A stretch of DNA of 64,000 nt from Mucilaginibacter rubeus (GTDB taxonomy: Bacteria; Bacteroidota; Bacteroidia; Sphingobacteriales; Sphingobacteriaceae): the NCBI RefSeq assembly GCF_003286415.2, contig NZ_CP043450.1:5332001-5396000 (forward strand), in the 5' to 3' direction. The notes beneath the pieces were generated by a model that had not been told where the DNA came from, did no database searches, and saw only the letters and a list, made by a program, of their open reading frames with translations. Each line of letters starts with the position of its first letter. Positions within the stretch are counted from its first letter, which is position 1. Below are positions 1-64,000 of the stretch, one piece after another. Position numbers and translations under genes: made by a program.

Positions 1-260
1 AGATAACCGGAAATGGAACCGAGCCCTTTGCCTGCGATCCTGTAGCCATCCCTGACATAGCCGCCCAATAATTGGAGAGCGGCAATCTGCTGAAGCAGGT
101 ATTTCTTTTGCGTACTGTTCTGCCGGAACCATTCCGCGAAAGTTTGTGCATGGACGTTTGAGCCCTTGGCTGAAACGATCAGGATCCAAAAAATGTAGAA
201 AAACAGCTTAAAAACAGGTGTACTGCTTTTGCTGGTGTTGTCGTTATTGCGGAATTTCAT
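1..260 (-). CDS. TerB-like conjugative transfer protein, N-terminal part
   Basis: Partial gene running off the left edge; 86 codons are visible from an ATG at 260. The product starts with a basic stretch, a hydrophobic segment at about residues 14-30 and a signal-peptidase-like site after VHAQ, so it is probably exported or periplasmic. It overlaps the 3' end of the upstream tra gene by 17 bp, which implies translational coupling in the same operon. In related Bacteroidota elements the gene after TraI-like proteins encodes a TerB-like protein of about 210 residues; that name is inferred from position and the start of the sequence only. The C-terminal part cannot be seen. Confidence 0.6.
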   Translation of the reverse strand, partial: MKFRNNDNTSKSSTPVFKLFFYIFWILIVSAKGSNVHAQTFAEWFRQNSTQKKYLLQQIAALQLLGGYVRDGYRIAGKGLGSISGY

Positions 261-930
261 AAAGTTTTTTGATAGTTTTTATTTCACCTGTTTCCTTGCC
301 CCGCTGCTGGCTGAGTAATATATTCTGTTCGTTGAAGCGATGCAGGTCATCATAGTTTTCATCGAGCCGGTCACCCGCTTTATTGATGAGTACGAGACGC
401 TGCTCATCGGTCATTTGGGTCTTAAACCCGTTAATGACCATCATGATCTGATCCAGGTTCCTGAGACTGGCATCCAGCATCCCGGCATACACCTCTTCCA
501 TATAGCTTAATTCTGCCGGGCTGAACCGGCCATCCCGGTTGACCACCGCCCAGGCTTGCCGGTACTCCCTGACCATCGCCAGTTGCTTTGCGGTCATATC
601 CTTGATCCGCTGATAATAAGTGATCACAGATTTGATCCGCCACAGCTCATCATAATAGTTGCTGTAAAGCTGCCGCTGTTGATCGGTCCATCTGGTAATT
701 TCGTCGAGCCTGAGTTTGGAAAGCTGGTTCTCCAGAACCTTCTGCGCATTTTGCAGCCAGATCGTTTGGTTTTGCATGCGCTGAACTTTGAGATCGATCG
801 CTTTAATTACTTTCGTAGCTGCAGCTTTGATGACGTCTGTAATGACGAACTGTGCCCTGGCATTTTCCGCAGATACCGATACCAGCACAAAAGCAAGACT
901 GATCGGTAGTGTAACCTTAAAAATTTTCAT
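244..930 (-). CDS. TraI-like conjugal transfer protein
   Basis: 228 residues with an N-terminal signal peptide (hydrophobic core about residues 8-20, cleavage probably after ARAQ). The rest is helical and rich in Gln, Arg and Lys, with long amphipathic stretches (about residues 40-75 and 85-130) expected of a periplasmic or membrane-associated transfer factor. The pattern matches the TraI-type proteins found between TraG and TraJ in Bacteroidota conjugative transposons. It lies 52 bp after the lipoprotein gene and overlaps the next tra gene. The exact role in the mating apparatus is not known to me; the assignment rests on sequence recognition plus position. Confidence 0.7.
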   Translation of the reverse strand: MKIFKVTLPISLAFVLVSVSAENARAQFVITDVIKAAATKVIKAIDLKVQRMQNQTIWLQNAQKVLENQLSKLRLDEITRWTDQQRQLYSNYYDELWRIKSVITYYQRIKDMTAKQLAMVREYRQAWAVVNRDGRFSPAELSYMEEVYAGMLDASLRNLDQIMMVINGFKTQMTDEQRLVLINKAGDRLDENYDDLHRFNEQNILLSQQRGKETGEIKTIKKLYEIPQ

Positions 931-982
931 AATCCTCCCTTCTCCCGGGATTTCCGGGCAGTACTATCGTTTGAATAGGATA

Positions 983-1366
983 TCAGTTTTTTACTTTTTG
1001 ATATGGCGTAGTTCTTAACAGGATGCCTTGATGATCGGGTGAAATCCTGATTTGCCTGCCGTATTGGCCCTCTGTCAGGACCTGATGATTCGCATCCCAA
1101 TTGCCAACCCATTTACTTTGCTCATATTGCCGAGGCAACATTCTGCCATTTTTGATTGAGTTGAATCCGGTATGTCTCTCAATCAGAAATGTCATACTTT
1201 CAGAATTCAACTCGGATATGATAAGTGTATCTGAGGCAACGCTAAACTCGCTTCTACCATCATTTACATAAACGCCGGAGAGGTTTTGTTCTTTATTGCT
1301 TTTGCAGGTCGCAAAAATCATCAGACCACAGAAAAGCACGAATAAATTGATTTTAAATGATTTCAT
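983..1366 (-). CDS. Small lipoprotein of the tra operon, unknown function
   Basis: 127 residues. A lipobox (MIFATC, Cys at about residue 21) follows a hydrophobic signal segment, so the mature protein should be lipid-anchored. The remainder looks like one small beta-rich domain with no recognised catalytic motif. It sits between traG (11 bp upstream) and the TraI-like gene on the same strand, so it is probably co-transcribed and could be an accessory of the transfer channel or a surface or entry-exclusion factor; that is inference from position. No family name can be given with confidence. Confidence 0.7.
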   Translation of the reverse strand: MKSFKINLFVLFCGLMIFATCKSNKEQNLSGVYVNDGRSEFSVASDTLIISELNSESMTFLIERHTGFNSIKNGRMLPRQYEQSKWVGNWDANHQVLTEGQYGRQIRISPDHQGILLRTTPYQKVKN

Positions 1367-1377
1367 AAGACTTGCGA

Positions 1378-3834
1378 TTACTGAGAATGATTTTGTTTTT
1401 GTTCTTTAACCATTGCGGTGATTCCCTGCTCCATACCGCCATGGAGCGAAGCCAGTTCCTGGATCTTCACCCGTTCGGTACCTTCTGTAGTGTAAGCGAA
1501 ATATTCCTCGGAACAGAGTTCGTTTTTGACCACTTTCATCACCCGGCCGCCGAGGTCGATATAAATGTCCCGGTTTTCCTTGCTGACTGATAAGACCTGC
1601 GCTTTCCCCTTATCCGACATCCCCAAAGTAGCCTGCAGTTTATCGAACTTGTTCAGGTAGCTGCGCATATCCATCAGGATCTTGATCGCTGCATTGTTGA
1701 TGATCGCATCCTTCACGATGGGTGAACTGATCAGGTCGTCCAATTCCTGGGTGACCACATTCGGAACGCCGTTGAACTTCCGGATAGTCTTGAAAGCGTA
1801 TTGGATGAAACCGGCCATCCCTGAATTGGCGATAGCCTTCCAGGCCTCGTCGATCGTCAGCACCTTACGGATGCCTTTCAGTTTCCGCATTTTCGAAATG
1901 AACATCTCCATGATGATCAGTGTCACCACGGGGAACAGGATCGGGTGGTCCTTGATATTATCCAGCTCGATAACCACGAATCGCTGCTCCAACAGATCGA
2001 TGTTATCGGTCGCATTCAGCAGGTAATCGAATTCCCCGCCGGCGTAAAATGGTTGAAGTACGTAAAGAAAGCTGTCCAGGTCGAAATCTTTGTCTTTGAC
2101 TTTATGAGCTTTCAATACCTTGGCATAGGTTCCATACAGATAATCATAGAAAGTATTGAAAGATGGAAATATATCGCGGTGTTTTTTTAGATGATCATAA
2201 TAACCCTGTAAAGCATTGGATAGGGCTACATATTCGCTCCGGATAAAACTTTCGTTCTCCTGTTTCCATAAAGTCACCAGCAAGGCCTTCAGGCTTTCCT
2301 TTTTCTCCGTGTCCAGCGTTTGTCCTTCAGGGATATAGAAGGGGTTGAACCGGATAGGGTTTGCTTCTTCATAGGTGAAATAATAACCGCCGACCAGTTC
2401 ACAAAGGCCCTTGTAACTGCCCCCGATATCGACCGTTACGCAATGCGCGCCCTGGTCATACAACGTTCGCAGGATATGGTTGACCGTCATGCTCTTTCCG
2501 CCGCCTGATGTGCCGCAAACCAGCATGCCCATGTTCGAAGTAATACCTTTCTTTCTCGGCGCATCGAACAGATCGATGTACACCGGTCTGCCGGACAGGC
2601 GGTCACAGAACCGGATCCCCTGGGATGGCGGATCACTCCGGTAATTGCTTTCCAGGTTCAGGAAGCAGGTACCCTGTTCCAGAAAAGTATCGAAGGTATC
2701 ATTCAGCGGAAAGTCCGCCGCGTTACCCGGGATACCGGCCCACCAGATCTGCGCTGCGCCGTCCGATTCCAGTTTGGCGCTCGCTCCGAGTTGCGCCATA
2801 GCGGAGCCTACCTGATTCTTGATCTCCTGCAGTTGCTCCGGCTGGTCGCTCCAGACCATGACATTGAAATGTGCTTTGACCGGCAGTCTTTGCTGGCTGA
2901 TCGCCTCATTAAGGAAATCATTGGTCGCATCCATGCTGATCGTGTTTTCCCGGCTGTAGGCGGACAACGACTGCAGCCGCAGCTTCTTCGCCTCCAATTG
3001 CTTGAGCACTTTGGGCGTATCCTCGATGAAGAGGAACTGGTTGTAGATATGGTTGCAGTCGAGCAGAAGGTTAAGCTGGCTGGCAAACCCTACCGGGAAC
3101 TTCGTCTGGTCGGTGCTGTACTTTTCATAAGTGATCCTGCTGCCGCACATGGAGGGCATATCTTCAGCATCCCCCAGCGTATAGATACGCACATGATCAT
3201 CTCCGATCCGGATGCCGTCATTCAGGTGTACATCCTTCAGCACGGGCCGTTCCCCGCCGTCCAGCAAAAAGCAATATTGTTCCAGCAATCCGGCCTGTTC
3301 CATCGTACCGGCCAGTTCATCATCTTGGATCCGGCGAAGCGATAATAAACCGCAATCGCTGAGGATCCGCGCAAACTGCCCGGCTTTCTCCTCGAACTCC
3401 AGTAATTCCCTGTCGTCGGTAACCTGGCGCGGAACAAGGTGCTTCCGGAACAATCCGGAAAATGCGCTGCTGGCCTGCTTTCGGTCACCGGCTTTTTTGG
3501 TCAGCATCAGGTAACAGTCATGGTCGAGATAGGGCCGGCCCCGGAAGTGCCTGTCAGCGGCCCGGTTCAGAAAGCTGCTTTCCGCCAGGCCGTTACCCTG
3601 ATACTGTTGCCTGATGAACCGGTCCTGTTTGTGAATGATACTTTGCTTCGGTAATACCTTAACGGCACGTATCCAGGCCTGGTGATAGGCTTCGTACTCG
3701 TTATCCGCTAACGTAAATATTTCGGGCAGCATCAGTTGATAGGCTATGGTGATGTCGCCCTGCGCGGAAACAAGGCAGTCATGTTCCACTTTATAAACCG
3801 GGAATATGCGCGCTGCATGTTGAAATGTCGCCAT
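1378..3834 (-). CDS. traG: TraG-family conjugation ATPase (VirB4-like)
   Basis: 818 residues, the usual length for Bacteroidota TraG. The N-terminal ~400 residues are the TraG N domain. The C-terminal AAA+ part has a Walker A loop at residues 441-449 (GTSGGGKSM) and a Walker B strand at about 657-663 (KVLTIDE). It should power assembly of the type IV secretion channel at the inner membrane, as VirB4 does. It is 3 bp downstream of traF and followed by the lipoprotein gene, inside a tight minus-strand operon. The start ATG at 3834 fits the operon spacing. No truncation is seen. Confidence 0.93.
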   Translation of the reverse strand: MATFQHAARIFPVYKVEHDCLVSAQGDITIAYQLMLPEIFTLADNEYEAYHQAWIRAVKVLPKQSIIHKQDRFIRQQYQGNGLAESSFLNRAADRHFRGRPYLDHDCYLMLTKKAGDRKQASSAFSGLFRKHLVPRQVTDDRELLEFEEKAGQFARILSDCGLLSLRRIQDDELAGTMEQAGLLEQYCFLLDGGERPVLKDVHLNDGIRIGDDHVRIYTLGDAEDMPSMCGSRITYEKYSTDQTKFPVGFASQLNLLLDCNHIYNQFLFIEDTPKVLKQLEAKKLRLQSLSAYSRENTISMDATNDFLNEAISQQRLPVKAHFNVMVWSDQPEQLQEIKNQVGSAMAQLGASAKLESDGAAQIWWAGIPGNAADFPLNDTFDTFLEQGTCFLNLESNYRSDPPSQGIRFCDRLSGRPVYIDLFDAPRKKGITSNMGMLVCGTSGGGKSMTVNHILRTLYDQGAHCVTVDIGGSYKGLCELVGGYYFTYEEANPIRFNPFYIPEGQTLDTEKKESLKALLVTLWKQENESFIRSEYVALSNALQGYYDHLKKHRDIFPSFNTFYDYLYGTYAKVLKAHKVKDKDFDLDSFLYVLQPFYAGGEFDYLLNATDNIDLLEQRFVVIELDNIKDHPILFPVVTLIIMEMFISKMRKLKGIRKVLTIDEAWKAIANSGMAGFIQYAFKTIRKFNGVPNVVTQELDDLISSPIVKDAIINNAAIKILMDMRSYLNKFDKLQATLGMSDKGKAQVLSVSKENRDIYIDLGGRVMKVVKNELCSEEYFAYTTEGTERVKIQELASLHGGMEQGITAMVKEQKQNHSQ

Positions 3835-3837
3835 GGC

Positions 3838-4152
3838 TTATCGTTTTAAGTGAAGGAATAATTTGCGGGAACTGAACTTCAGGTAGCCGGGAATATAGCG
3901 TTTCGCCGTCTTTTTCATCAGGCCATGCTCTCCGTACCGGTTACTGAGCTGGAAAACCTGGTAAAACAACCCTCCGCCGGCGGCGGCAAGTACCAGGATG
4001 CAGAGATAGACCGGAACGCCCGTAATGTAAAGGATCGCGAACAGGACCAGCAGGGTCACCAGTCCGCCTCCGAGGTAGCCGATATACTGGGCCTTGAGCC
4101 CTTTAAATTCAATGGACCTGTTAATGCCTTTATTGATTTGATAGATCGCCAT
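3838..4152 (-). CDS. traF: TraF conjugation membrane protein (DUF4133)
   Basis: 104 residues with two membrane segments in a hairpin (about residues 26-45 and 48-68), then a basic C-terminus. Short N-terminal motifs such as INKGI and LKAQYI are characteristic of the DUF4133/TraF family of Bacteroidota conjugative elements, equivalent in position to VirB3. It lies between traE (21 bp upstream) and traG (3 bp downstream), so the order E-F-G is the classical one. It probably works as a membrane component of the mating channel with TraG. Confidence 0.88.
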   Translation of the reverse strand: MAIYQINKGINRSIEFKGLKAQYIGYLGGGLVTLLVLFAILYITGVPVYLCILVLAAAGGGLFYQVFQLSNRYGEHGLMKKTAKRYIPGYLKFSSRKLFLHLKR

Positions 4153-4173
4153 GTTGCTGCTCTCCTTTCCTGT

Positions 4174-4518
4174 TTAAATCCCAAAAAATGATTTGAGCAC
4201 AGTGGCTACGACCACCAGGAAAATACAGCTGCCAAACCAGGCGGAAGCCATCTTGCCGGTATCATGTTCGCCGTCGTTCCATTTTTTATAGACCTTGATC
4301 GCACCCACCAGTCCGCTAACCGCCCCGATCGCATACATCAGGTTGGTGCCCGTATCGAAATAGCCTTTAACCTGGTTGGTCGCTTCGGAAATACCCGCGT
4401 TACCATCCGCCGCCCACAGGTCCTGTATGGAAAGGGCGATAACGGAAATCACCAGGAACGCGATCTTAACAATGGCAGTGATCCTGCCTTTCGCATGTTT
4501 TAAAACTGAGATTTTCAT
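4174..4518 (-). CDS. traE: TraE conjugation membrane protein (DUF4134)
   Basis: 114 residues. An N-terminal signal-type hydrophobic segment (about 18-34) is followed by a soluble turn with ATNQVKGYFDTG and two further hydrophobic stretches (about 61-73 and 93-110). This is the DUF4134/TraE pattern, comparable to VirB2-like small membrane subunits. It is followed by traF after 21 bp and preceded by the TraD-like gene after 17 bp, so it is co-transcribed. Role in the mating pore is known for the family only by analogy. Confidence 0.87.
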   Translation of the reverse strand: MKISVLKHAKGRITAIVKIAFLVISVIALSIQDLWAADGNAGISEATNQVKGYFDTGTNLMYAIGAVSGLVGAIKVYKKWNDGEHDTGKMASAWFGSCIFLVVVATVLKSFFGI

Positions 4519-4535
4519 ATGGATATGTTTAAGGG

Positions 4536-5123
4536 TTAATGATTCGTCCAGTAACTTTCCAGTTCCCCGGCGCTGAGCTCGAAGGGGAATTGGCCTTCAC
4601 TTTCTTCCAGCAGCGTTTTGGTCACCTGCTGACGATAAGGGGATTCGCCGAGTTCCGGGTATTTTTTCACCAGGATCCTGAACAGCATTTCGAAATTTTC
4701 TTTGCTTTCTCCGGATTCGTTGATCACCCGGATCAGCGTTCTGCACTCGGACATCATCCCGGAGAACGATGCGGCCACTTCTGCGCTGGCCCCTGCCCTA
4801 GCGGCAGTTAAGGTGTTGTCACCCCCATCTTCGTCCGGATTATCAGACGGTCCGAACTGAAGTTCTTCTTCTTCCGCTGCTTCCCGGAGGTTTCGGGCAG
4901 ATCCCATCACCGTATAAGCCGGCTCGGGGACAAACCCGGTTTTAGCCGGATCGGTCACTGCCTGGCGACCGGAAAGCCGGTACAGGAATGCAAGGATTTC
5001 CTTTTTGTAAAAGAAAGCCGCCACATAAGCGTAGTAAAGGCTGAGCAGGATCGCCATACCGGAGATGAATGCTGGCCAGGAGATTTGATTGAGCATATCG
5101 GGGTAGATTTTCCGGGGCTCCAT
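4536..5123 (-). CDS. Membrane-anchored tra operon protein (TraD-position), unknown function
   Basis: 195 residues. One N-terminal membrane segment (about residues 19-40) is followed by an acidic low-complexity linker (EEEELQFGPSDNPDEDGGD) and a helical C-terminal domain. It is the first gene of the visible tra operon, directly before traE, a place where Bacteroidota elements often have a TraD-like or unnamed membrane protein. No clear ribosome-binding site precedes the ATG at 5123; an internal ATG at about 5093 (starting MLNQISW) would keep the membrane segment and is an alternative start. Function unknown. Confidence 0.65.
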   Translation of the reverse strand: MEPRKIYPDMLNQISWPAFISGMAILLSLYYAYVAAFFYKKEILAFLYRLSGRQAVTDPAKTGFVPEPAYTVMGSARNLREAAEEEELQFGPSDNPDEDGGDNTLTAARAGASAEVAASFSGMMSECRTLIRVINESGESKENFEMLFRILVKKYPELGESPYRQQVTKTLLEESEGQFPFELSAGELESYWTNH

Positions 5124-5207
5124 TGCCGCCGGGTACGGTACAAAATTGGCCAGCCTGCTCCACGGATTGCTCCGAGGTCATCCGACTCGGAGTATGACTT
5201 TTTTCAT

Positions 5208-5241
5208 TTTTTTTGCAAAAAAAAGCGGCTAATGCCGCTTT
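5208..5241 (-). terminator. Rho-independent terminator after rteC
   Basis: On the minus strand an 8-bp stem (AAAGCGGC / GCCGCTTT) with the loop ATTA is followed by a run of T residues. It lies just past the stop of the RteC gene at 5247 and so separates rteC transcription from the tra operon. Confidence 0.8.
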
Positions 5242-5246
5242 AGTAT

Positions 5247-6083
5247 TCAGTATTTGAGTTTCTTCTGTAGCCTGGTCATAAAGGCTTCCTTCATTTCGTC
5301 GATGTAGAGCGTCGGGCTGGGCCTGCCGCATAGCCAGTCATAGGTATCATAGAAATTACCCAGGGAAATATTAAAGGCACGTTCAATGAATTTCACTATA
5401 CTTTTCAGGTTCTTCTTGCCAAACGCCTCGGTCGCATGCCAGCTATAGACCAGTTCGATCAGCGCGACCTTGGTTTGCTTCCAGTCGAAATCCGTCAATT
5501 CCTGGTCTGTACCCGAAATGGCCTCTTTCCGGCTCAGCTTGCAAATGGCCTGTTCCAGATGTTCCTGCAGGAGTGCGCTCGCCAGCACCTGGGCCAGCTT
5601 ATTGTCATGACTGGTACTGAACGCCGGATCAAAGTCAATGACACACAGGTCCGGATCGAGTTGAACATCATACTGGCCCCGCATAAAATAATGCTGGTCG
5701 AGGTACGTAGCCTGGGTGCGGACATATTGAAAAAACGACCGGTTGCTCTCGAAAAAATGATTGAGGATATTAATCTCCTGGCTGTAATAATCACTGATCA
5801 CTTTGCTGTCCCCGATTGGTTTACGAAGTTCGATGTTCAAAAGCGACTGGTGAAAGATCAGCTGGCATTTGAACTTGGGTTTGATCTTTTTAAAAAACTG
5901 GATCTCCTCCTCGGCTGAGCCGGGTTCATGCTGTTTGCAAAAATCCTTCAGCTTTCGGAGGCTCCGCAGACATAGATGGACTGATTGTTCAAGCCTTTTG
6001 ACCAAATGGTCTTCTTCCAGCAGTAAGGTGTTCAGGTCTTTATTCAGATCTGCATATAACCGTTCACTAAATTTTAAAATCAT
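5247..6083 (-). CDS. rteC: RteC-family regulator of conjugative element
   Basis: 278 residues, close to the usual RteC length. It is entirely helical and soluble, with features of the RteC domain such as a central DQHYFMRGQYDV segment and a C-terminal LCGRPSPTLYIDEM block. In CTnDOT, RteC activates excision genes after RteA/RteB signalling; here no RteA/B pair is adjacent. It is monocistronic-looking: a terminator follows and 93 bp separate it from the upstream minus-strand gene. Together with the tra genes it marks this segment as part of an integrative conjugative element. Confidence 0.85.
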   Translation of the reverse strand: MILKFSERLYADLNKDLNTLLLEEDHLVKRLEQSVHLCLRSLRKLKDFCKQHEPGSAEEEIQFFKKIKPKFKCQLIFHQSLLNIELRKPIGDSKVISDYYSQEINILNHFFESNRSFFQYVRTQATYLDQHYFMRGQYDVQLDPDLCVIDFDPAFSTSHDNKLAQVLASALLQEHLEQAICKLSRKEAISGTDQELTDFDWKQTKVALIELVYSWHATEAFGKKNLKSIVKFIERAFNISLGNFYDTYDWLCGRPSPTLYIDEMKEAFMTRLQKKLKY

Positions 6084-6176
6084 AATTCACAATGCTAAAA
6101 TGAACAGGTTTGCCACCCGTCAACCGAAACAGGTGAACCTAGCAATTCCTGCGGGTATCAGTTTTTCATAGGCATC

Positions 6177-7304
6177 TTATTTAGGAAAATAAACTTTATG
6201 GACATAGGCGACCATTCGCTGAAGGTAGTCCAGCACGACAGCCGCAGTAAGCTGATCCTTGCTGTAAAAGGCATGGTTGAAACTTTTGATCGAAATCCGC
6301 CCTTGCTTTTTTGAAGTAAAGTGCCGGATGAAAAAACGCATGATCGCTGCCGCGTTTTGCTCCGGGAAGCACCCGTTCTTGTGAAAGACACGGACAAACA
6401 TGGCGAACTGCGGTACGGACAGCACCAGCCGCATTTGCTCATCTGTTCCGGGGTATGCCGCCAGAGGATCGGTTGCGGCATCCGTTACCTGCAGCCGCAA
6501 CCAGGGCAGGATCTGCTCGTCGATCGACGGAAGCTCCCTGATGAAACGGTCGTCGGGGTTCACATGGATATCGAATAACGCGTCGGCTTCCCGCGCAATC
6601 CAGTTTTCCGGTTCGCCGGCCCGGTTTTGGTAGTGGCGCCTGAGCCAGTTGGCGAACCGGTGAGAATTCAGGTTTCGCTTGAATAAGATACGGACGAGTC
6701 GCTCCGTCGTAGCTGCATCACCACGGTTTAGTTCATCAAGGACCAGCGTAAGCAGACCGTCGATCTTCGCCAACCTCCGGTAACTCAGACCGGAGACCTG
6801 TCCGTCTGCCAGGTAGTCCTCCACATCCGCGCACAGCAAACTTAAAAGTTCAGGGGCAGCACCCCGCGTGGCCGAAGCGGCTATTTGATCAAGGTATGCC
6901 GCGATAACCAGCTTTTCCTGCCTCACCGTATAGGCGGAAACGTGATAATCGAGGTCAAAAAAACGATAACAACGCTGCCGCAGGAACTGGAGTAGCTGCT
7001 CCAGTTCCGCAAGGATCTCCTGGATGAACAAAGATTTGCCGGCTGCCGGCAGTGCAGGGTTTGCCCGGTCAACCCGGTCGGAAAGCTGCGTAATACCGGC
7101 CTGGTGAAACAGAACGTACCGGCTGATCACGTGGTCTTTGGCCGCACTGAAAATCCTGGTCGTCCAGTTGTTCATGGCCTTTTCACATAAATTCCTTAAA
7201 CGGAAAAGATCAGGAGGCAGCGTTGGCCCTGCGATCCCGGCGGCATCCTGCAGGGCTAAAAGTATTAAATTCTCGATATCTAATAATTCAGACTTCAGTA
7301 ACAT
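6177..7304 (-). CDS. Unknown helical protein next to rteC
   Basis: 375 residues, soluble and largely alpha-helical; no signal peptide or membrane segment. I do not recognise a family for the N-terminal 300 residues. The last ~60 residues (FTSKKQGRISIKSFNHAFY then QLTAAVVLDYLQRM) resemble the C-terminal DNA-binding-like region seen in some RteC-linked proteins, and it lies directly upstream of rteC on the same strand. A regulatory role in element mobility is therefore a guess from context. ATG at 7304 is chosen because translation begins there with no earlier in-frame ATG. Confidence 0.6.
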   Translation of the reverse strand: MLLKSELLDIENLILLALQDAAGIAGPTLPPDLFRLRNLCEKAMNNWTTRIFSAAKDHVISRYVLFHQAGITQLSDRVDRANPALPAAGKSLFIQEILAELEQLLQFLRQRCYRFFDLDYHVSAYTVRQEKLVIAAYLDQIAASATRGAAPELLSLLCADVEDYLADGQVSGLSYRRLAKIDGLLTLVLDELNRGDAATTERLVRILFKRNLNSHRFANWLRRHYQNRAGEPENWIAREADALFDIHVNPDDRFIRELPSIDEQILPWLRLQVTDAATDPLAAYPGTDEQMRLVLSVPQFAMFVRVFHKNGCFPEQNAAAIMRFFIRHFTSKKQGRISIKSFNHAFYSKDQLTAAVVLDYLQRMVAYVHKVYFPK

Positions 7305-7698
7305 AAAATACTTTAAGCCGCATAATCATATATGCGTTGATAAAAAATCAAAAAACAAGCAGAAAATCGCTTATTATTGAATTATTTATAATTATTCACA
7401 CTTTCAAAACAATATGGCTACTAATCGTAGTTATACTGGTAACTGTTGTATTAGTAGGATCCGTCCCCGTGGGCGGATCAGTCTCGCCAAAATGATTTTT
7501 GGGGAAAGGTGCCTGGTAATCGCATACCGTACTGACCCTTTTGATCAGTCTTTTTGTTCTTTGCGTTTTCATCGGTTTCAGTTTTCAGGCAAAGCTATCC
7601 GAGCGGATGTCCGTGGTTAACTTTATTACGCAACGAGGCATTTGCGCCATGCAGAAAAAGCTTTGCTTTCAAACTATTCAATCAAGCATCGTGAAACA
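7305..7698. other. Intergenic region between divergent genes
   Basis: About 390 bp, AT-rich on the left, holding the promoters of the RteC-side operon (minus) and the LytS kinase (plus). A short plus-strand frame from about 7538 to 7701 encodes a hydrophobic segment and ends in an ATGA overlap with the kinase start, but it has only a TTG start and no family likeness, so it is not called as a gene. Confidence 0.4.
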
Positions 7699-8755
7699 AT
7701 GACGTTAAAAAAGAAATTAATGGTTCATGTATTTATCTGGCTGATTTACATCAGCTACGAACTGGGCTTTGTGGCGATAACGAGTCGTATCCATATCACC
7801 CCCGCACCGCTGCTGATCTACTATGGCCTTAACATATCCCTGTTTTATTTCAATGCGCACGTACTGCTCAGCTTTGCGTTTTTAAAGACACGGAGACGAT
7901 ATTTAAATTCAGCCTGCCTGATCATATTGGAACTGGCGGTATACCTGGCCATCAAATATGTACTGGATAACCTGCTGACGGGCTACTTTACTTTAAGGTC
8001 GGGACACCTGCCTGTATCACATCTCTATATTTATGAAAATCTGTATCGTGGCGCAAGTTTTACAGGTCTGAGCATCGCTTACTTCTCGACCCGTTACTTG
8101 GCCCGGTTCCGCGAAAAAGCCTACCAGGAAGAAACCGGGAGGCTCAGGGCGATTACGCGGAACCTGGAATTGGAAAATCAGATTTTTTCCGTCGAAAACG
8201 CCTACCTCCAGAATCAGATCAGTCCTCACCTGCTGTTCAATTCCCTGAGCTTTATTCATAGTGCCGTATACAAACTTTCTGACGCGGCCGGCAAAGGCAT
8301 CATGCGCCTGGCCGAGCTCATGCGGTATTCACTGGTCAGCGCCAACGGTACCGGAACAATACCGCTGCCCAGGGAAATCGAACAGATGGAAAACCTGATC
8401 GCCCTTTGTGCGATGAGGTTCCCCCGGAGAATTCTTCGTCCGGGTCCATAAGAAAGGCCGCCTGAAAGGCAGGGAGATCATTCCGCTCGCGCTGATCACA
8501 CTGGTAGAAAATATGCTGAAACACGGCGACTTAGGGGACAAGAAACATCCCGCCCGTATCAGCCTTGAGTTGGCAGAAAATCGCCTTATTTTTGAAGCAT
8601 CCAATAAAAAGCGGCAGGTAAGCCTTTATCCCAGCGGCGGGCTAGGGTTGAAAAACATTGAAAAACGGCTGCAGAATCATTATCAGGACCGCTATTCGAT
8701 GCTGATCAGGGACGAGAATGAACATTTTACGATAACCTTAACTATTAGCTTATGA
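7699..8755 (+). pseudogene. LytS/YesM-type sensor histidine kinase, interrupted by a frameshift
   Basis: Start ATG at 7699 (a TTG further upstream is not needed). The N-terminal half has four hydrophobic segments (to about residue 135), then a short coiled linker and the His_kinase box ISPHLLFNSL with the phospho-acceptor His. The frame is lost at a run of five C at 8421-8425; removing one C restores the family sequence (MRF then GEFFVRVHKKGRLKGREIIP) and continues into the ATPase N-box VENMLKHG and G-box GLGLKNIEKRL up to 8755. As written the product stops at 8451, lacking the ATPase. It overlaps the LytTR regulator by ATGA. Either an authentic mutation or a homopolymer read error. Confidence 0.82.
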
Positions 8756-9483
8756 ACCTGACATGCTACATCGTAGACGACGAATCCGGAGCCATTGATC
8801 TGCTGACAGAATATATTGCGCGCATGCCCGGATTGGAACTGACCGGGGCTACCCAGGATCCCATGACCGCGTTGGACCAGCTCACCGGGGAACATGCGCC
8901 TGACATCACGTTTATCGACATCGACATGAGATTGCTTTCGGGGCTTGAACTGGCAGGTATGGTCAATCTCTACACTATGGTCGTTTTCACCACCGCGTTT
9001 CCCCAGTATGCCTTGCAGGCATTTTCGAAAGAAGCGTTTGATTACATACTTAAACCGATAAGTTACGACCGTTTCGCGGACTGTGTTCATCGCGCCAAAC
9101 GCAAGATAGCCAGGCGTTCTAAAGTTTACCCTGCAGGAATTCAGGATTTCTTTAATATCAAAAGTGAGATCAAGGGCAGGATGGTGAGAATTCAAATGGA
9201 TGAGGTAGTCTACATCGAAGGGGCCGGGAATTATATTACGATCCATACCCGTGATACCAAACATATGACCTACCTCACGATTAAAGAGATCATACCTCAT
9301 CTGCCGTCATATTTCGCCAGGATACACCGCTCATTTATCGTTAATATCAATTACATCAGAATAACGGAAAGAGCGCGGGTCAGACTGGAAAATGGCCGGG
9401 TATTGGTCATGGGGAATAATTACAAGGAATCTTTCCTGGAAATGATGGATGCCAGACTGATCAAGACCGGCCGGGCATCCTGA
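8752..9483 (+). CDS. LytTR-family response regulator
   Basis: 243 residues. The receiver domain (about 1-120) has the acidic pair at Asp9/Asp10, the phospho-acceptor Asp56 (TFIDIDMR) and the conserved Lys in YILKPISY. The C-terminal LytTR DNA-binding domain spans about 140-240 (MVRIQMDEVVYIEGAGNY, FARIHRSFIVNI). It overlaps the upstream kinase by 4 bp, the normal arrangement of LytS/LytT pairs in Bacteroidota, so it would be its partner if the kinase were intact. It converges with the LanB gene, 59 bp apart; a link to lanthipeptide control is only suggested by proximity. Confidence 0.9.
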   Translation: MNLTCYIVDDESGAIDLLTEYIARMPGLELTGATQDPMTALDQLTGEHAPDITFIDIDMRLLSGLELAGMVNLYTMVVFTTAFPQYALQAFSKEAFDYILKPISYDRFADCVHRAKRKIARRSKVYPAGIQDFFNIKSEIKGRMVRIQMDEVVYIEGAGNYITIHTRDTKHMTYLTIKEIIPHLPSYFARIHRSFIVNINYIRITERARVRLENGRVLVMGNNYKESFLEMMDARLIKTGRAS

Positions 9484-9542
9484 CCTTTGCTGCGCCTCAG
9501 CTTTTGCTGCGGGGCGATGCGGTGAACAGGTCCTCCTAACAG

Positions 9543-12536
9543 CTAAGAAGCGGGTCTTTCGCCGGTATGCTTTGCCTTTCCTTTCTTAGCCAGCAGAAAT
9601 TTATAAAGGAGGTAGTAGGTGATCATTTCCTGCTTCCTTGGCTCATCCGTAAATATCCGGTTGACATGCATATGCACGATACTGCTCAGAAATTGATTTC
9701 TTTCCGTTGCGTCGCCGGCAGGGTTTTGTGCGAGGTCGCGGACGGTGCGGAGAAAATACCTGGTCGATTTCCATTGTGCGCTCAGGTACTTTACATTGCT
9801 TTCGTCAAGTGCCGCTTCGATTGCTTGTTGAAGTTTACGGTATTTCCGGTCCAGTTCCACATGGAGCTTCGTCACCTTAAACTCGGTTAAAAAGAGCGTA
9901 TAGCTTTGATAACAAAAAACCAGCAGGTCTTCCTCCTCGCGAATGAAATTAAGCAGTATTTCGAAGGTAGATCTTAGTGCAAACAGAAACAGAGCACTTG
10001 GTTCAGTAATCGAATCGATCGCCTGCAGCACCAGTTCGCTGCTTGCCCAGAAAAATATCTCCGTTTTCTCGATACCTGCATAATGATAGCGTTCCAGCTC
10101 CCTGCTGTAAACATCGACCTGGTATTCCCGGACCACATGCTGCCTGACGCGGTCTTCCAGTTTAACTTTAAATGCGCCTAAAATTTCGTTGATATCCATT
10201 TGATCGACCAGCATGCGTACCCGGATATGCGGTGCATGGTCTTCATACCGAACAAAAAACCATCGCCGGATCCTTCCATGGCTGAACTTTTTTCGGAGGA
10301 TCGGCCGCAATTTCAACAAAAGCCGTGAAGCGCTGATTTTAGGGGCATATATCTTAAGATAAAGCCATTCGGAACCCGGGATATATTTACGGCGGGTTCC
10401 TCGCCGTTCTCCTGGATGGTCCTTAAAGATTGCTGATGGCGGAAGTTTGAAACCATCATCGGGCAGCAGGTACGCATTATATTGCCGGGCCGGCTCGTCA
10501 CCAATAACCTCCTTTAAAACGACCTCACTTTTATTTTGGCTGCAATGGAGAAAAAAAATTGCTTCCGGCTGGTTACCCAAATCGAAATGCAGGTGCTGAT
10601 CTCCTTCTGCAATTGCAATGACATCGGGTATGCGCAGTTCCTCCCGCAAAATGTGCAGCTGTTGCAGGTTTTTCTCCATAGAATTTGTACCCAGCTTATG
10701 TAGCTGCGCTTCCCTGATGACCCAGGTCGCTGAAAAAAGGATCGTTCCGCCGAACTCGACCCTCGGGTAAAATCCGAGTCCGGGGAAAAGCTGGCGCAGA
10801 TCGAGCAGTAAACTACTTTTTCCGTATTGATAAGGAATATCAGCCAAAAAACGAAATAAGGGTAACTTGTTAAAGCTATGATTATAGGCGGAGGTCAGCC
10901 GCGGCACCACCACCTTTTGATGCTTTTTGGAGTATAGAAAAACTTGCTGGGCATAAACTGCCACGTACAGGTCGGATAATTCCAATTGCCGCTCTAACGG
11001 CAGCAGCGAAACCGCGGTTACCGGTAGTTCAAACTGCCAGATCTGCTCCCGCCTGTTGATGTTATCCGTATGTGGGTCGGAAAGATGGAGAATCTCGGCA
11101 AAGATCACTCCGGGGTTCTGTGCTTCCTGCTCCTTTGCCATCGCCTTTGCCGCGCTCGCGATTTCCGGAGCGCCGATCGTAAAACGGCCCAAAAGCGCAG
11201 GTGCGTTATTTCCGCCCGCACTTTCGATCACAACCTGTTCACCCGCCAGCCTGAAAAGTACCGACATCCCGAGCGCCGCAGATGGCTTTTGCCCGCTTTG
11301 CAACCCTGCCAGGTCATCCGCTTCCAGGTGAATGACACCGGTTTGCCGGTAACGCTCGCCATGCCAGTGCTCCAGCAGCAGGCTTTGTGCGGCCGTCCAA
11401 ACCATCGAATCTTCAACAGGGATATTGAGCGGAAGGTGTAAATTTTCCAGTAAAGGGAGATGCGGGTCGGATTCAGGCACATGATAGCCAATACCGGCTT
11501 CCGGATCAAGCGCGGCAAGCAACGGAATACATTGCCCTTCAAAATCGTTGTTGAATCGCCTGGCGAATGCCTGCATCGCGGTGTTTTTTACATCCGGCAC
11601 AAGAACGGTAAGCGCATCGATAGCGGACGCAAGTTGGAATTGAATCGAACTGTTCAGGACTTCCCCGGTTGAAAAACGGTGAAGAATGACGCTCAATTCG
11701 TCCTTCACATGCTCCCGGGAGCCCTGCGGAAGATCGGCCCTTAACGCTGCTTTCAACGAACTGAAGTATTGTTCTTCAATAACGTGCGCACGCAAAAGTT
11801 TTCGGGAAGCAGCCTGAATCCGTTCATTGGGTTGCCGATCGAGAAAATCAGTACCCGTGATATTGCTGCGGTTCCTGTCCAGCAAGAACTGGGCGTCGAT
11901 GAGAAACTCCAGATAAGCATCAGCTTCATCAGGCGGGCATCCGGCTTCCGTACCGATATAGGTGACGAGTTCGTTCCCGCTTTTACCGCCCTGGCAGAAA
12001 GTTAAGAGGTCGCTGAGCAGCTTTGAAAAGGCGATAGCTTGCAGACTGTAATTGCGGATGCTGAAATTTTCATTAAGACTACTCCTCAGGAACCGGAATT
12101 CATGCAGAACCCTGTAGATGCTGGGATTCGGATCGAGAGTACCCACCGCAGCTCTTTGTTCCTTTATCCCTGCCCCTACAAGCGCTGCCTGATAGTGCTG
12201 GTCAGCACGGATAACGGGATGATACCTGATCACGGTATCCCCGGAAACAGGCTGATCATCCCATCGCGCAAGCGTAACAGAAGAAAAAAGGCCAAATGGT
12301 GTCGGCCGGAAACAAAAGCGGTTGTAATATTTCAGCAAAGTTAACTGCTGTTTATCCGACAAGAGATCCGGACGAAAACGGGATTGCTGAATCCGGCTAT
12401 AGAAAACCGGCGAGGCCAGCAACACAGCAGTTCGAAAAAGAGGGTCTGCAAGGATTACCGCCAGATCCGTAGTATAATCGGCCTCGCTCCTCCTGGGCAT
12501 CCGCAGCAGCAAAGCACTGGCAAAACGATATTTCAT
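9543..12536 (-). CDS. Lantibiotic dehydratase (LanB-type)
   Basis: 997 residues, full length for a class I LanB. The N-terminal ~700 residues match the Lant_dehydr_N glutamylation domain (for example LLSDKQQLTLLKYYNRFCFR and PTPFGLFSSV); the C-terminal ~280 residues match the elimination/thiopeptide-type domain (GSEWLYLKIYAPK, RRWFFVRYEDHAPHIRVR). The family dehydrates Ser/Thr in a precursor peptide using glutamyl-tRNA. No LanC cyclase, transporter or precursor with the usual Bacteroidota leader is visible within 3 kb on either side, so it is an orphan here. It is a single gene on the minus strand, convergent with the LytTR regulator. Confidence 0.9.
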   Translation of the reverse strand: MKYRFASALLLRMPRRSEADYTTDLAVILADPLFRTAVLLASPVFYSRIQQSRFRPDLLSDKQQLTLLKYYNRFCFRPTPFGLFSSVTLARWDDQPVSGDTVIRYHPVIRADQHYQAALVGAGIKEQRAAVGTLDPNPSIYRVLHEFRFLRSSLNENFSIRNYSLQAIAFSKLLSDLLTFCQGGKSGNELVTYIGTEAGCPPDEADAYLEFLIDAQFLLDRNRSNITGTDFLDRQPNERIQAASRKLLRAHVIEEQYFSSLKAALRADLPQGSREHVKDELSVILHRFSTGEVLNSSIQFQLASAIDALTVLVPDVKNTAMQAFARRFNNDFEGQCIPLLAALDPEAGIGYHVPESDPHLPLLENLHLPLNIPVEDSMVWTAAQSLLLEHWHGERYRQTGVIHLEADDLAGLQSGQKPSAALGMSVLFRLAGEQVVIESAGGNNAPALLGRFTIGAPEIASAAKAMAKEQEAQNPGVIFAEILHLSDPHTDNINRREQIWQFELPVTAVSLLPLERQLELSDLYVAVYAQQVFLYSKKHQKVVVPRLTSAYNHSFNKLPLFRFLADIPYQYGKSSLLLDLRQLFPGLGFYPRVEFGGTILFSATWVIREAQLHKLGTNSMEKNLQQLHILREELRIPDVIAIAEGDQHLHFDLGNQPEAIFFLHCSQNKSEVVLKEVIGDEPARQYNAYLLPDDGFKLPPSAIFKDHPGERRGTRRKYIPGSEWLYLKIYAPKISASRLLLKLRPILRKKFSHGRIRRWFFVRYEDHAPHIRVRMLVDQMDINEILGAFKVKLEDRVRQHVVREYQVDVYSRELERYHYAGIEKTEIFFWASSELVLQAIDSITEPSALFLFALRSTFEILLNFIREEEDLLVFCYQSYTLFLTEFKVTKLHVELDRKYRKLQQAIEAALDESNVKYLSAQWKSTRYFLRTVRDLAQNPAGDATERNQFLSSIVHMHVNRIFTDEPRKQEMITYYLLYKFLLAKKGKAKHTGERPAS

Positions 12537-13210
12537 AAGTAATAGCTAAATCAATCATAAAATATTAAATGTCGCATTGACAATCAATACCTATTTTTCA
12601 TACCTGCTATACCTTGTCATTTGCTGGGAACATCGTTGCAGGGATGGAGTATACGCATTTCCAAATGTGGAGAATATAGGGCCGTGGCGTCAGCAATGTC
12701 CTGCAGGCGAATCAGGGGCAAAGGCATCATGTTACTGCTGCATTTGTATCTTATTGAGTGGAGAATGGCTGTCGGGGATTGATCTGCTGTTTCGCGAGAT
12801 GCGGATAAAAAGGCCAGCGAAGGGCTGACGCGCGGCGAAAAAAGCCGGTCATCGTCCGCAAAAGACCTTGTGGAGACAATCAATCTGCCTATGAATTTTT
12901 TCGGTTATCTGTCACAGGAAAGTTAACCATAGAATTGAAACCAGTAAAGTAACTTTCGCGGCATAAACACGCTGGGCCATTCACAAACAAGTCCATTTAT
13001 TGCGCGTTCACCTGACATTTGTCACTTTTCTTGTTCTGGTTTACTTACAGAAGGTCCTCAAATATTATGCGCAAGTTATCTGAACAAAACATATCGATTC
13101 TTTTACATAAATTTCTTAATTTGAAAAGGGTTATCTAACTTTCCGCATTAATTCAACTTTGCCAAGTTTGGGTTGTAAGGTCAACTAATCATTTACCCTA
13201 TTCTTCATCC
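12537..13210. other. Intergenic region upstream of lanB and the rsb operon
   Basis: About 670 bp without a supported gene. It holds the lanB promoter (minus), one copy of the ~165 bp diverged repeat and, at 13080-13200, an AT-rich stretch likely to be the rsb operon promoter. I searched both strands for a short lanthipeptide precursor next to lanB and found none. Two open frames over the repeat (one on each strand) have no family likeness. Confidence 0.5.
12699..12866 (+). repeat. Diverged ~165 bp direct repeat, copy 1
   Basis: Aligns, in the same orientation, to 20843-21006. Shared blocks include TCCTGCAGG at the start, CTGCATTTGTATC in the middle, GGATAAAAAGGCCAGCGAAG, and CCGCAAAAGAC at the end, in the same order with nearly equal spacing. 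Between the blocks the two copies differ by scattered changes, so the duplication is old. What the repeat encodes is unknown. Confidence 0.75.
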
Positions 13211-14074
13211 ATGTCACTTAAAACACATCAATTGCTACAAAAAAAGAAAAAAAACATCCTTGAACTCTGGATGAAGAACCAACTGGCCGATGAAGGTCTG
13301 CGGGAAGATCTGATCAGTAACGATGAACTGAGAAGCCAGTCTGAAGAGTTAGTTCAAGCCTTGGTGAGCAATTTATCAAGCGAGAATTTTACCAACCTTA
13401 ATTCTGACGAATGGAGCCCGGTCATTGAAATTTTAGGTGGCATTGCCATAACGCGTGCGCGCCAGGGATTCAGCCCCCGCGAAACGGGCAACTTCGTATT
13501 TTCACTGAAGGAGGCCTTACTCGAAGTACTCAAGGAAGAAATAGGCAACGATCCGCAGCAATTGTTTACTGAAAGCCTCAAAATAAACCGCCTGATGGAT
13601 AACCTCAGCGTTGTTACTTTCGAGACCTTTATAAAAGGCCGCGAGGAGGTGATCTTAAGGCAAACTGACGAGATAGCCGAGATATCGACACCGGTGATCC
13701 GTGTATGGGATGGTATCCTTGCCCTGCCTATCATAGGTACCCTGGATAGCGCGCGCACACAAATAGTAATGGAAAACCTGCTACAGGAAATAGTGGAGAC
13801 CGGATCAAGCATAGCCATATTAGATATTTCAGGCGTGCCCGCAGTAGATTCTCTTGTTGCCCAGCATTTGATTAAAACGGTTAGCGCCACCCGGCTGATG
13901 GGAGCTGAATGTATTATCAGCGGTATCCGCCCCGAGATTGCCCAGACCGTCGTGCATCTCGGTATCGATCTTTCCAATATCATTACCAAGGCAACTTTAG
14001 CAAGCGCTTTATCACATTCTTTTAAGCTGATGAAACTGGAAGTGAGAAAATCAAACATTATCGCTAAATCTTAA
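13211..14074 (+). CDS. rsbR: RsbR-type stressosome co-antagonist (RsbRD_N + STAS)
   Basis: 287 residues. The N-terminal ~150 residues are all-helical and fit the RsbRD_N sensory domain; the C-terminal STAS domain (about 163-275) has the LDISGVPAVDS strand-loop in which phosphorylatable Ser/Thr sit. In Bacillus, RsbR and RsbS build the stressosome that holds RsbT until stress. It is the first gene of a five-gene plus-strand operon, followed by rsbS after 12 bp. The N-terminal sensor is not a globin, LOV or PAS domain, so the signal is unknown. Confidence 0.88.
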   Translation: MSLKTHQLLQKKKKNILELWMKNQLADEGLREDLISNDELRSQSEELVQALVSNLSSENFTNLNSDEWSPVIEILGGIAITRARQGFSPRETGNFVFSLKEALLEVLKEEIGNDPQQLFTESLKINRLMDNLSVVTFETFIKGREEVILRQTDEIAEISTPVIRVWDGILALPIIGTLDSARTQIVMENLLQEIVETGSSIAILDISGVPAVDSLVAQHLIKTVSATRLMGAECIISGIRPEIAQTVVHLGIDLSNIITKATLASALSHSFKLMKLEVRKSNIIAKS

Positions 14075-14086
14075 TATCGCTTTATA

Positions 14087-14497
14087 ATGGATAAAATTCC
14101 TATTCTGCGGCTGGGCAATTTTTTACTGGTTACGATCCAGGTTGATCTTTATGACCGCCTTGCACTTAACCTGGAGGCCGACCTTGTCCAGATGGTAAAT
14201 AAGACGAATGCCAGGGGAGTTTTGATAGATATATCGGCAGTAACGATTGTTGATTCATTTATGGGACGTATTATTGGCAATATCGCCAGCATGTCGAAAA
14301 TACTGGATGCAGAAACGGTAGTTGTAGGCATGCAGCCCGCGGTTGCCATTACGTTGATAGAACTGGGCCTACCATTAAAAGGTGTGCATACTGCTTTGGA
14401 CATGGAGCGTGGCATGAGCTTGCTAAAATCGATGATTGATATAGATGAAGAAGACATAGATCAGGAATCGACCGACGATGATATTATCACTCAGTAA
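14087..14497 (+). CDS. rsbS: RsbS-like single STAS domain protein
   Basis: 136 residues, essentially one STAS domain plus an acidic tail. The loop VTIVDSFMGR contains the serine that RsbT phosphorylates in characterised stressosomes. As the antagonist it would assemble with RsbR and sequester RsbT. It follows rsbR by 12 bp and overlaps rsbT by 20 bp, so the two are translationally coupled and should be made in fixed ratio. Confidence 0.9.
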   Translation: MDKIPILRLGNFLLVTIQVDLYDRLALNLEADLVQMVNKTNARGVLIDISAVTIVDSFMGRIIGNIASMSKILDAETVVVGMQPAVAITLIELGLPLKGVHTALDMERGMSLLKSMIDIDEEDIDQESTDDDIITQ

Positions 14498-14891
14498 AGA
14501 CACCGTGCAGGTACTAAAAGAGCAGGATGTTGTTTTTTTAAAAAACCGGGTGAAAGAAGTCGCCGTAAGAATTAAAATGGGCTTGGTTAATCAGACCCGT
14601 CTGCTTACAGCAGCCAGCGAACTGGTACGCAATATGATGCGCTATGCCAATGGCGGCGTCTGCCAGATCGAGGTTGTTTCTAGCGGCCGTAATAATGGTG
14701 TCAGGCTGGTATTTTCTGATAAAGGACCGGGAATCCCTGATATTGAAGCCGCCATGCGCGATGGATTTTCTACAGGTAAAAGCCTTGGGCTGGGATTACC
14801 CGGCACAAAACGACTGGTGAACGAGTTTGAAATCAAGAGTAAAGTTGGCGAAGGCACGACTGTTACCATCATAAAATGGGCCAATGGTTGA
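14478..14891 (+). CDS. rsbT: RsbT-like anti-sigma-type serine kinase
   Basis: 137 residues, one GHKL ATPase domain. The N-box is ASELVRNMMRYA, the G1 box DKGPGI and the G2 region SLGLGLPG, all intact, so ATP binding and kinase activity are expected. In the family it phosphorylates RsbS/RsbR and is then released to activate a phosphatase. It overlaps rsbS by 20 bp and the next gene by 8 bp. In this operon the likely downstream target is the SpoIIE-type phosphatase encoded next. Confidence 0.9.
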   Translation: MILSLSKDTVQVLKEQDVVFLKNRVKEVAVRIKMGLVNQTRLLTAASELVRNMMRYANGGVCQIEVVSSGRNNGVRLVFSDKGPGIPDIEAAMRDGFSTGKSLGLGLPGTKRLVNEFEIKSKVGEGTTVTIIKWANG

Positions 14892-15894
14892 CGCTACGCA
14901 TATCAGTTTTGCAGCGGACGACCGCAGTTATTTCTCGCTGATCAAAAAAGAAATCCACCGGCTGGCAACTGAGGCCGGGATGAATGCGGGCCGCATCAAT
15001 GAGCTTGACCTCATTGTAGCCGAAATGACATCTAACCTGTATAAGTACAGTGACGATGGCGAAATATTGATGGGTACTTTTGCCAACGCAGGCTCGCCTT
15101 ACATTGAACTGATCAGCATTGATAATGGGCCCGGAATGGTTAACCCGGCCCGGATGATGGTTGACGGGGTTTCAACAACAAATACTTTAGGCCATGGTTT
15201 AGGTAGCATGAAACGCCTTTCGGATACTTTTGAGCTTTATTCGCAACCAGGCTGGGGGACCATAGTACTTAGCCGTGTTTACAGCGACCCCGAAAAGTCG
15301 AAAGCGGACGACAACGTAATCATGCGGCCGATAGTGGTATCCAAGCCGGGCGAAAAAACAAGCGGCGATGGCTTTGTGTATAAAAAAACAGATAAATATT
15401 TAAAGATGATGCTGGCAGATGGCTTAGGGCACGGCCCCGAGGCTAACAAGGCTATTAACGAGGCCGCCGCCGCATTCAAAGTATTTCCTGATTACAGTCC
15501 TACGGAAACATTGCGATTTATTCATGCGAATATAAAAAAAACCCGTGGAGCGGTAATAAATGTAGTCGGCTATCATTACGGCGAAAAAAAGTGGTCATCT
15601 GCAGGCGTAGGTAATATTGCAGCGCGCATGTTTGGACCTATAAACTTCAAAAACCATATGTCGTACAACGGCATCGTGGGCCATAACATACCCAATACCA
15701 TGAACGACCAGCAGTACCCCGCTGATGAATTCAACCAGTTGATGCTTTGTTCTGACGGGATTAAAACCCGGATCGATATGGCAAAATACCCGTTAATGTA
15801 TAAATACGATCTTTCCATTTTAGCCGCCGCCATATATAAAGACCATGCACGTAAAAATGACGATATGTCAGTGATCATTGCAAAAGTTAAATAA
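14884..15894 (+). CDS. GHKL ATPase-SpoIIE phosphatase fusion (RsbX/RsbU-like)
   Basis: 336 residues with two domains. Residues 1-135 form a second RsbT/RsbW-like ATPase (VAEMTSNLYKYS N-box, DNGPGM, LGHGLGSMKRL); residues 150-336 are a PP2C-type SpoIIE phosphatase (MLADGLGHGPEA metal-binding motif, LMLCSDGIKTR, and a final NDDMSVI). It should dephosphorylate STAS proteins and reset the stressosome. It overlaps rsbT by 8 bp and abuts the kinase gene with no gap. A fusion of kinase-like and phosphatase modules differs from the single-domain RsbX of Bacillus but is known in other bacteria. Confidence 0.88.
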   Translation: MVDATHISFAADDRSYFSLIKKEIHRLATEAGMNAGRINELDLIVAEMTSNLYKYSDDGEILMGTFANAGSPYIELISIDNGPGMVNPARMMVDGVSTTNTLGHGLGSMKRLSDTFELYSQPGWGTIVLSRVYSDPEKSKADDNVIMRPIVVSKPGEKTSGDGFVYKKTDKYLKMMLADGLGHGPEANKAINEAAAAFKVFPDYSPTETLRFIHANIKKTRGAVINVVGYHYGEKKWSSAGVGNIAARMFGPINFKNHMSYNGIVGHNIPNTMNDQQYPADEFNQLMLCSDGIKTRIDMAKYPLMYKYDLSILAAAIYKDHARKNDDMSVIIAKVK

Positions 15895-17094
15895 ATGACA
15901 GAAATAGTAAGCATCTCGCTAGAGAATGAAATGGACCTGGTGCTTGCTCACAAGCGGTCGATGAAGGTTGCCGAAAAGCTTGGATTAACCGTGGCGACAC
16001 AAACCACATTTGCCACTGCTGTATCTGAAGTGGCCCGGGCCGTTATTGAATACACCGATAACGGCACGCTCGCTATTGGGATTGAACAAAATAAAACACG
16101 GTATGTGTTAAAGGCCAACGTAACCTTCAATAGCGAAATCAAACTAACCTCTGGCGATGAAGGTTTTTACTATGCCCAAAAGCTGGTGCCTGAGTTTGAA
16201 TTAACCGGCCAGAATGGTGCTTATATTATAGATATGAAGCTGGGGCTGCCACGGTCATTAAAGCTCGACGCGGTTAAGATCAGCATACTTAAAAAATTCT
16301 TTCAGGAGGAACAGCCCCTTAATCCTTACGAAGAAATAAAACGACGAAACTCGCACTTGCACAAACTAACCGCGGAGCAGGAAGAGGAATTAAGACGGAC
16401 AAAACTGATAGACGAAAAGAAAACTGAATTTATCTCCATTGCCAGCCATGAGCTTAAAACACCACTGACTGTTTTAAAAGCCTTCACTCAGATGGCAAAA
16501 ACCACTAAAGAACCGGTTTCCGATCGATTGAAGGGAATATTAAATAAAATAGACTTGCAGTCTACCAAGCTTAACTCGCTTGTGCAGCAACTGCTTGATA
16601 TTTCGCGGGCTGAAAATGGCAACTTGCAATACAATTTAAAGCAAGTGAAGCTTAATAGTTTTATCATTGAGCAGTTAGCAGTGATGCAAAGTATTATGCC
16701 TAATCATACCATTAACAGCACTCTGGGGGATGATGCTGATGTAATGATCGATACCCTACGGATGGAGCAGGTATTTTCGAATCTTTTGGGCAATGCGGCC
16801 AAATATTCAAACATTAATACAGACATAGAAGTTGGTTCAGTTCTTGATAGTGAGGGGTATATTACTATATCAATTAAAGATCAGGGTATAGGTATGTCGG
16901 CAGATACCATGACATCCATTTTTGATAAATTTTACCGCGCTGAAGACGTAAGCAAAACGCACGCCGGATTGGGTATGGGGCTTTATATAACTTCGAAAAT
17001 TGTGACCGACCATGGCGGTAAGATTTGGGTAGAAAGTGAAGAGCATAAAGGTTCGACATTTCATTTCAGTCTACCCAGCTGCTGTATCGTGTAA
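15895..17094 (+). CDS. Histidine kinase with N-terminal RsbT-like domain
   Basis: 399 residues. The N-terminal ~135 residues look like another RsbT/RsbW-fold domain, but the glycine-rich ATP boxes are missing, so it is probably a docking module. A short coiled coil (about 145-170) leads to HisKA (SIASHELKTPLTVLKAFTQM) and HATPase_c (FSNLLGNAAKYS, DQGIGM, GLGMGLYI). It is the last gene of the rsb operon and follows the phosphatase with zero spacing. It may be the output of this stressosome, replacing a sigma-factor switch; the cognate regulator is not in the operon. Confidence 0.85.
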   Translation: MTEIVSISLENEMDLVLAHKRSMKVAEKLGLTVATQTTFATAVSEVARAVIEYTDNGTLAIGIEQNKTRYVLKANVTFNSEIKLTSGDEGFYYAQKLVPEFELTGQNGAYIIDMKLGLPRSLKLDAVKISILKKFFQEEQPLNPYEEIKRRNSHLHKLTAEQEEELRRTKLIDEKKTEFISIASHELKTPLTVLKAFTQMAKTTKEPVSDRLKGILNKIDLQSTKLNSLVQQLLDISRAENGNLQYNLKQVKLNSFIIEQLAVMQSIMPNHTINSTLGDDADVMIDTLRMEQVFSNLLGNAAKYSNINTDIEVGSVLDSEGYITISIKDQGIGMSADTMTSIFDKFYRAEDVSKTHAGLGMGLYITSKIVTDHGGKIWVESEEHKGSTFHFSLPSCCIV

Positions 17095-17297
17095 TTAACG
17101 GCAAGTATAGATACCCAAACTGCTCTCTCGTCAAAAATTAGACGATTTTCTGGGAAAGATAACGTTACGAACGCGACTCAGTCAAAGTATTTATTATCTG
17201 ACATCTTCACAAACATAAGTTGTAAAGCCGGGTTATTTAAATAGCATTTGATTTTTCCTGCTTGGCGGAGAACTATTTCCCATTTGCTACAGCTCTT

Positions 17298-18392
17298 ATG
17301 GCAGACAATAAAGTTAAACAGATCCACCAACACAAGCAAAGCATATGGCTCGATTTTATCGATCGGAAAATCATGAATACCGGTAAGCTCAAACAAATGA
17401 TCGATGAGGATGGCCTGCGTGGCGTAACCTCTAACCCGGCAATTTTTGAAAAGGCCATATCCTCGAGTTCGGACTATAACGCCGACATCAAGGCGAAAGC
17501 CGATAGTTCGCTAAGCGACGAAGAATTGTTTTTCGAACTGGCTATCGCCGATATTCAGCAGGCGGCTGACCTTTTTGATCCCGTTTATAATGACGATGTG
17601 GTGGGCGCTGATGGCTATGTCAGCTTGGAAGTCTCGCCAGCGCTGGCCTTAGATACCGAAGGAACTATCCGCCAGGCCAAGAACTTGTGGCAACGGGTCG
17701 ACCGAAAAAATGTCATGATCAAGATCCCCGGCACCCTGCCCGGCCTGCCCGCTATCAAAGCGGCGATCGCTGCCGGAATAAACGTCAATGTTACGCTGAT
17801 CTTCGGCCTGGAGCGTTATGAAGCCGTGGTCGAGGCTTATCTTTCCGGTTTGGAAGACCGGCTCGCCAAGGGAGAGCCCCTTAGCCAGATCGCCTCGGTC
17901 GCCAGTTTTTTCCTCAGCCGCATTGATGTGCTCGTCGATCCCATACTGGTAGATAGAGGGTTGAAGGACCTGAAGGGCGAGGTCGCAATCGCTTCGGCTA
18001 AAAAAGCTTATGCTATCTATCAAAGGGTTTTTCATTCAGAGCGCTGGCAGAAACTGGCCGATAAAGGTGCTAAACCGCAACGTTTGCTGTGGGCCAGCAC
18101 CAGCAGCAAAGACCCTTCTGCCCGGGACACCAAGTATGTTGAAGCACTTATCGGGCCCGATACAGTCAATACCGCACCACTGGAAACTATTGACGCCTTC
18201 CGCGATCATGGAGTAGTGACTGATACCCTGGAATCGGGACTCCATTCGGCAGACAATACGCTGATTCAGCTACATCATGCGGGCATCGACCTACAGCAAA
18301 TCACTGCTCATTTGGAACAGGAGGCCATTGAAAAGTTCAACCAGCCTTTCAAAACAATGTTGGCTGCCATCGCTGAGAAACGAAACAGCTGA
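17298..18392 (+). CDS. tal: Transaldolase
   Basis: 364 residues from the ATG at 17298; a TTG 36 bp upstream would add 12 residues that the family does not need. Family motifs include SIWLDFIDRKIM, GVTSNPAIFEKAI, VSLEVSPALA, and NVMIKIPGT with the Schiff-base Lys. It interconverts sedoheptulose-7-phosphate and glyceraldehyde-3-phosphate in the non-oxidative pentose phosphate pathway in the cytoplasm. It stands alone between the rsb operon and gene remnants; a link to NADPH supply under stress is inference. Confidence 0.92.
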   Translation: MADNKVKQIHQHKQSIWLDFIDRKIMNTGKLKQMIDEDGLRGVTSNPAIFEKAISSSSDYNADIKAKADSSLSDEELFFELAIADIQQAADLFDPVYNDDVVGADGYVSLEVSPALALDTEGTIRQAKNLWQRVDRKNVMIKIPGTLPGLPAIKAAIAAGINVNVTLIFGLERYEAVVEAYLSGLEDRLAKGEPLSQIASVASFFLSRIDVLVDPILVDRGLKDLKGEVAIASAKKAYAIYQRVFHSERWQKLADKGAKPQRLLWASTSSKDPSARDTKYVEALIGPDTVNTAPLETIDAFRDHGVVTDTLESGLHSADNTLIQLHHAGIDLQQITAHLEQEAIEKFNQPFKTMLAAIAEKRNS

Positions 18393-18539
18393 AGTAAGGA
18401 ATTGGTAATAGGTGAGTTTGGTGATTAATAATAGCCTTTGCTTTATTGTAATTTTTCCGCTGCAAACAGCTGTCTGATTGTGGATAAAATCAGCCACTGA
18501 TGACCGATTTATGTCCCTTTTATGCCGAGGCCTATCGTG

Positions 18540-18775
18540 GCCGAAAGAGGCAATGAATTTATGGCTTTAAGCAAATATAGAAACGTTCCGTTGTATGCCA
18601 AAATAAAATTGCCCGGTAAGGCCTGGCTGGAATTTAAGATCGACGAAACGAACGGCGTAGCGCAAAAAATTACCTTTCTTCCACTGGGTTTTGCCTGGGG
18701 TCTTACTGATATGCCATGCTGCATTTCATCATTTTATCATCAAAGGCGTGCTCCATAAGATCGTAAAATTTCCAT
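18540..18775 (+). pseudogene. Remnant of a DUF2867 (SDR-associated) domain
   Basis: The frame contains YAKIKLPGKAWLEFKID followed by ITFLPLGFAWGL, the central signature of the DUF2867 domain at the C-terminus of NAD(P)-binding oxidoreductases. After that the expected WYAMLPFHH block is only found by skipping between frames: a base is missing near 18720, and the continuing text (FHHFIIKGVLHKIV) is in another frame. No Rossmann domain precedes it. It is therefore a broken 3' fragment, lying immediately before the stop of the convergent iron-permease-family gene. Confidence 0.65.
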
Positions 18776-19329
18776 TATTTTGTTTTACTTACCGATTTTG
18801 CCGAGGATTTTTTTGCAGCTGGTTTGATTAACACATCCTTCTTATTCGGTTTCCCCGAGCTGCCCGTAACATAACTTTTGCGGCTTTGATAATGCCCCAT
18901 TTTAATCTGGTGATTCTCCTCCGCCGCATCGATAGAGTGCGTGCAGGTGATATCATCTTCATCAAAAGCCAGCCGGGAAAGTTTCATATAAAACTTGCGT
19001 AACTGATCTAATTCCTCTTCACTCAAATCTTCCAAGTTGACCATCCTGTTGCTACTGCCTTCATGCGAAGCGATCAGCTCATTCAGCTTTAAGTGTATTG
19101 CCTTGGAGTCTTTATTTTGCGATTTCTGAATCAGAAAAACCATCAGGAAAGTAATGATTGTCGTCCCGGTATTGATGATCAGCTGCCAGGTTTCTGAGTA
19201 GTGGGCTAAAGGGCCGGTCGCCGCCCAAATGACAATCGTTAAAGCGGCAACAATAAAAGCAGTTGAACTGCCAGTCGCATTGGTTGCCCAATTTGCAAAA
19301 CGTTCAAATAGGTTTTTCTTTTTAGTCAT
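18775..19329 (-). CDS. Low-affinity iron permease-family membrane protein, copy 1
   Basis: 184 residues from the ATG at 19329; an upstream ATG at 19383 adds a less likely extension. Two membrane segments (about residues 18-40 and 48-67) flank GPLAHYSETWQLIIN, and QKSQNKDSKAIHLKLNELI follows, the hallmark of the pfam 'low affinity iron permease' family. Iron transport is a family label, not proven. It has a basic C-terminal tail (KPAAKKSSAKSVS) that the paralogue at 53880-54338 lacks. It is on the minus strand, alone. Confidence 0.85.
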   Translation of the reverse strand: MTKKKNLFERFANWATNATGSSTAFIVAALTIVIWAATGPLAHYSETWQLIINTGTTIITFLMVFLIQKSQNKDSKAIHLKLNELIASHEGSSNRMVNLEDLSEEELDQLRKFYMKLSRLAFDEDDITCTHSIDAAEENHQIKMGHYQSRKSYVTGSSGKPNKKDVLIKPAAKKSSAKSVSKTK

Positions 19330-19772
19330 AACAAAGATTTTATCATAAAGGATTATATTCTTAAAATGTTTGAAAAATACCATTTCAGTGCCCTATGTCT
19401 GCCAAAAATGTTCATGCAGGCTTTTTTAACCTTTGTAATTGTACTGCAAAAATTTATTATCGCCTGAAAGGCCTGTGCGCAAACTCCGTCCGCGACGACT
19501 ACAGCCCAGCTGGTTGGTCAGGAGTGGCGGGAAACGGCCATGGAAAAAATACGACCGAGACAAGGATCCGCAATATTCTTAGCTGTCGGTAAAGCAATCT
19601 TCTTTCTGACTTCAAAATTTGGCTTTGAGCATCGCTTTTCCCGGTCCTTGAATTTGGCCGGACCTTCGGCATTTTCTACAGGTGGCATTCCGCCAGGGCG
19701 CTGATGCACATGGAAAACTGCCCGGATAGACCCCGCTTCCCGGAACTCCGCGCGGCGATCAACATGTTTCTC

Positions 19773-19988
19773 TCAGTGTGTCGGGTCAATGAACGGCATT
19801 GGTTCTGACGGCGGGGAAATTATTTGAGGTGGCAACGGAGAAAGATATATTGCCATTACGATGATTACAACTATCATAATTGTTGCCACAGTGGCCAACG
19901 CTATAAACATTTTTTTAAAAGGTTGTTCCCTGCTGAAAGTCAATATATTTAACAAATTTTTCCAATTTATGATTTTCAAAGTAAACAT
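19773..19988 (-). CDS. Possible small single-pass membrane protein
   Basis: 71 codons. A strong hydrophobic segment (about residues 28-49) is followed by a proline-rich tail (SPLPPQIISPPSEP). No family is recognised. An internal ATG at residue 27 would leave just the membrane segment and tail. It overlaps divergently a candidate plus-strand gene, so at most one of the two may be real. Confidence 0.35.
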   Translation of the reverse strand: MFTLKIINWKNLLNILTFSREQPFKKMFIALATVATIMIVVIIVMAIYLSPLPPQIISPPSEPMPFIDPTH

Positions 19989-20169
19989 ATCAAAAATTGC
20001 AGCGTTCGATGACGCGATAGTGGAAATCTGCGAGAAAAACGGATTAGATAAACCTGATCATATGGAAATAAATAGCGACGATTCCCCAAACCTTAAAATA
20101 ACAGTAAGCGATACCTTTATCGCCCGAATATCGAGAGAAAATGTAAAGCTGTTAAAAAGATTCTCCTAA
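19969..20169 (+). CDS. Possible small soluble protein, unknown
   Basis: 66 codons from the ATG at 19969. The product is mixed acidic and basic (IAAFDDAIVEICEKNGL, then ARISRENVKLLKRFS), with no signal peptide, membrane segment or recognised motif. The amino-acid composition is that of a normal soluble protein, which is why it is listed. No neighbour supports a function. Confidence 0.35.
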   Translation: MIFKVNISKIAAFDDAIVEICEKNGLDKPDHMEINSDDSPNLKITVSDTFIARISRENVKLLKRFS

Positions 20170-20366
20170 GTAGCCGAAGTATTACGATTTAAAAATAACC
20201 GGGATCATAAAATATAGTTCATAGTTCAGTAAAGGTGCAACTTTGAGAAAAAGTAAAAAAACGCTCCTATAACACGATTTACCGGCGCGCCATAGCAGGA
20301 GCAAACCGGGCTTGCAGAAAATTTCCATTTTACAGGTACCATTATATTGTGATGAAACCATCATAT

Positions 20367-20699
20367 TTAGCCATTGGCCCTGAACATAGCCATTAAATGT
20401 TCTGCCGGGACTCTAAAAGGGTCGCGCCCGGCTAACACAGTTGCCCACCAGTAGTTCGTTTTTGCCTGGTTCTTCTTGAGCGCGACATTTTCACAGATCA
20501 GGTTGCTCTGGTTGCCGTTGACCTCCCGCCGACAAGCGTAAATATAAAGATTGACGTACCTCGGTTAACGGCCAATGAAAGCGGCAACCGGAATGTTTCC
20601 CCCAAAATTGTCTTACAGCGACATTTTATTGATTGGTAGCTGCTTCCTCAGGATTTGCAAATCTTCGACGGCTATGTCGACATTGATAGTGTTGCTGTC
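20367..20699 (-). pseudogene. Degraded gene with two in-frame stops, unknown family
   Basis: One minus-strand frame reads coherently from 20699 to a stop at 20367-20369, except for TAA codons at 20613-20615 and 20565-20567. Readable pieces are INVDIAVEDLQILRKQLP, NFGGNIPVAAFIG, YVNLYIYACRREVNGNQSN, and YWWATVLAGRDPFRVPAEHL. The composition is clearly protein-like across both stops, so this is a decayed gene rather than a chance frame. I do not recognise the family. The upstream part is lost, with a further stop at 20712. Confidence 0.6.
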
Positions 20700-21189
20700 C
20701 GAAGGTTTCGTCTATGATCTGCCCGTCCCCGCTGATCGAAGAGGATCAACTGGTAAAACAGGCCAGCCCTGCGGCAACATCATCTTCCTGAGGGGACGCG
20801 ACTCCCCTGTTTCTATTGTACGTATACAACAATCGCCAGCAGTCCTGCAGGCTGAATTTCGGCAAACGCATCATAGCATTCCTGCATTTGTATCCGAAGG
20901 TTTGGAAAATTATAGGACCTACCCGCTGTTTTCGCCAGAAACGGATAAAAAGGCCAGCGAAGGTTTTGCCCGCGGCAATAAGACCTGGTCATCATCCGCA
21001 AAAGACTACGGCATAAACGGCCGCCTCCCCAAAGGGTCCCCTCCAATTATTCCGTTTCCTTTTGCCCCGCGCGGGCACCTTTCCGGGCTTTCTTTTTTTC
21101 CGTTTTTTCTTTTGAAAACAGCATTCAGGGGCAGGCGGCTAAAGGGAAAAGCAAATTAACGAATTGGTAAAATTTAAAAATTGAACATC
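20700..21189. other. Region upstream of ssb with repeat copy 2
   Basis: About 490 bp without a convincing gene. A long plus-strand open frame (20575-21159) crosses the pseudogene and the repeat and has no family likeness. The stretch from 21100 to 21189 is AT-rich and likely contains the promoter of the ssb-PRTRC operon. Confidence 0.45.
20843..21006 (+). repeat. Diverged ~165 bp direct repeat, copy 2
   Basis: Partner of 12699-12866 in the same orientation, with the shared blocks TCCTGCAGG, CTGCATTTGTATC, GGATAAAAAGGCCAGCGAAG and CCGCAAAAGAC in order. It lies about 180 bp upstream of ssb. The two copies bracket the rsb-tal-iron permease segment. Confidence 0.75.
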
Positions 21190-21534
21190 ATGGAGATCAC
21201 AGGAAGATTGGTAGCGGATGCTACCGTAAGAAAGACAAACACCGACAAAAAAGTGACCGGGTTCAGGTTGGCGATCAACCGCAGGTACACTTCAAACGGG
21301 GAACAAAAGGAGGAAACTACCTACGTGGATTGCTCATTCTGGCGAACCGACAAATTAGCGCCATACCTGACCAAAGGTTTATTGGTACAGCTGTACGGCC
21401 ACATGAGTGCAAGACCGTGGGTAAGCAGGGACGGAGAACCAATGGCGAGCCTCAACTTTCACACGAACGAGATCACCCTTTTAGGCGCATCACAGCACAG
21501 CGACACCCAGAGCACTTTGCAAAGACAACGCTAA
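21190..21534 (+). CDS. ssb: Single-stranded DNA-binding protein
   Basis: 114 residues from ATG 21190 (a TTG at 21181 is less likely). One OB-fold domain with the typical opening MEITGRLVADATVRK, TGFRLAINRRY, and TTYVDCSFWR. It is shorter than chromosomal SSB and lacks the acidic C-terminal tail that recruits replication partners, as is common for element-borne copies. It is the first gene of the DUF932-PRTRC operon and probably coats the single-stranded transfer intermediate. Confidence 0.92.
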   Translation: MEITGRLVADATVRKTNTDKKVTGFRLAINRRYTSNGEQKEETTYVDCSFWRTDKLAPYLTKGLLVQLYGHMSARPWVSRDGEPMASLNFHTNEITLLGASQHSDTQSTLQRQR

Positions 21535-21568
21535 TCCATCCGTTTTTTAAGCCTTAAAATTTAAGATC

Positions 21569-22627
21569 ATGGCACACAACCTTTTTTATAACGAGCAGAC
21601 CGGAAAAACAAGTTTCTTTAGCGTGAAACAAAAAGCATGGCATGGCCTCGGGCAGATCGTCGCAGATTACCCGACAAGCGCCGAGGCGATTCGTTTTGCA
21701 GGATTGGACTATACCGTTGAAAAGCGCCCTTTGTTCACCAATGTGTTAGAAAACGACCTGACCAACGGCGAGGATTTGGGCAAAATTGCAGTTCCTAATT
21801 TTTATGCTACGGTACGCAACGATAACAACAGCGTGCTGGGTGTGGTCGGCAAGGATTACGAAGTGGTGCAAAATGCGGATGCCTTTCAGTTCTTTGATGC
21901 CATCGTCGGCGGTGGCAGCGGTATACAATACGAAACCGCAGGCGCTTTGGGCAAGGGTGAACGGGTGTTCATTACCGCCAAACTGCCGGACTACATCAAG
22001 GTGGGCAGGGCGGATCTCATCGAACAATACTTATTCCTGACTACCTCGCATGATGGTTTTGGTAGTATCTCCGCAGCATTTACGCCCATCCGTATCGTTT
22101 GTAACAATACGCTGAATGCTGCGCTCCGCAATCAGACCGGGGCTATCAAGATCAGGCACACCGCTTCGGCCAATGACCGCCTGAAACAGGCGCATACACT
22201 CATGGGAATTTCCAATACGATGGCCACCGAACTGGAGGAATTGTTCAATCACTGGACTAAGGTGCGCATTACCGACAAGCAGGTAAAAAAATTGATTCAG
22301 TTGGCCATGGCCCCGAACAAGGAGGTCATCAGCAATTTGGAACTGGGCCTGCTTGACAAGCTGTCAAGCACCTATACCAATATCGTCGATAATGCTTTCG
22401 CCTATGCGATGGGGAACGAAACGCAGCAGATGGAAACCACTGCCGGGACATTGTTCGGCGCTTACAACGCCATCACCGGCTATTATCAGAACGTCCGCAA
22501 TTTCAGGGACGGCGATGCCAAATTCAAGTCGATCATCGAGGGGACAGCCAAACAACGGGCGCAGGTCGCATTCAATCTTTGCGGGGATTTCGCCCGCCGT
22601 GGTGTCGATGCCCTCAAACTTTCTTAA
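21569..22627 (+). CDS. DUF932 (phage/plasmid-like) protein
   Basis: 352 residues, the usual length of this family. Recognisable features are the N-terminal KAWHGLG motif, a central GERVFITAKLP, TTSHDGFGSISAAFTPIRI and RIVCNNTLNAAL. The family is widespread on plasmids, phages and conjugative elements and its biochemical role is not settled. It follows ssb by 34 bp and precedes the PRTRC genes on the same strand, a standard arrangement in Bacteroidota elements. Confidence 0.88.
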   Translation: MAHNLFYNEQTGKTSFFSVKQKAWHGLGQIVADYPTSAEAIRFAGLDYTVEKRPLFTNVLENDLTNGEDLGKIAVPNFYATVRNDNNSVLGVVGKDYEVVQNADAFQFFDAIVGGGSGIQYETAGALGKGERVFITAKLPDYIKVGRADLIEQYLFLTTSHDGFGSISAAFTPIRIVCNNTLNAALRNQTGAIKIRHTASANDRLKQAHTLMGISNTMATELEELFNHWTKVRITDKQVKKLIQLAMAPNKEVISNLELGLLDKLSSTYTNIVDNAFAYAMGNETQQMETTAGTLFGAYNAITGYYQNVRNFRDGDAKFKSIIEGTAKQRAQVAFNLCGDFARRGVDALKLS

Positions 22628-22682
22628 CCCGGCAGGGGGAGCAATCCCCCTGCTTTTAATTTATTTTTTAAAATCAGAACAG

Positions 22683-23057
22683 ATGCAGCCTTTGAGAATA
22701 TTGAACAACGTGCAAAAAGCGAGGCTATTGCACAACCTGTTGAACGAGGAAATCCCCGCATTCCTTGCCTACCTGAATGAACTGACCGAAACGGTATTGA
22801 ACAACCGGGAGCAGATCGCTGCGGACTGGAAAGACCAGTTCTTCGGCGTGGAGTTTTGGTTCGGACTGGCCGAAGACGTACAGCGCATCATGGCCAAATA
22901 TACCCGTGACTTGTATAAAAGCCCGAACGTGTTCGCCGACCAGTTATTCGACGGCTATACGGCCATATTCTGCGCCCATGCCTTAATGCAGTATGTGGCA
23001 CAGGCCAAACACGGCGACCCGAAATTCAAACCCGCAGTAGAACTTTTATTTCAATGA
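22683..23057 (+). CDS. Conserved hypothetical protein of PRTRC region
   Basis: 124 residues from ATG 22683. Helical and soluble, with no recognised motif. It overlaps the following gene by the sequence ATGA, so translation is coupled. It sits between DUF932 and the PRTRC genes. Function unknown. Confidence 0.65.
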   Translation: MQPLRILNNVQKARLLHNLLNEEIPAFLAYLNELTETVLNNREQIAADWKDQFFGVEFWFGLAEDVQRIMAKYTRDLYKSPNVFADQLFDGYTAIFCAHALMQYVAQAKHGDPKFKPAVELLFQ

Positions 23058-23314
23058 CCATGAACACCGGAGGAAACTATCACAATCCCTATGCTTTATT
23101 ACTGATCGCAATCAGCCTGCTTATCCGCTGCCTGATCGGCAGGCGCAGGTTTTACCGGCGAAACGTGGCAGGACTACAGCAATTCCCCTACTATCGTCGT
23201 GCAATCTGTACGACGATATTGGAAACCCTGTTTTCGATGATCGCCAATTTATCCCTGTGGGCGGGTATGCTTTGGCTTGCCCTCGCAGTATTGAACCACC
23301 TCTTTAAATCTTAA
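23054..23314 (+). CDS. Small membrane protein of PRTRC region
   Basis: 86 residues. Two membrane segments are visible (about 13-26 and 60-82) separated by an Arg-rich loop (RRRFYRRN), suggesting a hairpin with a cytoplasmic basic loop. It overlaps the previous gene by 4 bp and precedes PRTRC E by 5 bp. No family is recognised. Confidence 0.65.
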   Translation: MTMNTGGNYHNPYALLLIAISLLIRCLIGRRRFYRRNVAGLQQFPYYRRAICTTILETLFSMIANLSLWAGMLWLALAVLNHLFKS

Positions 23315-23319
23315 TCCAT

Positions 23320-23919
23320 ATGAAAACGAACTTTTTTGAACAGATCAGCACATTCGCCTTTGAGGGCAATATGCTGTTGAATATCCACAACGACAACAAG
23401 GGGCAGCTGACCGTTTCGGTCGTATTGCGGAATGGCGAAATTTCGGCGACCGCAGGGAATACCCTCCCGCCGATGACCATCGGCGGAACAGCTACCGAAC
23501 TGGACGAAGCATTTTTTACGGAACTGACCACCCCGGTCAAGCAGACCATCGGACTGATCCATAATCTGGAAACTTACCAAAAGGAACTGGACAAGGCGAA
23601 AAACAAGAATCCGCAAAACATCAAAAAGGCAAAGGCAGCCATAGAGATTGACGAAGATAACGACAGCGACGAACCGGACGACCTGTTTGCCCGGCAGGCG
23701 GACGACAAACAGGCGAAAGCAGAAAAGAAACGCCTCTATGACGAAGCAATGGAAAAGGCGAAAGAACTGGCCAAACAGATGAAATATACCGAAGCGTTGG
23801 CGCAGCTGCCCGACCCTGCCGAATATCCCGAACAGGCCGAAGTCCTGAATAAAAAACGCAGGGAAATACAAACCAGTAAGGAAACCTATGACAAGCTAAC
23901 ACAACAGTTCAACGATTAA
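23320..23919 (+). CDS. PRTRC system protein E
   Basis: 199 residues. The N-terminal ~90 residues form a beta-rich domain opening with FFEQISTFAFEG and containing VVLRNGEIS and PPMTIGGTATELDE, followed by a long charged coiled-coil region (EKAKELAKQMKYTEAL). This is the PRTRC E pattern. PRTRC means ParB-related, ThiF-related cassette, a plasmid and conjugative-element gene set. It opens the core cassette E-C-F-B-ThiF. Role of E is unknown. Confidence 0.85.
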   Translation: MKTNFFEQISTFAFEGNMLLNIHNDNKGQLTVSVVLRNGEISATAGNTLPPMTIGGTATELDEAFFTELTTPVKQTIGLIHNLETYQKELDKAKNKNPQNIKKAKAAIEIDEDNDSDEPDDLFARQADDKQAKAEKKRLYDEAMEKAKELAKQMKYTEALAQLPDPAEYPEQAEVLNKKRREIQTSKETYDKLTQQFND

Positions 23920-23930
23920 CAGCAATTGCC

Positions 23931-24146
23931 ATGAAAGTAAACAAATTACAGCGGGTATTCCTGCATAAAGTCAACGGACAGGATATCCGCCTGACGGACC
24001 CGAACGAGAATTTCACCATTAGCGATGTACAGCATTTTTACGGCGGGACATATCCGATATTAACGAATGCTAAGATCACAGGCCCGGAGATCGTCAACGG
24101 CGAAGCGCAGTACCGCTTCGAAACGACTATGGGAACAAAAGGATAA
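23931..24146 (+). CDS. PRTRC system protein C, candidate ubiquitin-like protein
   Basis: 71 residues, the family size. The fold-length, the strand pattern (LQRVFLHKVNG, RFETTMGTKG) and the last residues GTKG make it look like a beta-grasp modifier with a free C-terminal glycine, as in ubiquitin-like proteins. I recall PRTRC C being grouped with prokaryotic ubiquitin-like families; that should be verified. It lies 11 bp after E and in the same operon as the E2-like B and E1-like ThiF genes, which is what a modifier would need. Confidence 0.82.
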   Translation: MKVNKLQRVFLHKVNGQDIRLTDPNENFTISDVQHFYGGTYPILTNAKITGPEIVNGEAQYRFETTMGTKG

Positions 24147-24148
24147 AG

Positions 24149-24325
24149 ATGAGAACACAGCGAAAGAACAGGATTATACAAATTAAACCCGACAGCCCCC
24201 AATGGAAAATACAGCAACTGTTCGGCACATGGGCAGGCAACTTAGACCGCCTGCCCGATGCCGACGAGATCAGGCGAAACCCGCCAAGAAGCGCCCCTTT
24301 GAGTGTAGCGGAAATGGTTTTTTAA
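24149..24325 (+). CDS. Small basic protein upstream of PRTRC F
   Basis: 58 codons from ATG 24149, 2 bp after the stop of PRTRC C. The product is basic and soluble (TQRKNRIIQIKPDSPQWKIQ). It ends at a T6 tract (ATGGTTTTTTAA); one extra T would fuse its frame to the PRTRC F frame. The tight spacing argues that it is translated, either as a separate peptide or as the former N-terminus of F. Unknown function. Confidence 0.5.
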   Translation: MRTQRKNRIIQIKPDSPQWKIQQLFGTWAGNLDRLPDADEIRRNPPRSAPLSVAEMVF

Positions 24326-25326
24326 ACCACGTTTTCCAGCCTTTTTGGGCGTTCAACGGTAACAGGGAAGTCATGGAGCGGGAGTTTAATAACTCCCTCC
24401 TTAACCTTTCCGCTTATTATGGCCTCCACATACCGGATATGTCCGCCCTGCCCTTTCCGCAGAATATTTATGGTTCATGGAAAGAAATCGCAGGACAGAT
24501 CAATAATGCCAACCCAAATGACCATTGTATGATCATGGCGGATGAGAGCAGGCAGGCCGTTTTAGCGGTAGTCAGTACGTTCGATCTGAAAGGCTGTTTT
24601 TTCTATCTCCCGGTTCGCCCCTTTTGGCGGTGGTCGCAATCTGCGCAGCACGAGCGGATAGCCGGATTGCTCACCGTCATTTTCGCCTACCTGTACCAGA
24701 TTGTTGGGCTTCCATTTTATGCGGAGCATGGTACATTCATGGACAGCCAGTATGACTGCCTCGAAAACTGGCTGAACGAAGCAGAGGACGAGGGTTTGGA
24801 CGACGAAGAAGATAGAGCCTGGCGCGAACACCGGGAAAATACCATGTACGAGTTAAGGCAGGCGGGTATCCATATCCTGCGCCTTATTCAAAATCCGCAG
24901 CAATTGGTACAGATGGAAAAAGTCGTGACCGCCTACCGTCACCGGGATCAGCACGAACTGGAATGGGAATTAATCGGCTTGGATTTCCTGAAGTTACACC
25001 GGGATTACCCCGGTCGTTCACTGGCAGAAAGTATACACCCCGACCTGCTTTACCCCTATGAGGACGAGCGCATCAAGCCAACTGAATATACAGGCTTTTA
25101 TTGGAGCGGGACAGATTGCTTTGCCGATGAACTGGATGAACTCATCAACTGCACTTTTCAGGAAATGCCCGTCATGGATGAACCCGTTTTAGTGAAATTC
25201 TTTGACCGGATGCCACCAAAAGAAAACAACGACTTTGATTTTGAGAACAGGTTTTTCCCTTTAATGGAGCGCCTGCGAAACCTTTTAGACGACTACGATC
25301 ATGAAGAATATAACGGAACAATTTAA
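24202..25326 (+). CDS. PRTRC system protein F
   Basis: 374 residues from the ATG at 24202. The conserved PRTRC F body starts around NHVFQPFW and continues with LSAYYGLHIPDMS, FDLKGCFFYLPVRPFWRWS and GFYWSGTDC. Residues 1-40 are an out-of-frame reading of the preceding small frame and are suspicious; the next in-frame ATG is at 24373 and would drop part of the conserved start, so the true start is uncertain and may depend on a T-tract slip near 24320. It overlaps PRTRC B by 26 bp. Biochemical role unknown. Confidence 0.8.
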   Translation: MENTATVRHMGRQLRPPARCRRDQAKPAKKRPFECSGNGFLNHVFQPFWAFNGNREVMEREFNNSLLNLSAYYGLHIPDMSALPFPQNIYGSWKEIAGQINNANPNDHCMIMADESRQAVLAVVSTFDLKGCFFYLPVRPFWRWSQSAQHERIAGLLTVIFAYLYQIVGLPFYAEHGTFMDSQYDCLENWLNEAEDEGLDDEEDRAWREHRENTMYELRQAGIHILRLIQNPQQLVQMEKVVTAYRHRDQHELEWELIGLDFLKLHRDYPGRSLAESIHPDLLYPYEDERIKPTEYTGFYWSGTDCFADELDELINCTFQEMPVMDEPVLVKFFDRMPPKENNDFDFENRFFPLMERLRNLLDDYDHEEYNGTI

Positions 25327-26047
25327 TACCAGCTTCCAACCCTTTAAAGTCCTGCTGTTGTACAGGCACGACCGGGAAGCGAATATCAGCCAGTTCGGGA
25401 ACACGCCGAGAGAAACGCAGATTTATGTCGAAAGCTACGACATCGGCAGGAATGGGCAGCCCGTTAACGCCCATCCGCTGACGATCAAAGAAATGACAGG
25501 CTTATCTGAAATTTTAAAGACCTCGCAGGATTTGAAGGATGGCTACCTCAAAAGTAAAGGACTTTTACCCGCTAATCTTTTGTACGTCAATCAGCAAACC
25601 AATGGAAACGCCATTTGGTACACGCCCCCCACGCATGTTGATCTGTATTTTGTTGAGAGCCTCGATATCCGGTCAGGAAAATGCGGAATCCCCGGCATGG
25701 TATGGAAAGCCAATGCCGAAAAGCTTTCAGTTTTTGCCGTCAGGGGAAAGACCAAACCCAATTTGGACACCCTCCTTTACCATGCCCCTTATCTCAATAT
25801 TTATCATAACGGGGCGGTTTGTATGGGTACGGTCAGCATCCATATTAACCAAACAACATCCTTGGAAGATTTTATGGATGCTTGGGAAAGTTACTTTTTC
25901 AACAGTTATTTCAGCCATTCCATCAGCGGTAACAACAGCACCAAATCCAATACGACCGACCTGTGGCGCAAACTGTCCGGCGCCGGAAAAGATTTCCCGC
26001 AGCAGGAACTGCTCAAAACACCATACGCCCTTAAATCCCTGCTCTGA
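25301..26047 (+). CDS. PRTRC system protein B, E2-like
   Basis: 248 residues. The central part has a motif HNGAVCMGTV with Cys174 in the position where the catalytic Cys of E2-like folds would lie, after APYLNIY. I recall the PRTRC B family being placed among prokaryotic E2-like (UBC) proteins; this needs confirmation. If so, B would carry a modifier, probably PRTRC C, activated by ThiF. It overlaps F by 26 bp and ThiF by one base, so B and ThiF are strongly coupled. Confidence 0.82.
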   Translation: MKNITEQFNTSFQPFKVLLLYRHDREANISQFGNTPRETQIYVESYDIGRNGQPVNAHPLTIKEMTGLSEILKTSQDLKDGYLKSKGLLPANLLYVNQQTNGNAIWYTPPTHVDLYFVESLDIRSGKCGIPGMVWKANAEKLSVFAVRGKTKPNLDTLLYHAPYLNIYHNGAVCMGTVSIHINQTTSLEDFMDAWESYFFNSYFSHSISGNNSTKSNTTDLWRKLSGAGKDFPQQELLKTPYALKSLL

Positions 26048-26886
26048 TGAAAACGACCAAACTCAAAAAACCACCCGTACATATCGTGGGAAACGAAATA
26101 TTACGGCCGTACAACCCCATCACGGTCAACCTGATCGGCGCAGGCGGTACGGGAGGACAGGTGCTGACCGCCCTCGCAAGGATGAACCTGTCATTGATCA
26201 ATTTAGGGCATCCGGGCTTAATGGTCAGGCTGTTCGATGACGACAAAGTGGAAACTGCCAACCTCGGAAGGCAGTTGTTCACGACCGCAGAACTCGGACA
26301 GTTCAAAGCGGTAGCCCTCATCAATCGCATCAACCGCTTTTTTGGGTCGAACTGGAAAGCAGAAACGATGCGGTACGACCACAACATGCCTGACCGGAAC
26401 ACTGCGGCATCCGCCACCCTTACCATCAGCTGCGTGGACAAGGTGGAAGCAAGATTCATCATTGCAAAAATTTTAACGGAAACTGTACACAATTATCACG
26501 GGCGGAACCGCCCGAAATACTGGATGGATTTCGGGAACAGCCGGACAAGCGGACAGGTTATCCTGTCCACATTGGACAAGATCACGCAGCCCGCGTCCAA
26601 ACAATACGAAACCGTCGATAGCCTCCCCCTCGTAACCGAAGAGTACAGGGACTTATTGCTGTTCTCGGAAGAAGCCGACGAAACGCCAAGCTGTTCCCTT
26701 GCCGAGGCGCTGACCAAACAGGATTTGTTCATCAACTCCACACTGGCCAATTACGGCGCATCGCTGTTGTGGCAGCTTTTCCGGGAGGGCATCCTGTTTA
26801 ACCGGGGCTGCTTCCTGAACCTGAAAGACTTTATTTCACAACCATTAAAGATTGAACAACATGGGAATAACCGATCCCGCAGTTAA
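26047..26886 (+). CDS. PRTRC system ThiF-family E1-like protein
   Basis: 279 residues. The nucleotide-binding loop GAGGTGG is at 31-37 and the E1 acidic/asparagine motif DDDKVETANLGRQLF at about 64-78, both intact. Cys216 in TPSCSLAEALTKQDLF is the best candidate for a thioester or metal-binding Cys; Cys129 lies in SCVDKV. The family adenylates the C-terminal glycine of small modifiers or sulfur carriers. It is the last core gene of the cassette. No ParB, PRTRC A (JAB peptidase-like) or D gene is visible in this window. Confidence 0.88.
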   Translation: MKTTKLKKPPVHIVGNEILRPYNPITVNLIGAGGTGGQVLTALARMNLSLINLGHPGLMVRLFDDDKVETANLGRQLFTTAELGQFKAVALINRINRFFGSNWKAETMRYDHNMPDRNTAASATLTISCVDKVEARFIIAKILTETVHNYHGRNRPKYWMDFGNSRTSGQVILSTLDKITQPASKQYETVDSLPLVTEEYRDLLLFSEEADETPSCSLAEALTKQDLFINSTLANYGASLLWQLFREGILFNRGCFLNLKDFISQPLKIEQHGNNRSRS

Positions 26887-27007
26887 TAAGATCATCGTAA
26901 CCGGTCTTAAACCGGCCATCATGCAGGCAAACTATTCCCGGCGTTACCGGATGGACAACCCGTCGAAACACCGTTTTATTTTCAAATTATGGGGAAGACA
27001 GGTATAG
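26861..27007 (+). CDS. Small protein overlapping the end of ThiF
   Basis: 48 codons from ATG 26861, overlapping the ThiF frame by 26 bp in another phase. Basic and soluble (AIMQANYSRRYRMD, HRFIFKLWGRQV). The gene-overlap style matches the rest of the operon, which supports it being translated. No family recognised. Confidence 0.45.
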   Translation: MGITDPAVNKIIVTGLKPAIMQANYSRRYRMDNPSKHRFIFKLWGRQV

Positions 27008-27110
27008 CAGTTAAAAGCATGGAATGACCTGCCAACGACAGCAGATTAGTGCGCATACCCTATATTTACGACTCAAAATACGAGCAATAATCAATCATCA
27101 TCATTTGCCT

Positions 27111-27569
27111 ATGCTGCGCTACACCACCGGAAATTTGTTAGATTCAAGTGCGGAAGCACTGGTCAATACCGTCAATACAGCTGGCGTGATGGGCAAGGGT
27201 ATCGCACTGCAATTCAAACGGGCCTTTCCACATAATTTTGAGGTTTATAATGTTGCCTGCCTGAACGGGAGTTTCCGCACAGGGCAGATACTGGCAGTCA
27301 GGGATAGCGAACTGATCCTCGGCGAACGGCTGATTATCAATTTCCCGACCAAACAGCATTGGAAATTTCCCTCCAGGTATGAGTATATCGAAAGCGGATT
27401 GCATACGCTTGTAGCTTACCTCAAGGAAAATAAGGTGAAAAGCCTGGCCATGCCTGCCTTGGGATGCGGGAACGGCGGGCTGGACTGGCTGAAGGTCAAA
27501 GTCATGATCGAACAGCATCTATCCGGCGTGGCCACCGATATATGGGTGTATCAACCCGCACGACGTTAA
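27111..27569 (+). CDS. Macro-domain protein (DarG/TARG1-like)
   Basis: 152 residues from ATG 27111, one macro domain and nothing else. Diagnostic segments are the N-terminal TTGNLLDS, EALVNTVNTAGVMGKGIAL, NFPTKQHWK and PALGCGNGGLDW. These are characteristic of the DarG/TARG1 class, which removes ADP-ribose from DNA or proteins. Full DarG has a C-terminal toxin-binding domain, absent here, and no DarT toxin is visible in the window. It follows the PRTRC genes by about 100 bp on the same strand. It may reverse ADP-ribosylation attacks on the element. Confidence 0.88.
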   Translation: MLRYTTGNLLDSSAEALVNTVNTAGVMGKGIALQFKRAFPHNFEVYNVACLNGSFRTGQILAVRDSELILGERLIINFPTKQHWKFPSRYEYIESGLHTLVAYLKENKVKSLAMPALGCGNGGLDWLKVKVMIEQHLSGVATDIWVYQPARR

Positions 27570-27594
27570 CGCAAATGTTCTTAAATTTCCCGGT

Positions 27595-27668
27595 GGGCGG
27601 GCTCTGCCCGCCCCAGGGAAACGCGCCGTATTTTGAACAGGAAAACCGGGCAGCTAAAATACGGCGCG
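27595..27668. repeat. GC-rich hairpin and 13-bp perfect inverted repeat
   Basis: An 8-bp stem with three-base loop (GGGCGGGC / GCCCGCCC, 27595-27613) is followed by a perfect 13-bp inverted repeat CGCGCCGTATTTT (27622-27634) and AAAATACGGCGCG (27656-27668) with a 21-base spacer. They lie just after the macro-domain gene. No T-run follows the first hairpin. Could be a transcription end, or a protein-binding or recombination site. Confidence 0.7.
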
Positions 27669-27890
27669 CTCCATAGTACTTGATTTGCTGTTTCGGGCCT
27701 CCGAAGCTATTACGAGTGATTTTCACGTCACTAGCCAATAATGGAATAGAATTTCCATTTTGCTAATTTTATGGCGATAAATAATGAAAATTTCATCACG
27801 ATCTTATAAATAATACAAACTTAATAAACTAACTTTATATCGGAAAATTTGCAGCGCTTTAATACCCCTCATACGGCCCTATATCTATCG

Positions 27891-27918
27891 AAGCCCGCTC
27901 AGCCGGGCTTTTTTTTTA
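27891..27918 (+). terminator. Rho-independent terminator
   Basis: A 7-bp stem AAGCCCG / CGGGCTT with a 6-base loop, followed by a run of ten T residues. No protein gene ends just before it, so it may close a short non-coding transcript or the PRTRC-macro operon. Confidence 0.8.
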
Positions 27919-27999
27919 TAAAAAAATTAAAACCTTATGATTGCTTTCAACGTATTTATATTGTTATTTTAATAGGGGTATTAAATAACAATTCACTTG

Positions 28000-28029
28000 G
28001 CCATGCTTTTAGGTAAGCGTGGCTTTTTT
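28000..28029 (+). terminator. Rho-independent terminator, second
   Basis: Stem GCCATGC / GCGTGGC (one wobble pair) with a 10-base loop and a run of six T residues. About 80 bp after the first terminator, with no protein gene between them. Confidence 0.7.
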
Positions 28030-28280
28030 GCAAATTGAACAGGCTTTCCCTGGTGACCTGTTCAATTTAAGAATTAGCATTGTCAATAGCAACGTCTCCT
28101 TAACCGAAATTGCAGGAAACTTTGTATAAGATAGTTTTCTTCCGTGGTACGGTTTGCCAAATTCAATACGAATGCCGATCTTTCTGCCAGGGAAGCCAGG
28201 TCCGCGGTTAATGTCAAAATTATAACAAGCAGTGCCAGGCAAAATAACAGACTGCCAATCGTCACCTTTACCTTTTATAA

Positions 28281-29849
28281 ATGCCCGCCAATAAATCTTT
28301 CAAAAACTGGACTTTGGTCTTATGTGTTTCGGCCGTCATGATCAGCCTGCTGTTCGTCGACTGGCGGAATAAAACTACGGGCATTTCAGTTCCAGGTTCT
28401 GTCGATGACTCGGCCATTCGTACAGCGCTCCGTAATATTCCCGTTCGGGACAGCGCTGCGGAAATTTGGGGGAAGGTGGTCGGTGAAATTTCAAAATTCA
28501 GGGATACGTCGGTTACCCCGACAATGAAAAATCGGGGAGAGGGTGATATCAGGCAGGCTACCCTGTTTGTTTTCAACCGCCCGGTTTCTTTTTCATCGGA
28601 TACATTCCGAACGACAATGTCCGGTCTTTACTTCCGTTCTGACGCAGGATTTCTGTATTCCAGGTTTGATAAAGGCTTGACAGCCCGCCAGGCGGAAAGC
28701 ATGACTATGAAATCCTACAATTCCATATTATTATACCAATCCATCTTTAACGGACGTTGTGACTTTCTGAACAACAACTTTAAAAGTCCCTTCGAATTGC
28801 TTTATTGCACCTTCAGAAAACCCGTAAACTTTCTGACAAGGGATACATTAAGCACTAAAGTATCCTTCGAAGGTAATTTTTTTGGCGCAGGTCTTCATTT
28901 CAACAACCTGGATAAATTCGCCAACCTGAAGCGTGTAGCACAGGAAAGACTTCAAAGAAATAAGACCATCGGTTTCCAGCAGATAGGGAGTACTGTCACG
29001 ATCAAGGATTGTGAATTTCATGGGAAACTAGACTTTTCAGCGTGCGAGATAATGGCCGACGGCAAACTGGAATTTGAGAATAACATTTTACCGGATACGC
29101 TCGATCTTTCCAAATTTAGGGCCGCTTCGCTTGACCTGCGGGGCTTTCGTGCCGATACGGGCGCTGCGAGAATCTGCTACCTTAACCTTTTGGATAACCG
29201 GATTGCAAACCTGAACGTGGAGTATCATAATTACCGGCTTTATTTTCCTCCCGGCACAACCGATGACCAGGTTAGCAGAACCTACCAGTCACTCCTGAAA
29301 TCGGTTAAGGACAATGGCTACAATTCCAGTTATGAGGAACTGGACATGGAATACCGGCATGTGAACGCAACACGCCATCCACTGGACTCGAACAGCGCTG
29401 CGTTCACTTTCATTCGAAAACATATCTCGAAAACATTTGCATTTAACGCATGGGTAATCGCAGAAAAAATGAGGCCCGCTCATCTTTGGGATACCATTCA
29501 ACGAACCTGGTGGGGGTACGGATATGAAAAAACCAAAGTACTTTATTGGTCATTATTGATCATCTTCGGTTTCAGCATCTATAACTTCTACCATTATGGA
29601 CAATTGCTCAGCGTACTCAATATTGAAAATCTAAACCCCTCCAACATTCCTGAAAATACATCCCGCAACAAGCGGAAGGCTTTGACCTACTGGTATTGTT
29701 TAACCTATACCAGCTTCTTGTTCTTTAAAATTAGTTTTGAGTTCAAGGCTTTGAATTTCGGAAAAAGGTTTGTGTTGATATTGCTCGTGCAATATTTCGT
29801 TGGCCTGATCTGCTCGGCTTTTATCGTGAACCTGATCTTTAGCAGGTAA
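28281..29849 (+). CDS. Membrane protein with pentapeptide-repeat-like middle
   Basis: 522 residues. One N-terminal membrane segment (about 8-27), then a long extracytoplasmic or peripheral region with repeated phenylalanine- and aspartate-rich units (for example CDFLNNNFKSPFELLYCTF and KDCEFHGKLDFSACEI) that resemble degenerate pentapeptide repeats. The C-terminus has at least three membrane segments (about 428-446, 473-490, 496-519). No catalytic motif. A two-helix ion-channel-like end is possible but unproven. It is a single gene preceded by the terminator region and followed by the XRE gene after about 100 bp. Confidence 0.7.
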   Translation: MPANKSFKNWTLVLCVSAVMISLLFVDWRNKTTGISVPGSVDDSAIRTALRNIPVRDSAAEIWGKVVGEISKFRDTSVTPTMKNRGEGDIRQATLFVFNRPVSFSSDTFRTTMSGLYFRSDAGFLYSRFDKGLTARQAESMTMKSYNSILLYQSIFNGRCDFLNNNFKSPFELLYCTFRKPVNFLTRDTLSTKVSFEGNFFGAGLHFNNLDKFANLKRVAQERLQRNKTIGFQQIGSTVTIKDCEFHGKLDFSACEIMADGKLEFENNILPDTLDLSKFRAASLDLRGFRADTGAARICYLNLLDNRIANLNVEYHNYRLYFPPGTTDDQVSRTYQSLLKSVKDNGYNSSYEELDMEYRHVNATRHPLDSNSAAFTFIRKHISKTFAFNAWVIAEKMRPAHLWDTIQRTWWGYGYEKTKVLYWSLLIIFGFSIYNFYHYGQLLSVLNIENLNPSNIPENTSRNKRKALTYWYCLTYTSFLFFKISFEFKALNFGKRFVLILLVQYFVGLICSAFIVNLIFSR

Positions 29850-29953
29850 CGTAAACAGCGCATCAACCGGGCTGTAACTTATTGGTTAAAATTATTATAA
29901 GGCAATTAAAATAATTTGGATTAAATTAGTGTCCAGCAATTTTATAATCACAC

Positions 29954-30331
29954 TTGAGAACACTTGGAGAAAACATTCGTAAACTGAGACGACAACGCAA
30001 CTGGAGTCAGGAAGATGTGGCGAACCGTCTGAACATCTCAATAGCTGCATTTTCAAAAATTGAAACGGGCGTCACAGATATCAATTTGTCCAGACTGAAG
30101 ACAATCGCTGCGGTCTTCGATCTTTCGGTCATTCAATTGCTGGCGTATGATGATCCGGCTTACGGTTTCCATAGTTCCACACTGGAAGCGCTTAACAAAA
30201 AGTTGAAATCGCGGGAAATTGAGGTCGTCAATCTGCAGAAAAAGGTCATCAACCTGTTCGAAGAAGTGAGGATGCTAAAAACTCAGGAGCTTTCGAAAAG
30301 CCCGATTTCGCTGATAACCGCTGTAAATTGA
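29954..30331 (+). CDS. XRE-family transcriptional regulator with coiled-coil tail
   Basis: 125 residues. A helix-turn-helix domain at residues 1-60 (LRRQRNWSQEDVANRLNIS, KIETGVTDI) is followed by a coiled coil (STLEALNKKLKSREIEVV, NLQKKVINLFEEVRML) probably for dimerisation. Start is a TTG at 29954, the only start that gives the usual N-terminus MRTLGENIRKLR. It probably binds promoters nearby; no target is evident. Confidence 0.85.
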   Translation: MRTLGENIRKLRRQRNWSQEDVANRLNISIAAFSKIETGVTDINLSRLKTIAAVFDLSVIQLLAYDDPAYGFHSSTLEALNKKLKSREIEVVNLQKKVINLFEEVRMLKTQELSKSPISLITAVN

Positions 30332-30799
30332 TACGGAAGGCATATTTAAACTGGAGATTAAATAGATCAATTGAGTTTGATATTGGCCATACTTCATGTT
30401 AAATGTCTTATTTATAAGGGTGGACGTTTGATATGGAACTGCCTATCAAGCAAAACTTGATAAAGCGATGCACATCCATGTGTGGCTTGAACCGAATGTT
30501 ATTAATTCTGTAATTAAAAAAATGAAAAGTAACCCTTATATCATGAATAACGGCTTTAGTGTTTTCAAAGTAACCAAAATGCCTCCTTTTTCATGAGCAT
30601 TTAAATAATGAATATTGTAAAGCTGATTTTTAGGGCCTTTTCTGAACGCATCCACACGAATACAATTATATTTTTGCGTTACAACAACGAAGGTTGTAAA
30701 TTTGAAATGAGGGGCACATCCTGTGCCGCCTTTCAAATTACAGGTACATGCGCGTTACACAAGTTACCATATTTGCTCCCACTATCTTTGTGGGCTTTT
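30332..30799. other. Intergenic region with hairpins
   Basis: About 470 bp with no supported gene. A perfect 9-bp arm pair AATTTGAAA/TTTCAAATT (30699-30707, 30731-30739) encloses an inner hairpin GGCACA/TGTGCC (30713-30727). A weaker terminator-like hairpin CCCAC/GTGGG with T5 follows at 30778-30800. A small non-coding RNA on the plus strand is possible. Confidence 0.45.
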
Positions 30800-31021
30800 T
30801 CAGGAAAATGAGGTTTCATTTCCAGGTGAATTCCGATTTCTTTTTTTATAGTATATCACGGCACTGCAAAGCGATATCAATATGATCAGTGCCAATTCGA
30901 CAGCCAGGTGGACAGTCGGGATATTATGGGAAGTTCCTGATAATACAACCATGGCGTCAGGTACCAATACGCCTGCGAGAGGAAAACATAAGAACATTCT
31001 GAATATTACTAGTTTTTCCAT
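30800..31021 (-). CDS. Small two-pass membrane protein, unknown
   Basis: 73 residues with two hydrophobic segments (about 5-27 and 38-57), the second followed by a basic stretch (YYKKRNRN), which fits a cytoplasmic C-terminus. No family recognised. It stands alone between the hairpin region and hsp20. Confidence 0.5.
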   Translation of the reverse strand: MEKLVIFRMFLCFPLAGVLVPDAMVVLSGTSHNIPTVHLAVELALIILISLCSAVIYYKKRNRNSPGNETSFS

Positions 31022-31269
31022 AATTACATCGGTTTAGTATAACTATACAAAATTAATTAACATTTTATCAATAACTAAGCAATTCTGACAATAAGCTGAG
31101 CACCCAAAACATATGCTGGGTGGTGTTATGATATAGGCAACCATTCCCAGCTACCAGGCCAGATCATCGTCATTTTTTCGGAACAATATAATTATAAATA
31201 AAATGGTGGTTCCATGGCCAATAAGTAAGGCCCCAAACAGGGGCCGTATTATTAGTATCCGTATACTGG

Positions 31270-31710
31270 TTATTTGATCTCGATCTGGCGACGAACGATT
31301 TTTGCTTCCTCGCGCTTGGCGATATCGATCTTCAGCACGCCGTCAGTATAGGTCGCTTCGATGCTTTCCGCATTTGCACTTTCGGGCAGGGTAAACGAGC
31401 GAACCCAGGAATTGTAGCTGTATTCACGCTTGCTATAATTCTTCGCGCCGTCATTGTTTTCGTTTCCTTGTTCCACAGCAACGTTTAGTACATTACGGTC
31501 AAGGTTCAATTTGAACTCTTCCTTCTTCAGACCGGGCGCAGCAAGCTCTACATGATAGTGGTCTTCAGTTTCACTAATGTTAGCTGCAGGTACGCGGCTG
31601 GTCAGTCGGTCATTAAAGAACGTGTCGTTGAAAATGGAATCGAATACGTCATTAAAGCCTGGCATTAATGAACCATTTTTTTTTGCAGGATTAAATTTAA
31701 CCAAAGTCAT
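31270..31710 (-). CDS. Hsp20 small heat shock protein, copy 1
   Basis: 146 residues. An alpha-crystallin domain fills residues 40-135, with ELAAPGLKKEEFKLNLD and a C-terminal end YTDGVLKIDIAKREE carrying the G-x-L motif. As an ATP-independent chaperone it holds unfolding proteins. A strong Shine-Dalgarno sequence (AAGGAGGAAAG) precedes the ATG, and a GTTTAATTAAC box lies 44 bp upstream. Highly similar to the oppositely oriented copy at 39593-40033. Confidence 0.95.
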   Translation of the reverse strand: MTLVKFNPAKKNGSLMPGFNDVFDSIFNDTFFNDRLTSRVPAANISETEDHYHVELAAPGLKKEEFKLNLDRNVLNVAVEQGNENNDGAKNYSKREYSYNSWVRSFTLPESANAESIEATYTDGVLKIDIAKREEAKIVRRQIEIK

Positions 31711-32213
31711 AGGTCTTTCCTCCTTAGTAAATTAATGATTTGAAACTTATAATGTTAATTAAACTACTTCGAAATAATCAAGCGCTGTGCCATGAAGTCT
31801 GACGAGACTTTTTACTGAAAAAAATTCAGTTTTATGAAAAATTTACAGTCTGAAAATGTCAGTTTTTCTGAAAATAGAATTTGATATGCACTTCATCAGT
31901 ACCGAAATAACACGTAATCATAACATTGCCGCGAAATCTGTATTAGCCTGAGAACAATGCCAATGGTCCCACTACGCAAGTATTGTTAAATAATATCCGG
32001 TCTATTCATGACCGTGCAAAACAGCTTTTCAAAAAATGGATGAAAAATTTTCCCGCGCCTTTCAAAATATAGGAGTAGTGATACCCGCCCCAAATTTAAC
32101 CGCTGACTGCTTTACCCTAAGCGTTAATTGTTGTTGGGCCGCTCAACAAGATGCTTTTATGAATGTTGCGCATTTCGAGCTAACCTGTTGCAATACATCG
32201 TTGGCAGACCTCG
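31711..32213. other. hsp20 promoter region and gene-free stretch
   Basis: About 500 bp. The right-hand side of hsp20 carries its ribosome-binding site and the GTTTAATTAAC box. The rest up to the receiver gene has no supported gene; one 79-codon plus-strand frame (32036-32275) lacks any family likeness. Confidence 0.5.
31754..31764 (-). promoter_or_regulatory. GTTTAATTAAC box upstream of hsp20 copy 1
   Basis: On the minus strand the 11-mer GTTTAATTAAC lies 43 bases before the start codon. The same 11-mer precedes hsp20 copy 2 and the ADH/Rieske promoters. Within the box TTAATTAA is a perfect palindrome. Function inferred, not shown. Confidence 0.5.
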
Positions 32214-32579
32214 TCAAGCCGCTTCCAGTAACGCTTTCACCCGTCCAAGTAACTGATCGAGATCAAATGGCTTAGGTATAAAATCATTAGCCCCTGCATT
32301 CATAGCGATTGTCTTGCCATCCCCGCTGGCAGAGATAACCACAACCGGTAGATTTTTTGTAGTAGGATCGTTTCTTAGATTCCTCAGGACCTGGTCACCG
32401 GACAAAACCGGCATCCATAAGTCGAGTACCACCAGGTCAGGATGCTCGCTGCCGACCAGGTTGGCGACGTTGAGACTGTTGATCTCAGGAATCACTTCAT
32501 AACCTTCTTCTTTTAACACTAATTCAACAAGGTCCAATATCCCCTCATCGTCATCACAAATCAATATCTTAGCGGGCAT
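32214..32579 (-). CDS. Single-domain response regulator (receiver only)
   Basis: 121 residues from ATG 32579; an ATG at 32591 also exists but the GGAGG Shine-Dalgarno just before positions 32582/32579 favours the later starts. One receiver domain: acidic CDDDE near the N-terminus, phospho-acceptor Asp in VVLDLWMP, and Lys in DFIPKPFD. No output domain, so it would act by protein contact or as a phosphate sink. It overlaps the LOV kinase gene by 11 bp and is probably its partner. Confidence 0.9.
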   Translation of the reverse strand: MPAKILICDDDEGILDLVELVLKEEGYEVIPEINSLNVANLVGSEHPDLVVLDLWMPVLSGDQVLRNLRNDPTTKNLPVVVISASGDGKTIAMNAGANDFIPKPFDLDQLLGRVKALLEAA

Positions 32580-34143
32580 CATCACCTCCATTTTTATTAG
32601 TATGATTGGAAGTCAGCGGTAAAGTAAAGCTAAAAGTCGATCCTTTGCCAGGCTCACTTTCTACCCATAGCGTACCATTGTGGTTGTTGACAATCGAAGC
32701 ACAGATATATAGCCCGATACCCATCCCTGGAAATTTTTGCTGCACGTCTCTCACGCGATAAAAGCGGTCAAATACTTTAGCCTGTTCATCCTTGGCAATG
32801 CCAACGCCATGGTCGGTCACCGCAACTTTGATAAAGCCGCTGAGCACGGAGAGATGTACCCCAATTTCTTTATGATCCGGCGAATACTTGATGGCATTGC
32901 TCAGCAGGTTAGTGACCACCTGGGTGATATGAGATTCATCACCGTTAAACTGGACACCTGTCTGACCGGTTAATACGATCTCATGATTCCGGCTGCCCTG
33001 TTGGATGCTTCCCACGGTTTCTTGAATCATATGGTCAAAATCAAACGGCGCTTTATGCAACTCGATCATGCCGGACTGGATGCGCGAAACATCCAGCAGT
33101 TCCCCGATCAGATTGTTAAGGCGATCCACATATAAACTGGTTTTACCCACCGATTCCCGAAGTTTTTCATCATCATAGTTTTTAATGAGGCGGTTAATGA
33201 TTTGCACATAGCCCTTAATGGTTGTCAACGGGGTTTTAAGCTCATGGCTGGCAATGGACAGGAAATCATCTTTGCGTTGCTCGATGGCGCGCCGGTCGGT
33301 AATGTCTTCAATGGCGATCAAAATACGGTCCTTGAACTGACCTTCCAGTTCGATGCGGTGCGCATTAAGCAGCATGAGCTTTTTGCCAATATGTGGAAAG
33401 TCATGCGCGACCTCAAAATCCGTTACCGGGTTATTGGTGGGCAGGATCTGCTCTAACAACTTTCGCAGCTCTGGTATATTCCATTGCCCGTTACCCAGGT
33501 CGTAAAGCTTTTTGCCTTCTGTTTCCTCACGGGTGACTTTAAATGTATTAATGAAATGATCGTTGACGCTCAAAACTTTCAGATCTGGCGAAAGCACGAT
33601 CAGGCTTTCACGAACGGTCTGCACAATACTTGCCAGGTATTCTTCATTTTCGCGGAGGTCTCTGGTGCGTTCCCGGATTCGCTGTTCCATTTTCGCCTGG
33701 TTAAACTTAACCTCATCTTCGGCTTTTTTGCGGCGCGTGACGTCATTCTGAACGCCGATGAAGTAAGTAACCCGATCGTCCGCGTCTTTGATTGGTGACA
33801 TATTTAACTCATTCCAAAAAAGCGCCCCGTCCTTTTTATAATTTCGGATGTCTACTACGGCATTGGTACCGTTATCAATAGCGTCACGCAAAATATGCCG
33901 GGCTGTTTGATTACGGTCGTCCTTTTGCAGAAAACGGCAATTATGGCCGATGATCTCAGAACGCTGGTAACCGGAGATATCTTCGAAGGCCTTATTGCAA
34001 TAGATTATAGGATTGTCGGGCTGCCTGTTATCGGTGATTATGATGCCGGACAGGGAAGCATCCAGCGCCTTTGTCAATAATTCAAAATCTTGTTTTGAGG
34101 TGTTGTTTGAAAAACTGAATTCCCCATTATGTAAACTGTCCAA
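32569..34143 (-). CDS. LOV-PAS histidine kinase (blue-light sensor)
   Basis: 524 residues. The N-terminal PAS domain carries the LOV signature GHNCRFLQ with the photo-adduct Cys69, and NYKKDGALFWNEL, which forms part of the flavin pocket. A second PAS domain follows (about 170-290), then HisKA (SIASHELKTPLTTIKGY, His about 301) and HATPase_c (VTNLLSNAIKYS, DHGVGI, MGIGLYI). It should autophosphorylate in response to blue light bound by FMN. It overlaps the receiver gene, its likely partner. Reading the LOV signature is direct; photochemistry is inferred. Confidence 0.92.
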   Translation of the reverse strand: MDSLHNGEFSFSNNTSKQDFELLTKALDASLSGIIITDNRQPDNPIIYCNKAFEDISGYQRSEIIGHNCRFLQKDDRNQTARHILRDAIDNGTNAVVDIRNYKKDGALFWNELNMSPIKDADDRVTYFIGVQNDVTRRKKAEDEVKFNQAKMEQRIRERTRDLRENEEYLASIVQTVRESLIVLSPDLKVLSVNDHFINTFKVTREETEGKKLYDLGNGQWNIPELRKLLEQILPTNNPVTDFEVAHDFPHIGKKLMLLNAHRIELEGQFKDRILIAIEDITDRRAIEQRKDDFLSIASHELKTPLTTIKGYVQIINRLIKNYDDEKLRESVGKTSLYVDRLNNLIGELLDVSRIQSGMIELHKAPFDFDHMIQETVGSIQQGSRNHEIVLTGQTGVQFNGDESHITQVVTNLLSNAIKYSPDHKEIGVHLSVLSGFIKVAVTDHGVGIAKDEQAKVFDRFYRVRDVQQKFPGMGIGLYICASIVNNHNGTLWVESEPGKGSTFSFTLPLTSNHTNKNGGDDAR

Positions 34144-34311
34144 TGTATAAATAAGCTATGTAGTTTTACTTGTAATTCTTTATTTTCCTGCATGCTGGAG
34201 GCAATAATTATTCCAAAACACCTTCCAGGTAAAAGGCTGTCCATACCAGCCAATGAAATATACACATGGCTTTAAAACATCCTTTTTTTGATACACTTTT
34301 TCAAAGAATGC

Positions 34312-37300
34312 CTATCGGGTTAACAGCCATTGCACAGCCGTTTCCTTATCATCAAAAAAAGCGACTTTTACGGTGTCATATTCGGAAGGCAGGCTCTTTC
34401 CTGCCGCAATCCGACTAAAAGTACTGGGTGAATAAATCCAGGCGAATTTCTTCAGGCCGGCTTTTGCCATCGCCGGGAACCAAACTTCTGCACCCCAGTC
34501 CGACGCTTCAGACCAGTTACCTTTGACAGAACTGTTATTATTTAATACCAGCGAGCAGTGATTTTTTTTCATCAGATCGAGCATGGTCTCGCAGCCTTTT
34601 ACCACGGAGTCATAGTTCTGGTAGCCTTTCCAGTCCACATCCATAAAGTGGCCGTCGGGCTGGTAGCGGATGGAGATAAAACTACCTTCATAGTAGCTTT
34701 GCTGATCTGTCGAGAGGTCTGAAAACTGTTGCTGCCCGCTTAACGGCAGTAAAAAGAAAAAAGTTGAACCCTTATCAGGGATGCTTTCGATCCAAAAACT
34801 GCCGCCATGGCGCTTCACGATCTCCGCCGCGATGAATAAACCCAGGCCAAGGCCTTGATATCTTGCGGATGAATTATCGACACGGTAGAACCGGTCAAAC
34901 AGGCCTTTGAGGTGTTCTTCAGGGATACCTATCCCGAAATCCTCTACAGAAACGATGAGGTTTTGGTTTTCCTGCGCGCAACGTACGATAACCTGATCTG
35001 CGTCCGGCGAATATTTGAGCGCATTACCGATCAGGTTGACCATCACCTGCTCAATGCGGTGCTGATCGCCGTTGTATGTAACCTGACAATCCGTGGCCAG
35101 CATAATCTGATGGGTATTAGTCGTATGCTGCATACTTTCAACAACCTCGCGCAACATGAGCTTAAAGTTAAATTCTTCCTTATGATAGATCATTTTCCCG
35201 GCATTGATGCGGGATACATCAAGCAGGTCATCGATAAGTCGGCCAAGCCGGTCCAGTTGCCGTTGCGCTTTGCCGATCAGCGGCTGGATGCGCGGTTGCT
35301 GATTGATCTCCCGCTGCGTCAATTGAAAAAATGCCTTGATGGTAGTCAAGGGCGTTTTCAACTCATGACTGGCAATACTGATAAACTCATCCTTCTTGAA
35401 CTCGTTGGTCTTTTGCTGGTGAATATTGGTATTGGTACCCACCCACAATACGATCCGGTCTTCTTCGATCAGGGGCAGCGCACGTGACAAATGCCAGTAG
35501 TAATTCCCGTCAGCGAAAAGCAAACGGAATTCGGTCAGGTATTCACGGCCATTATGAAGCGAGCGGGCCCATTTTTCCAGGGCTCCTTGCAGATCATCCG
35601 GATGAACGTAATTCCGCCAACCGTTACCCACAATGGTTTCATTGGAATCATCACCAAAATCATCACGAACAACATCATTAACATAATTGAGCGTCCCATC
35701 CGGTTGGGCAGTCCAAACCTGCTGAGGTATAGCATTCAGCAAAAACCGAAACCTTTCCTCGCTTTGCTTTAATCCGGTAATCGTCTGCTCTAACAAACGC
35801 TGTGTTTCGCTGAGTTCCTCATTGGTCGTTACCAGTTCCTCGTTAGTGGCCGCCACCTCTTCGGTCAGGGATTGTTGTTCACTGTAGCTCTCCTGAAGCA
35901 AATGACGCGATTTCACCATTTCGGTAATGTCGGAAGCCGTAACGATGATACCATTTACATGCCCGTCAGGGCTTTTGATCGGGTCATAATAAAAACTGAT
36001 ATATTTTGTCAGTCGTCCTGTTTCACTTTCCACATAAAATATTTCCTCTTCCTGCCCGTAAGGTTCTCCGGTTTTATAAACATCCGCCAGTAGGGCAGGA
36101 AAAGGCTGGTCGATCAATTCCGGTAAAATATCCATGAGTTTTTGTCCGGTAATTTCTTCGAGCTCTTTATACCAGAAATCTGCCAAAGGGCGATTGGCGA
36201 TCTCCACTATATATTCGGGGCCGCGCAGTATCATTAGCGGATAGTGGGAATTCATCACCAAGTCCCGGAGATCGGATTCAACCTTCTCAGAATGCTTGCG
36301 TGCGCGAACGAGTTCAGTAACGTCGTAAACGAACACCATAATACCATCCGTCGCGCCTGATGGGTCAGTACGGGGTTGATAGGTAAAATTAAAAAACCTG
36401 TCTACCAGATCGCCGGAAGGATTGGTCAGCGGTACTAAAAGTTCATTTCCCTGATAGGTTTCTCCACTGTTATAAACATTACGGATGATGTCACCGATTG
36501 GCTGATATTCAATTTCCGGCAAGGCCTCAAATATTGGACGCCCGAGTAATTCCCTTTCCGGCAAAAATTCCTGGTATGGGCCATTGACCAGTTCGAAAAT
36601 GAGTTGCGGGCCGGACAAAATACAAATACCGGCGGGCGCATTCATAAAAAAGCGTCGTAATTTGTCGCGCTCCAAACGCAGTTCTGAGGTGCGCTTATTA
36701 ACACGTTCCTCCAGCTCAGCATTTAGCTGGTAAAGATTTTCCTGAGTGGAATTTAATTCTTCATTGGTGGCGGTGAGTTCCTCATTTGCCGCAGCCAGTT
36801 CTTGGTTCAGCGTTTGCTGATTTTGAAATTCCTTACTAAGTTCGTAAGCCAGCGAGTTATTCAGGATCGTTCCGATGTGCAAGGCTGCGCTTTCGATGAA
36901 AAAAGAATAATCCTTATCAAGTCGTTTGCGCGCAGAAATCCCGCACACGAACTGCCCCTGCATTTCGGCATCCCCGTGGGCAATTGGTGCGGCATAAGCT
37001 TCTACCAGGGGTTCAGGCCAGAAATGATTGATGTCATCGGGATATATCAAATGAATATCGTGAACGTGACCGTCGGAAACAGGTTCTAAGCGATCGACAT
37101 CCCAGCCAGCGGAGGCCAGGATTGCTGCGTGATCGTTCTTTCGAATGCCATAAATTGCGAAGCACGGGAGATCTGCCTGGGCCGTTTGCAAAACCTCTTT
37201 GATGATCTGCACCGCTTCGGTCAATCGGTGTGCCTCGTTTTTCCTATTCATCAGTGCGACAAGTAGCTGATTGCGGCGATCATTGATTACTCGGAAGCTG

Positions 37301-37758
37301 GTTTCTATCACGGCATTAAAGACACCGCCAATACTACCATCTATTGCTTTGATGGGAGAAAGCGTGTAATCAAAATAACATTCTTCCGTGTAACCAAACC
37401 GATGCATATAAAGTGGAGCGTCAGGGCGACGGTAAGATGCCCCTTGGTATAAAACCGAGTCAAATTCCTCTTTTAGGCCCCCCCATATTTCTGTCCAGAC
37501 TTGCGCACCTGGTTTACCCAATGCCCAGGGATGTTTTTGTCCGGGGATCGAGCTCCAGGGTTCATTGTAAATCAGACTGAAATCCGTACCCCAATATATT
37601 GCGATCGGAAAGCCGGAGTTGAGTACAATGCTGATCGCTGACCTTAAGCTGTCCGGCCATAAATTTGGCTCGCCCAAACTGGTCGCTGACCAGTCGGTTT
37701 GTTTAATCAATTCATGATGTTCGCCGCTCCCGGCTAAAAAAGCATATTCCTCGTCCAC
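34312..37758 (-). CDS. Giant PAS/GAF histidine kinase with SpoIIAA-like tail
   Basis: 1148 residues, cytoplasmic by appearance. Order: PAS-like domain (to ~150), GAF-like (~150-315), coiled coil with ANEELTATNEELNSTQENL, PAS (~375-490), PAS (~500-625), second coiled coil, PAS (~680-790), HisKA (FISIASHELKTPLTTIKAFF), HATPase_c (VNLIGNALKYS, DFGIGI, GLGLGLFI), and a C-terminal SpoIIAA/STAS-like domain (~1030-1148) ending WLLTR. A kinase ending in such a domain is unusual and suggests contact with anti-sigma or stressosome-type partners. No receiver follows. Single gene, minus strand. Confidence 0.88.
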   Translation of the reverse strand: MDEEYAFLAGSGEHHELIKQTDWSATSLGEPNLWPDSLRSAISIVLNSGFPIAIYWGTDFSLIYNEPWSSIPGQKHPWALGKPGAQVWTEIWGGLKEEFDSVLYQGASYRRPDAPLYMHRFGYTEECYFDYTLSPIKAIDGSIGGVFNAVIETSFRVINDRRNQLLVALMNRKNEAHRLTEAVQIIKEVLQTAQADLPCFAIYGIRKNDHAAILASAGWDVDRLEPVSDGHVHDIHLIYPDDINHFWPEPLVEAYAAPIAHGDAEMQGQFVCGISARKRLDKDYSFFIESAALHIGTILNNSLAYELSKEFQNQQTLNQELAAANEELTATNEELNSTQENLYQLNAELEERVNKRTSELRLERDKLRRFFMNAPAGICILSGPQLIFELVNGPYQEFLPERELLGRPIFEALPEIEYQPIGDIIRNVYNSGETYQGNELLVPLTNPSGDLVDRFFNFTYQPRTDPSGATDGIMVFVYDVTELVRARKHSEKVESDLRDLVMNSHYPLMILRGPEYIVEIANRPLADFWYKELEEITGQKLMDILPELIDQPFPALLADVYKTGEPYGQEEEIFYVESETGRLTKYISFYYDPIKSPDGHVNGIIVTASDITEMVKSRHLLQESYSEQQSLTEEVAATNEELVTTNEELSETQRLLEQTITGLKQSEERFRFLLNAIPQQVWTAQPDGTLNYVNDVVRDDFGDDSNETIVGNGWRNYVHPDDLQGALEKWARSLHNGREYLTEFRLLFADGNYYWHLSRALPLIEEDRIVLWVGTNTNIHQQKTNEFKKDEFISIASHELKTPLTTIKAFFQLTQREINQQPRIQPLIGKAQRQLDRLGRLIDDLLDVSRINAGKMIYHKEEFNFKLMLREVVESMQHTTNTHQIMLATDCQVTYNGDQHRIEQVMVNLIGNALKYSPDADQVIVRCAQENQNLIVSVEDFGIGIPEEHLKGLFDRFYRVDNSSARYQGLGLGLFIAAEIVKRHGGSFWIESIPDKGSTFFFLLPLSGQQQFSDLSTDQQSYYEGSFISIRYQPDGHFMDVDWKGYQNYDSVVKGCETMLDLMKKNHCSLVLNNNSSVKGNWSEASDWGAEVWFPAMAKAGLKKFAWIYSPSTFSRIAAGKSLPSEYDTVKVAFFDDKETAVQWLLTR

Positions 37759-37989
37759 GGTTATTTGGGGGCTTTTAAATGTTTCCCCTTATAACTAAAA
37801 AACCTCCAAATTGTTGGAAAGCGAGTATAACATGCCCATTTTTTTTTAAATTTCTCCCCGAAATTATACCCGCTCATTGAAAAAACAGGATGGGGAGTTT
37901 GACGCATTTGCACGATAGGATGAATAATAAAAGGCAACATGATTTTTGACAAATGCCCCTTATGCCCGTAATGATGAAACTAACTAGAT

Positions 37990-38520
37990 CAGCTTCTGGT
38001 TTGACAAAGTTTATCCGGAAGATCGCGACCGCGTACACGATAGTGTTTACGACGCAATAAATGACCATGCAAATAACTGGTCTCCTGAATACCGTTTTTT
38101 GAAGTCAGATGGTAATTATGCCTATATCTCGACCGGGGCATTATCCTGGAAGATGAATTCAGGACACCTTACCGTCTTGTTGGTCGATTATCGATATTAT
38201 CAGCCAAAAGGCTATTGAGAACGAACTGATTAAGGCACACTCCGCGACTGAGGAACTCATGCGTAAAAAGGATGAGTTTATGAGCATAGCCAGCCATGAA
38301 CTGAAAACCCCGGTAACCAGTTTGAAAGGTTCTCTGCAGATCCCGCAACGCATAGCCAGGAAAAGTGGACGGCCTCTATTAAAACCCGTTTCACCGCAGC
38401 CGTTGATACGGTTGGAGGCTATGTAAAGCTGATGCGCGGCCCTAAAGCTTTCTCTCATTAACTGGCACAAGTCAACACAGATGCACCGCACCTGATGGCA
38501 TGGATATCGACACTCACAGA
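37990..38520 (+). pseudogene. Decayed PAS-histidine kinase
   Basis: Pieces of a kinase in different plus-strand frames: a PAS part (FWFDKVYPEDRDRVHDSVYD, then YRFLKSDGNYAYISTGAL) ending near 38160, then a HisKA segment in another frame (MRKKDEFMSIASHELKTPVT) to about 38340, then fragments of the following helices. In-frame stops and frame changes occur at several points and no ATPase domain remains. It is clearly a remnant of a histidine kinase related to those nearby. Confidence 0.8.
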
Positions 38521-38757
38521 GGTGTTCGGAGGATTAAAGAGATGATCCAGGAATGTTAAGACTATGCGCGCGAGTAAAAATATTGTTTCACGAGATAACC
38601 GAAAACCATCTGTAGCAATTAGCCCGCAGTTAAAAACATCTGTAGTCATAAGCACACAGCGAACCCTTTTTAGTTCGAATTTAACAACACTGAACCCGAT
38701 GTCGAAGCCGGGTTTTAACCCGGACCCACGCGGCACGGATATTGTCTTGTTCGGATT

Positions 38758-39222
38758 ATGGATCAATTTTCAAAAACGGCACTAACCGGTATCGCCGGAA
38801 CTACGGTCATGACAGCCGGCAGCGAGCTCATGTCCGTTTTATTTCAGGAGAATTTCAGAGAACCTAAGCATCTGGAAACCTTGATCAGCCGCCTGGTACC
38901 TCAGTTATCGCGTAACGCGAAAACAATTGCCGGGTGGGGCGCCCATTATGCGATGGGGCTCGTTTTTGCAGCTATCTATGTGGAGTTATGGGAACATCGT
39001 AAGATCAAACACAGCATAAAAAACGGGTTGATACTCGGTACGCTCAGCGGATTCCTGGGTTACCTGATCTGGAAAGCCACTTTTAAAGCGCATCCTTTGC
39101 CGCCCTGGATAAACTACAGCCACTACTATCTGCAACGGATCCCGGCACACATTGTTTTTGCTGTGGCTGCAACTATAGCTTATAAAATGACGCTGACATC
39201 TGAAGGAACTAAAACTGCGTAA
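38758..39222 (+). CDS. DUF1440/YagU-like inner-membrane protein
   Basis: 154 residues with four hydrophobic stretches (about 9-28, 61-80, 90-108, 127-146). The opening TALTGIAGTTVMTAGSE and central WGAHYAMGLVFAAIY resemble YagU-type DUF1440 membrane proteins, a family of uncertain function reported in acid tolerance. Name is tentative. It lies between the decayed kinase and hsp20 copy 2. ATG 38758 is preceded by TTCGGATT, without a clear Shine-Dalgarno. Confidence 0.6.
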   Translation: MDQFSKTALTGIAGTTVMTAGSELMSVLFQENFREPKHLETLISRLVPQLSRNAKTIAGWGAHYAMGLVFAAIYVELWEHRKIKHSIKNGLILGTLSGFLGYLIWKATFKAHPLPPWINYSHYYLQRIPAHIVFAVAATIAYKMTLTSEGTKTA

Positions 39223-39592
39223 AATTGAGAAAAATCTTATATCCGGTGCACTGGCGCTGAGCGAGCTTCTGGAAAAAGAAATCGCCTGGCGTATCAACAA
39301 TATGTAAGGTGCTTGGGAAAGGAGACCAAAACTTCACTGACTGGCTGCAGGGAGATTACAATTTCCAGCCCATGACGCTGGCGACGAAAAATCATGAACC
39401 GCCGCACCCTGCAGCGAATGGCGGGTTAGGCGCGTTGCTACTGAAATATTGACCTTGCAGCTGAAAAAATTGCAGCCGGAAACTGAAAAATTTTCATTGT
39501 CAGACTGTTGGCACGCTGCTTGACCATATGCGTATAGTTTAATTAACAATTGACATTAATTTTTTAGAGTAACATTTAAAGGAGAAAAGGCC
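39223..39592. other. Intergenic region and hsp20 copy 2 promoter
   Basis: About 370 bp. The first 85 bp contain an open frame ending ALALSELLEKEIAWRINNM that may be a gene tail. The rest shows only AT-rich promoter sequence and the GTTTAATTAAC box. Confidence 0.45.
39537..39547 (+). promoter_or_regulatory. GTTTAATTAAC box upstream of hsp20 copy 2
   Basis: Exact copy of the 11-mer found before hsp20 copy 1, 45 bases ahead of the ATG; the spacing is nearly the same for both genes. It is preceded in both cases by TA. Likely a shared operator or promoter element. Confidence 0.5.
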
Positions 39593-40033
39593 ATGACCTT
39601 AGTTAAATTCAACAACAACAAACGCAACAACACATTATTACCAGGAGTTAATGATGTTTTCGAATCAATCTTTAACGACACATTTTTCAGCGACCGCATG
39701 ATCACCCGAGTGCCGGCTGTTAATATCAGCGAAAGCGAGAATAGCTACCAAGTTGAACTGGCTGCACCGGGATTGAAAAAAGACGACTTCAAGTTGAATC
39801 TGGAACGCAACCAGCTCACCATTTCGGTTGAACAGCAGTCGGAACAAAATGACAGCCAAAAGAGCTATAACAAGCGCGAGTACAGTTACAGTTCATTTGT
39901 GCGTTCATTCACGCTGCCGGACAGCGCAGATCACAGTCAGATCGATGCTTCCTATACCGACGGTATCCTCCGCATTGATATTGCCAAACGCGACGAGGCC
40001 AAAGCGGTGCGCCGCCAGATCGAGATCAAATAA
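39593..40033 (+). CDS. Hsp20 small heat shock protein, copy 2
   Basis: 146 residues, same length as copy 1 and very similar throughout (for example ELAAPGLKKDDFKLNLE and YTDGILRIDIAKRDE). Alpha-crystallin domain with intact C-terminal I-x-I-like end. AAAGGAGAAAAGG Shine-Dalgarno upstream. The two copies point in opposite directions and bracket the light-kinase segment of about 8 kb, so recombination between them would invert it. Confidence 0.95.
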   Translation: MTLVKFNNNKRNNTLLPGVNDVFESIFNDTFFSDRMITRVPAVNISESENSYQVELAAPGLKKDDFKLNLERNQLTISVEQQSEQNDSQKSYNKREYSYSSFVRSFTLPDSADHSQIDASYTDGILRIDIAKRDEAKAVRRQIEIK

Positions 40034-40094
40034 GTATAATTAGTTTTTAATACAAGAGCTCCTGCGCAAGGGGCTCTTAGTGTTTAACACGACC

Positions 40095-40388
40095 ATGAAA
40101 ACACAATTTTATATCCTGATGAGCGTAAAGACACTGCAGGGATTCACAGATTACGGGCAGTACTTTTTCGGCAATGACCGGGAGGCGGCCTATGGATTGT
40201 TCGGTCAGCTGAAAGGGTCCGAGCAGCTCAGGGACGGCTGCCCGCTGCATATCGACTTAATGGAAACGGTAAATGAGTTGCCGGTAAAGATCAAGACGAT
40301 CTGCTGCACGCTGGACGAGCTTGGCCACAATTGCAAGCTGATCGCCAGGGAGATCTTTCGGCTAAAAAACCTGGAGGAAATGCTATGA
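40095..40388 (+). CDS. Conserved hypothetical protein
   Basis: 97 residues from ATG 40095 (a GTG at 40080 would add five). Soluble, with YGQYFFGNDREAAYGLFGQL and a C-terminal ELGHNCKLIAREIF segment. I do not recognise a named family. It overlaps the next gene by ATGA and follows hsp20 by about 60 bp, so the three may be one transcript. Confidence 0.6.
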   Translation: MKTQFYILMSVKTLQGFTDYGQYFFGNDREAAYGLFGQLKGSEQLRDGCPLHIDLMETVNELPVKIKTICCTLDELGHNCKLIAREIFRLKNLEEML

Positions 40389-40585
40389 AGCAAAAAAATC
40401 TTCCGGCGTCATTGGCTGGAGTGTTTGGCATGCTGCTACTGGCGCTGTGGACTGGAACGAAATGGCTACACCGAGGGCAGCTGCCCGCCGGGGTGAAAGA
40501 ACTGCTGGGTATCAGTTTCATCATTTGGTTCGCTATCATCCTGCTCCGGGGGGACAGCGGCGATGATTGGGCGGGACAAATGTAA
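40385..40585 (+). CDS. Small membrane protein
   Basis: 66 residues from ATG 40385, translationally coupled to the previous gene by ATGA. Two hydrophobic segments (about 9-22 and 39-53). No family recognised. A bidirectional terminator follows. Confidence 0.55.
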   Translation: MKQKNLPASLAGVFGMLLLALWTGTKWLHRGQLPAGVKELLGISFIIWFAIILLRGDSGDDWAGQM

Positions 40586-40598
40586 GGTGGATAGACCA

Positions 40599-40626
40599 AG
40601 AGGCGGAGCAGCCCCCGCCTCTTTTT
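40599..40626. terminator. Bidirectional terminator between convergent genes
   Basis: An 8-bp stem AGAGGCGG / CCGCCTCT with an 8-base loop, followed by T5 on the plus strand and preceded by an A-containing stretch. It sits between the plus-strand gene ending at 40585 and the minus-strand DUF4142 gene ending at 40628. Confidence 0.75.
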
Positions 40627-40627
40627 A

Positions 40628-41128
40628 TTATTTCAGCTTTTGATCGATAGCCTCGATCTCCATAAGGTGATGCTTCAGCACCGGCAGCATCTGCTGTGCA
40701 AATGCTTTGACTGCCGGATCCTTGCCCGTGGTCGCATAATTCTCGAAAACATCCACCGTGTTCCGATGACCACTGACCATACCATGCACATAGAGCTGAT
40801 CAAATTTTGCACCGGCGTGTTCCAGCATCAGGTCGGGCTTGATGCCGCTGGTCGCGACTGCCGGCAAGGCGATTCCGCGGCTTTTAGCCAAAGTCAATAA
40901 CTTTTGTTCTGTGTCCCCATGATCCTTGACCATCATCTGGCCGAACATTTTGACCTCAGGATTCATAGCTTTCTGCCCAGCCAACTGACCTGAACTGACT
41001 TCCTGCAAATTCTTGATACTGGCCACGATCAGAAAATGTTTGGCCGTGGTATCCGGGTCCGGCTGCGGGATCTGGGCCTTAGCCATTGCGCCAAGGCCCA
41101 GCAGAGCGAATAAACATAACTTTCTCAT
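40628..41128 (-). CDS. DUF4142 secreted protein, copy 1
   Basis: 166 residues with a signal peptide (hydrophobic 4-17, cleavage near AKAQ). The mature part is helical, with LAGQKAMNPEVKMFGQMMVKD and AFAQQMLPVLKHHL, the DUF4142 pattern related to ferritin-like four-helix proteins. The periplasmic role is unknown. It overlaps the SDR gene upstream by 4 bp and closes the minus-strand oxidoreductase operon. A lipoprotein paralogue is at 57825-58418. Confidence 0.85.
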   Translation of the reverse strand: MRKLCLFALLGLGAMAKAQIPQPDPDTTAKHFLIVASIKNLQEVSSGQLAGQKAMNPEVKMFGQMMVKDHGDTEQKLLTLAKSRGIALPAVATSGIKPDLMLEHAGAKFDQLYVHGMVSGHRNTVDVFENYATTGKDPAVKAFAQQMLPVLKHHLMEIEAIDQKLK

Positions 41129-42132
41129 GGCTGACCGACCCCTCCCGAGGCCCCATAGACCTGGCCGCTGGCAAAGCTGGCATCGGCGGCTGCCAATTGA
41201 ACATAGATAGACGCCAGCTCAGCAGGCTGCCCCGGTCTGCCCAGCATTGTCCAGCTACCGAACATCTGCTGCTTTTCCGGCTGGGCGCCGCCGCTGATCT
41301 GTAAAGCGGTCCAGACCGGCCCCGGTGCCACGCCGTTCACCCGGATGCCTTTCGGACCTAATTGTTTAGCTAATGATTTGACGTAGTTCATCGTTGCCGC
41401 TTTGGTCTGCGCATAAGCATAAAGATCCGGTGAAGGGTCATAAGCCTGTTCCGAGGTCGTACCAATGATCGCTGATCCCGGCGGCAAATGCGGCAGCGCT
41501 TCGCGAATGATCCAGAAGGGCGCATAGATATTGGTCTTCATCGTCGAATCAAATTCCTCCGTGGTTACATCCACAATGGAATTGATCGACTGCTGCCTTC
41601 CGGCATTATTGACAATAATGTCCAAACCGCCCAAACCCGCAATTGCTTTTTGCACCAAAGACTTACAAAATTCCTCGCTGCGCAGATCGCCGGGAATGGC
41701 GATCGCTTTGCGTCCTTCCTTTTTGATCAGGGCGATGACTTCCTGCGCATCGGGTTCTTCGGTCGGGTAATAGTTGATTGCCACGTCTGCGCCCTCGCGG
41801 GCATAGGCGATAGCCGCCGCACGCCCCATACCCGAATCACCACCGGTGATCAAAGCCTTGCGTCCCATCAAACGGCCGGAGCCCTTATAGCTGGTTTCCC
41901 CGCAATCGGGTATCGGGTCCATTTTGCTCTGCAAACCCGGCCAGGGCTGCGGCTGGCTCTTAAATGGCGGTTTAGGGTGAAGCGTAGTCGGATCGCTGAT
42001 CTTCACGGGGCCATCCGCATTTTTCAAATGCAAGCCGTTAGCGGCAAAGGCGGGTGATACCGCCGCCGCCGCCAGCGCGGTACCTAACCCGGCCACCACC
42101 TGGCGCCGGGTCACTTTATTTTCTTCATTCAT
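41125..42132 (-). CDS. SDR oxidoreductase with Tat-like signal
   Basis: 335 residues. The N-terminus has TRRQVVAGLG and AAAAVSPAFAA, a twin-arginine signal, so it may be exported folded with its cofactor. A classical SDR domain follows: TGGDSGMGRAAA nucleotide motif, NNAGRQQS, active-site Y-x3-K in YAYAQTKAA. It probably uses NAD(P)H on an unknown carbonyl or alcohol. Closest in structure to the SDR at 42348-43193, from which it differs by the exported N-terminus. Part of a six-gene operon. Confidence 0.88.
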   Translation of the reverse strand: MNEENKVTRRQVVAGLGTALAAAAVSPAFAANGLHLKNADGPVKISDPTTLHPKPPFKSQPQPWPGLQSKMDPIPDCGETSYKGSGRLMGRKALITGGDSGMGRAAAIAYAREGADVAINYYPTEEPDAQEVIALIKKEGRKAIAIPGDLRSEEFCKSLVQKAIAGLGGLDIIVNNAGRQQSINSIVDVTTEEFDSTMKTNIYAPFWIIREALPHLPPGSAIIGTTSEQAYDPSPDLYAYAQTKAATMNYVKSLAKQLGPKGIRVNGVAPGPVWTALQISGGAQPEKQQMFGSWTMLGRPGQPAELASIYVQLAAADASFASGQVYGASGGVGQP

Positions 42133-42133
42133 G

Positions 42134-42313
42134 TTAATCTTTCTTTTTAGGGACTTTGGCGCCTTCCTTCCGGGCTTCGGATAACCCGATGGCGATCGCC
42201 TGTTTTTTACTGGTTACTTTTTTACCGCTGCGGCCGCTTTCCAGCGTGCCTTCTTTTTCTTCGTGTAAAGCCTTGTGGACCTTGTCCTGTGCTTTTTCTG
42301 AGTACTTAGCCAT
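42134..42313 (-). CDS. DUF6496-type small basic protein
   Basis: 59 residues from ATG 42313. Lys-rich with EKAQDKVHKALHEEKEGTL and KKQAIAIGLSEARKEG, the pattern of the DUF6496 small proteins common in stress operons. An upstream in-frame ATG at 42379 overlaps the SDR gene and is less likely. Possibly a nucleic-acid-binding protein; not proven. Confidence 0.75.
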   Translation of the reverse strand: MAKYSEKAQDKVHKALHEEKEGTLESGRSGKKVTSKKQAIAIGLSEARKEGAKVPKKKD

Positions 42314-42347
42314 AATATGATTGCTATTAGTTATTGTTTGAATTGAA

Positions 42348-43193
42348 TTAACCGTTGACGACCTCCCCGCCGTTGACATGGATCACTTGCCCCGTAATAA
42401 AGGAAGCGTCATCCGACGCCAGGAATACGTAAGCCGGACCCAGTTCCGAAGGTTGACCGGCACGTTTCATGGCCGTCTCGCTGCCAAACGATTTGATCTT
42501 TTCCTCATCAAACGTCGCCACGATGAGTGGCGTCCAGACCGGACCCGGCGCGACTGCGTTTACCCTGATCTTTTTGTCGGTCAAATTGGTAGCCAGAGAA
42601 CGGGTAAAGCTCGTGATCGCGCCCTTGGTCGAGGAATAATCGATCAGGTTGGGTGAGGAACGGTAGGCCGTAACCGAGGTCGTATTGATGATGCAATCGC
42701 CTTCCCCCAGGTGCTCCAGTGCCTCGTTGGCAAAGTGGAAATAAGCGAAGATGTTGGTACGGAAAGTATCCTCCAGTTGCTTTTCATCGATCTTCCTGGG
42801 GTCTTTTTGCGGGAACTGCATGCCGGCATTGTTGATCAGGATATTCAGTTTCCCTAGTTTACTGACCGTCTGTGCCACCGCTTTTTTGCAAAAGGCGGCC
42901 TTTTTTACATCGCCTTTGATAAGCAGGCATTTACGGCCCTCCGCTTCGATCAATCTTTTGGTTTCTTCCGCGTCAATATCTTCATCTAAATATACGATAG
43001 CTATATCCGCACCCTCGCGGGCGAAATGCACGCTGACCGCGCGGCCTATCCCCGAATCACCGCCCGTGATCAGGGCAACCTTATCCTGCAGCTTGCCCGA
43101 ACCGGCATAGCTGCTTTTGATATATTCCGGCGCCGGGTCCATCTTCGCTTCGATGCCCGGCTGCCGGTTTTGTTTTGCAGGTGTCTTGGCCAT
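42348..43193 (-). CDS. SDR family oxidoreductase
   Basis: 281 residues, cytoplasmic. TGGDSGIGRAVS, NNAGMQFP, and active-site Y-x3-K in IDYSSTKGA are all intact. N-terminal APEYIKSSYAGSGKLQ is typical of the YhdF/YghA-like general stress SDRs. It precedes the small DUF6496 gene and follows the 262-residue SDR by 5 bp. Substrate unknown. Confidence 0.9.
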   Translation of the reverse strand: MAKTPAKQNRQPGIEAKMDPAPEYIKSSYAGSGKLQDKVALITGGDSGIGRAVSVHFAREGADIAIVYLDEDIDAEETKRLIEAEGRKCLLIKGDVKKAAFCKKAVAQTVSKLGKLNILINNAGMQFPQKDPRKIDEKQLEDTFRTNIFAYFHFANEALEHLGEGDCIINTTSVTAYRSSPNLIDYSSTKGAITSFTRSLATNLTDKKIRVNAVAPGPVWTPLIVATFDEEKIKSFGSETAMKRAGQPSELGPAYVFLASDDASFITGQVIHVNGGEVVNG

Positions 43194-43198
43194 GATTG

Positions 43199-43987
43199 TT
43201 ATTGTTGGTTTACTGGTTTTTGCTGTTCATACATCGTGTGTGCGACCGCGCTGTCCGGCATCAGATTAGCGGCGTGAACCTCTAAACTGTTCTTCCAGCC
43301 AGCGATCACCCGGTCTTTGCCTGCCATTAGGGCTTCGTAGCCCTCTTTGGCCACTTCGGCAGCATCGGCTAAACCTTCTTTATCCTGCACGATCTTGCTG
43401 TCCAACATTCCTGCTTTGTTAAAGAAATCCGTATCGGTCGCGCCCGGCATCAGTGCGGTGAAAGTAATACCGGAGTCTTTGAGTTCCTCGCGGATAGCGG
43501 TATTAAAGGAAAGTACAAAGGCTTTAGTTGCGTGGTAAACTGCCTGCCAGGGACCCGGCAGTTTGCCGGCTACCGAACCGAGGTTCAGGATCTTACCTTC
43601 GCCTCGCCCGGCCATCTGTCTTACGAAATGTTTGGTCAGGATTACTGTGGCGCAGATATTCAGGTGAATAATGCCCAGCTCTTTTTCCAGCTCATTGTCC
43701 TTAAATAAACCATAGACACCCTGGCCCGCATCATTCACAAGCACATCTACCTGTTCGGTCACTTCACTGCAAAGCACCTTGGCCTGTTCCATGTCGGACA
43801 AGTCTTTCGCAATCGTTTTGACCGTAATACCAAAACTTTGCAATTCATTTTTGGTGCTGTCCAGTTCGGCCTGGTCCCGCGCCACGATGATCAAATTATA
43901 GTTGTCTTTAGCGAAAAGTTTCGCCAGCTCTTTGCCGATCCCGCTCGTTCCGCCGGTGATCAAAGCGGTTTTTCGTTGATTTTCCAT
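43199..43987 (-). CDS. SDR family oxidoreductase (YqjQ/DltE-like)
   Basis: 262 residues. Rossmann motif TGGTSGIGKELA, NDAGQGVYG in place of the common NNAG, and active-site Y-x3-K in AVYHATKAFV. The sequence resembles the short-chain dehydrogenases of the DltE/YqjQ type. It overlaps the ADH gene by one base (stop and start share a base), so the two are translationally coupled. Confidence 0.88.
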   Translation of the reverse strand: MENQRKTALITGGTSGIGKELAKLFAKDNYNLIIVARDQAELDSTKNELQSFGITVKTIAKDLSDMEQAKVLCSEVTEQVDVLVNDAGQGVYGLFKDNELEKELGIIHLNICATVILTKHFVRQMAGRGEGKILNLGSVAGKLPGPWQAVYHATKAFVLSFNTAIREELKDSGITFTALMPGATDTDFFNKAGMLDSKIVQDKEGLADAAEVAKEGYEALMAGKDRVIAGWKNSLEVHAANLMPDSAVAHTMYEQQKPVNQQ

Positions 43988-45195
43988 TAGTTCTCGATCT
44001 TTACAGGTTCCTTGTTTTCAGTTTCTTTGCGCTGCTCCCAGGGTTTAAGTACCACCTTCACGCAGTCTTCCTCTTTCTTATTAAAAATCTCGTAACCGTG
44101 GGTTACTTCGCTCAACGGCAGCGTATGAGTGATGATATCGTCCAGTACCACTTTTTCGGTTTTCACGAGTTCGATCAGGTGATCGATATAATTCAAAACC
44201 GGTGCCTGGCCCATTTTCAGCGTAATGCCTTTATCAAAAACACGGTGCAACGGGAAGTTATCATAAGTGGAACCGTATACGCCTACGATCGAAACAGTAC
44301 CCATGCGCCGTACCGCTTTAAAAGCCGTATCCAGCACTTTCATGCTGCCTACTTCAAAATTGAACAGCGCTTTGGCTTTGTCCAGGATATCTCGCTCCGG
44401 TTCAAAACCCACCGCATCCACGCATACGTCCGCGCCCCGGCCGCCGGTCATGGCGCGAATGGCTTCTACTACGTCCACTTCATGCGGGTTCAGGGTTTCG
44501 ACTTTATTAACTGCTTTAGCTTTTTCCAGGCGATAGTTCAGCGGATCGATCGCGATCACCCGGCTGGCACCGTTGATCCAGGCCGCCTTTTGCGCCATCA
44601 AACCTACCGGGCCAGAGCCGAATATGGCTACCACTTCGCCGCCCTTTAACTGCGCCCAGTCGATGGCCGACCAGCCAGTAGGGAAAATATCGGTCAGGAA
44701 CAATACTTGTTCATCGCTCATGTTTTCCGGCACCACTCTTGGGCTGATGTCCGCATAAGGTACACGTACATACTCCGCTTGTCCACCGGAATAACCGCCA
44801 TACAGATCGGTGTAACCAAATAAGGCTGCGCCTTTTTGACCGGCTATGTCGCCGTTAGGGCCGTAATGTTTGTAGTTGGAATTCTCGCAGGCCGGCGATG
44901 CATCATGCTGGCAAAAGAAACAATGCCCGCAGGAGATCGGAAAAGGAACGACCACTCGGTCGCCCTTCTTCAAATTCTTCACCCCCTTACCTACTTCTTC
45001 CACGATACCCATAAACTCATGGCCCATCACCATGGGTTCGGGTTGCGGAACGCCGCCGCTTAAAATATGCAGATCGGAACCGCAGATCGCGGTCGAGGTG
45101 ACCTTTAAAATAACGTCTGAATCCTCCAGCAGACGCGGGTCTTCGACCGTGTCATAGCGGATGTCGCCGGGTTTGTGAAATACTGCTGCTTTCAT
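43987..45195 (-). CDS. Zinc-dependent alcohol dehydrogenase
   Basis: 402 residues, MDR type. Catalytic zinc residues in ICGSDLHI and GHEFMG; structural zinc cysteines CGHCFFCQHDASPAC; nucleotide loop GSGPVG. It resembles glutathione-independent formaldehyde-dehydrogenase-like enzymes of stress islands. First gene of the minus-strand oxidoreductase operon, transcribed from a divergent promoter shared with the Rieske gene, where a GTTTAATTAAC box lies 26 bp upstream. Substrate not determinable. Confidence 0.9.
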   Translation of the reverse strand: MKAAVFHKPGDIRYDTVEDPRLLEDSDVILKVTSTAICGSDLHILSGGVPQPEPMVMGHEFMGIVEEVGKGVKNLKKGDRVVVPFPISCGHCFFCQHDASPACENSNYKHYGPNGDIAGQKGAALFGYTDLYGGYSGGQAEYVRVPYADISPRVVPENMSDEQVLFLTDIFPTGWSAIDWAQLKGGEVVAIFGSGPVGLMAQKAAWINGASRVIAIDPLNYRLEKAKAVNKVETLNPHEVDVVEAIRAMTGGRGADVCVDAVGFEPERDILDKAKALFNFEVGSMKVLDTAFKAVRRMGTVSIVGVYGSTYDNFPLHRVFDKGITLKMGQAPVLNYIDHLIELVKTEKVVLDDIITHTLPLSEVTHGYEIFNKKEEDCVKVVLKPWEQRKETENKEPVKIEN

Positions 45196-45220
45196 AAGTA
45201 GATCGATTAAGTTCTGATGT

Positions 45221-45231
45221 GTTTAATTAAC
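45221..45231 (+). promoter_or_regulatory. GTTTAATTAAC box in the ADH/Rieske divergent promoter
   Basis: Third exact copy of the 11-mer, in the 111-bp region between the divergent genes. It is followed by CTGAAGTAAATTTT; a similar AGTAAATTTT follows the fourth box at 51604-51614. Confidence 0.5.
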
Positions 45232-45306
45232 CTGAAGTAAATTTTTTTGTTTAATAATAAATGAAATAACTTAAAACACTGTCCCTCCACCTTTTGTAGT
45301 AATTGT

Positions 45307-46827
45307 ATGGCAACAGAAACTCAACTCATAACTACACGTGACGGCGCGTCACAAAGCCCCTGGCAGGAACCTGTGTTAAAAGCCTTTCCGGCTACGAAAA
45401 ACGATCTTGTTTATGATGCTTTGGTGGTCGGCGGCGGGATCACAGGTTTGACCACGGCCCTTTTATTGCAGGAAGCGGGCAAGCAGGTCATTTTAGCCGA
45501 GGCACACTCACCGGGCTTTGGCACCACCGGCGGCACCAGCGCTCACATCAACACCTTTGCCGATACAACTTATCGCGAAGCAGAAAGTGCCTTTGGCGAA
45601 GACGGCGCTAAATTATTTGCTGAAGCCATCGCAGAAGGTTTTGCGCTGATCAGCAGCCGGCAAAAGGACTGCGATTTTGAAAGCAAACCCGGCTACCTCT
45701 ATGCAGAGACCGACAATGAAGTGAAACAACTGGATGTGATCTACCGGGGGGCTGTTAAGGTCGGTGTACCCGTTGCGTATACCGATCAGGTTCCGACACC
45801 TGTACCGTTCAAAAAAGCCCTGGTTTGGGATAGACAGGCGCAGTTTCACCCGCTCAAATACTTGCAGGATTTGCAAACAGCGTTCCTGGCTGCAGGTGGA
45901 AGGGTCAAAATTAATACCCTGATCACCGGCGTTGAGACGAAAGACGGAATCCACGTTTCAGGCGACATACAGGCCAAAGCCGTTGTCTACGCCACGCACA
46001 TGCCGCCTAACATTAATTTGTTCAATTTTGAATGCGCGCCTTACCGCAGTTACGTGATGGCGGTAAAACTCAAAAGCGGCAAATATCCCGAAGCACTGAT
46101 CTACGATTCGCAGGAGCCGTATCATTACGTGCGCAGCCATGTTATTAACGGCGAAGAACTGCTATTGGTAGGTGGTTTGGATCACAAGACCGGCCACGAA
46201 GCCCCGGACAAGGCTTTCGCCAATCTCGATCAATACGTCCGCAATTATTATAGCGTTTCCTCTGTTAAATATCGCTGGTCATCACAATATTATGTACCCG
46301 TTGATGGCTTGCCATATATCGGACAAATGCCGATGGCGGCTGAAGGTATTTACTGCGCGACCGGCTATAACGGCAACGGAATGATGTTAGGTAGCGTCGC
46401 CGGTAAAATCCTCAGCGATATGGTCCGCAACCAACCGAATAAATACGAAAAACTGTTCAGCCCCGCGCGAATCAAGCCACTGGACAGCTTCAGCGAATTT
46501 GTCAAAGAGAATGCTGACGTGGCGTATCACTTCGTTGCCGACCGGGTAAAAGTTCACGAAACCGATTCGTTGAAAAGATTACAGCCTGGCACCGGCAAGG
46601 TGGTGGAAGTAGATGGACAAAAGGTCGCCGCCTACCGCGACGAAGCAGGAAACATTCATGCCCTAAACCCGGTCTGCACTCATGCAGGCTGTATCGTCAG
46701 CTGGAACGGCGAGGAGAAAAGCTGGGACTGCCCTTGTCACGGTGCGCGCTATGACATTCGCGGAAAAGTATTAACAGGGCCTGCAACAAAAGATCTTCTT
46801 ACGCTCAATATCAATGAAAACAAATAA
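45307..46827 (+). CDS. FAD-dependent oxidoreductase with C-terminal Rieske domain
   Basis: 506 residues. FAD-binding VVGGGITGLTTALLL at about 41-55, DAO-type oxidoreductase fold to ~390, then a Rieske domain (~410-506) with ligands CTHAGC and CPCHGA for the [2Fe-2S] cluster. The combination is common in Bacteroidota and Proteobacteria oxidative-stress regions; its substrate is not known. It overlaps DUF3175 by 14 bp and starts a five-gene plus-strand operon. Confidence 0.92.
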   Translation: MATETQLITTRDGASQSPWQEPVLKAFPATKNDLVYDALVVGGGITGLTTALLLQEAGKQVILAEAHSPGFGTTGGTSAHINTFADTTYREAESAFGEDGAKLFAEAIAEGFALISSRQKDCDFESKPGYLYAETDNEVKQLDVIYRGAVKVGVPVAYTDQVPTPVPFKKALVWDRQAQFHPLKYLQDLQTAFLAAGGRVKINTLITGVETKDGIHVSGDIQAKAVVYATHMPPNINLFNFECAPYRSYVMAVKLKSGKYPEALIYDSQEPYHYVRSHVINGEELLLVGGLDHKTGHEAPDKAFANLDQYVRNYYSVSSVKYRWSSQYYVPVDGLPYIGQMPMAAEGIYCATGYNGNGMMLGSVAGKILSDMVRNQPNKYEKLFSPARIKPLDSFSEFVKENADVAYHFVADRVKVHETDSLKRLQPGTGKVVEVDGQKVAAYRDEAGNIHALNPVCTHAGCIVSWNGEEKSWDCPCHGARYDIRGKVLTGPATKDLLTLNINENK

Positions 46828-47107
46828 GCATGTTAAAAAATGGTCAGGCAAAGTCACTCAGCAGAGTGATGCACTCGACCTGGAAAAAGATATTTTCAAA
46901 TCCAAAGACCCTGATAAGATCGCGGGCTCACTCAAGCATTCAGCCGAAGAAAGCAAACGAAGGAAAGCTTCACCTTTTCAAAGCGCGATGTCTATGCTCA
47001 ATTTTTATGAGAACCGCGCCGGGCGCAACCTGAGCAAACGTCAGAAAGCGCCACTGGAAAAAGCCAAGAACAAGCTGCGTAAACTTTTCGGGAAAGCTGA
47101 AAAATAG
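46814..47107 (+). CDS. DUF3175 small basic protein
   Basis: 97 residues, Lys/Arg-rich. KKWSGKVTQQSDALDLE and SPFQSAMSMLNFYENRAG are the DUF3175 hallmark. The family is often in stress operons near catalases and Rieske-type oxidoreductases. Overlaps the previous gene by 14 bp. May bind nucleic acid; unknown. Confidence 0.85.
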   Translation: MKTNKHVKKWSGKVTQQSDALDLEKDIFKSKDPDKIAGSLKHSAEESKRRKASPFQSAMSMLNFYENRAGRNLSKRQKAPLEKAKNKLRKLFGKAEK

Positions 47108-47111
47108 GGAT

Positions 47112-48164
47112 ATGACAGATTTAGCAGACCGCTTTCCCGAAAACCCACTACTGATGCCCAAAGACCTGACACCAAGCGTAGCAGGTCTGCAGATCATCAG
47201 CCTGCTCAACCCGGGGGTTTTCCGCTTTAATGGTAAGACCTGGATGCTGGTGCGCGTAGCCGAAGGTGTAACGCAAAAAGAAGGCGTGATCTATTTTCCT
47301 GCGCTCAACGCCACCGGCAACACAGAGATCATCGAAGTGCCGCTGAACGACCCGGACCTGATCGCTACGGACGCACGTGTGATCAGCTATAAAGGACTGG
47401 ATTACCTGACCACCGTATCACATTTACGTATATTAAGCAGCGACGATGGCATCCATTTCCTGGAACCGCCATTGAATGCGTCATTATTTGGCAAAGGCTG
47501 CCTGGAACGCTTCGGCATTGAAGATTGCCGGGTTAGCCAGATCGATGATACCTACTACCTGACCTATACTGCGGTGTCCGACAATGGGGTCGGCGTTGGC
47601 CTGAAGACCACCAAGGATTGGCAGCATTTTGAGTCCGGCGGAATGATCCTGCCGCCGCATAATAAGGACTGCGCGATTTTCGAGGAGAAGGTAAATGGCA
47701 AATATTATTGTCTCCACCGCCCAAGCAGCAAGGAAATTGGCGGCAATTATATTTGGCTGGCCGAATCTTCTGATACCCGCCAGTGGGGCAACCATCAATG
47801 CCTTATAAAAACACGCCCCGGAATGTGGGATAGCGCCCGTGTGGGTGCCGGCGCGGCACCTGTCCGTACTAAAGGGGGCTGGCTCGAGATCTATCACGGG
47901 GCTAATGCCGAGCATCAATATTGTCTGGGTGCCTTCCTGCTGGATCTGAACGATCCATCAAAAGTGATCGGTCGTACCAAAGATCCGATCATGGTACCGA
48001 CCAAGGGCTATGAACTCAGCGGCTTTTTTGGGAATGTCGTTTTCACTAACGGACATATCGTGGACGGTGATCTGCTCACCATTTATTATGGCGCGGCGGA
48101 TGAATTCGTCTGCGGCGCGCATTTTTCAATTCAGGAAATTTTGTCTAAACTAAGTTGCGATTAA
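47112..48164 (+). CDS. GH130-family glycoside phosphorylase
   Basis: 350 residues, a five-bladed beta-propeller type. The conserved general acid region is GIEDCRVSQID, with DCAIFEEKVNGKYYCLHRP and GGWLEIYHGAN. Family members phosphorolyse beta-mannosides (mannosylphosphorylases) in the cytoplasm; which glycan is used here cannot be told. It follows DUF3175 by 4 bp; its stop codon overlaps the start of the SDR gene by one base. A carbohydrate enzyme within a stress operon may point to storage or compatible-sugar metabolism. Confidence 0.88.
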   Translation: MTDLADRFPENPLLMPKDLTPSVAGLQIISLLNPGVFRFNGKTWMLVRVAEGVTQKEGVIYFPALNATGNTEIIEVPLNDPDLIATDARVISYKGLDYLTTVSHLRILSSDDGIHFLEPPLNASLFGKGCLERFGIEDCRVSQIDDTYYLTYTAVSDNGVGVGLKTTKDWQHFESGGMILPPHNKDCAIFEEKVNGKYYCLHRPSSKEIGGNYIWLAESSDTRQWGNHQCLIKTRPGMWDSARVGAGAAPVRTKGGWLEIYHGANAEHQYCLGAFLLDLNDPSKVIGRTKDPIMVPTKGYELSGFFGNVVFTNGHIVDGDLLTIYYGAADEFVCGAHFSIQEILSKLSCD

Positions 48165-49144
48165 TGAGGAAGCTAGAAAAATTACAGGGAAAAACCATCC
48201 TTATCACAGGGGCCTCCAGCGGTGCAGGACGGGCTGCCGCCCTCGAATTCGCGAAATACAAAACTAATTTGGTACTGGCTTCCCGTAACGAAGAAGCTCT
48301 TGAGGAGGTAAAGACCGAATGCGAGGCATTTGGCGCACAGGCCCTTATCGTGCCTACGGATACCAGCGACAGCAAAGCGATGATCGCCTTAGCTAACGCC
48401 GCGAACGACTGGCAGGGAAAAATCGATGTCTGGCTAAATAATGCCGGGGTCCTTGCCGCGGGCGATTTCGATAAAACGCCGATGGCAGTACACGAGCAGG
48501 TTATTCAAACGAACCTGCTGGGTTATATGAACGGGGCGCACGCCGTGCTGCCGATATTTAAAGCACAGGGTTATGGCACGATCATCAATAACATCTCCAT
48601 CGGCGGCTTTCTGCCGGTGCCTTACGGCGCAGGATATACCGCTGCCAAATTCGGCTTACGCGGCTGGTCGGAAGCCTTGAAGGGCGAATTATCGGAATGG
48701 CCGGATATTTATGTGTGCGACCTGTTTCCCGCATTTTTAGATACCCCCGGCATTCAGCATGCCGGCAATTATACCGCTAAAGTTTTAAAGCCGGCTCCCC
48801 CTGTTTATGACCCGTTCCGGCTGGCCAGGGCCATGGTAAAAGTAGCTGTTGCCCCGAGCGCAAATACCTATGTCGGCAGCGTTTCAATGTTACTGAAAAT
48901 AGGCCATGCCGTCTTACCGGAATTGATGACCCAAATAACAGGATTGGTCATGCGCAGATACCTAAGGTCGGCTGATCCGATCGCACTCACCGACGGCAAT
49001 GTGTTTACGACCGTAGATTACGGCCTGAGTACCCACGGCGGTTTCGGTTTGCCGGGTGAACCCAAAGCGCACCGGAAATATATGGCGGGCGTTTTGGTTG
49101 CTGGCATGGCATTAGGTTTATATCTGATGAGTAAAAAGAAATGA
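48164..49144 (+). CDS. SDR oxidoreductase with C-terminal membrane anchor
   Basis: 326 residues from ATG 48164. TGASSGAGRAAA, NNAGVLAAG and the active-site Y-x3-K in GAGYTAAKFGL are intact. A hydrophobic C-terminal end (about 305-322, AGVLVAGMALGLYL) with KKK is a likely membrane anchor. SDR of the classical type; substrate unknown. One-base overlap with GH130 and ATGA overlap with DUF3891. Confidence 0.88.
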   Translation: MRKLEKLQGKTILITGASSGAGRAAALEFAKYKTNLVLASRNEEALEEVKTECEAFGAQALIVPTDTSDSKAMIALANAANDWQGKIDVWLNNAGVLAAGDFDKTPMAVHEQVIQTNLLGYMNGAHAVLPIFKAQGYGTIINNISIGGFLPVPYGAGYTAAKFGLRGWSEALKGELSEWPDIYVCDLFPAFLDTPGIQHAGNYTAKVLKPAPPVYDPFRLARAMVKVAVAPSANTYVGSVSMLLKIGHAVLPELMTQITGLVMRRYLRSADPIALTDGNVFTTVDYGLSTHGGFGLPGEPKAHRKYMAGVLVAGMALGLYLMSKKK

Positions 49145-49869
49145 TAGTCAATTATACCGAAGCGGGCTGGGAAATAGTTACGCAGCGGGCGCACGGCCTG
49201 CTGGCCGCGCAGATCGCGCAGCAATGGAAACAGAGCGCCAGGACCAAACGCTGGATGGAACTGCTCATGGCGATCGCTGAACATGACGATGCGCAAATAG
49301 AGCTGGAACGCAATAACCTGCTGACCCCGCAGGGCGGCCCGGTGGACTTTAAAATGAAAGTCTTTGAACAGCGGCACTGCACCCAAACGATGGATTTCGC
49401 ATTATCTAAAAGCCGTTATATTGCTTTGCTTTGTTCCATTCATCTGGATTTCGTTTACGGCGCGGAGTGCATGCATCATGCGCAAGGCCGTGCATTCCTG
49501 CAGGAACAAAAAAAGCTGCAGAAACGCTGGCAGAAGGAGCTGGGTATGAGTCTGGCTGAAGCGCAAAGGGATTATCGCTTATTGGAATGGTGTGATGCTT
49601 TGTCCCTGCTGCTTTGCCAGCATGGGAACCAGCCCGAGGCGCGCGTGGTTGAGATCAGCCAGGGGCCGGATAAGAGGGATTACCAGCTCGTCCAATCGGC
49701 TGATCAAACGCTGACGGTGAGGCCCTGGCCGTTTGTAAATCCCGGTTTTGAGCTTAGTTTTGAAACGCGGCTGATCCCGCAATTAGCTTTTAAAAATAGC
49801 GCCGAGTTCCGGTCGGCATTCCTGGAAGCGGAGGTGACCGAAAAACGCTGGACGTTCAAACGTGACTAA
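49141..49869 (+). CDS. DUF3891 protein
   Basis: 242 residues. N-terminal QRAHGLLAAQIAQQW, AIAEHDDAQIE (metal-binding-like HD) and FVNPGFELSFETRLIP fit the DUF3891 family of unknown function, which resembles the HD-domain fold. It ends the plus-strand operon and overlaps the cinA remnant by 14 bp in convergent orientation. Confidence 0.85.
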   Translation: MIVNYTEAGWEIVTQRAHGLLAAQIAQQWKQSARTKRWMELLMAIAEHDDAQIELERNNLLTPQGGPVDFKMKVFEQRHCTQTMDFALSKSRYIALLCSIHLDFVYGAECMHHAQGRAFLQEQKKLQKRWQKELGMSLAEAQRDYRLLEWCDALSLLLCQHGNQPEARVVEISQGPDKRDYQLVQSADQTLTVRPWPFVNPGFELSFETRLIPQLAFKNSAEFRSAFLEAEVTEKRWTFKRD

Positions 49870-50326
49870 TCACCAGGGCCGCCGCCGCAATGATCGTTTG
49901 CTTGATGACCTCTTCGCAGCTGCCTTTGAATTCATAGCGTTCCGAAAAAAGGTGATCTTTGACGAGAACCGACACGAACATCGTACCCACAGGCTTTTCA
50001 GCAGTCTCGCTGCCCCCGGGCGTTGTCAGGCCGGTCACGGCTACAAAAATGTCAGCCGGCATGAGTTTCCCTAACCGCCGCGCCAACTCGTCGGTCACTT
50101 CCTGAGATTCTGGCGTATATTTTTCGATCAGTTCGTGGGGTACGCCCAGCAGGCTTTGTTTCAGATCTGCATTTTAACAGGTGATGCCACCCTCCAGTAC
50201 CTGCCCCGATTGTTCTGTCAAAGCAAATTCCGAGCAGAGCCAGCCGGCCGTGGCGCTCTCCACGAAAGCAATTCGCAATTTCTGTTCCGCCAGCAGTTGG
50301 GCGCACTCTGCGATCTTTTGTTCCAT
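49856..50326 (-). pseudogene. cinA: CinA C-terminal domain protein with a premature stop
   Basis: The minus-strand frame from ATG 50326 reads VESATAGWLCSEFAL (the nicotinamide mononucleotide deamidase motif) to LEGGITC, meets a TAA at 50174-50176 where a Tyr codon is expected, then continues in the same frame NADLKQSLLGVP to VAVTGLTTPGGSE and a normal C-terminus at 49856. Only one base differs from a Tyr codon. The intact domain would be about 155 residues, a normal stand-alone PncC/CinA. Either a nonsense mutation or an error. Confidence 0.85.
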
Positions 50327-50574
50327 GATAAAATAAAACGTAAAAGGAAAATCGCGCTGCACGGAGGCGGCGATCAAAAATATATACTTTGAAAGGGTAT
50401 TTAAAGTTGGTCTCGATCTTTGTGATCTCGTTCAAATGATGCTGCACCGGCGCGGTCTTGGCAGCGAATCCCTTAATATCAGCGCCTATATTGACGCTGG
50501 CTTCGGTTTGTATTAATAGTTTTTAGAAAACGGCCTTGCGGCCGTCCTCTCGCCGGGGATTACTTCCTTTTTCG

Positions 50575-51501
50575 TTAATAAGTGCTCCACTGCGCCACGC
50601 CATCGGGTTCCGCGTTTCTTACCTCCGCTCTTTTTTCCGCACTCATTTGCTTATCCGTTTTGTCTTTGGTCTTCATCTCCTTCGTGAAGTCCTCCGCGAG
50701 CTTGGTCTGCCCCTCGGTTTCCTTCGCCTGCGCGATTGGATCTTCTACATATACAAAATCCTTGCCCATGCCTTTGATCTCACCTTCGTTCCAGGGACCG
50801 CGTATGGTTCCTTCAGACATATTATAGGCATTTTGCAGGTATCGCGGATCTGCGGCCAAAACTGCCGGCGGGAAATTAGGCTGAATGCTTTCCAGCGCCG
50901 CTTCGAACATTTTATAATGGGTCACCTCGCGGGTCATCAGGAAGGACAGCGTTTCATGGATGTACGGGTCATCCGTAAATTTCATCAGGTGCTCGTACAC
51001 CAGTTTCGCCCTGGATTCCGAAGCCAGATTGCTGCGCAGGTCAACCGTTAGGTCGCCATTAGAATTAATATAAGAAGCGCACCAGGGAATGCCCTGACTA
51101 TTGCGGGGCGTAACTCCGCCGCCGGTGATGATCCCAAATTGCGGGTTCGCGAAGACCGCCTGATGGATAATGTCCTCCTTGGCGGCTTTGCCGTTCATTA
51201 CCTGCATGATCTCCGAACTATCAGCTGCATTTTTCAGCTCGCCATTGACGCCTTTGAGCAGCATCTGAATGGTCGCCCCGACGATCTCGAGATGGCTGAA
51301 CTCTTCGGTGGCAATATCCATCAGCATATCGTATTTGTCAGGATGCGGGACTTTGGCACCAAAAGCCTGTGTGAAATACTGCATGGCCGCAGCTAGTTCG
51401 CCGTTCTCCCCGCCGAACTGTTCCAGTAATAAGTTAGCGAAGCGGGGGTCGGGTTTGGAAACCCGCGCATTGAATTGTAATTCTTTAACGTGGTGAAACA
51501 T
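50575..51501 (-). CDS. Manganese catalase
   Basis: 308 residues from ATG 51501; upstream ATG codons give an unneeded extension. Ferritin-like four-helix core with metal-ligand helices LLLEQFGGENGELAAAMQYF and EEFSHLEIVGATI, and later EPYIHETLSFLMTREVTHYK region (DPYIHETLSF here), with Glu and His ligands apparent. It decomposes hydrogen peroxide with a dimanganese site in the cytoplasm. A C-terminal charged tail is present. It lies between the cinA remnant and a divergent gene, with a TTTAATTAAC box in the shared promoter region. Confidence 0.93.
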   Translation of the reverse strand: MFHHVKELQFNARVSKPDPRFANLLLEQFGGENGELAAAMQYFTQAFGAKVPHPDKYDMLMDIATEEFSHLEIVGATIQMLLKGVNGELKNAADSSEIMQVMNGKAAKEDIIHQAVFANPQFGIITGGGVTPRNSQGIPWCASYINSNGDLTVDLRSNLASESRAKLVYEHLMKFTDDPYIHETLSFLMTREVTHYKMFEAALESIQPNFPPAVLAADPRYLQNAYNMSEGTIRGPWNEGEIKGMGKDFVYVEDPIAQAKETEGQTKLAEDFTKEMKTKDKTDKQMSAEKRAEVRNAEPDGVAQWSTY

Positions 51502-51603
51502 ATTTTTAAAATTTAATGGTGACTTGATAGAGAATCGGCTCGGTGGAAAGGATCGCGCTATTTTTACAACCAAAAGCGCTGAGATATGTTTTTTAATTAA
51601 AAG

Positions 51604-51614
51604 ATTTAATTAAC
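51604..51614 (+). promoter_or_regulatory. ATTTAATTAAC box between catalase and the 736-residue gene
   Basis: Ten of eleven bases of the box found before the hsp20 and ADH/Rieske genes, in the 171-bp divergent promoter region. AGTAAATTTT follows it directly, as at the ADH/Rieske promoter. Confidence 0.45.
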
Positions 51615-51672
51615 AGTAAATTTTAAAACAAAAAATTTACTCCTTTAGTTATATAACACACTTTGCAACCTT

Positions 51673-53883
51673 ATGCTTATTATGGAAGGACTTTCACCCT
51701 GGGCTATAGCAGTACAAAATTTATTTCATGGGCAGGATCTTCCGGCCATGTTTAGATTTGATCTTGCCGGGTATGCGGTCAACATCCATCATCTCAATAA
51801 TTCATTATGGATAAGCGTGACCTGTCCCAAAGGCGTACAGATTGTCCTGCGGCCGGCTTACGCACCTAACGACCACCTGGAAATTACCCGCGTAAGCAAG
51901 CATGAACTTGGTCTTTCGATTCATCTGAAAGGTTCGATCGGCGATTACAAGGTGCTGGTGAACTTTCCGGCACGGGATAAACCGATCATCCACTACCAGA
52001 CGCAAATAAAACCCCACAAGCCCTTACTGATCCCTTTTTGGCCGCGCGATATGGTTATCACCGGGCCTGACGGCGGCAGCCAGGAAATGTCGGGAACCAT
52101 TTTGGTCAGTCAGGTGGGCACGCGTTCCGGCTTGCAGTATGTTACGCTGGACCGGCCCCAAAGCGGAGCCTTGCTGTATTTCCAGAACTTGACCGCGTTG
52201 AATGATTATGCCCGGCTAACAGAAACCTCTTTAGGCAATACGGTAGGCGGCAGCTGGGCGGAATTGGGCTTTGCTTTGCCGCCGACCTTGAAGAATAAAC
52301 CAATCCCTGCGCATCGGGAAGTGATGCTATCTGATGCCTTCATCGCTTTTGATCCGGACTACCCTAAAGATGAACTAGCCCAGGCCAGACAATTTTTGGA
52401 GCTGCTGGCAGATGTTTATTTAGTACTGCCGAAACCGGAAACCCGATATTATCCCTGGCCGGAGATGGTCGGCAAAGGACTGCACGACCTGGAATTCAGT
52501 CATGGCTGCTGGTCGCATGGCGCGGGACAGGACTACCTGAACGCCTATGTGGCCGATTACCAGACGCCGCCGGAATTGATGGTACAGCTTGCGGTATTGA
52601 TGCCGCTAACAGATTATTACGACTGGTGCAAGACGGATTTGCCAGCGATCCAAAAGATCCGGAACGGGCTGGACGCTTTTTATAACAAAAAACTGAAAAC
52701 AGTTGTCCGCTTTCTGCCCGCTTTAGCCGGTCAGTTGAGCGGTGAAGAGGAACAGTTACAACCCAACGTGATGGATTCTTGGTACCTGCATCATCCTTTA
52801 CTTAATTTAGGGCGGCTGGCTATTCGCGGGGATCAACAAGCGAAAAAACTTTTTTTAGATTCCCTGGATTATACCATACGGGTAGCCCGGCATTTTAATT
52901 ATGAGTGGCCTGTGTTGTATCACATGGAAACGCTGGAAGCTGTCAAAGCGGAGACCCAGCCCGGGAAATGCGGTGAAAAGGATGTCGCCGGGCTTTACGC
53001 GCTGGTGATGCTGCATGCGTGGCAGCTCACTAAACTGAACAAGTACCTGCTGGAGGCCAAACGGGCCGCTAAAACCCTGCAGGGCAAAGGGTTCGACCTG
53101 TTTTACCAGGCTAATAATACGGCGTTTGGCGCCAATGCGATGTTGTGGCTCTACCAGGAAACCAAAGAGCAGTTGTATCTGGACCTCGCCTATCTATGCC
53201 TGGCTAACCTGGTGAAGAATATGCAGTTATGGGATTGCGATTACGGCTACGCCAGAAACTATCCTACCTTTTTTGCAGTATTTCCTTTGAACGACGCCCC
53301 TTATACGGCGGCTTACGAAGAGCAGGAAGTATTTGCAGCGCTTCATAATTTCTTGCTTTATGCAGAAAACCAAGCTATCCTGCCTGCGGTAAATATCCTG
53401 GTGCCGGAATTCCTGCGCTACGTGGTAAACCGGGCGCCGTATTATTATCCGCCGAACCTGCCAAAGGAAATGTTGTCCGAAAAGGTAAAGACCGGGCAGG
53501 TCGATCATAAATTATGGATCGCGATCGAGGATATCCACGACGGCTGGGAACAGTCGGGCACAGTGGGGCAGGAAGTTTACGGGGCGGGCGTGGCTTTCGG
53601 GATCATCCCCCGGCATTTTTACCGGGTACCGGGTGAGGATTTCTGGATCTTTCTGGATTATCCAACCGCGCATTTCCGCCACAGCTCCGGCCAGCTCAGC
53701 TTCAGCGTTAAAGGAGATGAGCGCTTTCACTGCCGCATGCAGATCCTAAAGACAGGTAAAAAAGTGCTGCCAACGTTTACTGTAAAAACAAAGACGAATG
53801 TACTCAGCGGCAAAAAAGTAAAAAACGGTCATCAGGAATTTACGGTACCCGGCAACAGCACAATTCATATGCATTGGTCATGA
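51673..53883 (+). CDS. Large glycosidase-like protein, family uncertain
   Basis: 736 residues, no signal peptide. N-terminal ~230 residues are beta-rich; residues 240-620 have repeated helical units (LAQARQFLELLADVYLVLP, TPPELMVQLAVLMPLTDYY, AGLYALVMLHAWQLTKLNK) resembling an (alpha/alpha)6 toroid as in six-hairpin glycosidases. I cannot name the family or its substrate. The stop overlaps the iron-permease gene start by ATGA. With GH130 nearby it may be part of a sugar-handling set. ATG 51673 chosen as the first start; ATG at 51682 also possible. Confidence 0.6.
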   Translation: MLIMEGLSPWAIAVQNLFHGQDLPAMFRFDLAGYAVNIHHLNNSLWISVTCPKGVQIVLRPAYAPNDHLEITRVSKHELGLSIHLKGSIGDYKVLVNFPARDKPIIHYQTQIKPHKPLLIPFWPRDMVITGPDGGSQEMSGTILVSQVGTRSGLQYVTLDRPQSGALLYFQNLTALNDYARLTETSLGNTVGGSWAELGFALPPTLKNKPIPAHREVMLSDAFIAFDPDYPKDELAQARQFLELLADVYLVLPKPETRYYPWPEMVGKGLHDLEFSHGCWSHGAGQDYLNAYVADYQTPPELMVQLAVLMPLTDYYDWCKTDLPAIQKIRNGLDAFYNKKLKTVVRFLPALAGQLSGEEEQLQPNVMDSWYLHHPLLNLGRLAIRGDQQAKKLFLDSLDYTIRVARHFNYEWPVLYHMETLEAVKAETQPGKCGEKDVAGLYALVMLHAWQLTKLNKYLLEAKRAAKTLQGKGFDLFYQANNTAFGANAMLWLYQETKEQLYLDLAYLCLANLVKNMQLWDCDYGYARNYPTFFAVFPLNDAPYTAAYEEQEVFAALHNFLLYAENQAILPAVNILVPEFLRYVVNRAPYYYPPNLPKEMLSEKVKTGQVDHKLWIAIEDIHDGWEQSGTVGQEVYGAGVAFGIIPRHFYRVPGEDFWIFLDYPTAHFRHSSGQLSFSVKGDERFHCRMQILKTGKKVLPTFTVKTKTNVLSGKKVKNGHQEFTVPGNSTIHMHWS

Positions 53884-54338
53884 AAAAGAAAGAAGGCTTT
53901 TTTGAGGCTTTTTCCAATTGGGCTACTGCGGCAGCCGGAAGTTCGGCAGCGTTTATCATAGCCGTTGCGATCGTTGTGGTCTGGGCAGTGACCGGACCAC
54001 TGTTCCACTATTCGGAAACCTGGCAACTGGTCATCAACACAGGGACGACCATTGTGACCTTTCTGATGGTATTCCTAATTCAGAAATCCCAGAACAAAGA
54101 TTCAAAAGCCATTCACCTAAAGTTGAACGAGTTACTGGCCTCGCACGAGGGTAGCAGCAACCGCCTCGTGGATAGTGAGAACCTCACCGAGAAGGAACTG
54201 GACCGCCTACATCATTTTTATGCACAGCTATCCACCCTGGCCGAAGAAGATAATGACCTGACCCGGACGCATTCGATCGATGCCGCGGAAGAAAACCACT
54301 ATCGTAAATCCGGTAGCCGCCAATTGAAAACCAAATGA
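53880..54338 (+). CDS. Low-affinity iron permease-family membrane protein, copy 2
   Basis: 152 residues from ATG 53880, coupled to the previous gene by ATGA. Two membrane segments and the same GPLFHYSETWQLVIN and QKSQNKDSKAIHLKLNELL motifs as the copy at 18775-19329; the region to HSIDAAEENH is highly similar. The last codons fall in the 131-bp duplication; its normal tail KSGSRQLKTK ends at 54338. Iron uptake is only a family label. Confidence 0.85.
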   Translation: MKKKEGFFEAFSNWATAAAGSSAAFIIAVAIVVVWAVTGPLFHYSETWQLVINTGTTIVTFLMVFLIQKSQNKDSKAIHLKLNELLASHEGSSNRLVDSENLTEKELDRLHHFYAQLSTLAEEDNDLTRTHSIDAAEENHYRKSGSRQLKTK

Positions 54339-54549
54339 AACTGAAAGAACGTCTGAAATCTTTTAATCAGGGTTTGTTGCCGGATAAAATTAAATTAAAA
54401 TACGAGGCGATGGCAGAAGAAGAAAACCACTATCGTAAATCCGGTAGCCGCCAATTGAAAACCAAATGAAACTGAAAGAACGTCTGAAATCTTTTAATCA
54501 GGGTTTGTTGCCGGATAAAGTTAAATTAAAATACGAGGCGATGGCAGAA
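54288..54549 (+). repeat. 131-bp tandem duplication across a gene junction
   Basis: Copy 1 is 54288-54418 and copy 2 is 54419-54549; they are adjacent and differ by one base (A versus G at 54391/54522). Each copy contains the iron-permease tail, its stop and the start of the DUF2252 gene. 131 is not a multiple of 3, so the first DUF2252 start leads into the second copy's permease tail. Very recent event. Confidence 0.95.
54335..54469 (+). CDS. Chimeric 44-residue frame created by the tandem duplication
   Basis: The first DUF2252 start (ATG 54335) reads MKLKERLKSFNQGLLPDK, then crosses into copy 2 and ends with the iron-permease tail KSGSRQLKTK and TGA at 54467-54469. It overlaps the permease stop and the true DUF2252 start (both ATGA), so ribosomes could pass through three frames in turn. 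A by-product, unlikely to be functional. Confidence 0.7.
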   Translation: MKLKERLKSFNQGLLPDKIKLKYEAMAEEENHYRKSGSRQLKTK

Positions 54550-55632
54550 AATGCGTTTCGTTTTTTCCGGGGAACCTGCCACTTGTTTTACGAAGACCTG
54601 GCAGCTGCCGAACCCTTGCCACTATCGCCGCTAGCCTGGATCTGCGGCGACCTGCATGTCGAGAATTTCGGGAGCTATAGAGGTGATAACAAGCTGGTGT
54701 ACTTTGACCTGAATGATTTTGACGAGGCGCTGCTGGCGCCGGCCAGTTATGAAACCGTGCGTATGGTCACCAGCATTTTTATCGCTTTTGATAACCTTGG
54801 TTTTGAAGAGAAAAAGGCGCTGAAGATGGCGCGATTATTCTTAAAGACCTATTCGGCCACCCTGGCGAAGGGCAGGGCGATCAGCATAGAACCGCGGACC
54901 GCCAAAGGCATTGTTCATGATTTTCTGACCAGAGCCACCAAAAGCACCTATCATGACCTGCTCAAAAAACGCACGGTCAGTAAAAAGAAAAGCATTATGC
55001 TCTCGCTGGAAGATGAACGGCATTTTAAGCTGGATCGACCGCTTCGAAAAGCTTTGAAAGCTCATATCCAGGAATGGATTGAAACCAGTAGTGACGGCCC
55101 CTATAATTATGAAGTACAAAGCGTTGTTTTTCGTCTGGCAGGTACGGGCAGCATTGGAGTCAAGCGGTATTTGTTCTTACTGAAAAGCACCAATGCCAAA
55201 AATCAATATTTACTATTGCATATGAAGCAGGCGCGGGCTTCTTCGGCAATACCTTTTGTACCGGTACAGCAACTCGCCTGGGATACAGAAGCGGCGAGGG
55301 TGATCGGCGTGCAGCAACGGATGCAAAATGTACCGGCAGCGTTGCTTAGCACGACTGTCTTTCAAAACGATGCTTTTATTATCCAGGAACTGCAGCCGGT
55401 CAAGGATAGCATCAAGTTCAGGTTATTAAAAGATTACCGCGATATGTATCGGGTTATAGACGATATGGCGGCACTGACCGCTTCGGCGCAATTGCGCAGC
55501 GGCGGGAGGCAGGGTTCAGGAACTTTGGACGAACTGATAGCATTTGGGCTGGACCTCGGATGGCAGGAAGCAGTGATCGCCTACGCACAACGCTATGCTG
55601 CAGAACAAAACAATACTACAACGAGTTTGTAA
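54466..55632 (+). CDS. DUF2252 protein
   Basis: 388 residues from ATG 54466 in duplication copy 2. Kinase-like fold features: WICGDLHVENFG, DLNDFDEALLAPASYE, and C-terminal LKSTNAKNQYLLLHMKQAR; these define DUF2252, related to aminoglycoside-phosphotransferase-type kinases. Substrate is unknown. Coupled to the chimeric frame by ATGA. The following 450 bp contain remnants only. Confidence 0.88.
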   Translation: MKLKERLKSFNQGLLPDKVKLKYEAMAENAFRFFRGTCHLFYEDLAAAEPLPLSPLAWICGDLHVENFGSYRGDNKLVYFDLNDFDEALLAPASYETVRMVTSIFIAFDNLGFEEKKALKMARLFLKTYSATLAKGRAISIEPRTAKGIVHDFLTRATKSTYHDLLKKRTVSKKKSIMLSLEDERHFKLDRPLRKALKAHIQEWIETSSDGPYNYEVQSVVFRLAGTGSIGVKRYLFLLKSTNAKNQYLLLHMKQARASSAIPFVPVQQLAWDTEAARVIGVQQRMQNVPAALLSTTVFQNDAFIIQELQPVKDSIKFRLLKDYRDMYRVIDDMAALTASAQLRSGGRQGSGTLDELIAFGLDLGWQEAVIAYAQRYAAEQNNTTTSL

Positions 55633-56083
55633 AAGATTATAAAACCGAAAAATATGAAGAATAAATTTCTTATAGTCATGAACGAAAGCCCGACGGCCTT
55701 CGGTGAAATATCGATTTAGATAAAAAAAGAAACGCTTCCGCCTCAATAGATTATCCGGCGGGCTCACACGGGTAAAGCGATCCGCTGGATGTCATTTGTG
55801 GATAATACGGATCATTCCTGATCTAACTGGCGGATTTCGGGATTACCGACGGTATACATTGCGAGCAGGCTGGGCGGGACGGTAGGACGATGCGCGATGA
55901 AAGCATGGTCGGTGTCACGGATACTTTGCAATTGTTTCCAGATTTTAAAGTGCTGCAGACAGGGAAAGCCAAAGGCCATTTAAATCAGCCGGAATACATC
56001 TTTAAAATTATGATCAACAGGCCGGCAAGCTTATCCGGGTGACCGCCCGGCTGAGCGCCAAGCAGGCCCAAAACTTATTGCGA
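55633..56083. other. Intergenic region with a gene fragment
   Basis: About 450 bp. A plus-strand frame 55827-56042 reads coherently (FGITDGIHCEQAGRDGRTM, MVGVTDTLQLFPDFKVLQTG, GHLNQPEYIF) but has no start codon or neighbouring context and I cannot name its family; the N-terminal part is gone. It ends at a TGA that overlaps a GTG upstream of the DUF421 gene. Confidence 0.45.
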
Positions 56084-56569
56084 ATGGAAATATTAGTTAA
56101 ACTTTTTGGAGAGGGTGAAATGTTGAGCGTGCTGCAAATGAGCAGCCGAGGCGCCCTGATGTTTCTGATCATGCTGGTGCTGATTCGCATCTCGGGCCGC
56201 CGGTCATTCGGGGTGCGGACGGCACTGGATAACATAATTGCCGTTTCTTTAGGCGCCATAATGAGCCGGGCCGTTGTAGGGGCCTCTCCTCTTTTCCCGG
56301 TCGTCGTGTGTTGCCTGGTGATCGTACTACTGCACCGTGCAGTAGGCCGGCTGATCGCTGCAAGTAAGAAATTCAGCCGTGTGGTGGAAGGCGATAAGAT
56401 TTTGCTTTTTGAAGACGGTGTGTTCTTAAAAGAACACATGAAAAGGGCCCTCGTCTGTCAAGAAGACCTCATGCAAGGAGTACGGAAATCAGCTTTGACC
56501 GAGGATATGGAAAAAATAAAGAAAGTCTACATGGAACGCAACGGGGAGATCAGCGTAATCCGAAAATAA
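56084..56569 (+). CDS. DUF421 (YetF-like) membrane protein
   Basis: 161 residues from ATG 56084; a GTG at 56039 would add 15 residues from the preceding fragment. Membrane segments about 20-36 and 65-84, with LMFLIMLVLIRISGRRSFG and ALDNIIAVSLGAIMSRAV, typical DUF421. The C-terminal cytoplasmic domain is short. Unknown biochemical role; family often in stress regions. Confidence 0.85.
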   Translation: MEILVKLFGEGEMLSVLQMSSRGALMFLIMLVLIRISGRRSFGVRTALDNIIAVSLGAIMSRAVVGASPLFPVVVCCLVIVLLHRAVGRLIAASKKFSRVVEGDKILLFEDGVFLKEHMKRALVCQEDLMQGVRKSALTEDMEKIKKVYMERNGEISVIRK

Positions 56570-56616
56570 TGCTTTTTGGAATATTAATTGTATAGATAGA
56601 TTAAATTCTGAATACC

Positions 56617-57159
56617 ATGAAAACAAAAGCAAGCAAAAATGTGAGCCGCACCCCTGAAGCAGAGAGTGCGTTAAAAGAATTATTCGTTGACGAATTAAAG
56701 GACATCTATTGGGCGGAAAAACACCTGGCGACTGCCTTACCGAAAATGATTAAGGGCGCCACTTCAGAAGACCTTAAAAACACCATCAGCACGCACCTGG
56801 AGGAAACCAAAGGTCAGATCACCCGCTTAGAAAGCGTATTTGAATCAATCGGTGAAAAAGCCGCTGCAAAGAAATGCCTGGCGATGGAAGGCTTGCTAAA
56901 GGAAGCGACTGAGTTACTGGAAGATACCGACAAAGGTACCGAAGTACGTGACGTAGCTATTATTTCTGCCGCGCAAAAAGTGGAACATTATGAGATCGCC
57001 TCTTACGGCACACTGCGTACGCTGGCCGGAACTTTGGGTTTTAGCGAAGCACAAAGCCTGCTGGATGAGACCTTAGCCGAAGAAAAAAATGCCGATTCCC
57101 TGTTGACCCAAGTAGCCGAAAATTACGTGAACCAAGCCGCCGCCGCAGAAGTAGAATAA
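56617..57159 (+). CDS. DUF892 ferritin-like protein (YciE/YciF family)
   Basis: 180 residues, helical bundle. LKELFVDELKDIYWAEKHL and HLEETKGQITRLESVFE, then a Glu/His-rich second pair (EHYEIASYGTL, AEEKNADSLLTQVAE): the DUF892/YciE-YciF ferritin-like signature with metal ligands. Member genes are induced by osmotic and general stress. Single gene followed by a strong terminator; preceded by AT-rich TTAATTGT sequence. Confidence 0.92.
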   Translation: MKTKASKNVSRTPEAESALKELFVDELKDIYWAEKHLATALPKMIKGATSEDLKNTISTHLEETKGQITRLESVFESIGEKAAAKKCLAMEGLLKEATELLEDTDKGTEVRDVAIISAAQKVEHYEIASYGTLRTLAGTLGFSEAQSLLDETLAEEKNADSLLTQVAENYVNQAAAAEVE

Positions 57160-57182
57160 TCATCCGCAAAATTGTGATTAAC

Positions 57183-57212
57183 AAGGGGATGCCGGAAGGT
57201 ATCCCTTTTTTA
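57183..57212 (+). terminator. Rho-independent terminator after DUF892
   Basis: Stem GGGATGCC / GGTATCCC (one wobble) around a GGAA loop, then T7. About 25 bp after the stop at 57159. Confidence 0.85.
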
Positions 57213-57824
57213 TGGCCCGATTTTTTAAGTGAATTTTTATAGGAATGCAAACTATGCAGCGCCGCAAAAGATAACAGTGCGTATAAAAGACCAGTTCATG
57301 GGTCTTAAGTCAGATGACCTTGAGTGCACATTTGACATTAATACCGGATGGACTCCAACCATACCCGCCACCTTTCGGGCTTTGGAACCGGCACTTCCTA
57401 CGCTATAAGATTATTTAGCGGCATGGCAGATAAGTCTGGGCAGGAAGTCAGAGCTGGATCGGCTGAATGTTTCATTTAAGCTTTCCTCTTGAGCATGGAT
57501 TTACCGTAATAACCGTTTGCCAGGGTAAAGACAACAGCTTATTTACCTTATGAAGGTATAACAATTATAAGAAAACAGCCCTGCTAAACAGTTGAGAGAT
57601 CGCTCAAACCATTTATCAGCTGTCCTCGTACGTTCAGAGAAAACAAACGATTTGTTGATTGGTTCAAACTTGTTCACCATAGTAAATTTAGAGCAACAGG
57701 CATCTTGAAAAGACCAATGTAATGAAACTTTGAAACCAAAAACGAAATATATTTATAACCTACGACAATAATTGTTATAGCCTGCATGATTGCAGGCTAA
57801 TTCTGCAACTGTGAACCGATAATA
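57213..57824. other. Gene-free stretch with a hairpin
   Basis: About 610 bp with no supported gene. Near its right end, a perfect 8-bp hairpin AGCCTGCA / TGCAGGCT with a TGAT loop (57779-57798) lies after the stop of the minus-strand DUF4142 gene and may be its terminator, although the T-run is weak. Confidence 0.5.
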
Positions 57825-58418
57825 TTAGTCGGGGGTTTGCATTTTTATTTTCTCGATAGTAGCCAGGTGCATCTTCAGCATTGGTAAGGCCTTATCTATA
57901 AGCACCTTCATTTCCGGATATTTTACCTTATGACGTGCGTTTTCAAAGGTAGCGATATCCTTTCTATGATCATCCACCATTGCATTAATATAGGCTTTGT
58001 CAAATTCATTAGCGGGTATCGAGGCAAGCTTAGATTTTAGTTCGGCTTCTTCTTTGCCAACGGAGTCCTGTAAGACGATACGTTTGCTTTTAGCCAGTTC
58101 TTTTAATTCCAAATTGGCCTTTGAATGATCATCGATCATCATCTTTCCAAAATCCTTTACTGCTTTAGAAGTGCCTTTTTCCTGCGCAAGTTTGCCCAAT
58201 TCAACTTCGGCCATCCCTCCGTTTGCCGCTTCTACCGCAAATTTGGCGTCGGGAGCACTTATCGCCCAGTCGCCCGTGCCTGTTTGTTTGTTATGGATCG
58301 AGTCTTGATGAGTATTTGTACTATCAGCTTTTTCTTTACTGTCTTTGTTCGAATTGCATCCGCTAATCACAATATTTGCAGATGCTAATAATATAATAAT
58401 TAGCTTTTTCATAATCAT
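57825..58418 (-). CDS. DUF4142 lipoprotein, copy 2
   Basis: 197 residues (ATG 58418; ATG 58412 also possible). Lipobox VISGC follows a hydrophobic signal, then a Thr/Ser/Lys-rich linker and a helical DUF4142 domain (AVKDFGKMMIDDHSKANLEL, NAMVDDHRKDIATFEN). Similar domain to the secreted protein at 40628-41128. Lipid-anchored in the periplasm; role unknown. Confidence 0.88.
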   Translation of the reverse strand: MIMKKLIIILLASANIVISGCNSNKDSKEKADSTNTHQDSIHNKQTGTGDWAISAPDAKFAVEAANGGMAEVELGKLAQEKGTSKAVKDFGKMMIDDHSKANLELKELAKSKRIVLQDSVGKEEAELKSKLASIPANEFDKAYINAMVDDHRKDIATFENARHKVKYPEMKVLIDKALPMLKMHLATIEKIKMQTPD

Positions 58419-58471
58419 TTAGTGAATTTAGTTTTCGACTATCCTTCCCTTAAGGTCCTTTTTAAAGATTA

Positions 58472-58729
58472 TTAATGATTGCTTTTGGAAGAGCTGCCGC
58501 TTGGATCTGCATTACCGTTACCATTAGTATCGCCTTTCAACGTATCTTTCCTGGCAGCCTTTCGCTGATCATTGATCGTATTGGTATCAGGCTGTACCCC
58601 GCTCCCTGCTTTGAAAGTTGCAGTAGTGTCTGTAGAACCGTTCAGTTTTTTGTTACGATCATTCGGATTACAGGCTGTCAAAGCAAAAGCACTCATTGCA
58701 AAAAATGCAATCAATTTTAAAGCTTTCAT
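58472..58729 (-). CDS. Small lipoprotein, low complexity
   Basis: 85 residues with a lipobox ALTAC and a tail of Asn, Asp, Thr, Gly and Ser (GNGNADPSGSSSK). No domain. One of four small minus-strand genes between 57.8 and 59.3 kb with similar design; gaps of 53-162 bp suggest separate or loosely linked transcription. Confidence 0.7.
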   Translation of the reverse strand: MKALKLIAFFAMSAFALTACNPNDRNKKLNGSTDTTATFKAGSGVQPDTNTINDQRKAARKDTLKGDTNGNGNADPSGSSSKSNH

Positions 58730-58890
58730 AGATTTGATAAATTAATTATTCAGTTAAACTTCTTACAATTCCGCTACCTATAAATTGAAAATTTACCTCC
58801 CAAAGGAAACGGCGTGCCTATTACAAGAAAAAGAAAACTCACCGCGTTTGCCGACATGAGACATTTGCCGTACACTATTATTCGCAAACA

Positions 58891-59136
58891 TTACCTCTTG
58901 ACGCTATCCATTTTAGAGGTATCCGCTTTTTTTGTTTTAGTACCACCGGAAGGACTGTTATCGATTGTCGATGCATCGCCGGTAACGCTGGTCGTTTTTG
59001 AAGTATCTAAATTTGACGGCGCATCGTGTTTGGCTTGTGCGGTGTCTTCCCCTGATCTGGCAGAATGATCACCATTGCAAGCCATGATGAGGCTTACTGA
59101 AAGCACGAATAAGCCGGTAAAAATGTTCTTTCTCAT
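58891..59136 (-). CDS. Small lipoprotein, low complexity
   Basis: 81 residues with a lipobox LIMAC, then Asp/Ser/Thr/Lys-rich sequence (SGEDTAQAKHDAPSNLD) with no domain. Similar in design to the 85-residue lipoprotein next to it. Function unknown. Confidence 0.7.
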   Translation of the reverse strand: MRKNIFTGLFVLSVSLIMACNGDHSARSGEDTAQAKHDAPSNLDTSKTTSVTGDASTIDNSPSGGTKTKKADTSKMDSVKR

Positions 59137-59152
59137 ATTCGATCTTAATTAA

Positions 59153-59311
59153 TTATTTCTGAGTGGTAGTTTTTGTTTCTCGTTTTACAGGAGGTCCAGG
59201 CTCTCCGTTTTCGTTGTCAGGTGTTACCGTTGAGACTCTTGGTGCTTCCGGCTTTTTTTGTTCACCAGCTAAACGGCCTTTGCTTGTTTCCGTATTGACT
59301 TTTGATTTCAT
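59153..59311 (-). CDS. Small hydrophilic protein
   Basis: 52 residues, ATG 59311 to TAA 59153. Lys, Glu, Pro and Thr-rich, no hydrophobic segment (for example KGRLAGEQKKPEAPRVST). Typical of disordered small proteins in stress islands. Supported by codon-like composition and by spacing with the neighbouring lipoproteins. Confidence 0.5.
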   Translation of the reverse strand: MKSKVNTETSKGRLAGEQKKPEAPRVSTVTPDNENGEPGPPVKRETKTTTQK

Positions 59312-59609
59312 AGTTTTGAATTAAATAATCAGTTGAATACTTCTTTTTACTTTTAATTAATAAAAATTCGGACGGAAAGTTTTTGAAAATTAAAATGAGA
59401 AAGATTTTTACAAAGTTTTAAATAGACAACAGATTCATTTAAAATGGAATATGAATATTTACTTTTTGAATAATATCGAAAATAATCCCAAATTAAAATT
59501 GAATTTTAATTTATATGTTTGATTTTAAAGAAACAATTATTAACTTCGCTTCTATAGTTGTAATCAGTCTTTGAATCTAAAGCGAATGGACAACCTAATT
59601 TGAAAGCAC

Positions 59610-59993
59610 ATGAAAAAGAGAATTGTTGTAGTCGACGACGATGACGATATCCTTCAAATAATACGCTATATACTGGAAGAAAAAGGCTACTTGGTTGATG
59701 CAGTCACCGATATACTTTCATTTAATAAATTAGGCAACGTCAAGCCTGACTTGATCCTGCTTGACGACTGGCTTAGCGATGGATATGGGCACCTGCTTTG
59801 CAGGGCATTAAAGCAGAACCGTCAGACTAAAACAATCCCGGTGGTACTGATTTCTGCAAAAAATGACATCGAATGCATTGCTGAAAAAAGCCATGCAGAT
59901 GATTATATCCCTAAACCGTTCGATCTCGACTTCTTTATGGATAAAGTCCAGTCTTGGCTATCACCACATCAAAACGCCCTACGGCCTGACTAA
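59610..59993 (+). CDS. Single-domain response regulator
   Basis: 127 residues, receiver only. The acidic cluster VVDDDDDILQ, a phospho-acceptor Asp at about residue 52 (LILLDDWLSDGYG), and Lys in DYIPKPFDLD are present. No output domain. It stands alone; the nearby phytochrome and CheB-CheR genes are candidate partners. Confidence 0.88.
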   Translation: MKKRIVVVDDDDDILQIIRYILEEKGYLVDAVTDILSFNKLGNVKPDLILLDDWLSDGYGHLLCRALKQNRQTKTIPVVLISAKNDIECIAEKSHADDYIPKPFDLDFFMDKVQSWLSPHQNALRPD

Positions 59994-60177
59994 GTTGAGA
60001 CTACTCAAATATTTAATGAAGTAATACGGAAAGTTTGTACTTTAATCAACTGCCGCAAGCCGCTGCGATTAGCTTCCGCGTTCCTACAACTATGCCTGTA
60101 ATTCTTGAATAGCGAGACATACATTTTTCCCGAAATTTAATATTTGAAAACTTTTTTTATTGGAGCAGGTTTACAAT

Positions 60178-60435
60178 ATGGTAAATTTTGAAGCAGGAAT
60201 AAATGGATATGGCACATATACAAAGGTTGTTGTCCGAAATCGCGGAAAATCGCAGACGGTATGCAGAAATTTCAAAGAACTGCAACGTTCCCTTTTTTTG
60301 TTTAAGACAGGCTTGAGCAATGTAAACGGAAAGATCAAATCCACTGCCGAAAGCTATGTCGCTCTTATTCAATCGGAAAAATTGGAACGAACGCAGGAAA
60401 CCACCGTTGATCTGATCCTCCGCCGGGCTTCCTGA
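60178..60435 (+). CDS. Small hypothetical protein
   Basis: 85 residues from ATG 60178 (a TTG at 60160 would add six). Soluble, no motif recognised (GTYTKVVVRNRGKSQTVC, KLERTQETTVDLILRRA). Listed because composition looks coding; a frame on the opposite strand over the same bases is the alternative. Confidence 0.45.
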   Translation: MVNFEAGINGYGTYTKVVVRNRGKSQTVCRNFKELQRSLFLFKTGLSNVNGKIKSTAESYVALIQSEKLERTQETTVDLILRRAS

Positions 60436-60592
60436 TACTCCTATCTGGTGTGAGCGTGAGATTGTTTCCTCAAAGGAAAATAGATATTTTCGCACTTAAT
60501 CTGCTATTCCCTGAAATCAGTTTGCCGATACTTTTTTGTCGATATACTTCTTAGCTATATCATTTACTACCTATTTAATTTGAATTTGGCTG

Positions 60593-62112
60593 ATGGCTAA
60601 GAAAAAAAATTATGATTCCGAATTTTGTGGCAGCCTGCCGCTCAACCATATCAATGTTGTCCAGGACTATGGTTATTTGCTTGTACTGAGCAAAGATCAG
60701 TGTAGTATTCTGCAACTTAGCGAAAATGCCGCCCAACTTTTTAATAGACCCCTGAAGTCGATTCCTGGTACACTATTTTCAGAATATACCGATATCAGCG
60801 GTATTAAGTCACTCAGCGAGCGTTTTGATCAAAATTCAAAAGAGAAATTCCCGCTTACCATTACACTCGGGTCGCGAAAAATGATGGCGCTGGCACATTT
60901 TAAGCCGGAGTATATCATTTTGGAGATCGAAAAAGCTGACCTTCCAATTGAACGCTCTTTTACGAGTGTTTACGAGGAAGTTAAATACGCGATGGCCGCT
61001 ATTGAGGCCGCGGAAACCATTGAATACGCAAGTCAGGCGGCTATACATGAACTGCGCCGAATTACCGGGTTTGACGGCATTATGATGTACCGTTTTGACG
61101 AAGATTGGAACGGCACCGTTATCGCAGAAGAGAAAGATGCGCCGGAACTTGAACATTACCTCGGGCATACTTTCCCAGGCTCCGATGTCCCCAGGCAAGC
61201 GCGTGACCTTTATTTAAAAAACCCTTACCGTCTAATCCCTGATCGTGATTTTACTCCGGTGAGGCTTTATCCGGTGATGAACCCGGTGACCAACACTTTC
61301 ATCGATCTGTCTGATTGTAACCTTCGTGGCGTAGCAGCGGTACATCTGGAGTACCTTAAAAACATGAATGTACAAGCATCAATGTCTATTCGTGTGATCG
61401 ATAATGGAAAACTCTGGGGCTTGATCGCGTGCCACCATGTCCGCCCGCATTACCTGAGCTTCGAAACAGGCGCTGTCTGTGAAATGCTTTCTTCGGTCAT
61501 TTCAAACCGTATTTCCAGTATTACTCATAAAGCGCAATATGATGCCGACAGCCAGCTGCAACAACTCCAAACAGAGCTGATCGCGCAAACTTATGCTAAG
61601 GATGACCTCTGGGATGGGCTTTTTGATGCCGGAGACGTTCGGTTAACAGACCTGTTGAAAAGCAGCGGGGCAGCCGCCCAAATAGGCCAAGCTATGCGCA
61701 TACAAGGTGATGTTCCTGACCAGGACACACTGGAAAATTTGTTCCTGTGGCTGCAAAATAAACAGGATGGCAAGGTTTTCAGCACCGATAGTCTGCCCGA
61801 AGTTTCGATGAAGCCATACCGTATGCTAAAATTGCGAGCGGCATACTTTCGATTCCTGTCAACCCGGAACGCGGCGAGTTCATTGTAGTTTTCCGCCCTG
61901 AAGTGGTACGTACCATTAACTGGGGCGGAGATCCCTCAAAAACGATCAATTTCGATCCTGACGGCAAGAAATACCACCCGCGGGCCTCGTTCAGGTTATG
62001 GCAGGAAACTGTGCGCAATACCGCGTCCGCGTGGACACCACAGGAAATCGCTGCTGCCGAAAACCTACGGGCCTTTATTTTCGAATTCAATACTAAAAAA
62101 TCAAGACTATAA
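60593..62112 (+). pseudogene. Bacteriophytochrome (PAS-GAF-PHY) with one-base frameshift
   Basis: Intact to 61800 as residues 1-403, then the frame is lost: GAAGTTTCGATG at 61800-61810 has three T where four are expected, and the normal PHY-end sequence resumes in the other frame (FDEAIPYAKIASGILSIP, then VRTINWGGDPSKTINFD) to a stop at 62112. The N-terminal Cys12 (FCGSLPLNH) fits the biliverdin-binding Cys. GAF has PGSDVPRQAR (195-204) and ACHH at about 279-282. No kinase domain. Corrected length about 506. Confidence 0.88.
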
Positions 62113-62114
62113 AC

Positions 62115-64000
62115 GTGGCTGCTCCAAAACATATCACTTTTCCGGAAGCAACTTCGCTGGACCGATATATCGTAGCTATTGGCGCATCGGCCGGTGGGCT
62201 GGAAGCTATCCATGAATTTTTCGACCATATGCCCGAAGATTCCGGACTAACCTTTATCGTAATACAGCATTTATCGCCGGACTATAAAAGCCTGTTGGTT
62301 GAACTGGTTGCCAAACATACCCGGATGAAGGTAGCCGAAGCAGCCAATGATATGACCTTGCAGCGTAACTGCGTTTATATCATTCCCAATAAAAAGCTGA
62401 TGACTATTAAAGGCCATAAGCTGAAGCTGGCGGATAAGGTCAAAGATAAATCGCCCAATACCGCGATCGACACCTTTTTCTTCAGCCTGGCGAGCGATAA
62501 AAAAGACAAGGCCATAGCAGTCATCTTATCCGGAACCGGAACGGACGGCACTAAAGGTATCGAGGCGATCAAAGATGCAGGCGGCATGGTCATCGTCCAG
62601 GAACCTGCTACCGCGAAATTCGACGGCATGCCCAACAGTGCTATCACGTCAGGCAATGCTGATTTTATCCTGCCGCCTGCAAAGATGAACGAGGAACTGC
62701 GCAATTTTATCAGCCAGCAGATCAGTCCTGACCTGCCTGGCAAACATATCGATGATAAGCTGCTCGACGAGCTGTTCCAGCTGGTCAGCACTAGCAGTGG
62801 TCAGGATTTTAATCTTTATAAAACGCCCACAATCCTGCGCCGGATCGCCCGTCGTATGCTGGCCGTCGATATTGCTAACGTAAAAGATTACGTAGCCTAC
62901 CTGCATAATCACGAACAAGAGGTCAAACTGCTGGCCAAGGATTTTTTGATCGGGGTCACGAAGTTCTTCCGGGACAAGGCGGCCTTCGAAGTGTTGGCTA
63001 AAGATATAATCCCGGAGATTATTGCTCATAAACAGGATGGTGAATTGCTGAAGGTGTGGGTTTGTGCTTGCAGTACCGGAGAAGAGGCCTATTCCATTGC
63101 AGTACTAATCAATGATTGTGTCAAAAAATCCGGCAAGCAACTGGATATTAAAATATTTGCCACCGATGTGGACGAAACCAGTATTGAGATCGCTGGAAAA
63201 AACAGTTACCCCTTGAGCGTAGCTAAAGAGATTCCCGCCGAACTGCTGAAAAAATATTTTGTTAAAGACCGCGAAGCTTATTCTGTAATTCCGTCTATCC
63301 GTAAACAGATCGTATTCGCCAGGCATAATGTCATCAAGTCGCCGCCATTCATCAAAAACGACCTGGTAACCTGCCGGAACATGCTGATCTACATGAACAC
63401 TTTGTTGCAGCAGAAGGTAATTGCAACTTTTCATTATTCGCTGATCAAAGACGGCTTTTTATTTTTAGGTTCCAGTGAAAATGCCGCTGGGATAAAAGAA
63501 GGGATCACTGAAATATCCGGCCGCTGGAAGATCTATCAAAAGACCGGTACTATTAATTATGGTCTGCACCATACTTACACTTCCGTCAGCCCGTCTCTTA
63601 AGCTCAAAGCAAAAGAGAAAGACACTGTACCCGAGCCGGAAAAATCACCGGAACAGGAATTTATTGAGTTAATAGCGGAAGAATCGGGACCTGTAGCTGT
63701 ATTCATTGACAAACATTTTACAGTCAAAGAAACAGTCGGTAATTATCGCCGCTATCTGCATCTGCCTGAGAAAAAGATTGACCTTAACATCCTGAACCTG
63801 GTTAGTAAAGAAATAGCCATCGTACTGAATACAGCAATCCGCAGGGCCTGGAAGGAACATAAAAAAACATATCTCAACAGGGTTCGATTGAAGCGCAAAG
63901 AAGAAGAAGCATTCCTTCAGATCGTGATCAAACCGCCCGGCGCATCATCACAACGAGGATTAACCCTGATCATGTTTACCGAGATCAAAGGGGAGTTTAT
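62115..64000 (+). CDS. CheB-CheR fusion protein, partial
   Basis: 628 codons visible, running off the right edge. GTG start at 62115, 2 bp after the phytochrome stop, so the two are co-transcribed. CheB methylesterase part with IGASAGGLEAI, IQHLSP, and GTGTDGTKGIEAI; CheR methyltransferase part with DFLIGVTKFFRDK, the SAM-binding VCACSTGEEAYSIA, and FATDVDETSIEIA. In related proteins a PAS-histidine kinase follows. Phytochrome next to it suggests light input to methylation-type signalling. Confidence 0.9.
   Translation, partial: MAAPKHITFPEATSLDRYIVAIGASAGGLEAIHEFFDHMPEDSGLTFIVIQHLSPDYKSLLVELVAKHTRMKVAEAANDMTLQRNCVYIIPNKKLMTIKGHKLKLADKVKDKSPNTAIDTFFFSLASDKKDKAIAVILSGTGTDGTKGIEAIKDAGGMVIVQEPATAKFDGMPNSAITSGNADFILPPAKMNEELRNFISQQISPDLPGKHIDDKLLDELFQLVSTSSGQDFNLYKTPTILRRIARRMLAVDIANVKDYVAYLHNHEQEVKLLAKDFLIGVTKFFRDKAAFEVLAKDIIPEIIAHKQDGELLKVWVCACSTGEEAYSIAVLINDCVKKSGKQLDIKIFATDVDETSIEIAGKNSYPLSVAKEIPAELLKKYFVKDREAYSVIPSIRKQIVFARHNVIKSPPFIKNDLVTCRNMLIYMNTLLQQKVIATFHYSLIKDGFLFLGSSENAAGIKEGITEISGRWKIYQKTGTINYGLHHTYTSVSPSLKLKAKEKDTVPEPEKSPEQEFIELIAEESGPVAVFIDKHFTVKETVGNYRRYLHLPEKKIDLNILNLVSKEIAIVLNTAIRRAWKEHKKTYLNRVRLKRKEEEAFLQIVIKPPGASSQRGLTLIMFTEIKGEF

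Follow-up and report, generated by a model that had tools for sequence, protein, structure and literature searches.

A probable ubiquitin-like conjugation cassette of the PRTRC type without JAB peptidase in Mucilaginibacter rubeus

Gene content of the cassette

We analyzed a window of 64,000 nucleotides from Mucilaginibacter rubeus (contig NZ_CP043450.1, positions 5,332,001 to 5,396,000). The five genes named in an earlier sequence-only reading (E, C, F, B, and ThiF) were all present between 23320 and 26886 in a sequence check, together with a small gene, here called s58, which that reading had overlooked (Table 1). The genome also holds another complete cassette outside the window, likewise overlooked.

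Table 1. Features of the PRTRC cassette and its upstream context, in window coordinates
Feature	Coordinates	Strand	Description
SSB-family gene, upstream context	21190..21534	+	PF00436 E 1.5e-15
DUF932 / TIGR03299 gene, upstream context	21569..22627	+	phmmer match in 41/80 relatives (best 80 of 107), some cut
Unnamed gene, upstream context	22683..23057	+	phmmer match in 19/80 relatives (best 80 of 107)
PRTRC E	23320..23919	+	199 aa; PF19556 E 2.6e-47, TIGR03741 E 1.3e-11
PRTRC C, ubiquitin-like modifier (Prok_Ub)	23931..24146	+	71 aa, G-T-K-G at stop; PF14454 E 3.9e-23, TIGR03738 E 1.9e-16
Small gene s58	24149..24325	+	58 aa, C-terminus A-E-M-V-F; without family model
F position	24202..25326	+	open frame from ATG 24202; conserved core from 24319; earlier part overlaps s58
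PRTRC B, E2-like (Prok-E2_D)	25301..26047	+	Cys174 in HNGAVCMGTV, His206; PF14460 E 1.1e-36
PRTRC ThiF, E1-like	26047..26886	+	TIGR03736 E 2.1e-71

The candidate modifier C, the E2-like B protein, and the ThiF/E1-like protein with GAGGTGG and DDDKVETANLGRQLF were located as that reading had described them, and the Pfam and NCBIfam searches returned the families that it expected (Prok_Ub, Prok-E2, and ThiF). With best E-values of 3.9e-23 or lower (Table 1), the family matches of C, B, ThiF, and E are not due to chance. B scored 115 bits against TIGR03737, under the model cut-off of 131, and passed the Pfam cut-off for PF14460. ThiF presents the GxGGTG loop, D64/D66, R75, K87, D131, and Cys216. 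According to the NCBIfam and Pfam models, C, B, E, and ThiF lie together in one operon, as in a PRTRC cassette. E and F had also been placed in this operon: E was recognized by its family model, while F stands by position and has no match among the family models.

ThiF-like relatives were found on many plasmids, Bacteroidota elements, and phages. In PLSDB, 374 records match ThiF by tblastn, not necessarily all of them PRTRC, and the two viral scans that used plasmid ThiF queries contributed none of the relatives. The Bacteroidota relatives considered below are the best 80 of 107 from the genome scan.

Absence of the JAB peptidase and shape of the modifier

The sequence-only reading had reported A, ParB, and D as lacking. 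For the peptidase A this proved correct: the B and ThiF frames share one base, which leaves no room for a gene between them, and the whole genome has no Prok-JAB match. For ParB and D, the models gave no match among the ten window ORFs scanned. JAB (A) was found in none of the 80 Bacteroidota loci (best 80 of 107 relatives). TIGR03735, which detects A in three of three plasmids known to carry it, matched none of 296 Bacteroidota genomes, only 10 of which have PRTRC ThiF above the cut-off. A is also missing from 10 of the 21 non-Bacteroidota plasmid loci with a recognized C, and is thus no strict PRTRC requirement.

In JAB-less loci, C terminates on Gly in 87/87 cases; of the 58 JAB-bearing loci, 52 have a C with a tail. 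These counts omit the loci without a recognized C (L089, L101, L102, L127, L160, L161, L085, and L086) and eight of L001-L084 (L001-L004, L009, L023, L028, and L048); L089, L127, and L161 have a JAB match. The profile that detected JAB in the 47 viral-contig loci and in L089 was made from 13 A proteins, either annotated or inspected, and these match it by construction. On these sequences the shape of the modifier appears to follow the presence of the peptidase, with statistics limited by the few independent events: the JAB state changes at least four times on the ThiF tree, too few for significance in a pairs test. As C is encoded with a free C-terminal Gly, JAB would be needed only for its removal and not for its maturation.

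RadC is a JAB-fold protein and was considered as a substitute deconjugase. Its two matches in the genome, at 4833125 and 6640081, are each over 200 kb away from both cassettes, and the candidate was dropped.

Catalytic residues and predicted conjugation

The conservation of Cys174, which the sequence-only reading had put forward as a check, is complete: the residue occurs in 155/155 B homologues covering the position, from Bacteroidota, plasmids of other phyla, and phages. Across the same groups, Cys216 of ThiF and the E1 residue Asp131 are each found in 157/157 rows. His206 of B is present in 82/82 Bacteroidota rows with a residue there and in 67 of 73 other rows, and the catalytic residues as a whole are invariant in all 82 Bacteroidota rows covering them. 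In C, Lys70 and the C-terminal Gly71 are conserved in 77/77 rows. The C-terminus of C is thus K-G and not G-G, a feature that counts against the conjugation model.

The structure model of B reached a pLDDT of 86.4. All 50 rows listed by a second-look structural search are E2 entries by title, with weak Z scores of 5.2-3.7 (the tool advises caution below 8) and alignments of 71-139 residues at an rmsd of 2.9-11; a plain Foldseek search of the model gave nothing significant, its first rows being unrelated proteins. The closest solved relatives of ThiF by sequence are UBA5, the UFM1 E1, at a weak E-value of 0.005. For C, a sequence profile search of the PDB returned no ubiquitin-fold chain and only chance-level matches to other proteins.

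Adenylation, thioester formation, and transfer are well founded as chemistry predicted from homology. ATP-bound ThiF would adenylate Gly71 of C, which would be translated already mature. C would then form a thioester on Cys216 of ThiF and subsequently on Cys174 of B, with His206 assisting, and B would pass it to an amino group of a putative target. E, F, and s58 could be, as a guess, dedicated partners with a role in scaffolding or substrate choice. Overall, we estimate a probability of roughly 70% that these genes form a ubiquitin-like conjugation system belonging to a Bacteroidota conjugative element, a variant that functions without JAB peptidase. The cassette, apparently carried on a mobile element of a soil bacterium, looks able to tag proteins without the usual trimming enzyme. 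In the open-access literature we found no PRTRC biochemistry and no relevant paper joining PRTRC and ubiquitin, and the listings of the 26 papers mentioning PRTRC revealed no apparent functional study.

Two other readings of the cassette were weighed. JAB-less cassettes may be relics, or the ubiquitin-like protein (Ubl) C may serve non-covalently, as a regulator to which B and ThiF bind. Coherent with this are the missing deconjugase, the lack of Prok-JAB above the cut-off anywhere in seven of the 10 cassette-bearing Bacteroidota genomes, and the existence of broken or incomplete copies: B is split over two frames in L006, one Bacteroidota copy (G277) has three stops in ThiF, and 5/80 relatives (best 80 of 107), including L028, which ends at a contig edge, lack at least one of E, C, and F. 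However, the full gene set in the same order is retained in 75/80 relatives (best 80 of 107), and the invariance of the catalytic residues and of the C-terminal Lys-Gly described above makes the relic or non-covalent reading unlikely.

Alternatively, C could be a sulfur carrier similar to ThiS/MoaD, adenylated by ThiF and thiocarboxylated for biosynthesis, with B as a binding partner. A model for ThiS adenylyltransferases, NF006395, does match ThiF at E 1.2e-10, far under its cut-off, and the enzyme family is a shared one. We regard this possibility as quite improbable, considering that no metabolic gene is among the five cassette genes, that C is accompanied by a protein of the E2 family whose Cys is invariant, and that in relatives the JAB peptidase is part of the set.

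The F gene and the small gene between C and F

F gave no match in Pfam or NCBIfam, TIGR03742 included, and its name is based on its position, its conservation in relatives, and one viral fold match. The AlphaFold2 model of 24319-25323 (pLDDT 90.3, pTM 0.86) matched one viral protein with E 6.9e-8 and TM 0.55. Foldseek found no significant PDB match and a second-look structural search gave Z of at most 2.9, which is no proof of a new fold. The conserved core of F begins at the s58 stop, without a start codon. A programmed -1 frameshift from s58 into F was not favored, because upstream of this point the F frame stays open over 40 codons or more in 75/75 rows (versus 19/75 for the third frame), and each row offers an ATG in frame. 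In 64 of these 75 rows, the farthest F start falls at codon -39, -58, or -59; five of the 80 relatives (best 80 of 107), namely L001, L023, L043, L048, and L058, are not included, being cut or misaligned.

The s58 gene starts 2 nt past the C stop and overlaps the 5' end of F out of frame. It has no match in NCBIfam, Pfam, PHROGs, or PADLOC. The protein ends in [MI][VLI]F in 76/76 Bacteroidota rows, counting the window, in which the junction could be read (best 80 of 107 relatives, four of the 80 rows left out). At the s58 stop, the Asn/Asp codons of the F frame end in T in 73/73 rows, versus 1616 T and 1131 C downstream in the same genes; Gly is GGT in 63/63 (downstream 163/675) and Phe is TTT in 74/74 (downstream 915/1210), the rows being related and the counts therefore not independent. 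This codon choice preserves M-[VLI]-F in the s58 frame.

A positional counterpart of s58 is present in most of the plasmid and phage cassettes examined; in L099 no convincing s58-like frame was found. In seven phage loci, all JAB-bearing, the counterpart is fused to the Ubl. A profile supports 7/12 of the called fusions between the Ubl and the small protein, and for plasmid loci L092, L093, L103, and L153 and phage locus L148 the call was made on the C-terminus alone (profile E-values 8.5 for L148 and 9.8 for L153; L092, L093, and L103 not among the matches listed). No profile link was found between the Bacteroidota s58 and the plasmid or phage versions (best outside match E 0.57), which are connected to it by position and C-terminus, with the plasmid frames picked by eye. 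The lack of a family match, the overlap with F, and this missing profile link would fit s58 being an other-frame reading of the F 5' end and no gene, but the F-frame codon bias at its stop and the phage counterpart existing as an in-frame part of C make such an artefact very improbable.

We tentatively propose, at somewhat less than even odds, that PRTRC has an overlooked regular component, a protein of about 60 residues, encoded between the genes of the Ubl and F, whose C-terminus is conserved, hydrophobic, and in most cases contains Pro. In some cassettes it would be part of a fusion with the Ubl, from which JAB would release it; in others it would be separate, with the Ubl born mature and JAB dispensable. 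The arrangement would be a bacterial counterpart of the ubiquitin-ribosomal fusions. If true, the small protein would be a dedicated partner or the first substrate of the Ubl. Cassettes with a pre-trimmed modifier and a small unannotated gene that travels with it provide a parts list for reconstituting the system, and the results suggest how a bacterial ubiquitin-like pathway can dispense with its peptidase.

Comparison with known systems

The PRTRC system of NCBI is a ParB-related, ThiF-related cassette of plasmids. The window shares with it the order E-C-F-B-ThiF, as in the ParB-E-C-F-B-A-ThiF arrangement of a Paraburkholderia locus (L087). It differs in the lack of A, in the lack of a ParB among the ten ORFs scanned, and in an F too diverged for TIGR03742.

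Eukaryotic ubiquitin is made as fusions with ribosomal proteins. Similarly, some JAB-bearing phage relatives encode the Ubl fused to a small conserved protein that is separate elsewhere.

Bil, Bub, and CBASS Cap2-Cap3 are conjugation systems with E1 and E2, with a Ubl in Bil and Bub. The cassette resembles them in having E1 and E2 in an accessory-gene setting and, for Bil and Bub, in its Ubl logic; for Bub, an E1/E2/Ubl conjugation logic is described in PMC13373217. The cassette differs in having E1 and E2 as two separate proteins and in lacking the peptidase. A phage-defence identity was rejected: C, B, E, F, and s58 have no PADLOC match, and ThiF gives only weak E1-domain matches, to the E1-E2 and BilD models.

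The ubiquitin reading as such is not new, as the families are named in Pfam and the operon type is published. In the available part of Iyer, Burroughs and Aravind 2006 (PMC1779556), predicted operon type 6d comprises a Ub-like protein, an E2-like protein, an E1-like protein, a JAB, and an alpha-helical protein, and B. thetaiotaomicron is listed under row 6d. The link between PRTRC and ubiquitin that the sequence-only reading had drawn was right in substance, the gene set being the same, and that part of the paper does not use the name PRTRC. There, whenever E1 is unfused to JAB, JAB is always encoded immediately adjacent (rows 6a-6e), whereas no adjacent JAB is present in the window or in any of the 80 Bacteroidota loci (best 80 of 107); s58 is not described in the same part of PMC1779556. 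What the window shares with type 6d, as far as described there, is a Ubl with a conserved C-terminal Gly (77/77 rows for the window), an E1-like protein, and an E2-like protein with a conserved Cys and a downstream His, here Cys174 and His206.

Composition and setting of the cassette

Family searches assigned C, the 71-residue Ubl modifier, to Prok_Ub (PF14454, E = 3.9e-23) and PRTRC C, the E2-like B to Prok-E2_D (PF14460, E = 1.1e-36), the E1-like ThiF to PRTRC ThiF (E = 2.1e-71) and ThiF (PF00899), and E to the PRTRC E model. F and s58, the small gene between C and F, had no match in NCBIfam, Pfam, PHROGs, or PADLOC. The six genes lie on one strand, overlapping or separated by short gaps; 5' of them, the same strand carries genes for SSB and a DUF932 protein, along with one smaller gene. 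Because of the TraG gene, the setting is taken to be a conjugative element.

Coordinates of the cassette and of other features in the window
Feature	Position	Strand
TraG conjugation gene	1378-3834	opposite to cassette
STAS-like, anti-sigma-like, and histidine-kinase-like genes	13211-17094	
HATPase_c_2 match in that group	14884-15894	
Transaldolase-family gene	17262-18392	
PRTRC E	23320-23919	+
C	23931-24146	+
s58	24149-24325	+
F	24202-25326 (open frame; conserved from 24319)	+
B	25301-26047	+
ThiF	26047-26886	+
Stand-alone macrodomain, DarG antitoxin type	27114-27569	

The genome is a single contig of 7.63 Mb, of which the window covers 5332001-5396000, and carries a second full cassette, E-C-s58-F-B-ThiF, at about 6865400-6869030 (~6.87 Mb; L162:5408-9025), whose own small gene ends L-L-P-M-V-F. 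Among the best 80 of 107 relatives, the nearest named ones are Mucilaginibacter, with ThiF 95% identical. Another Bacteroidota genome has a PRTRC ThiF copy with three internal stop codons (G277:C1:1280488-1281267) as well as an intact one.

The macrodomain gene, just 3' of ThiF, matched PADLOC DarG (E = 1.4e-68) and, over residues 2-150 and under the model cut-off, NF048014 (E = 1.5e-68; 338 positions). In the STAS-like group, which the transaldolase-family gene follows, the genes other than the HATPase_c_2 match were assigned by eye.

Active sites and structure models

Alignment rows from the window, the second copy, and up to 80 relatives (the best of 107) all keep B Cys174 and ThiF Cys216 (82/82 each); B His206 is present in 81/81 rows with a residue there, and Lys70-Gly71 of C in 77/77. 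When plasmids of other phyla and phages were added, Cys174 did not vary among B homologues, as the sequence-only reading needed (155/155 rows with a residue there; one row cut), and ThiF Cys216 and Asp131 were each present in 157/157; His206 was kept in all 82 Bacteroidota rows with a residue there and in 67/73 others.

The B model, built from 43 sequences (mean pLDDT 86.4), gave no significant Foldseek match, the top rows being unrelated proteins. A second-look aligner listed 50 entries, every one E2-containing by title, at Z 5.2 to 3.7, under its caution level, and mostly over residues 75-240; these matches agree with a predicted E2-type fold. The F model (pLDDT 90.3, pTM 0.86) had no significant match in the PDB, and its one clear match was an uncharacterised phage protein.

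A cassette without the JAB peptidase

Prok-JAB had no match in the whole genome, with search controls matching, which bears out the proposed absence of the JAB peptidase-like A gene; likewise, none was found in 80/80 relatives (best 80 of 107). PRTRC A was found in 0/296 Bacteroidota genomes, only 10 of which have PRTRC ThiF above the cut-off, and the control genomes gave no match; for these two reasons we tried it against three plasmids with a known A gene, where the model matched 3/3. Seven of the 10 cassette-bearing genomes had no Prok-JAB above the cut-off (one, G261, had a match below it), and in the remaining three it lay on another contig or at least 20 kb away. Of 21 plasmid loci outside the Bacteroidota in which C was recognised, 10 likewise had no JAB, among them loci of Pseudomonas, Vibrio, Alteromonas, and Deinococcus.

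In the set of 145 loci where C was recognised, the JAB-less ones being mostly of one phylum and the JAB-bearing ones mostly of one phage family, C stops exactly at the Gly in 87/87 JAB-less loci and continues beyond it in 52/58 JAB-bearing loci (the six exceptions are L094, L155, L158, L152, L144, and L146). This is the prediction for a processing peptidase: a tail requires JAB, and JAB does not require a tail. On a ThiF tree (71 rows, quick method, several long branches), the JAB state changes at least four times, and an independent-pairs test was unable to reach significance. The tail state changes four times and the fusion state six times among 22 JAB-bearing rows, and the tail state never among 49 JAB-less rows, despite their greater branch length (29.1 vs 19.6).

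The phage contigs L105-L151 and Burkholderia phage BgVeeders33 (L090), many of them ~40 kb long, form a family that has the cassette with JAB; its Ubl end VGTKG hardly varies, whereas the tails fall into several types, and CPLLDEE occurs in a common one.

The small companion gene

The C-F junction is readable in 76 of 80 Bacteroidota rows, and all 76 contain a frame ending MVF (63), MLF (9), MIF (3), or IIF (1); it is shortened upstream in L043, and a Bacteroidales plasmid locus (L100) also has a small frame ending MVF. The s58 stop falls within the conserved N-terminus of F, in a different frame. Across this end, synonymous choices in F that would alter M-[VLI]-F are avoided: Asn/Asp codons end in T (73/73), Gly is GGT (63/63), and Phe is TTT (74/74), whereas farther down the same genes the alternatives are in use. 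Since the F frame is open for at least 40 codons upstream in 75/75 rows, against 19/75 for the third frame, the most likely arrangement is an overlap of s58 with F, 124 nt long in the window and roughly 120-180 nt long in most relatives.

Small frames at the same place end D-L-P-M-I-F in Burkholderiales plasmids (L087, L104, L156), mostly M-P-V-L-P in phages, and P-L-G in Sphingomonadales. As profile searches did not connect the Bacteroidota s58 with the plasmid and phage versions, we infer their common origin from place and C-terminus.

In seven phage loci (L135, L136, L140, L141, L147, L149, L151), the Ubl frame carries the small protein as its C-terminal portion: a profile from 39 separate phage copies, run on 25,159 frames, matched them at E = 4e-20 to 5e-7, beginning 3 to 7 residues past the Ubl end. 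Five more fusions (L092, L093, L103, L153, L148) were called from C-terminal residues only, and all twelve sit in JAB-bearing loci. C and s58 are spaced by two nucleotides in the window, and a fusion of this sort could arise from such a layout.

Proposed mechanism and comparison with operon type 6d

The cassette would be a conjugation system that produces C already trimmed; C would be activated by ThiF, carried by its Cys216 and then by B Cys174, and transferred by B. Cys216 is presumably the counterpart of the catalytic Cys in single-domain E1s such as UBA5, whose chains are the closest to ThiF by sequence in the PDB, in a printed alignment ending before Cys216. Modification by C without JAB may be irreversible, or reversed by some other enzyme. 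Replication genes are found close to some plasmid cassettes (dnaN in L095, L098, and L099; ssb in L088, L093, and L153), and our guess from such neighbours, including the SSB gene here, is a role in the element's DNA processing or upkeep.

The open-access literature searched yielded no mention of the peptidase-less design, the peptidase/tail match, or the companion gene, which are the points most worth bench work, and no experiment on type 6d operons. Type 6d of Iyer et al. 2006 (PMC1779556), with B. thetaiotaomicron among its listings, combines a small Ubl whose conserved last residue is Gly, an E2-like protein that has a conserved Cys and, downstream, a His, an E1-like protein, a JAB, and a protein of alpha-helical type. 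The ubiquitin link proposed in the sequence-only reading is already in print, and that reading's finding of a ubiquitin-like conjugation cassette holds but is for the most part of a known kind. As a member of this operon type, itself a prediction, the cassette is confirmed.
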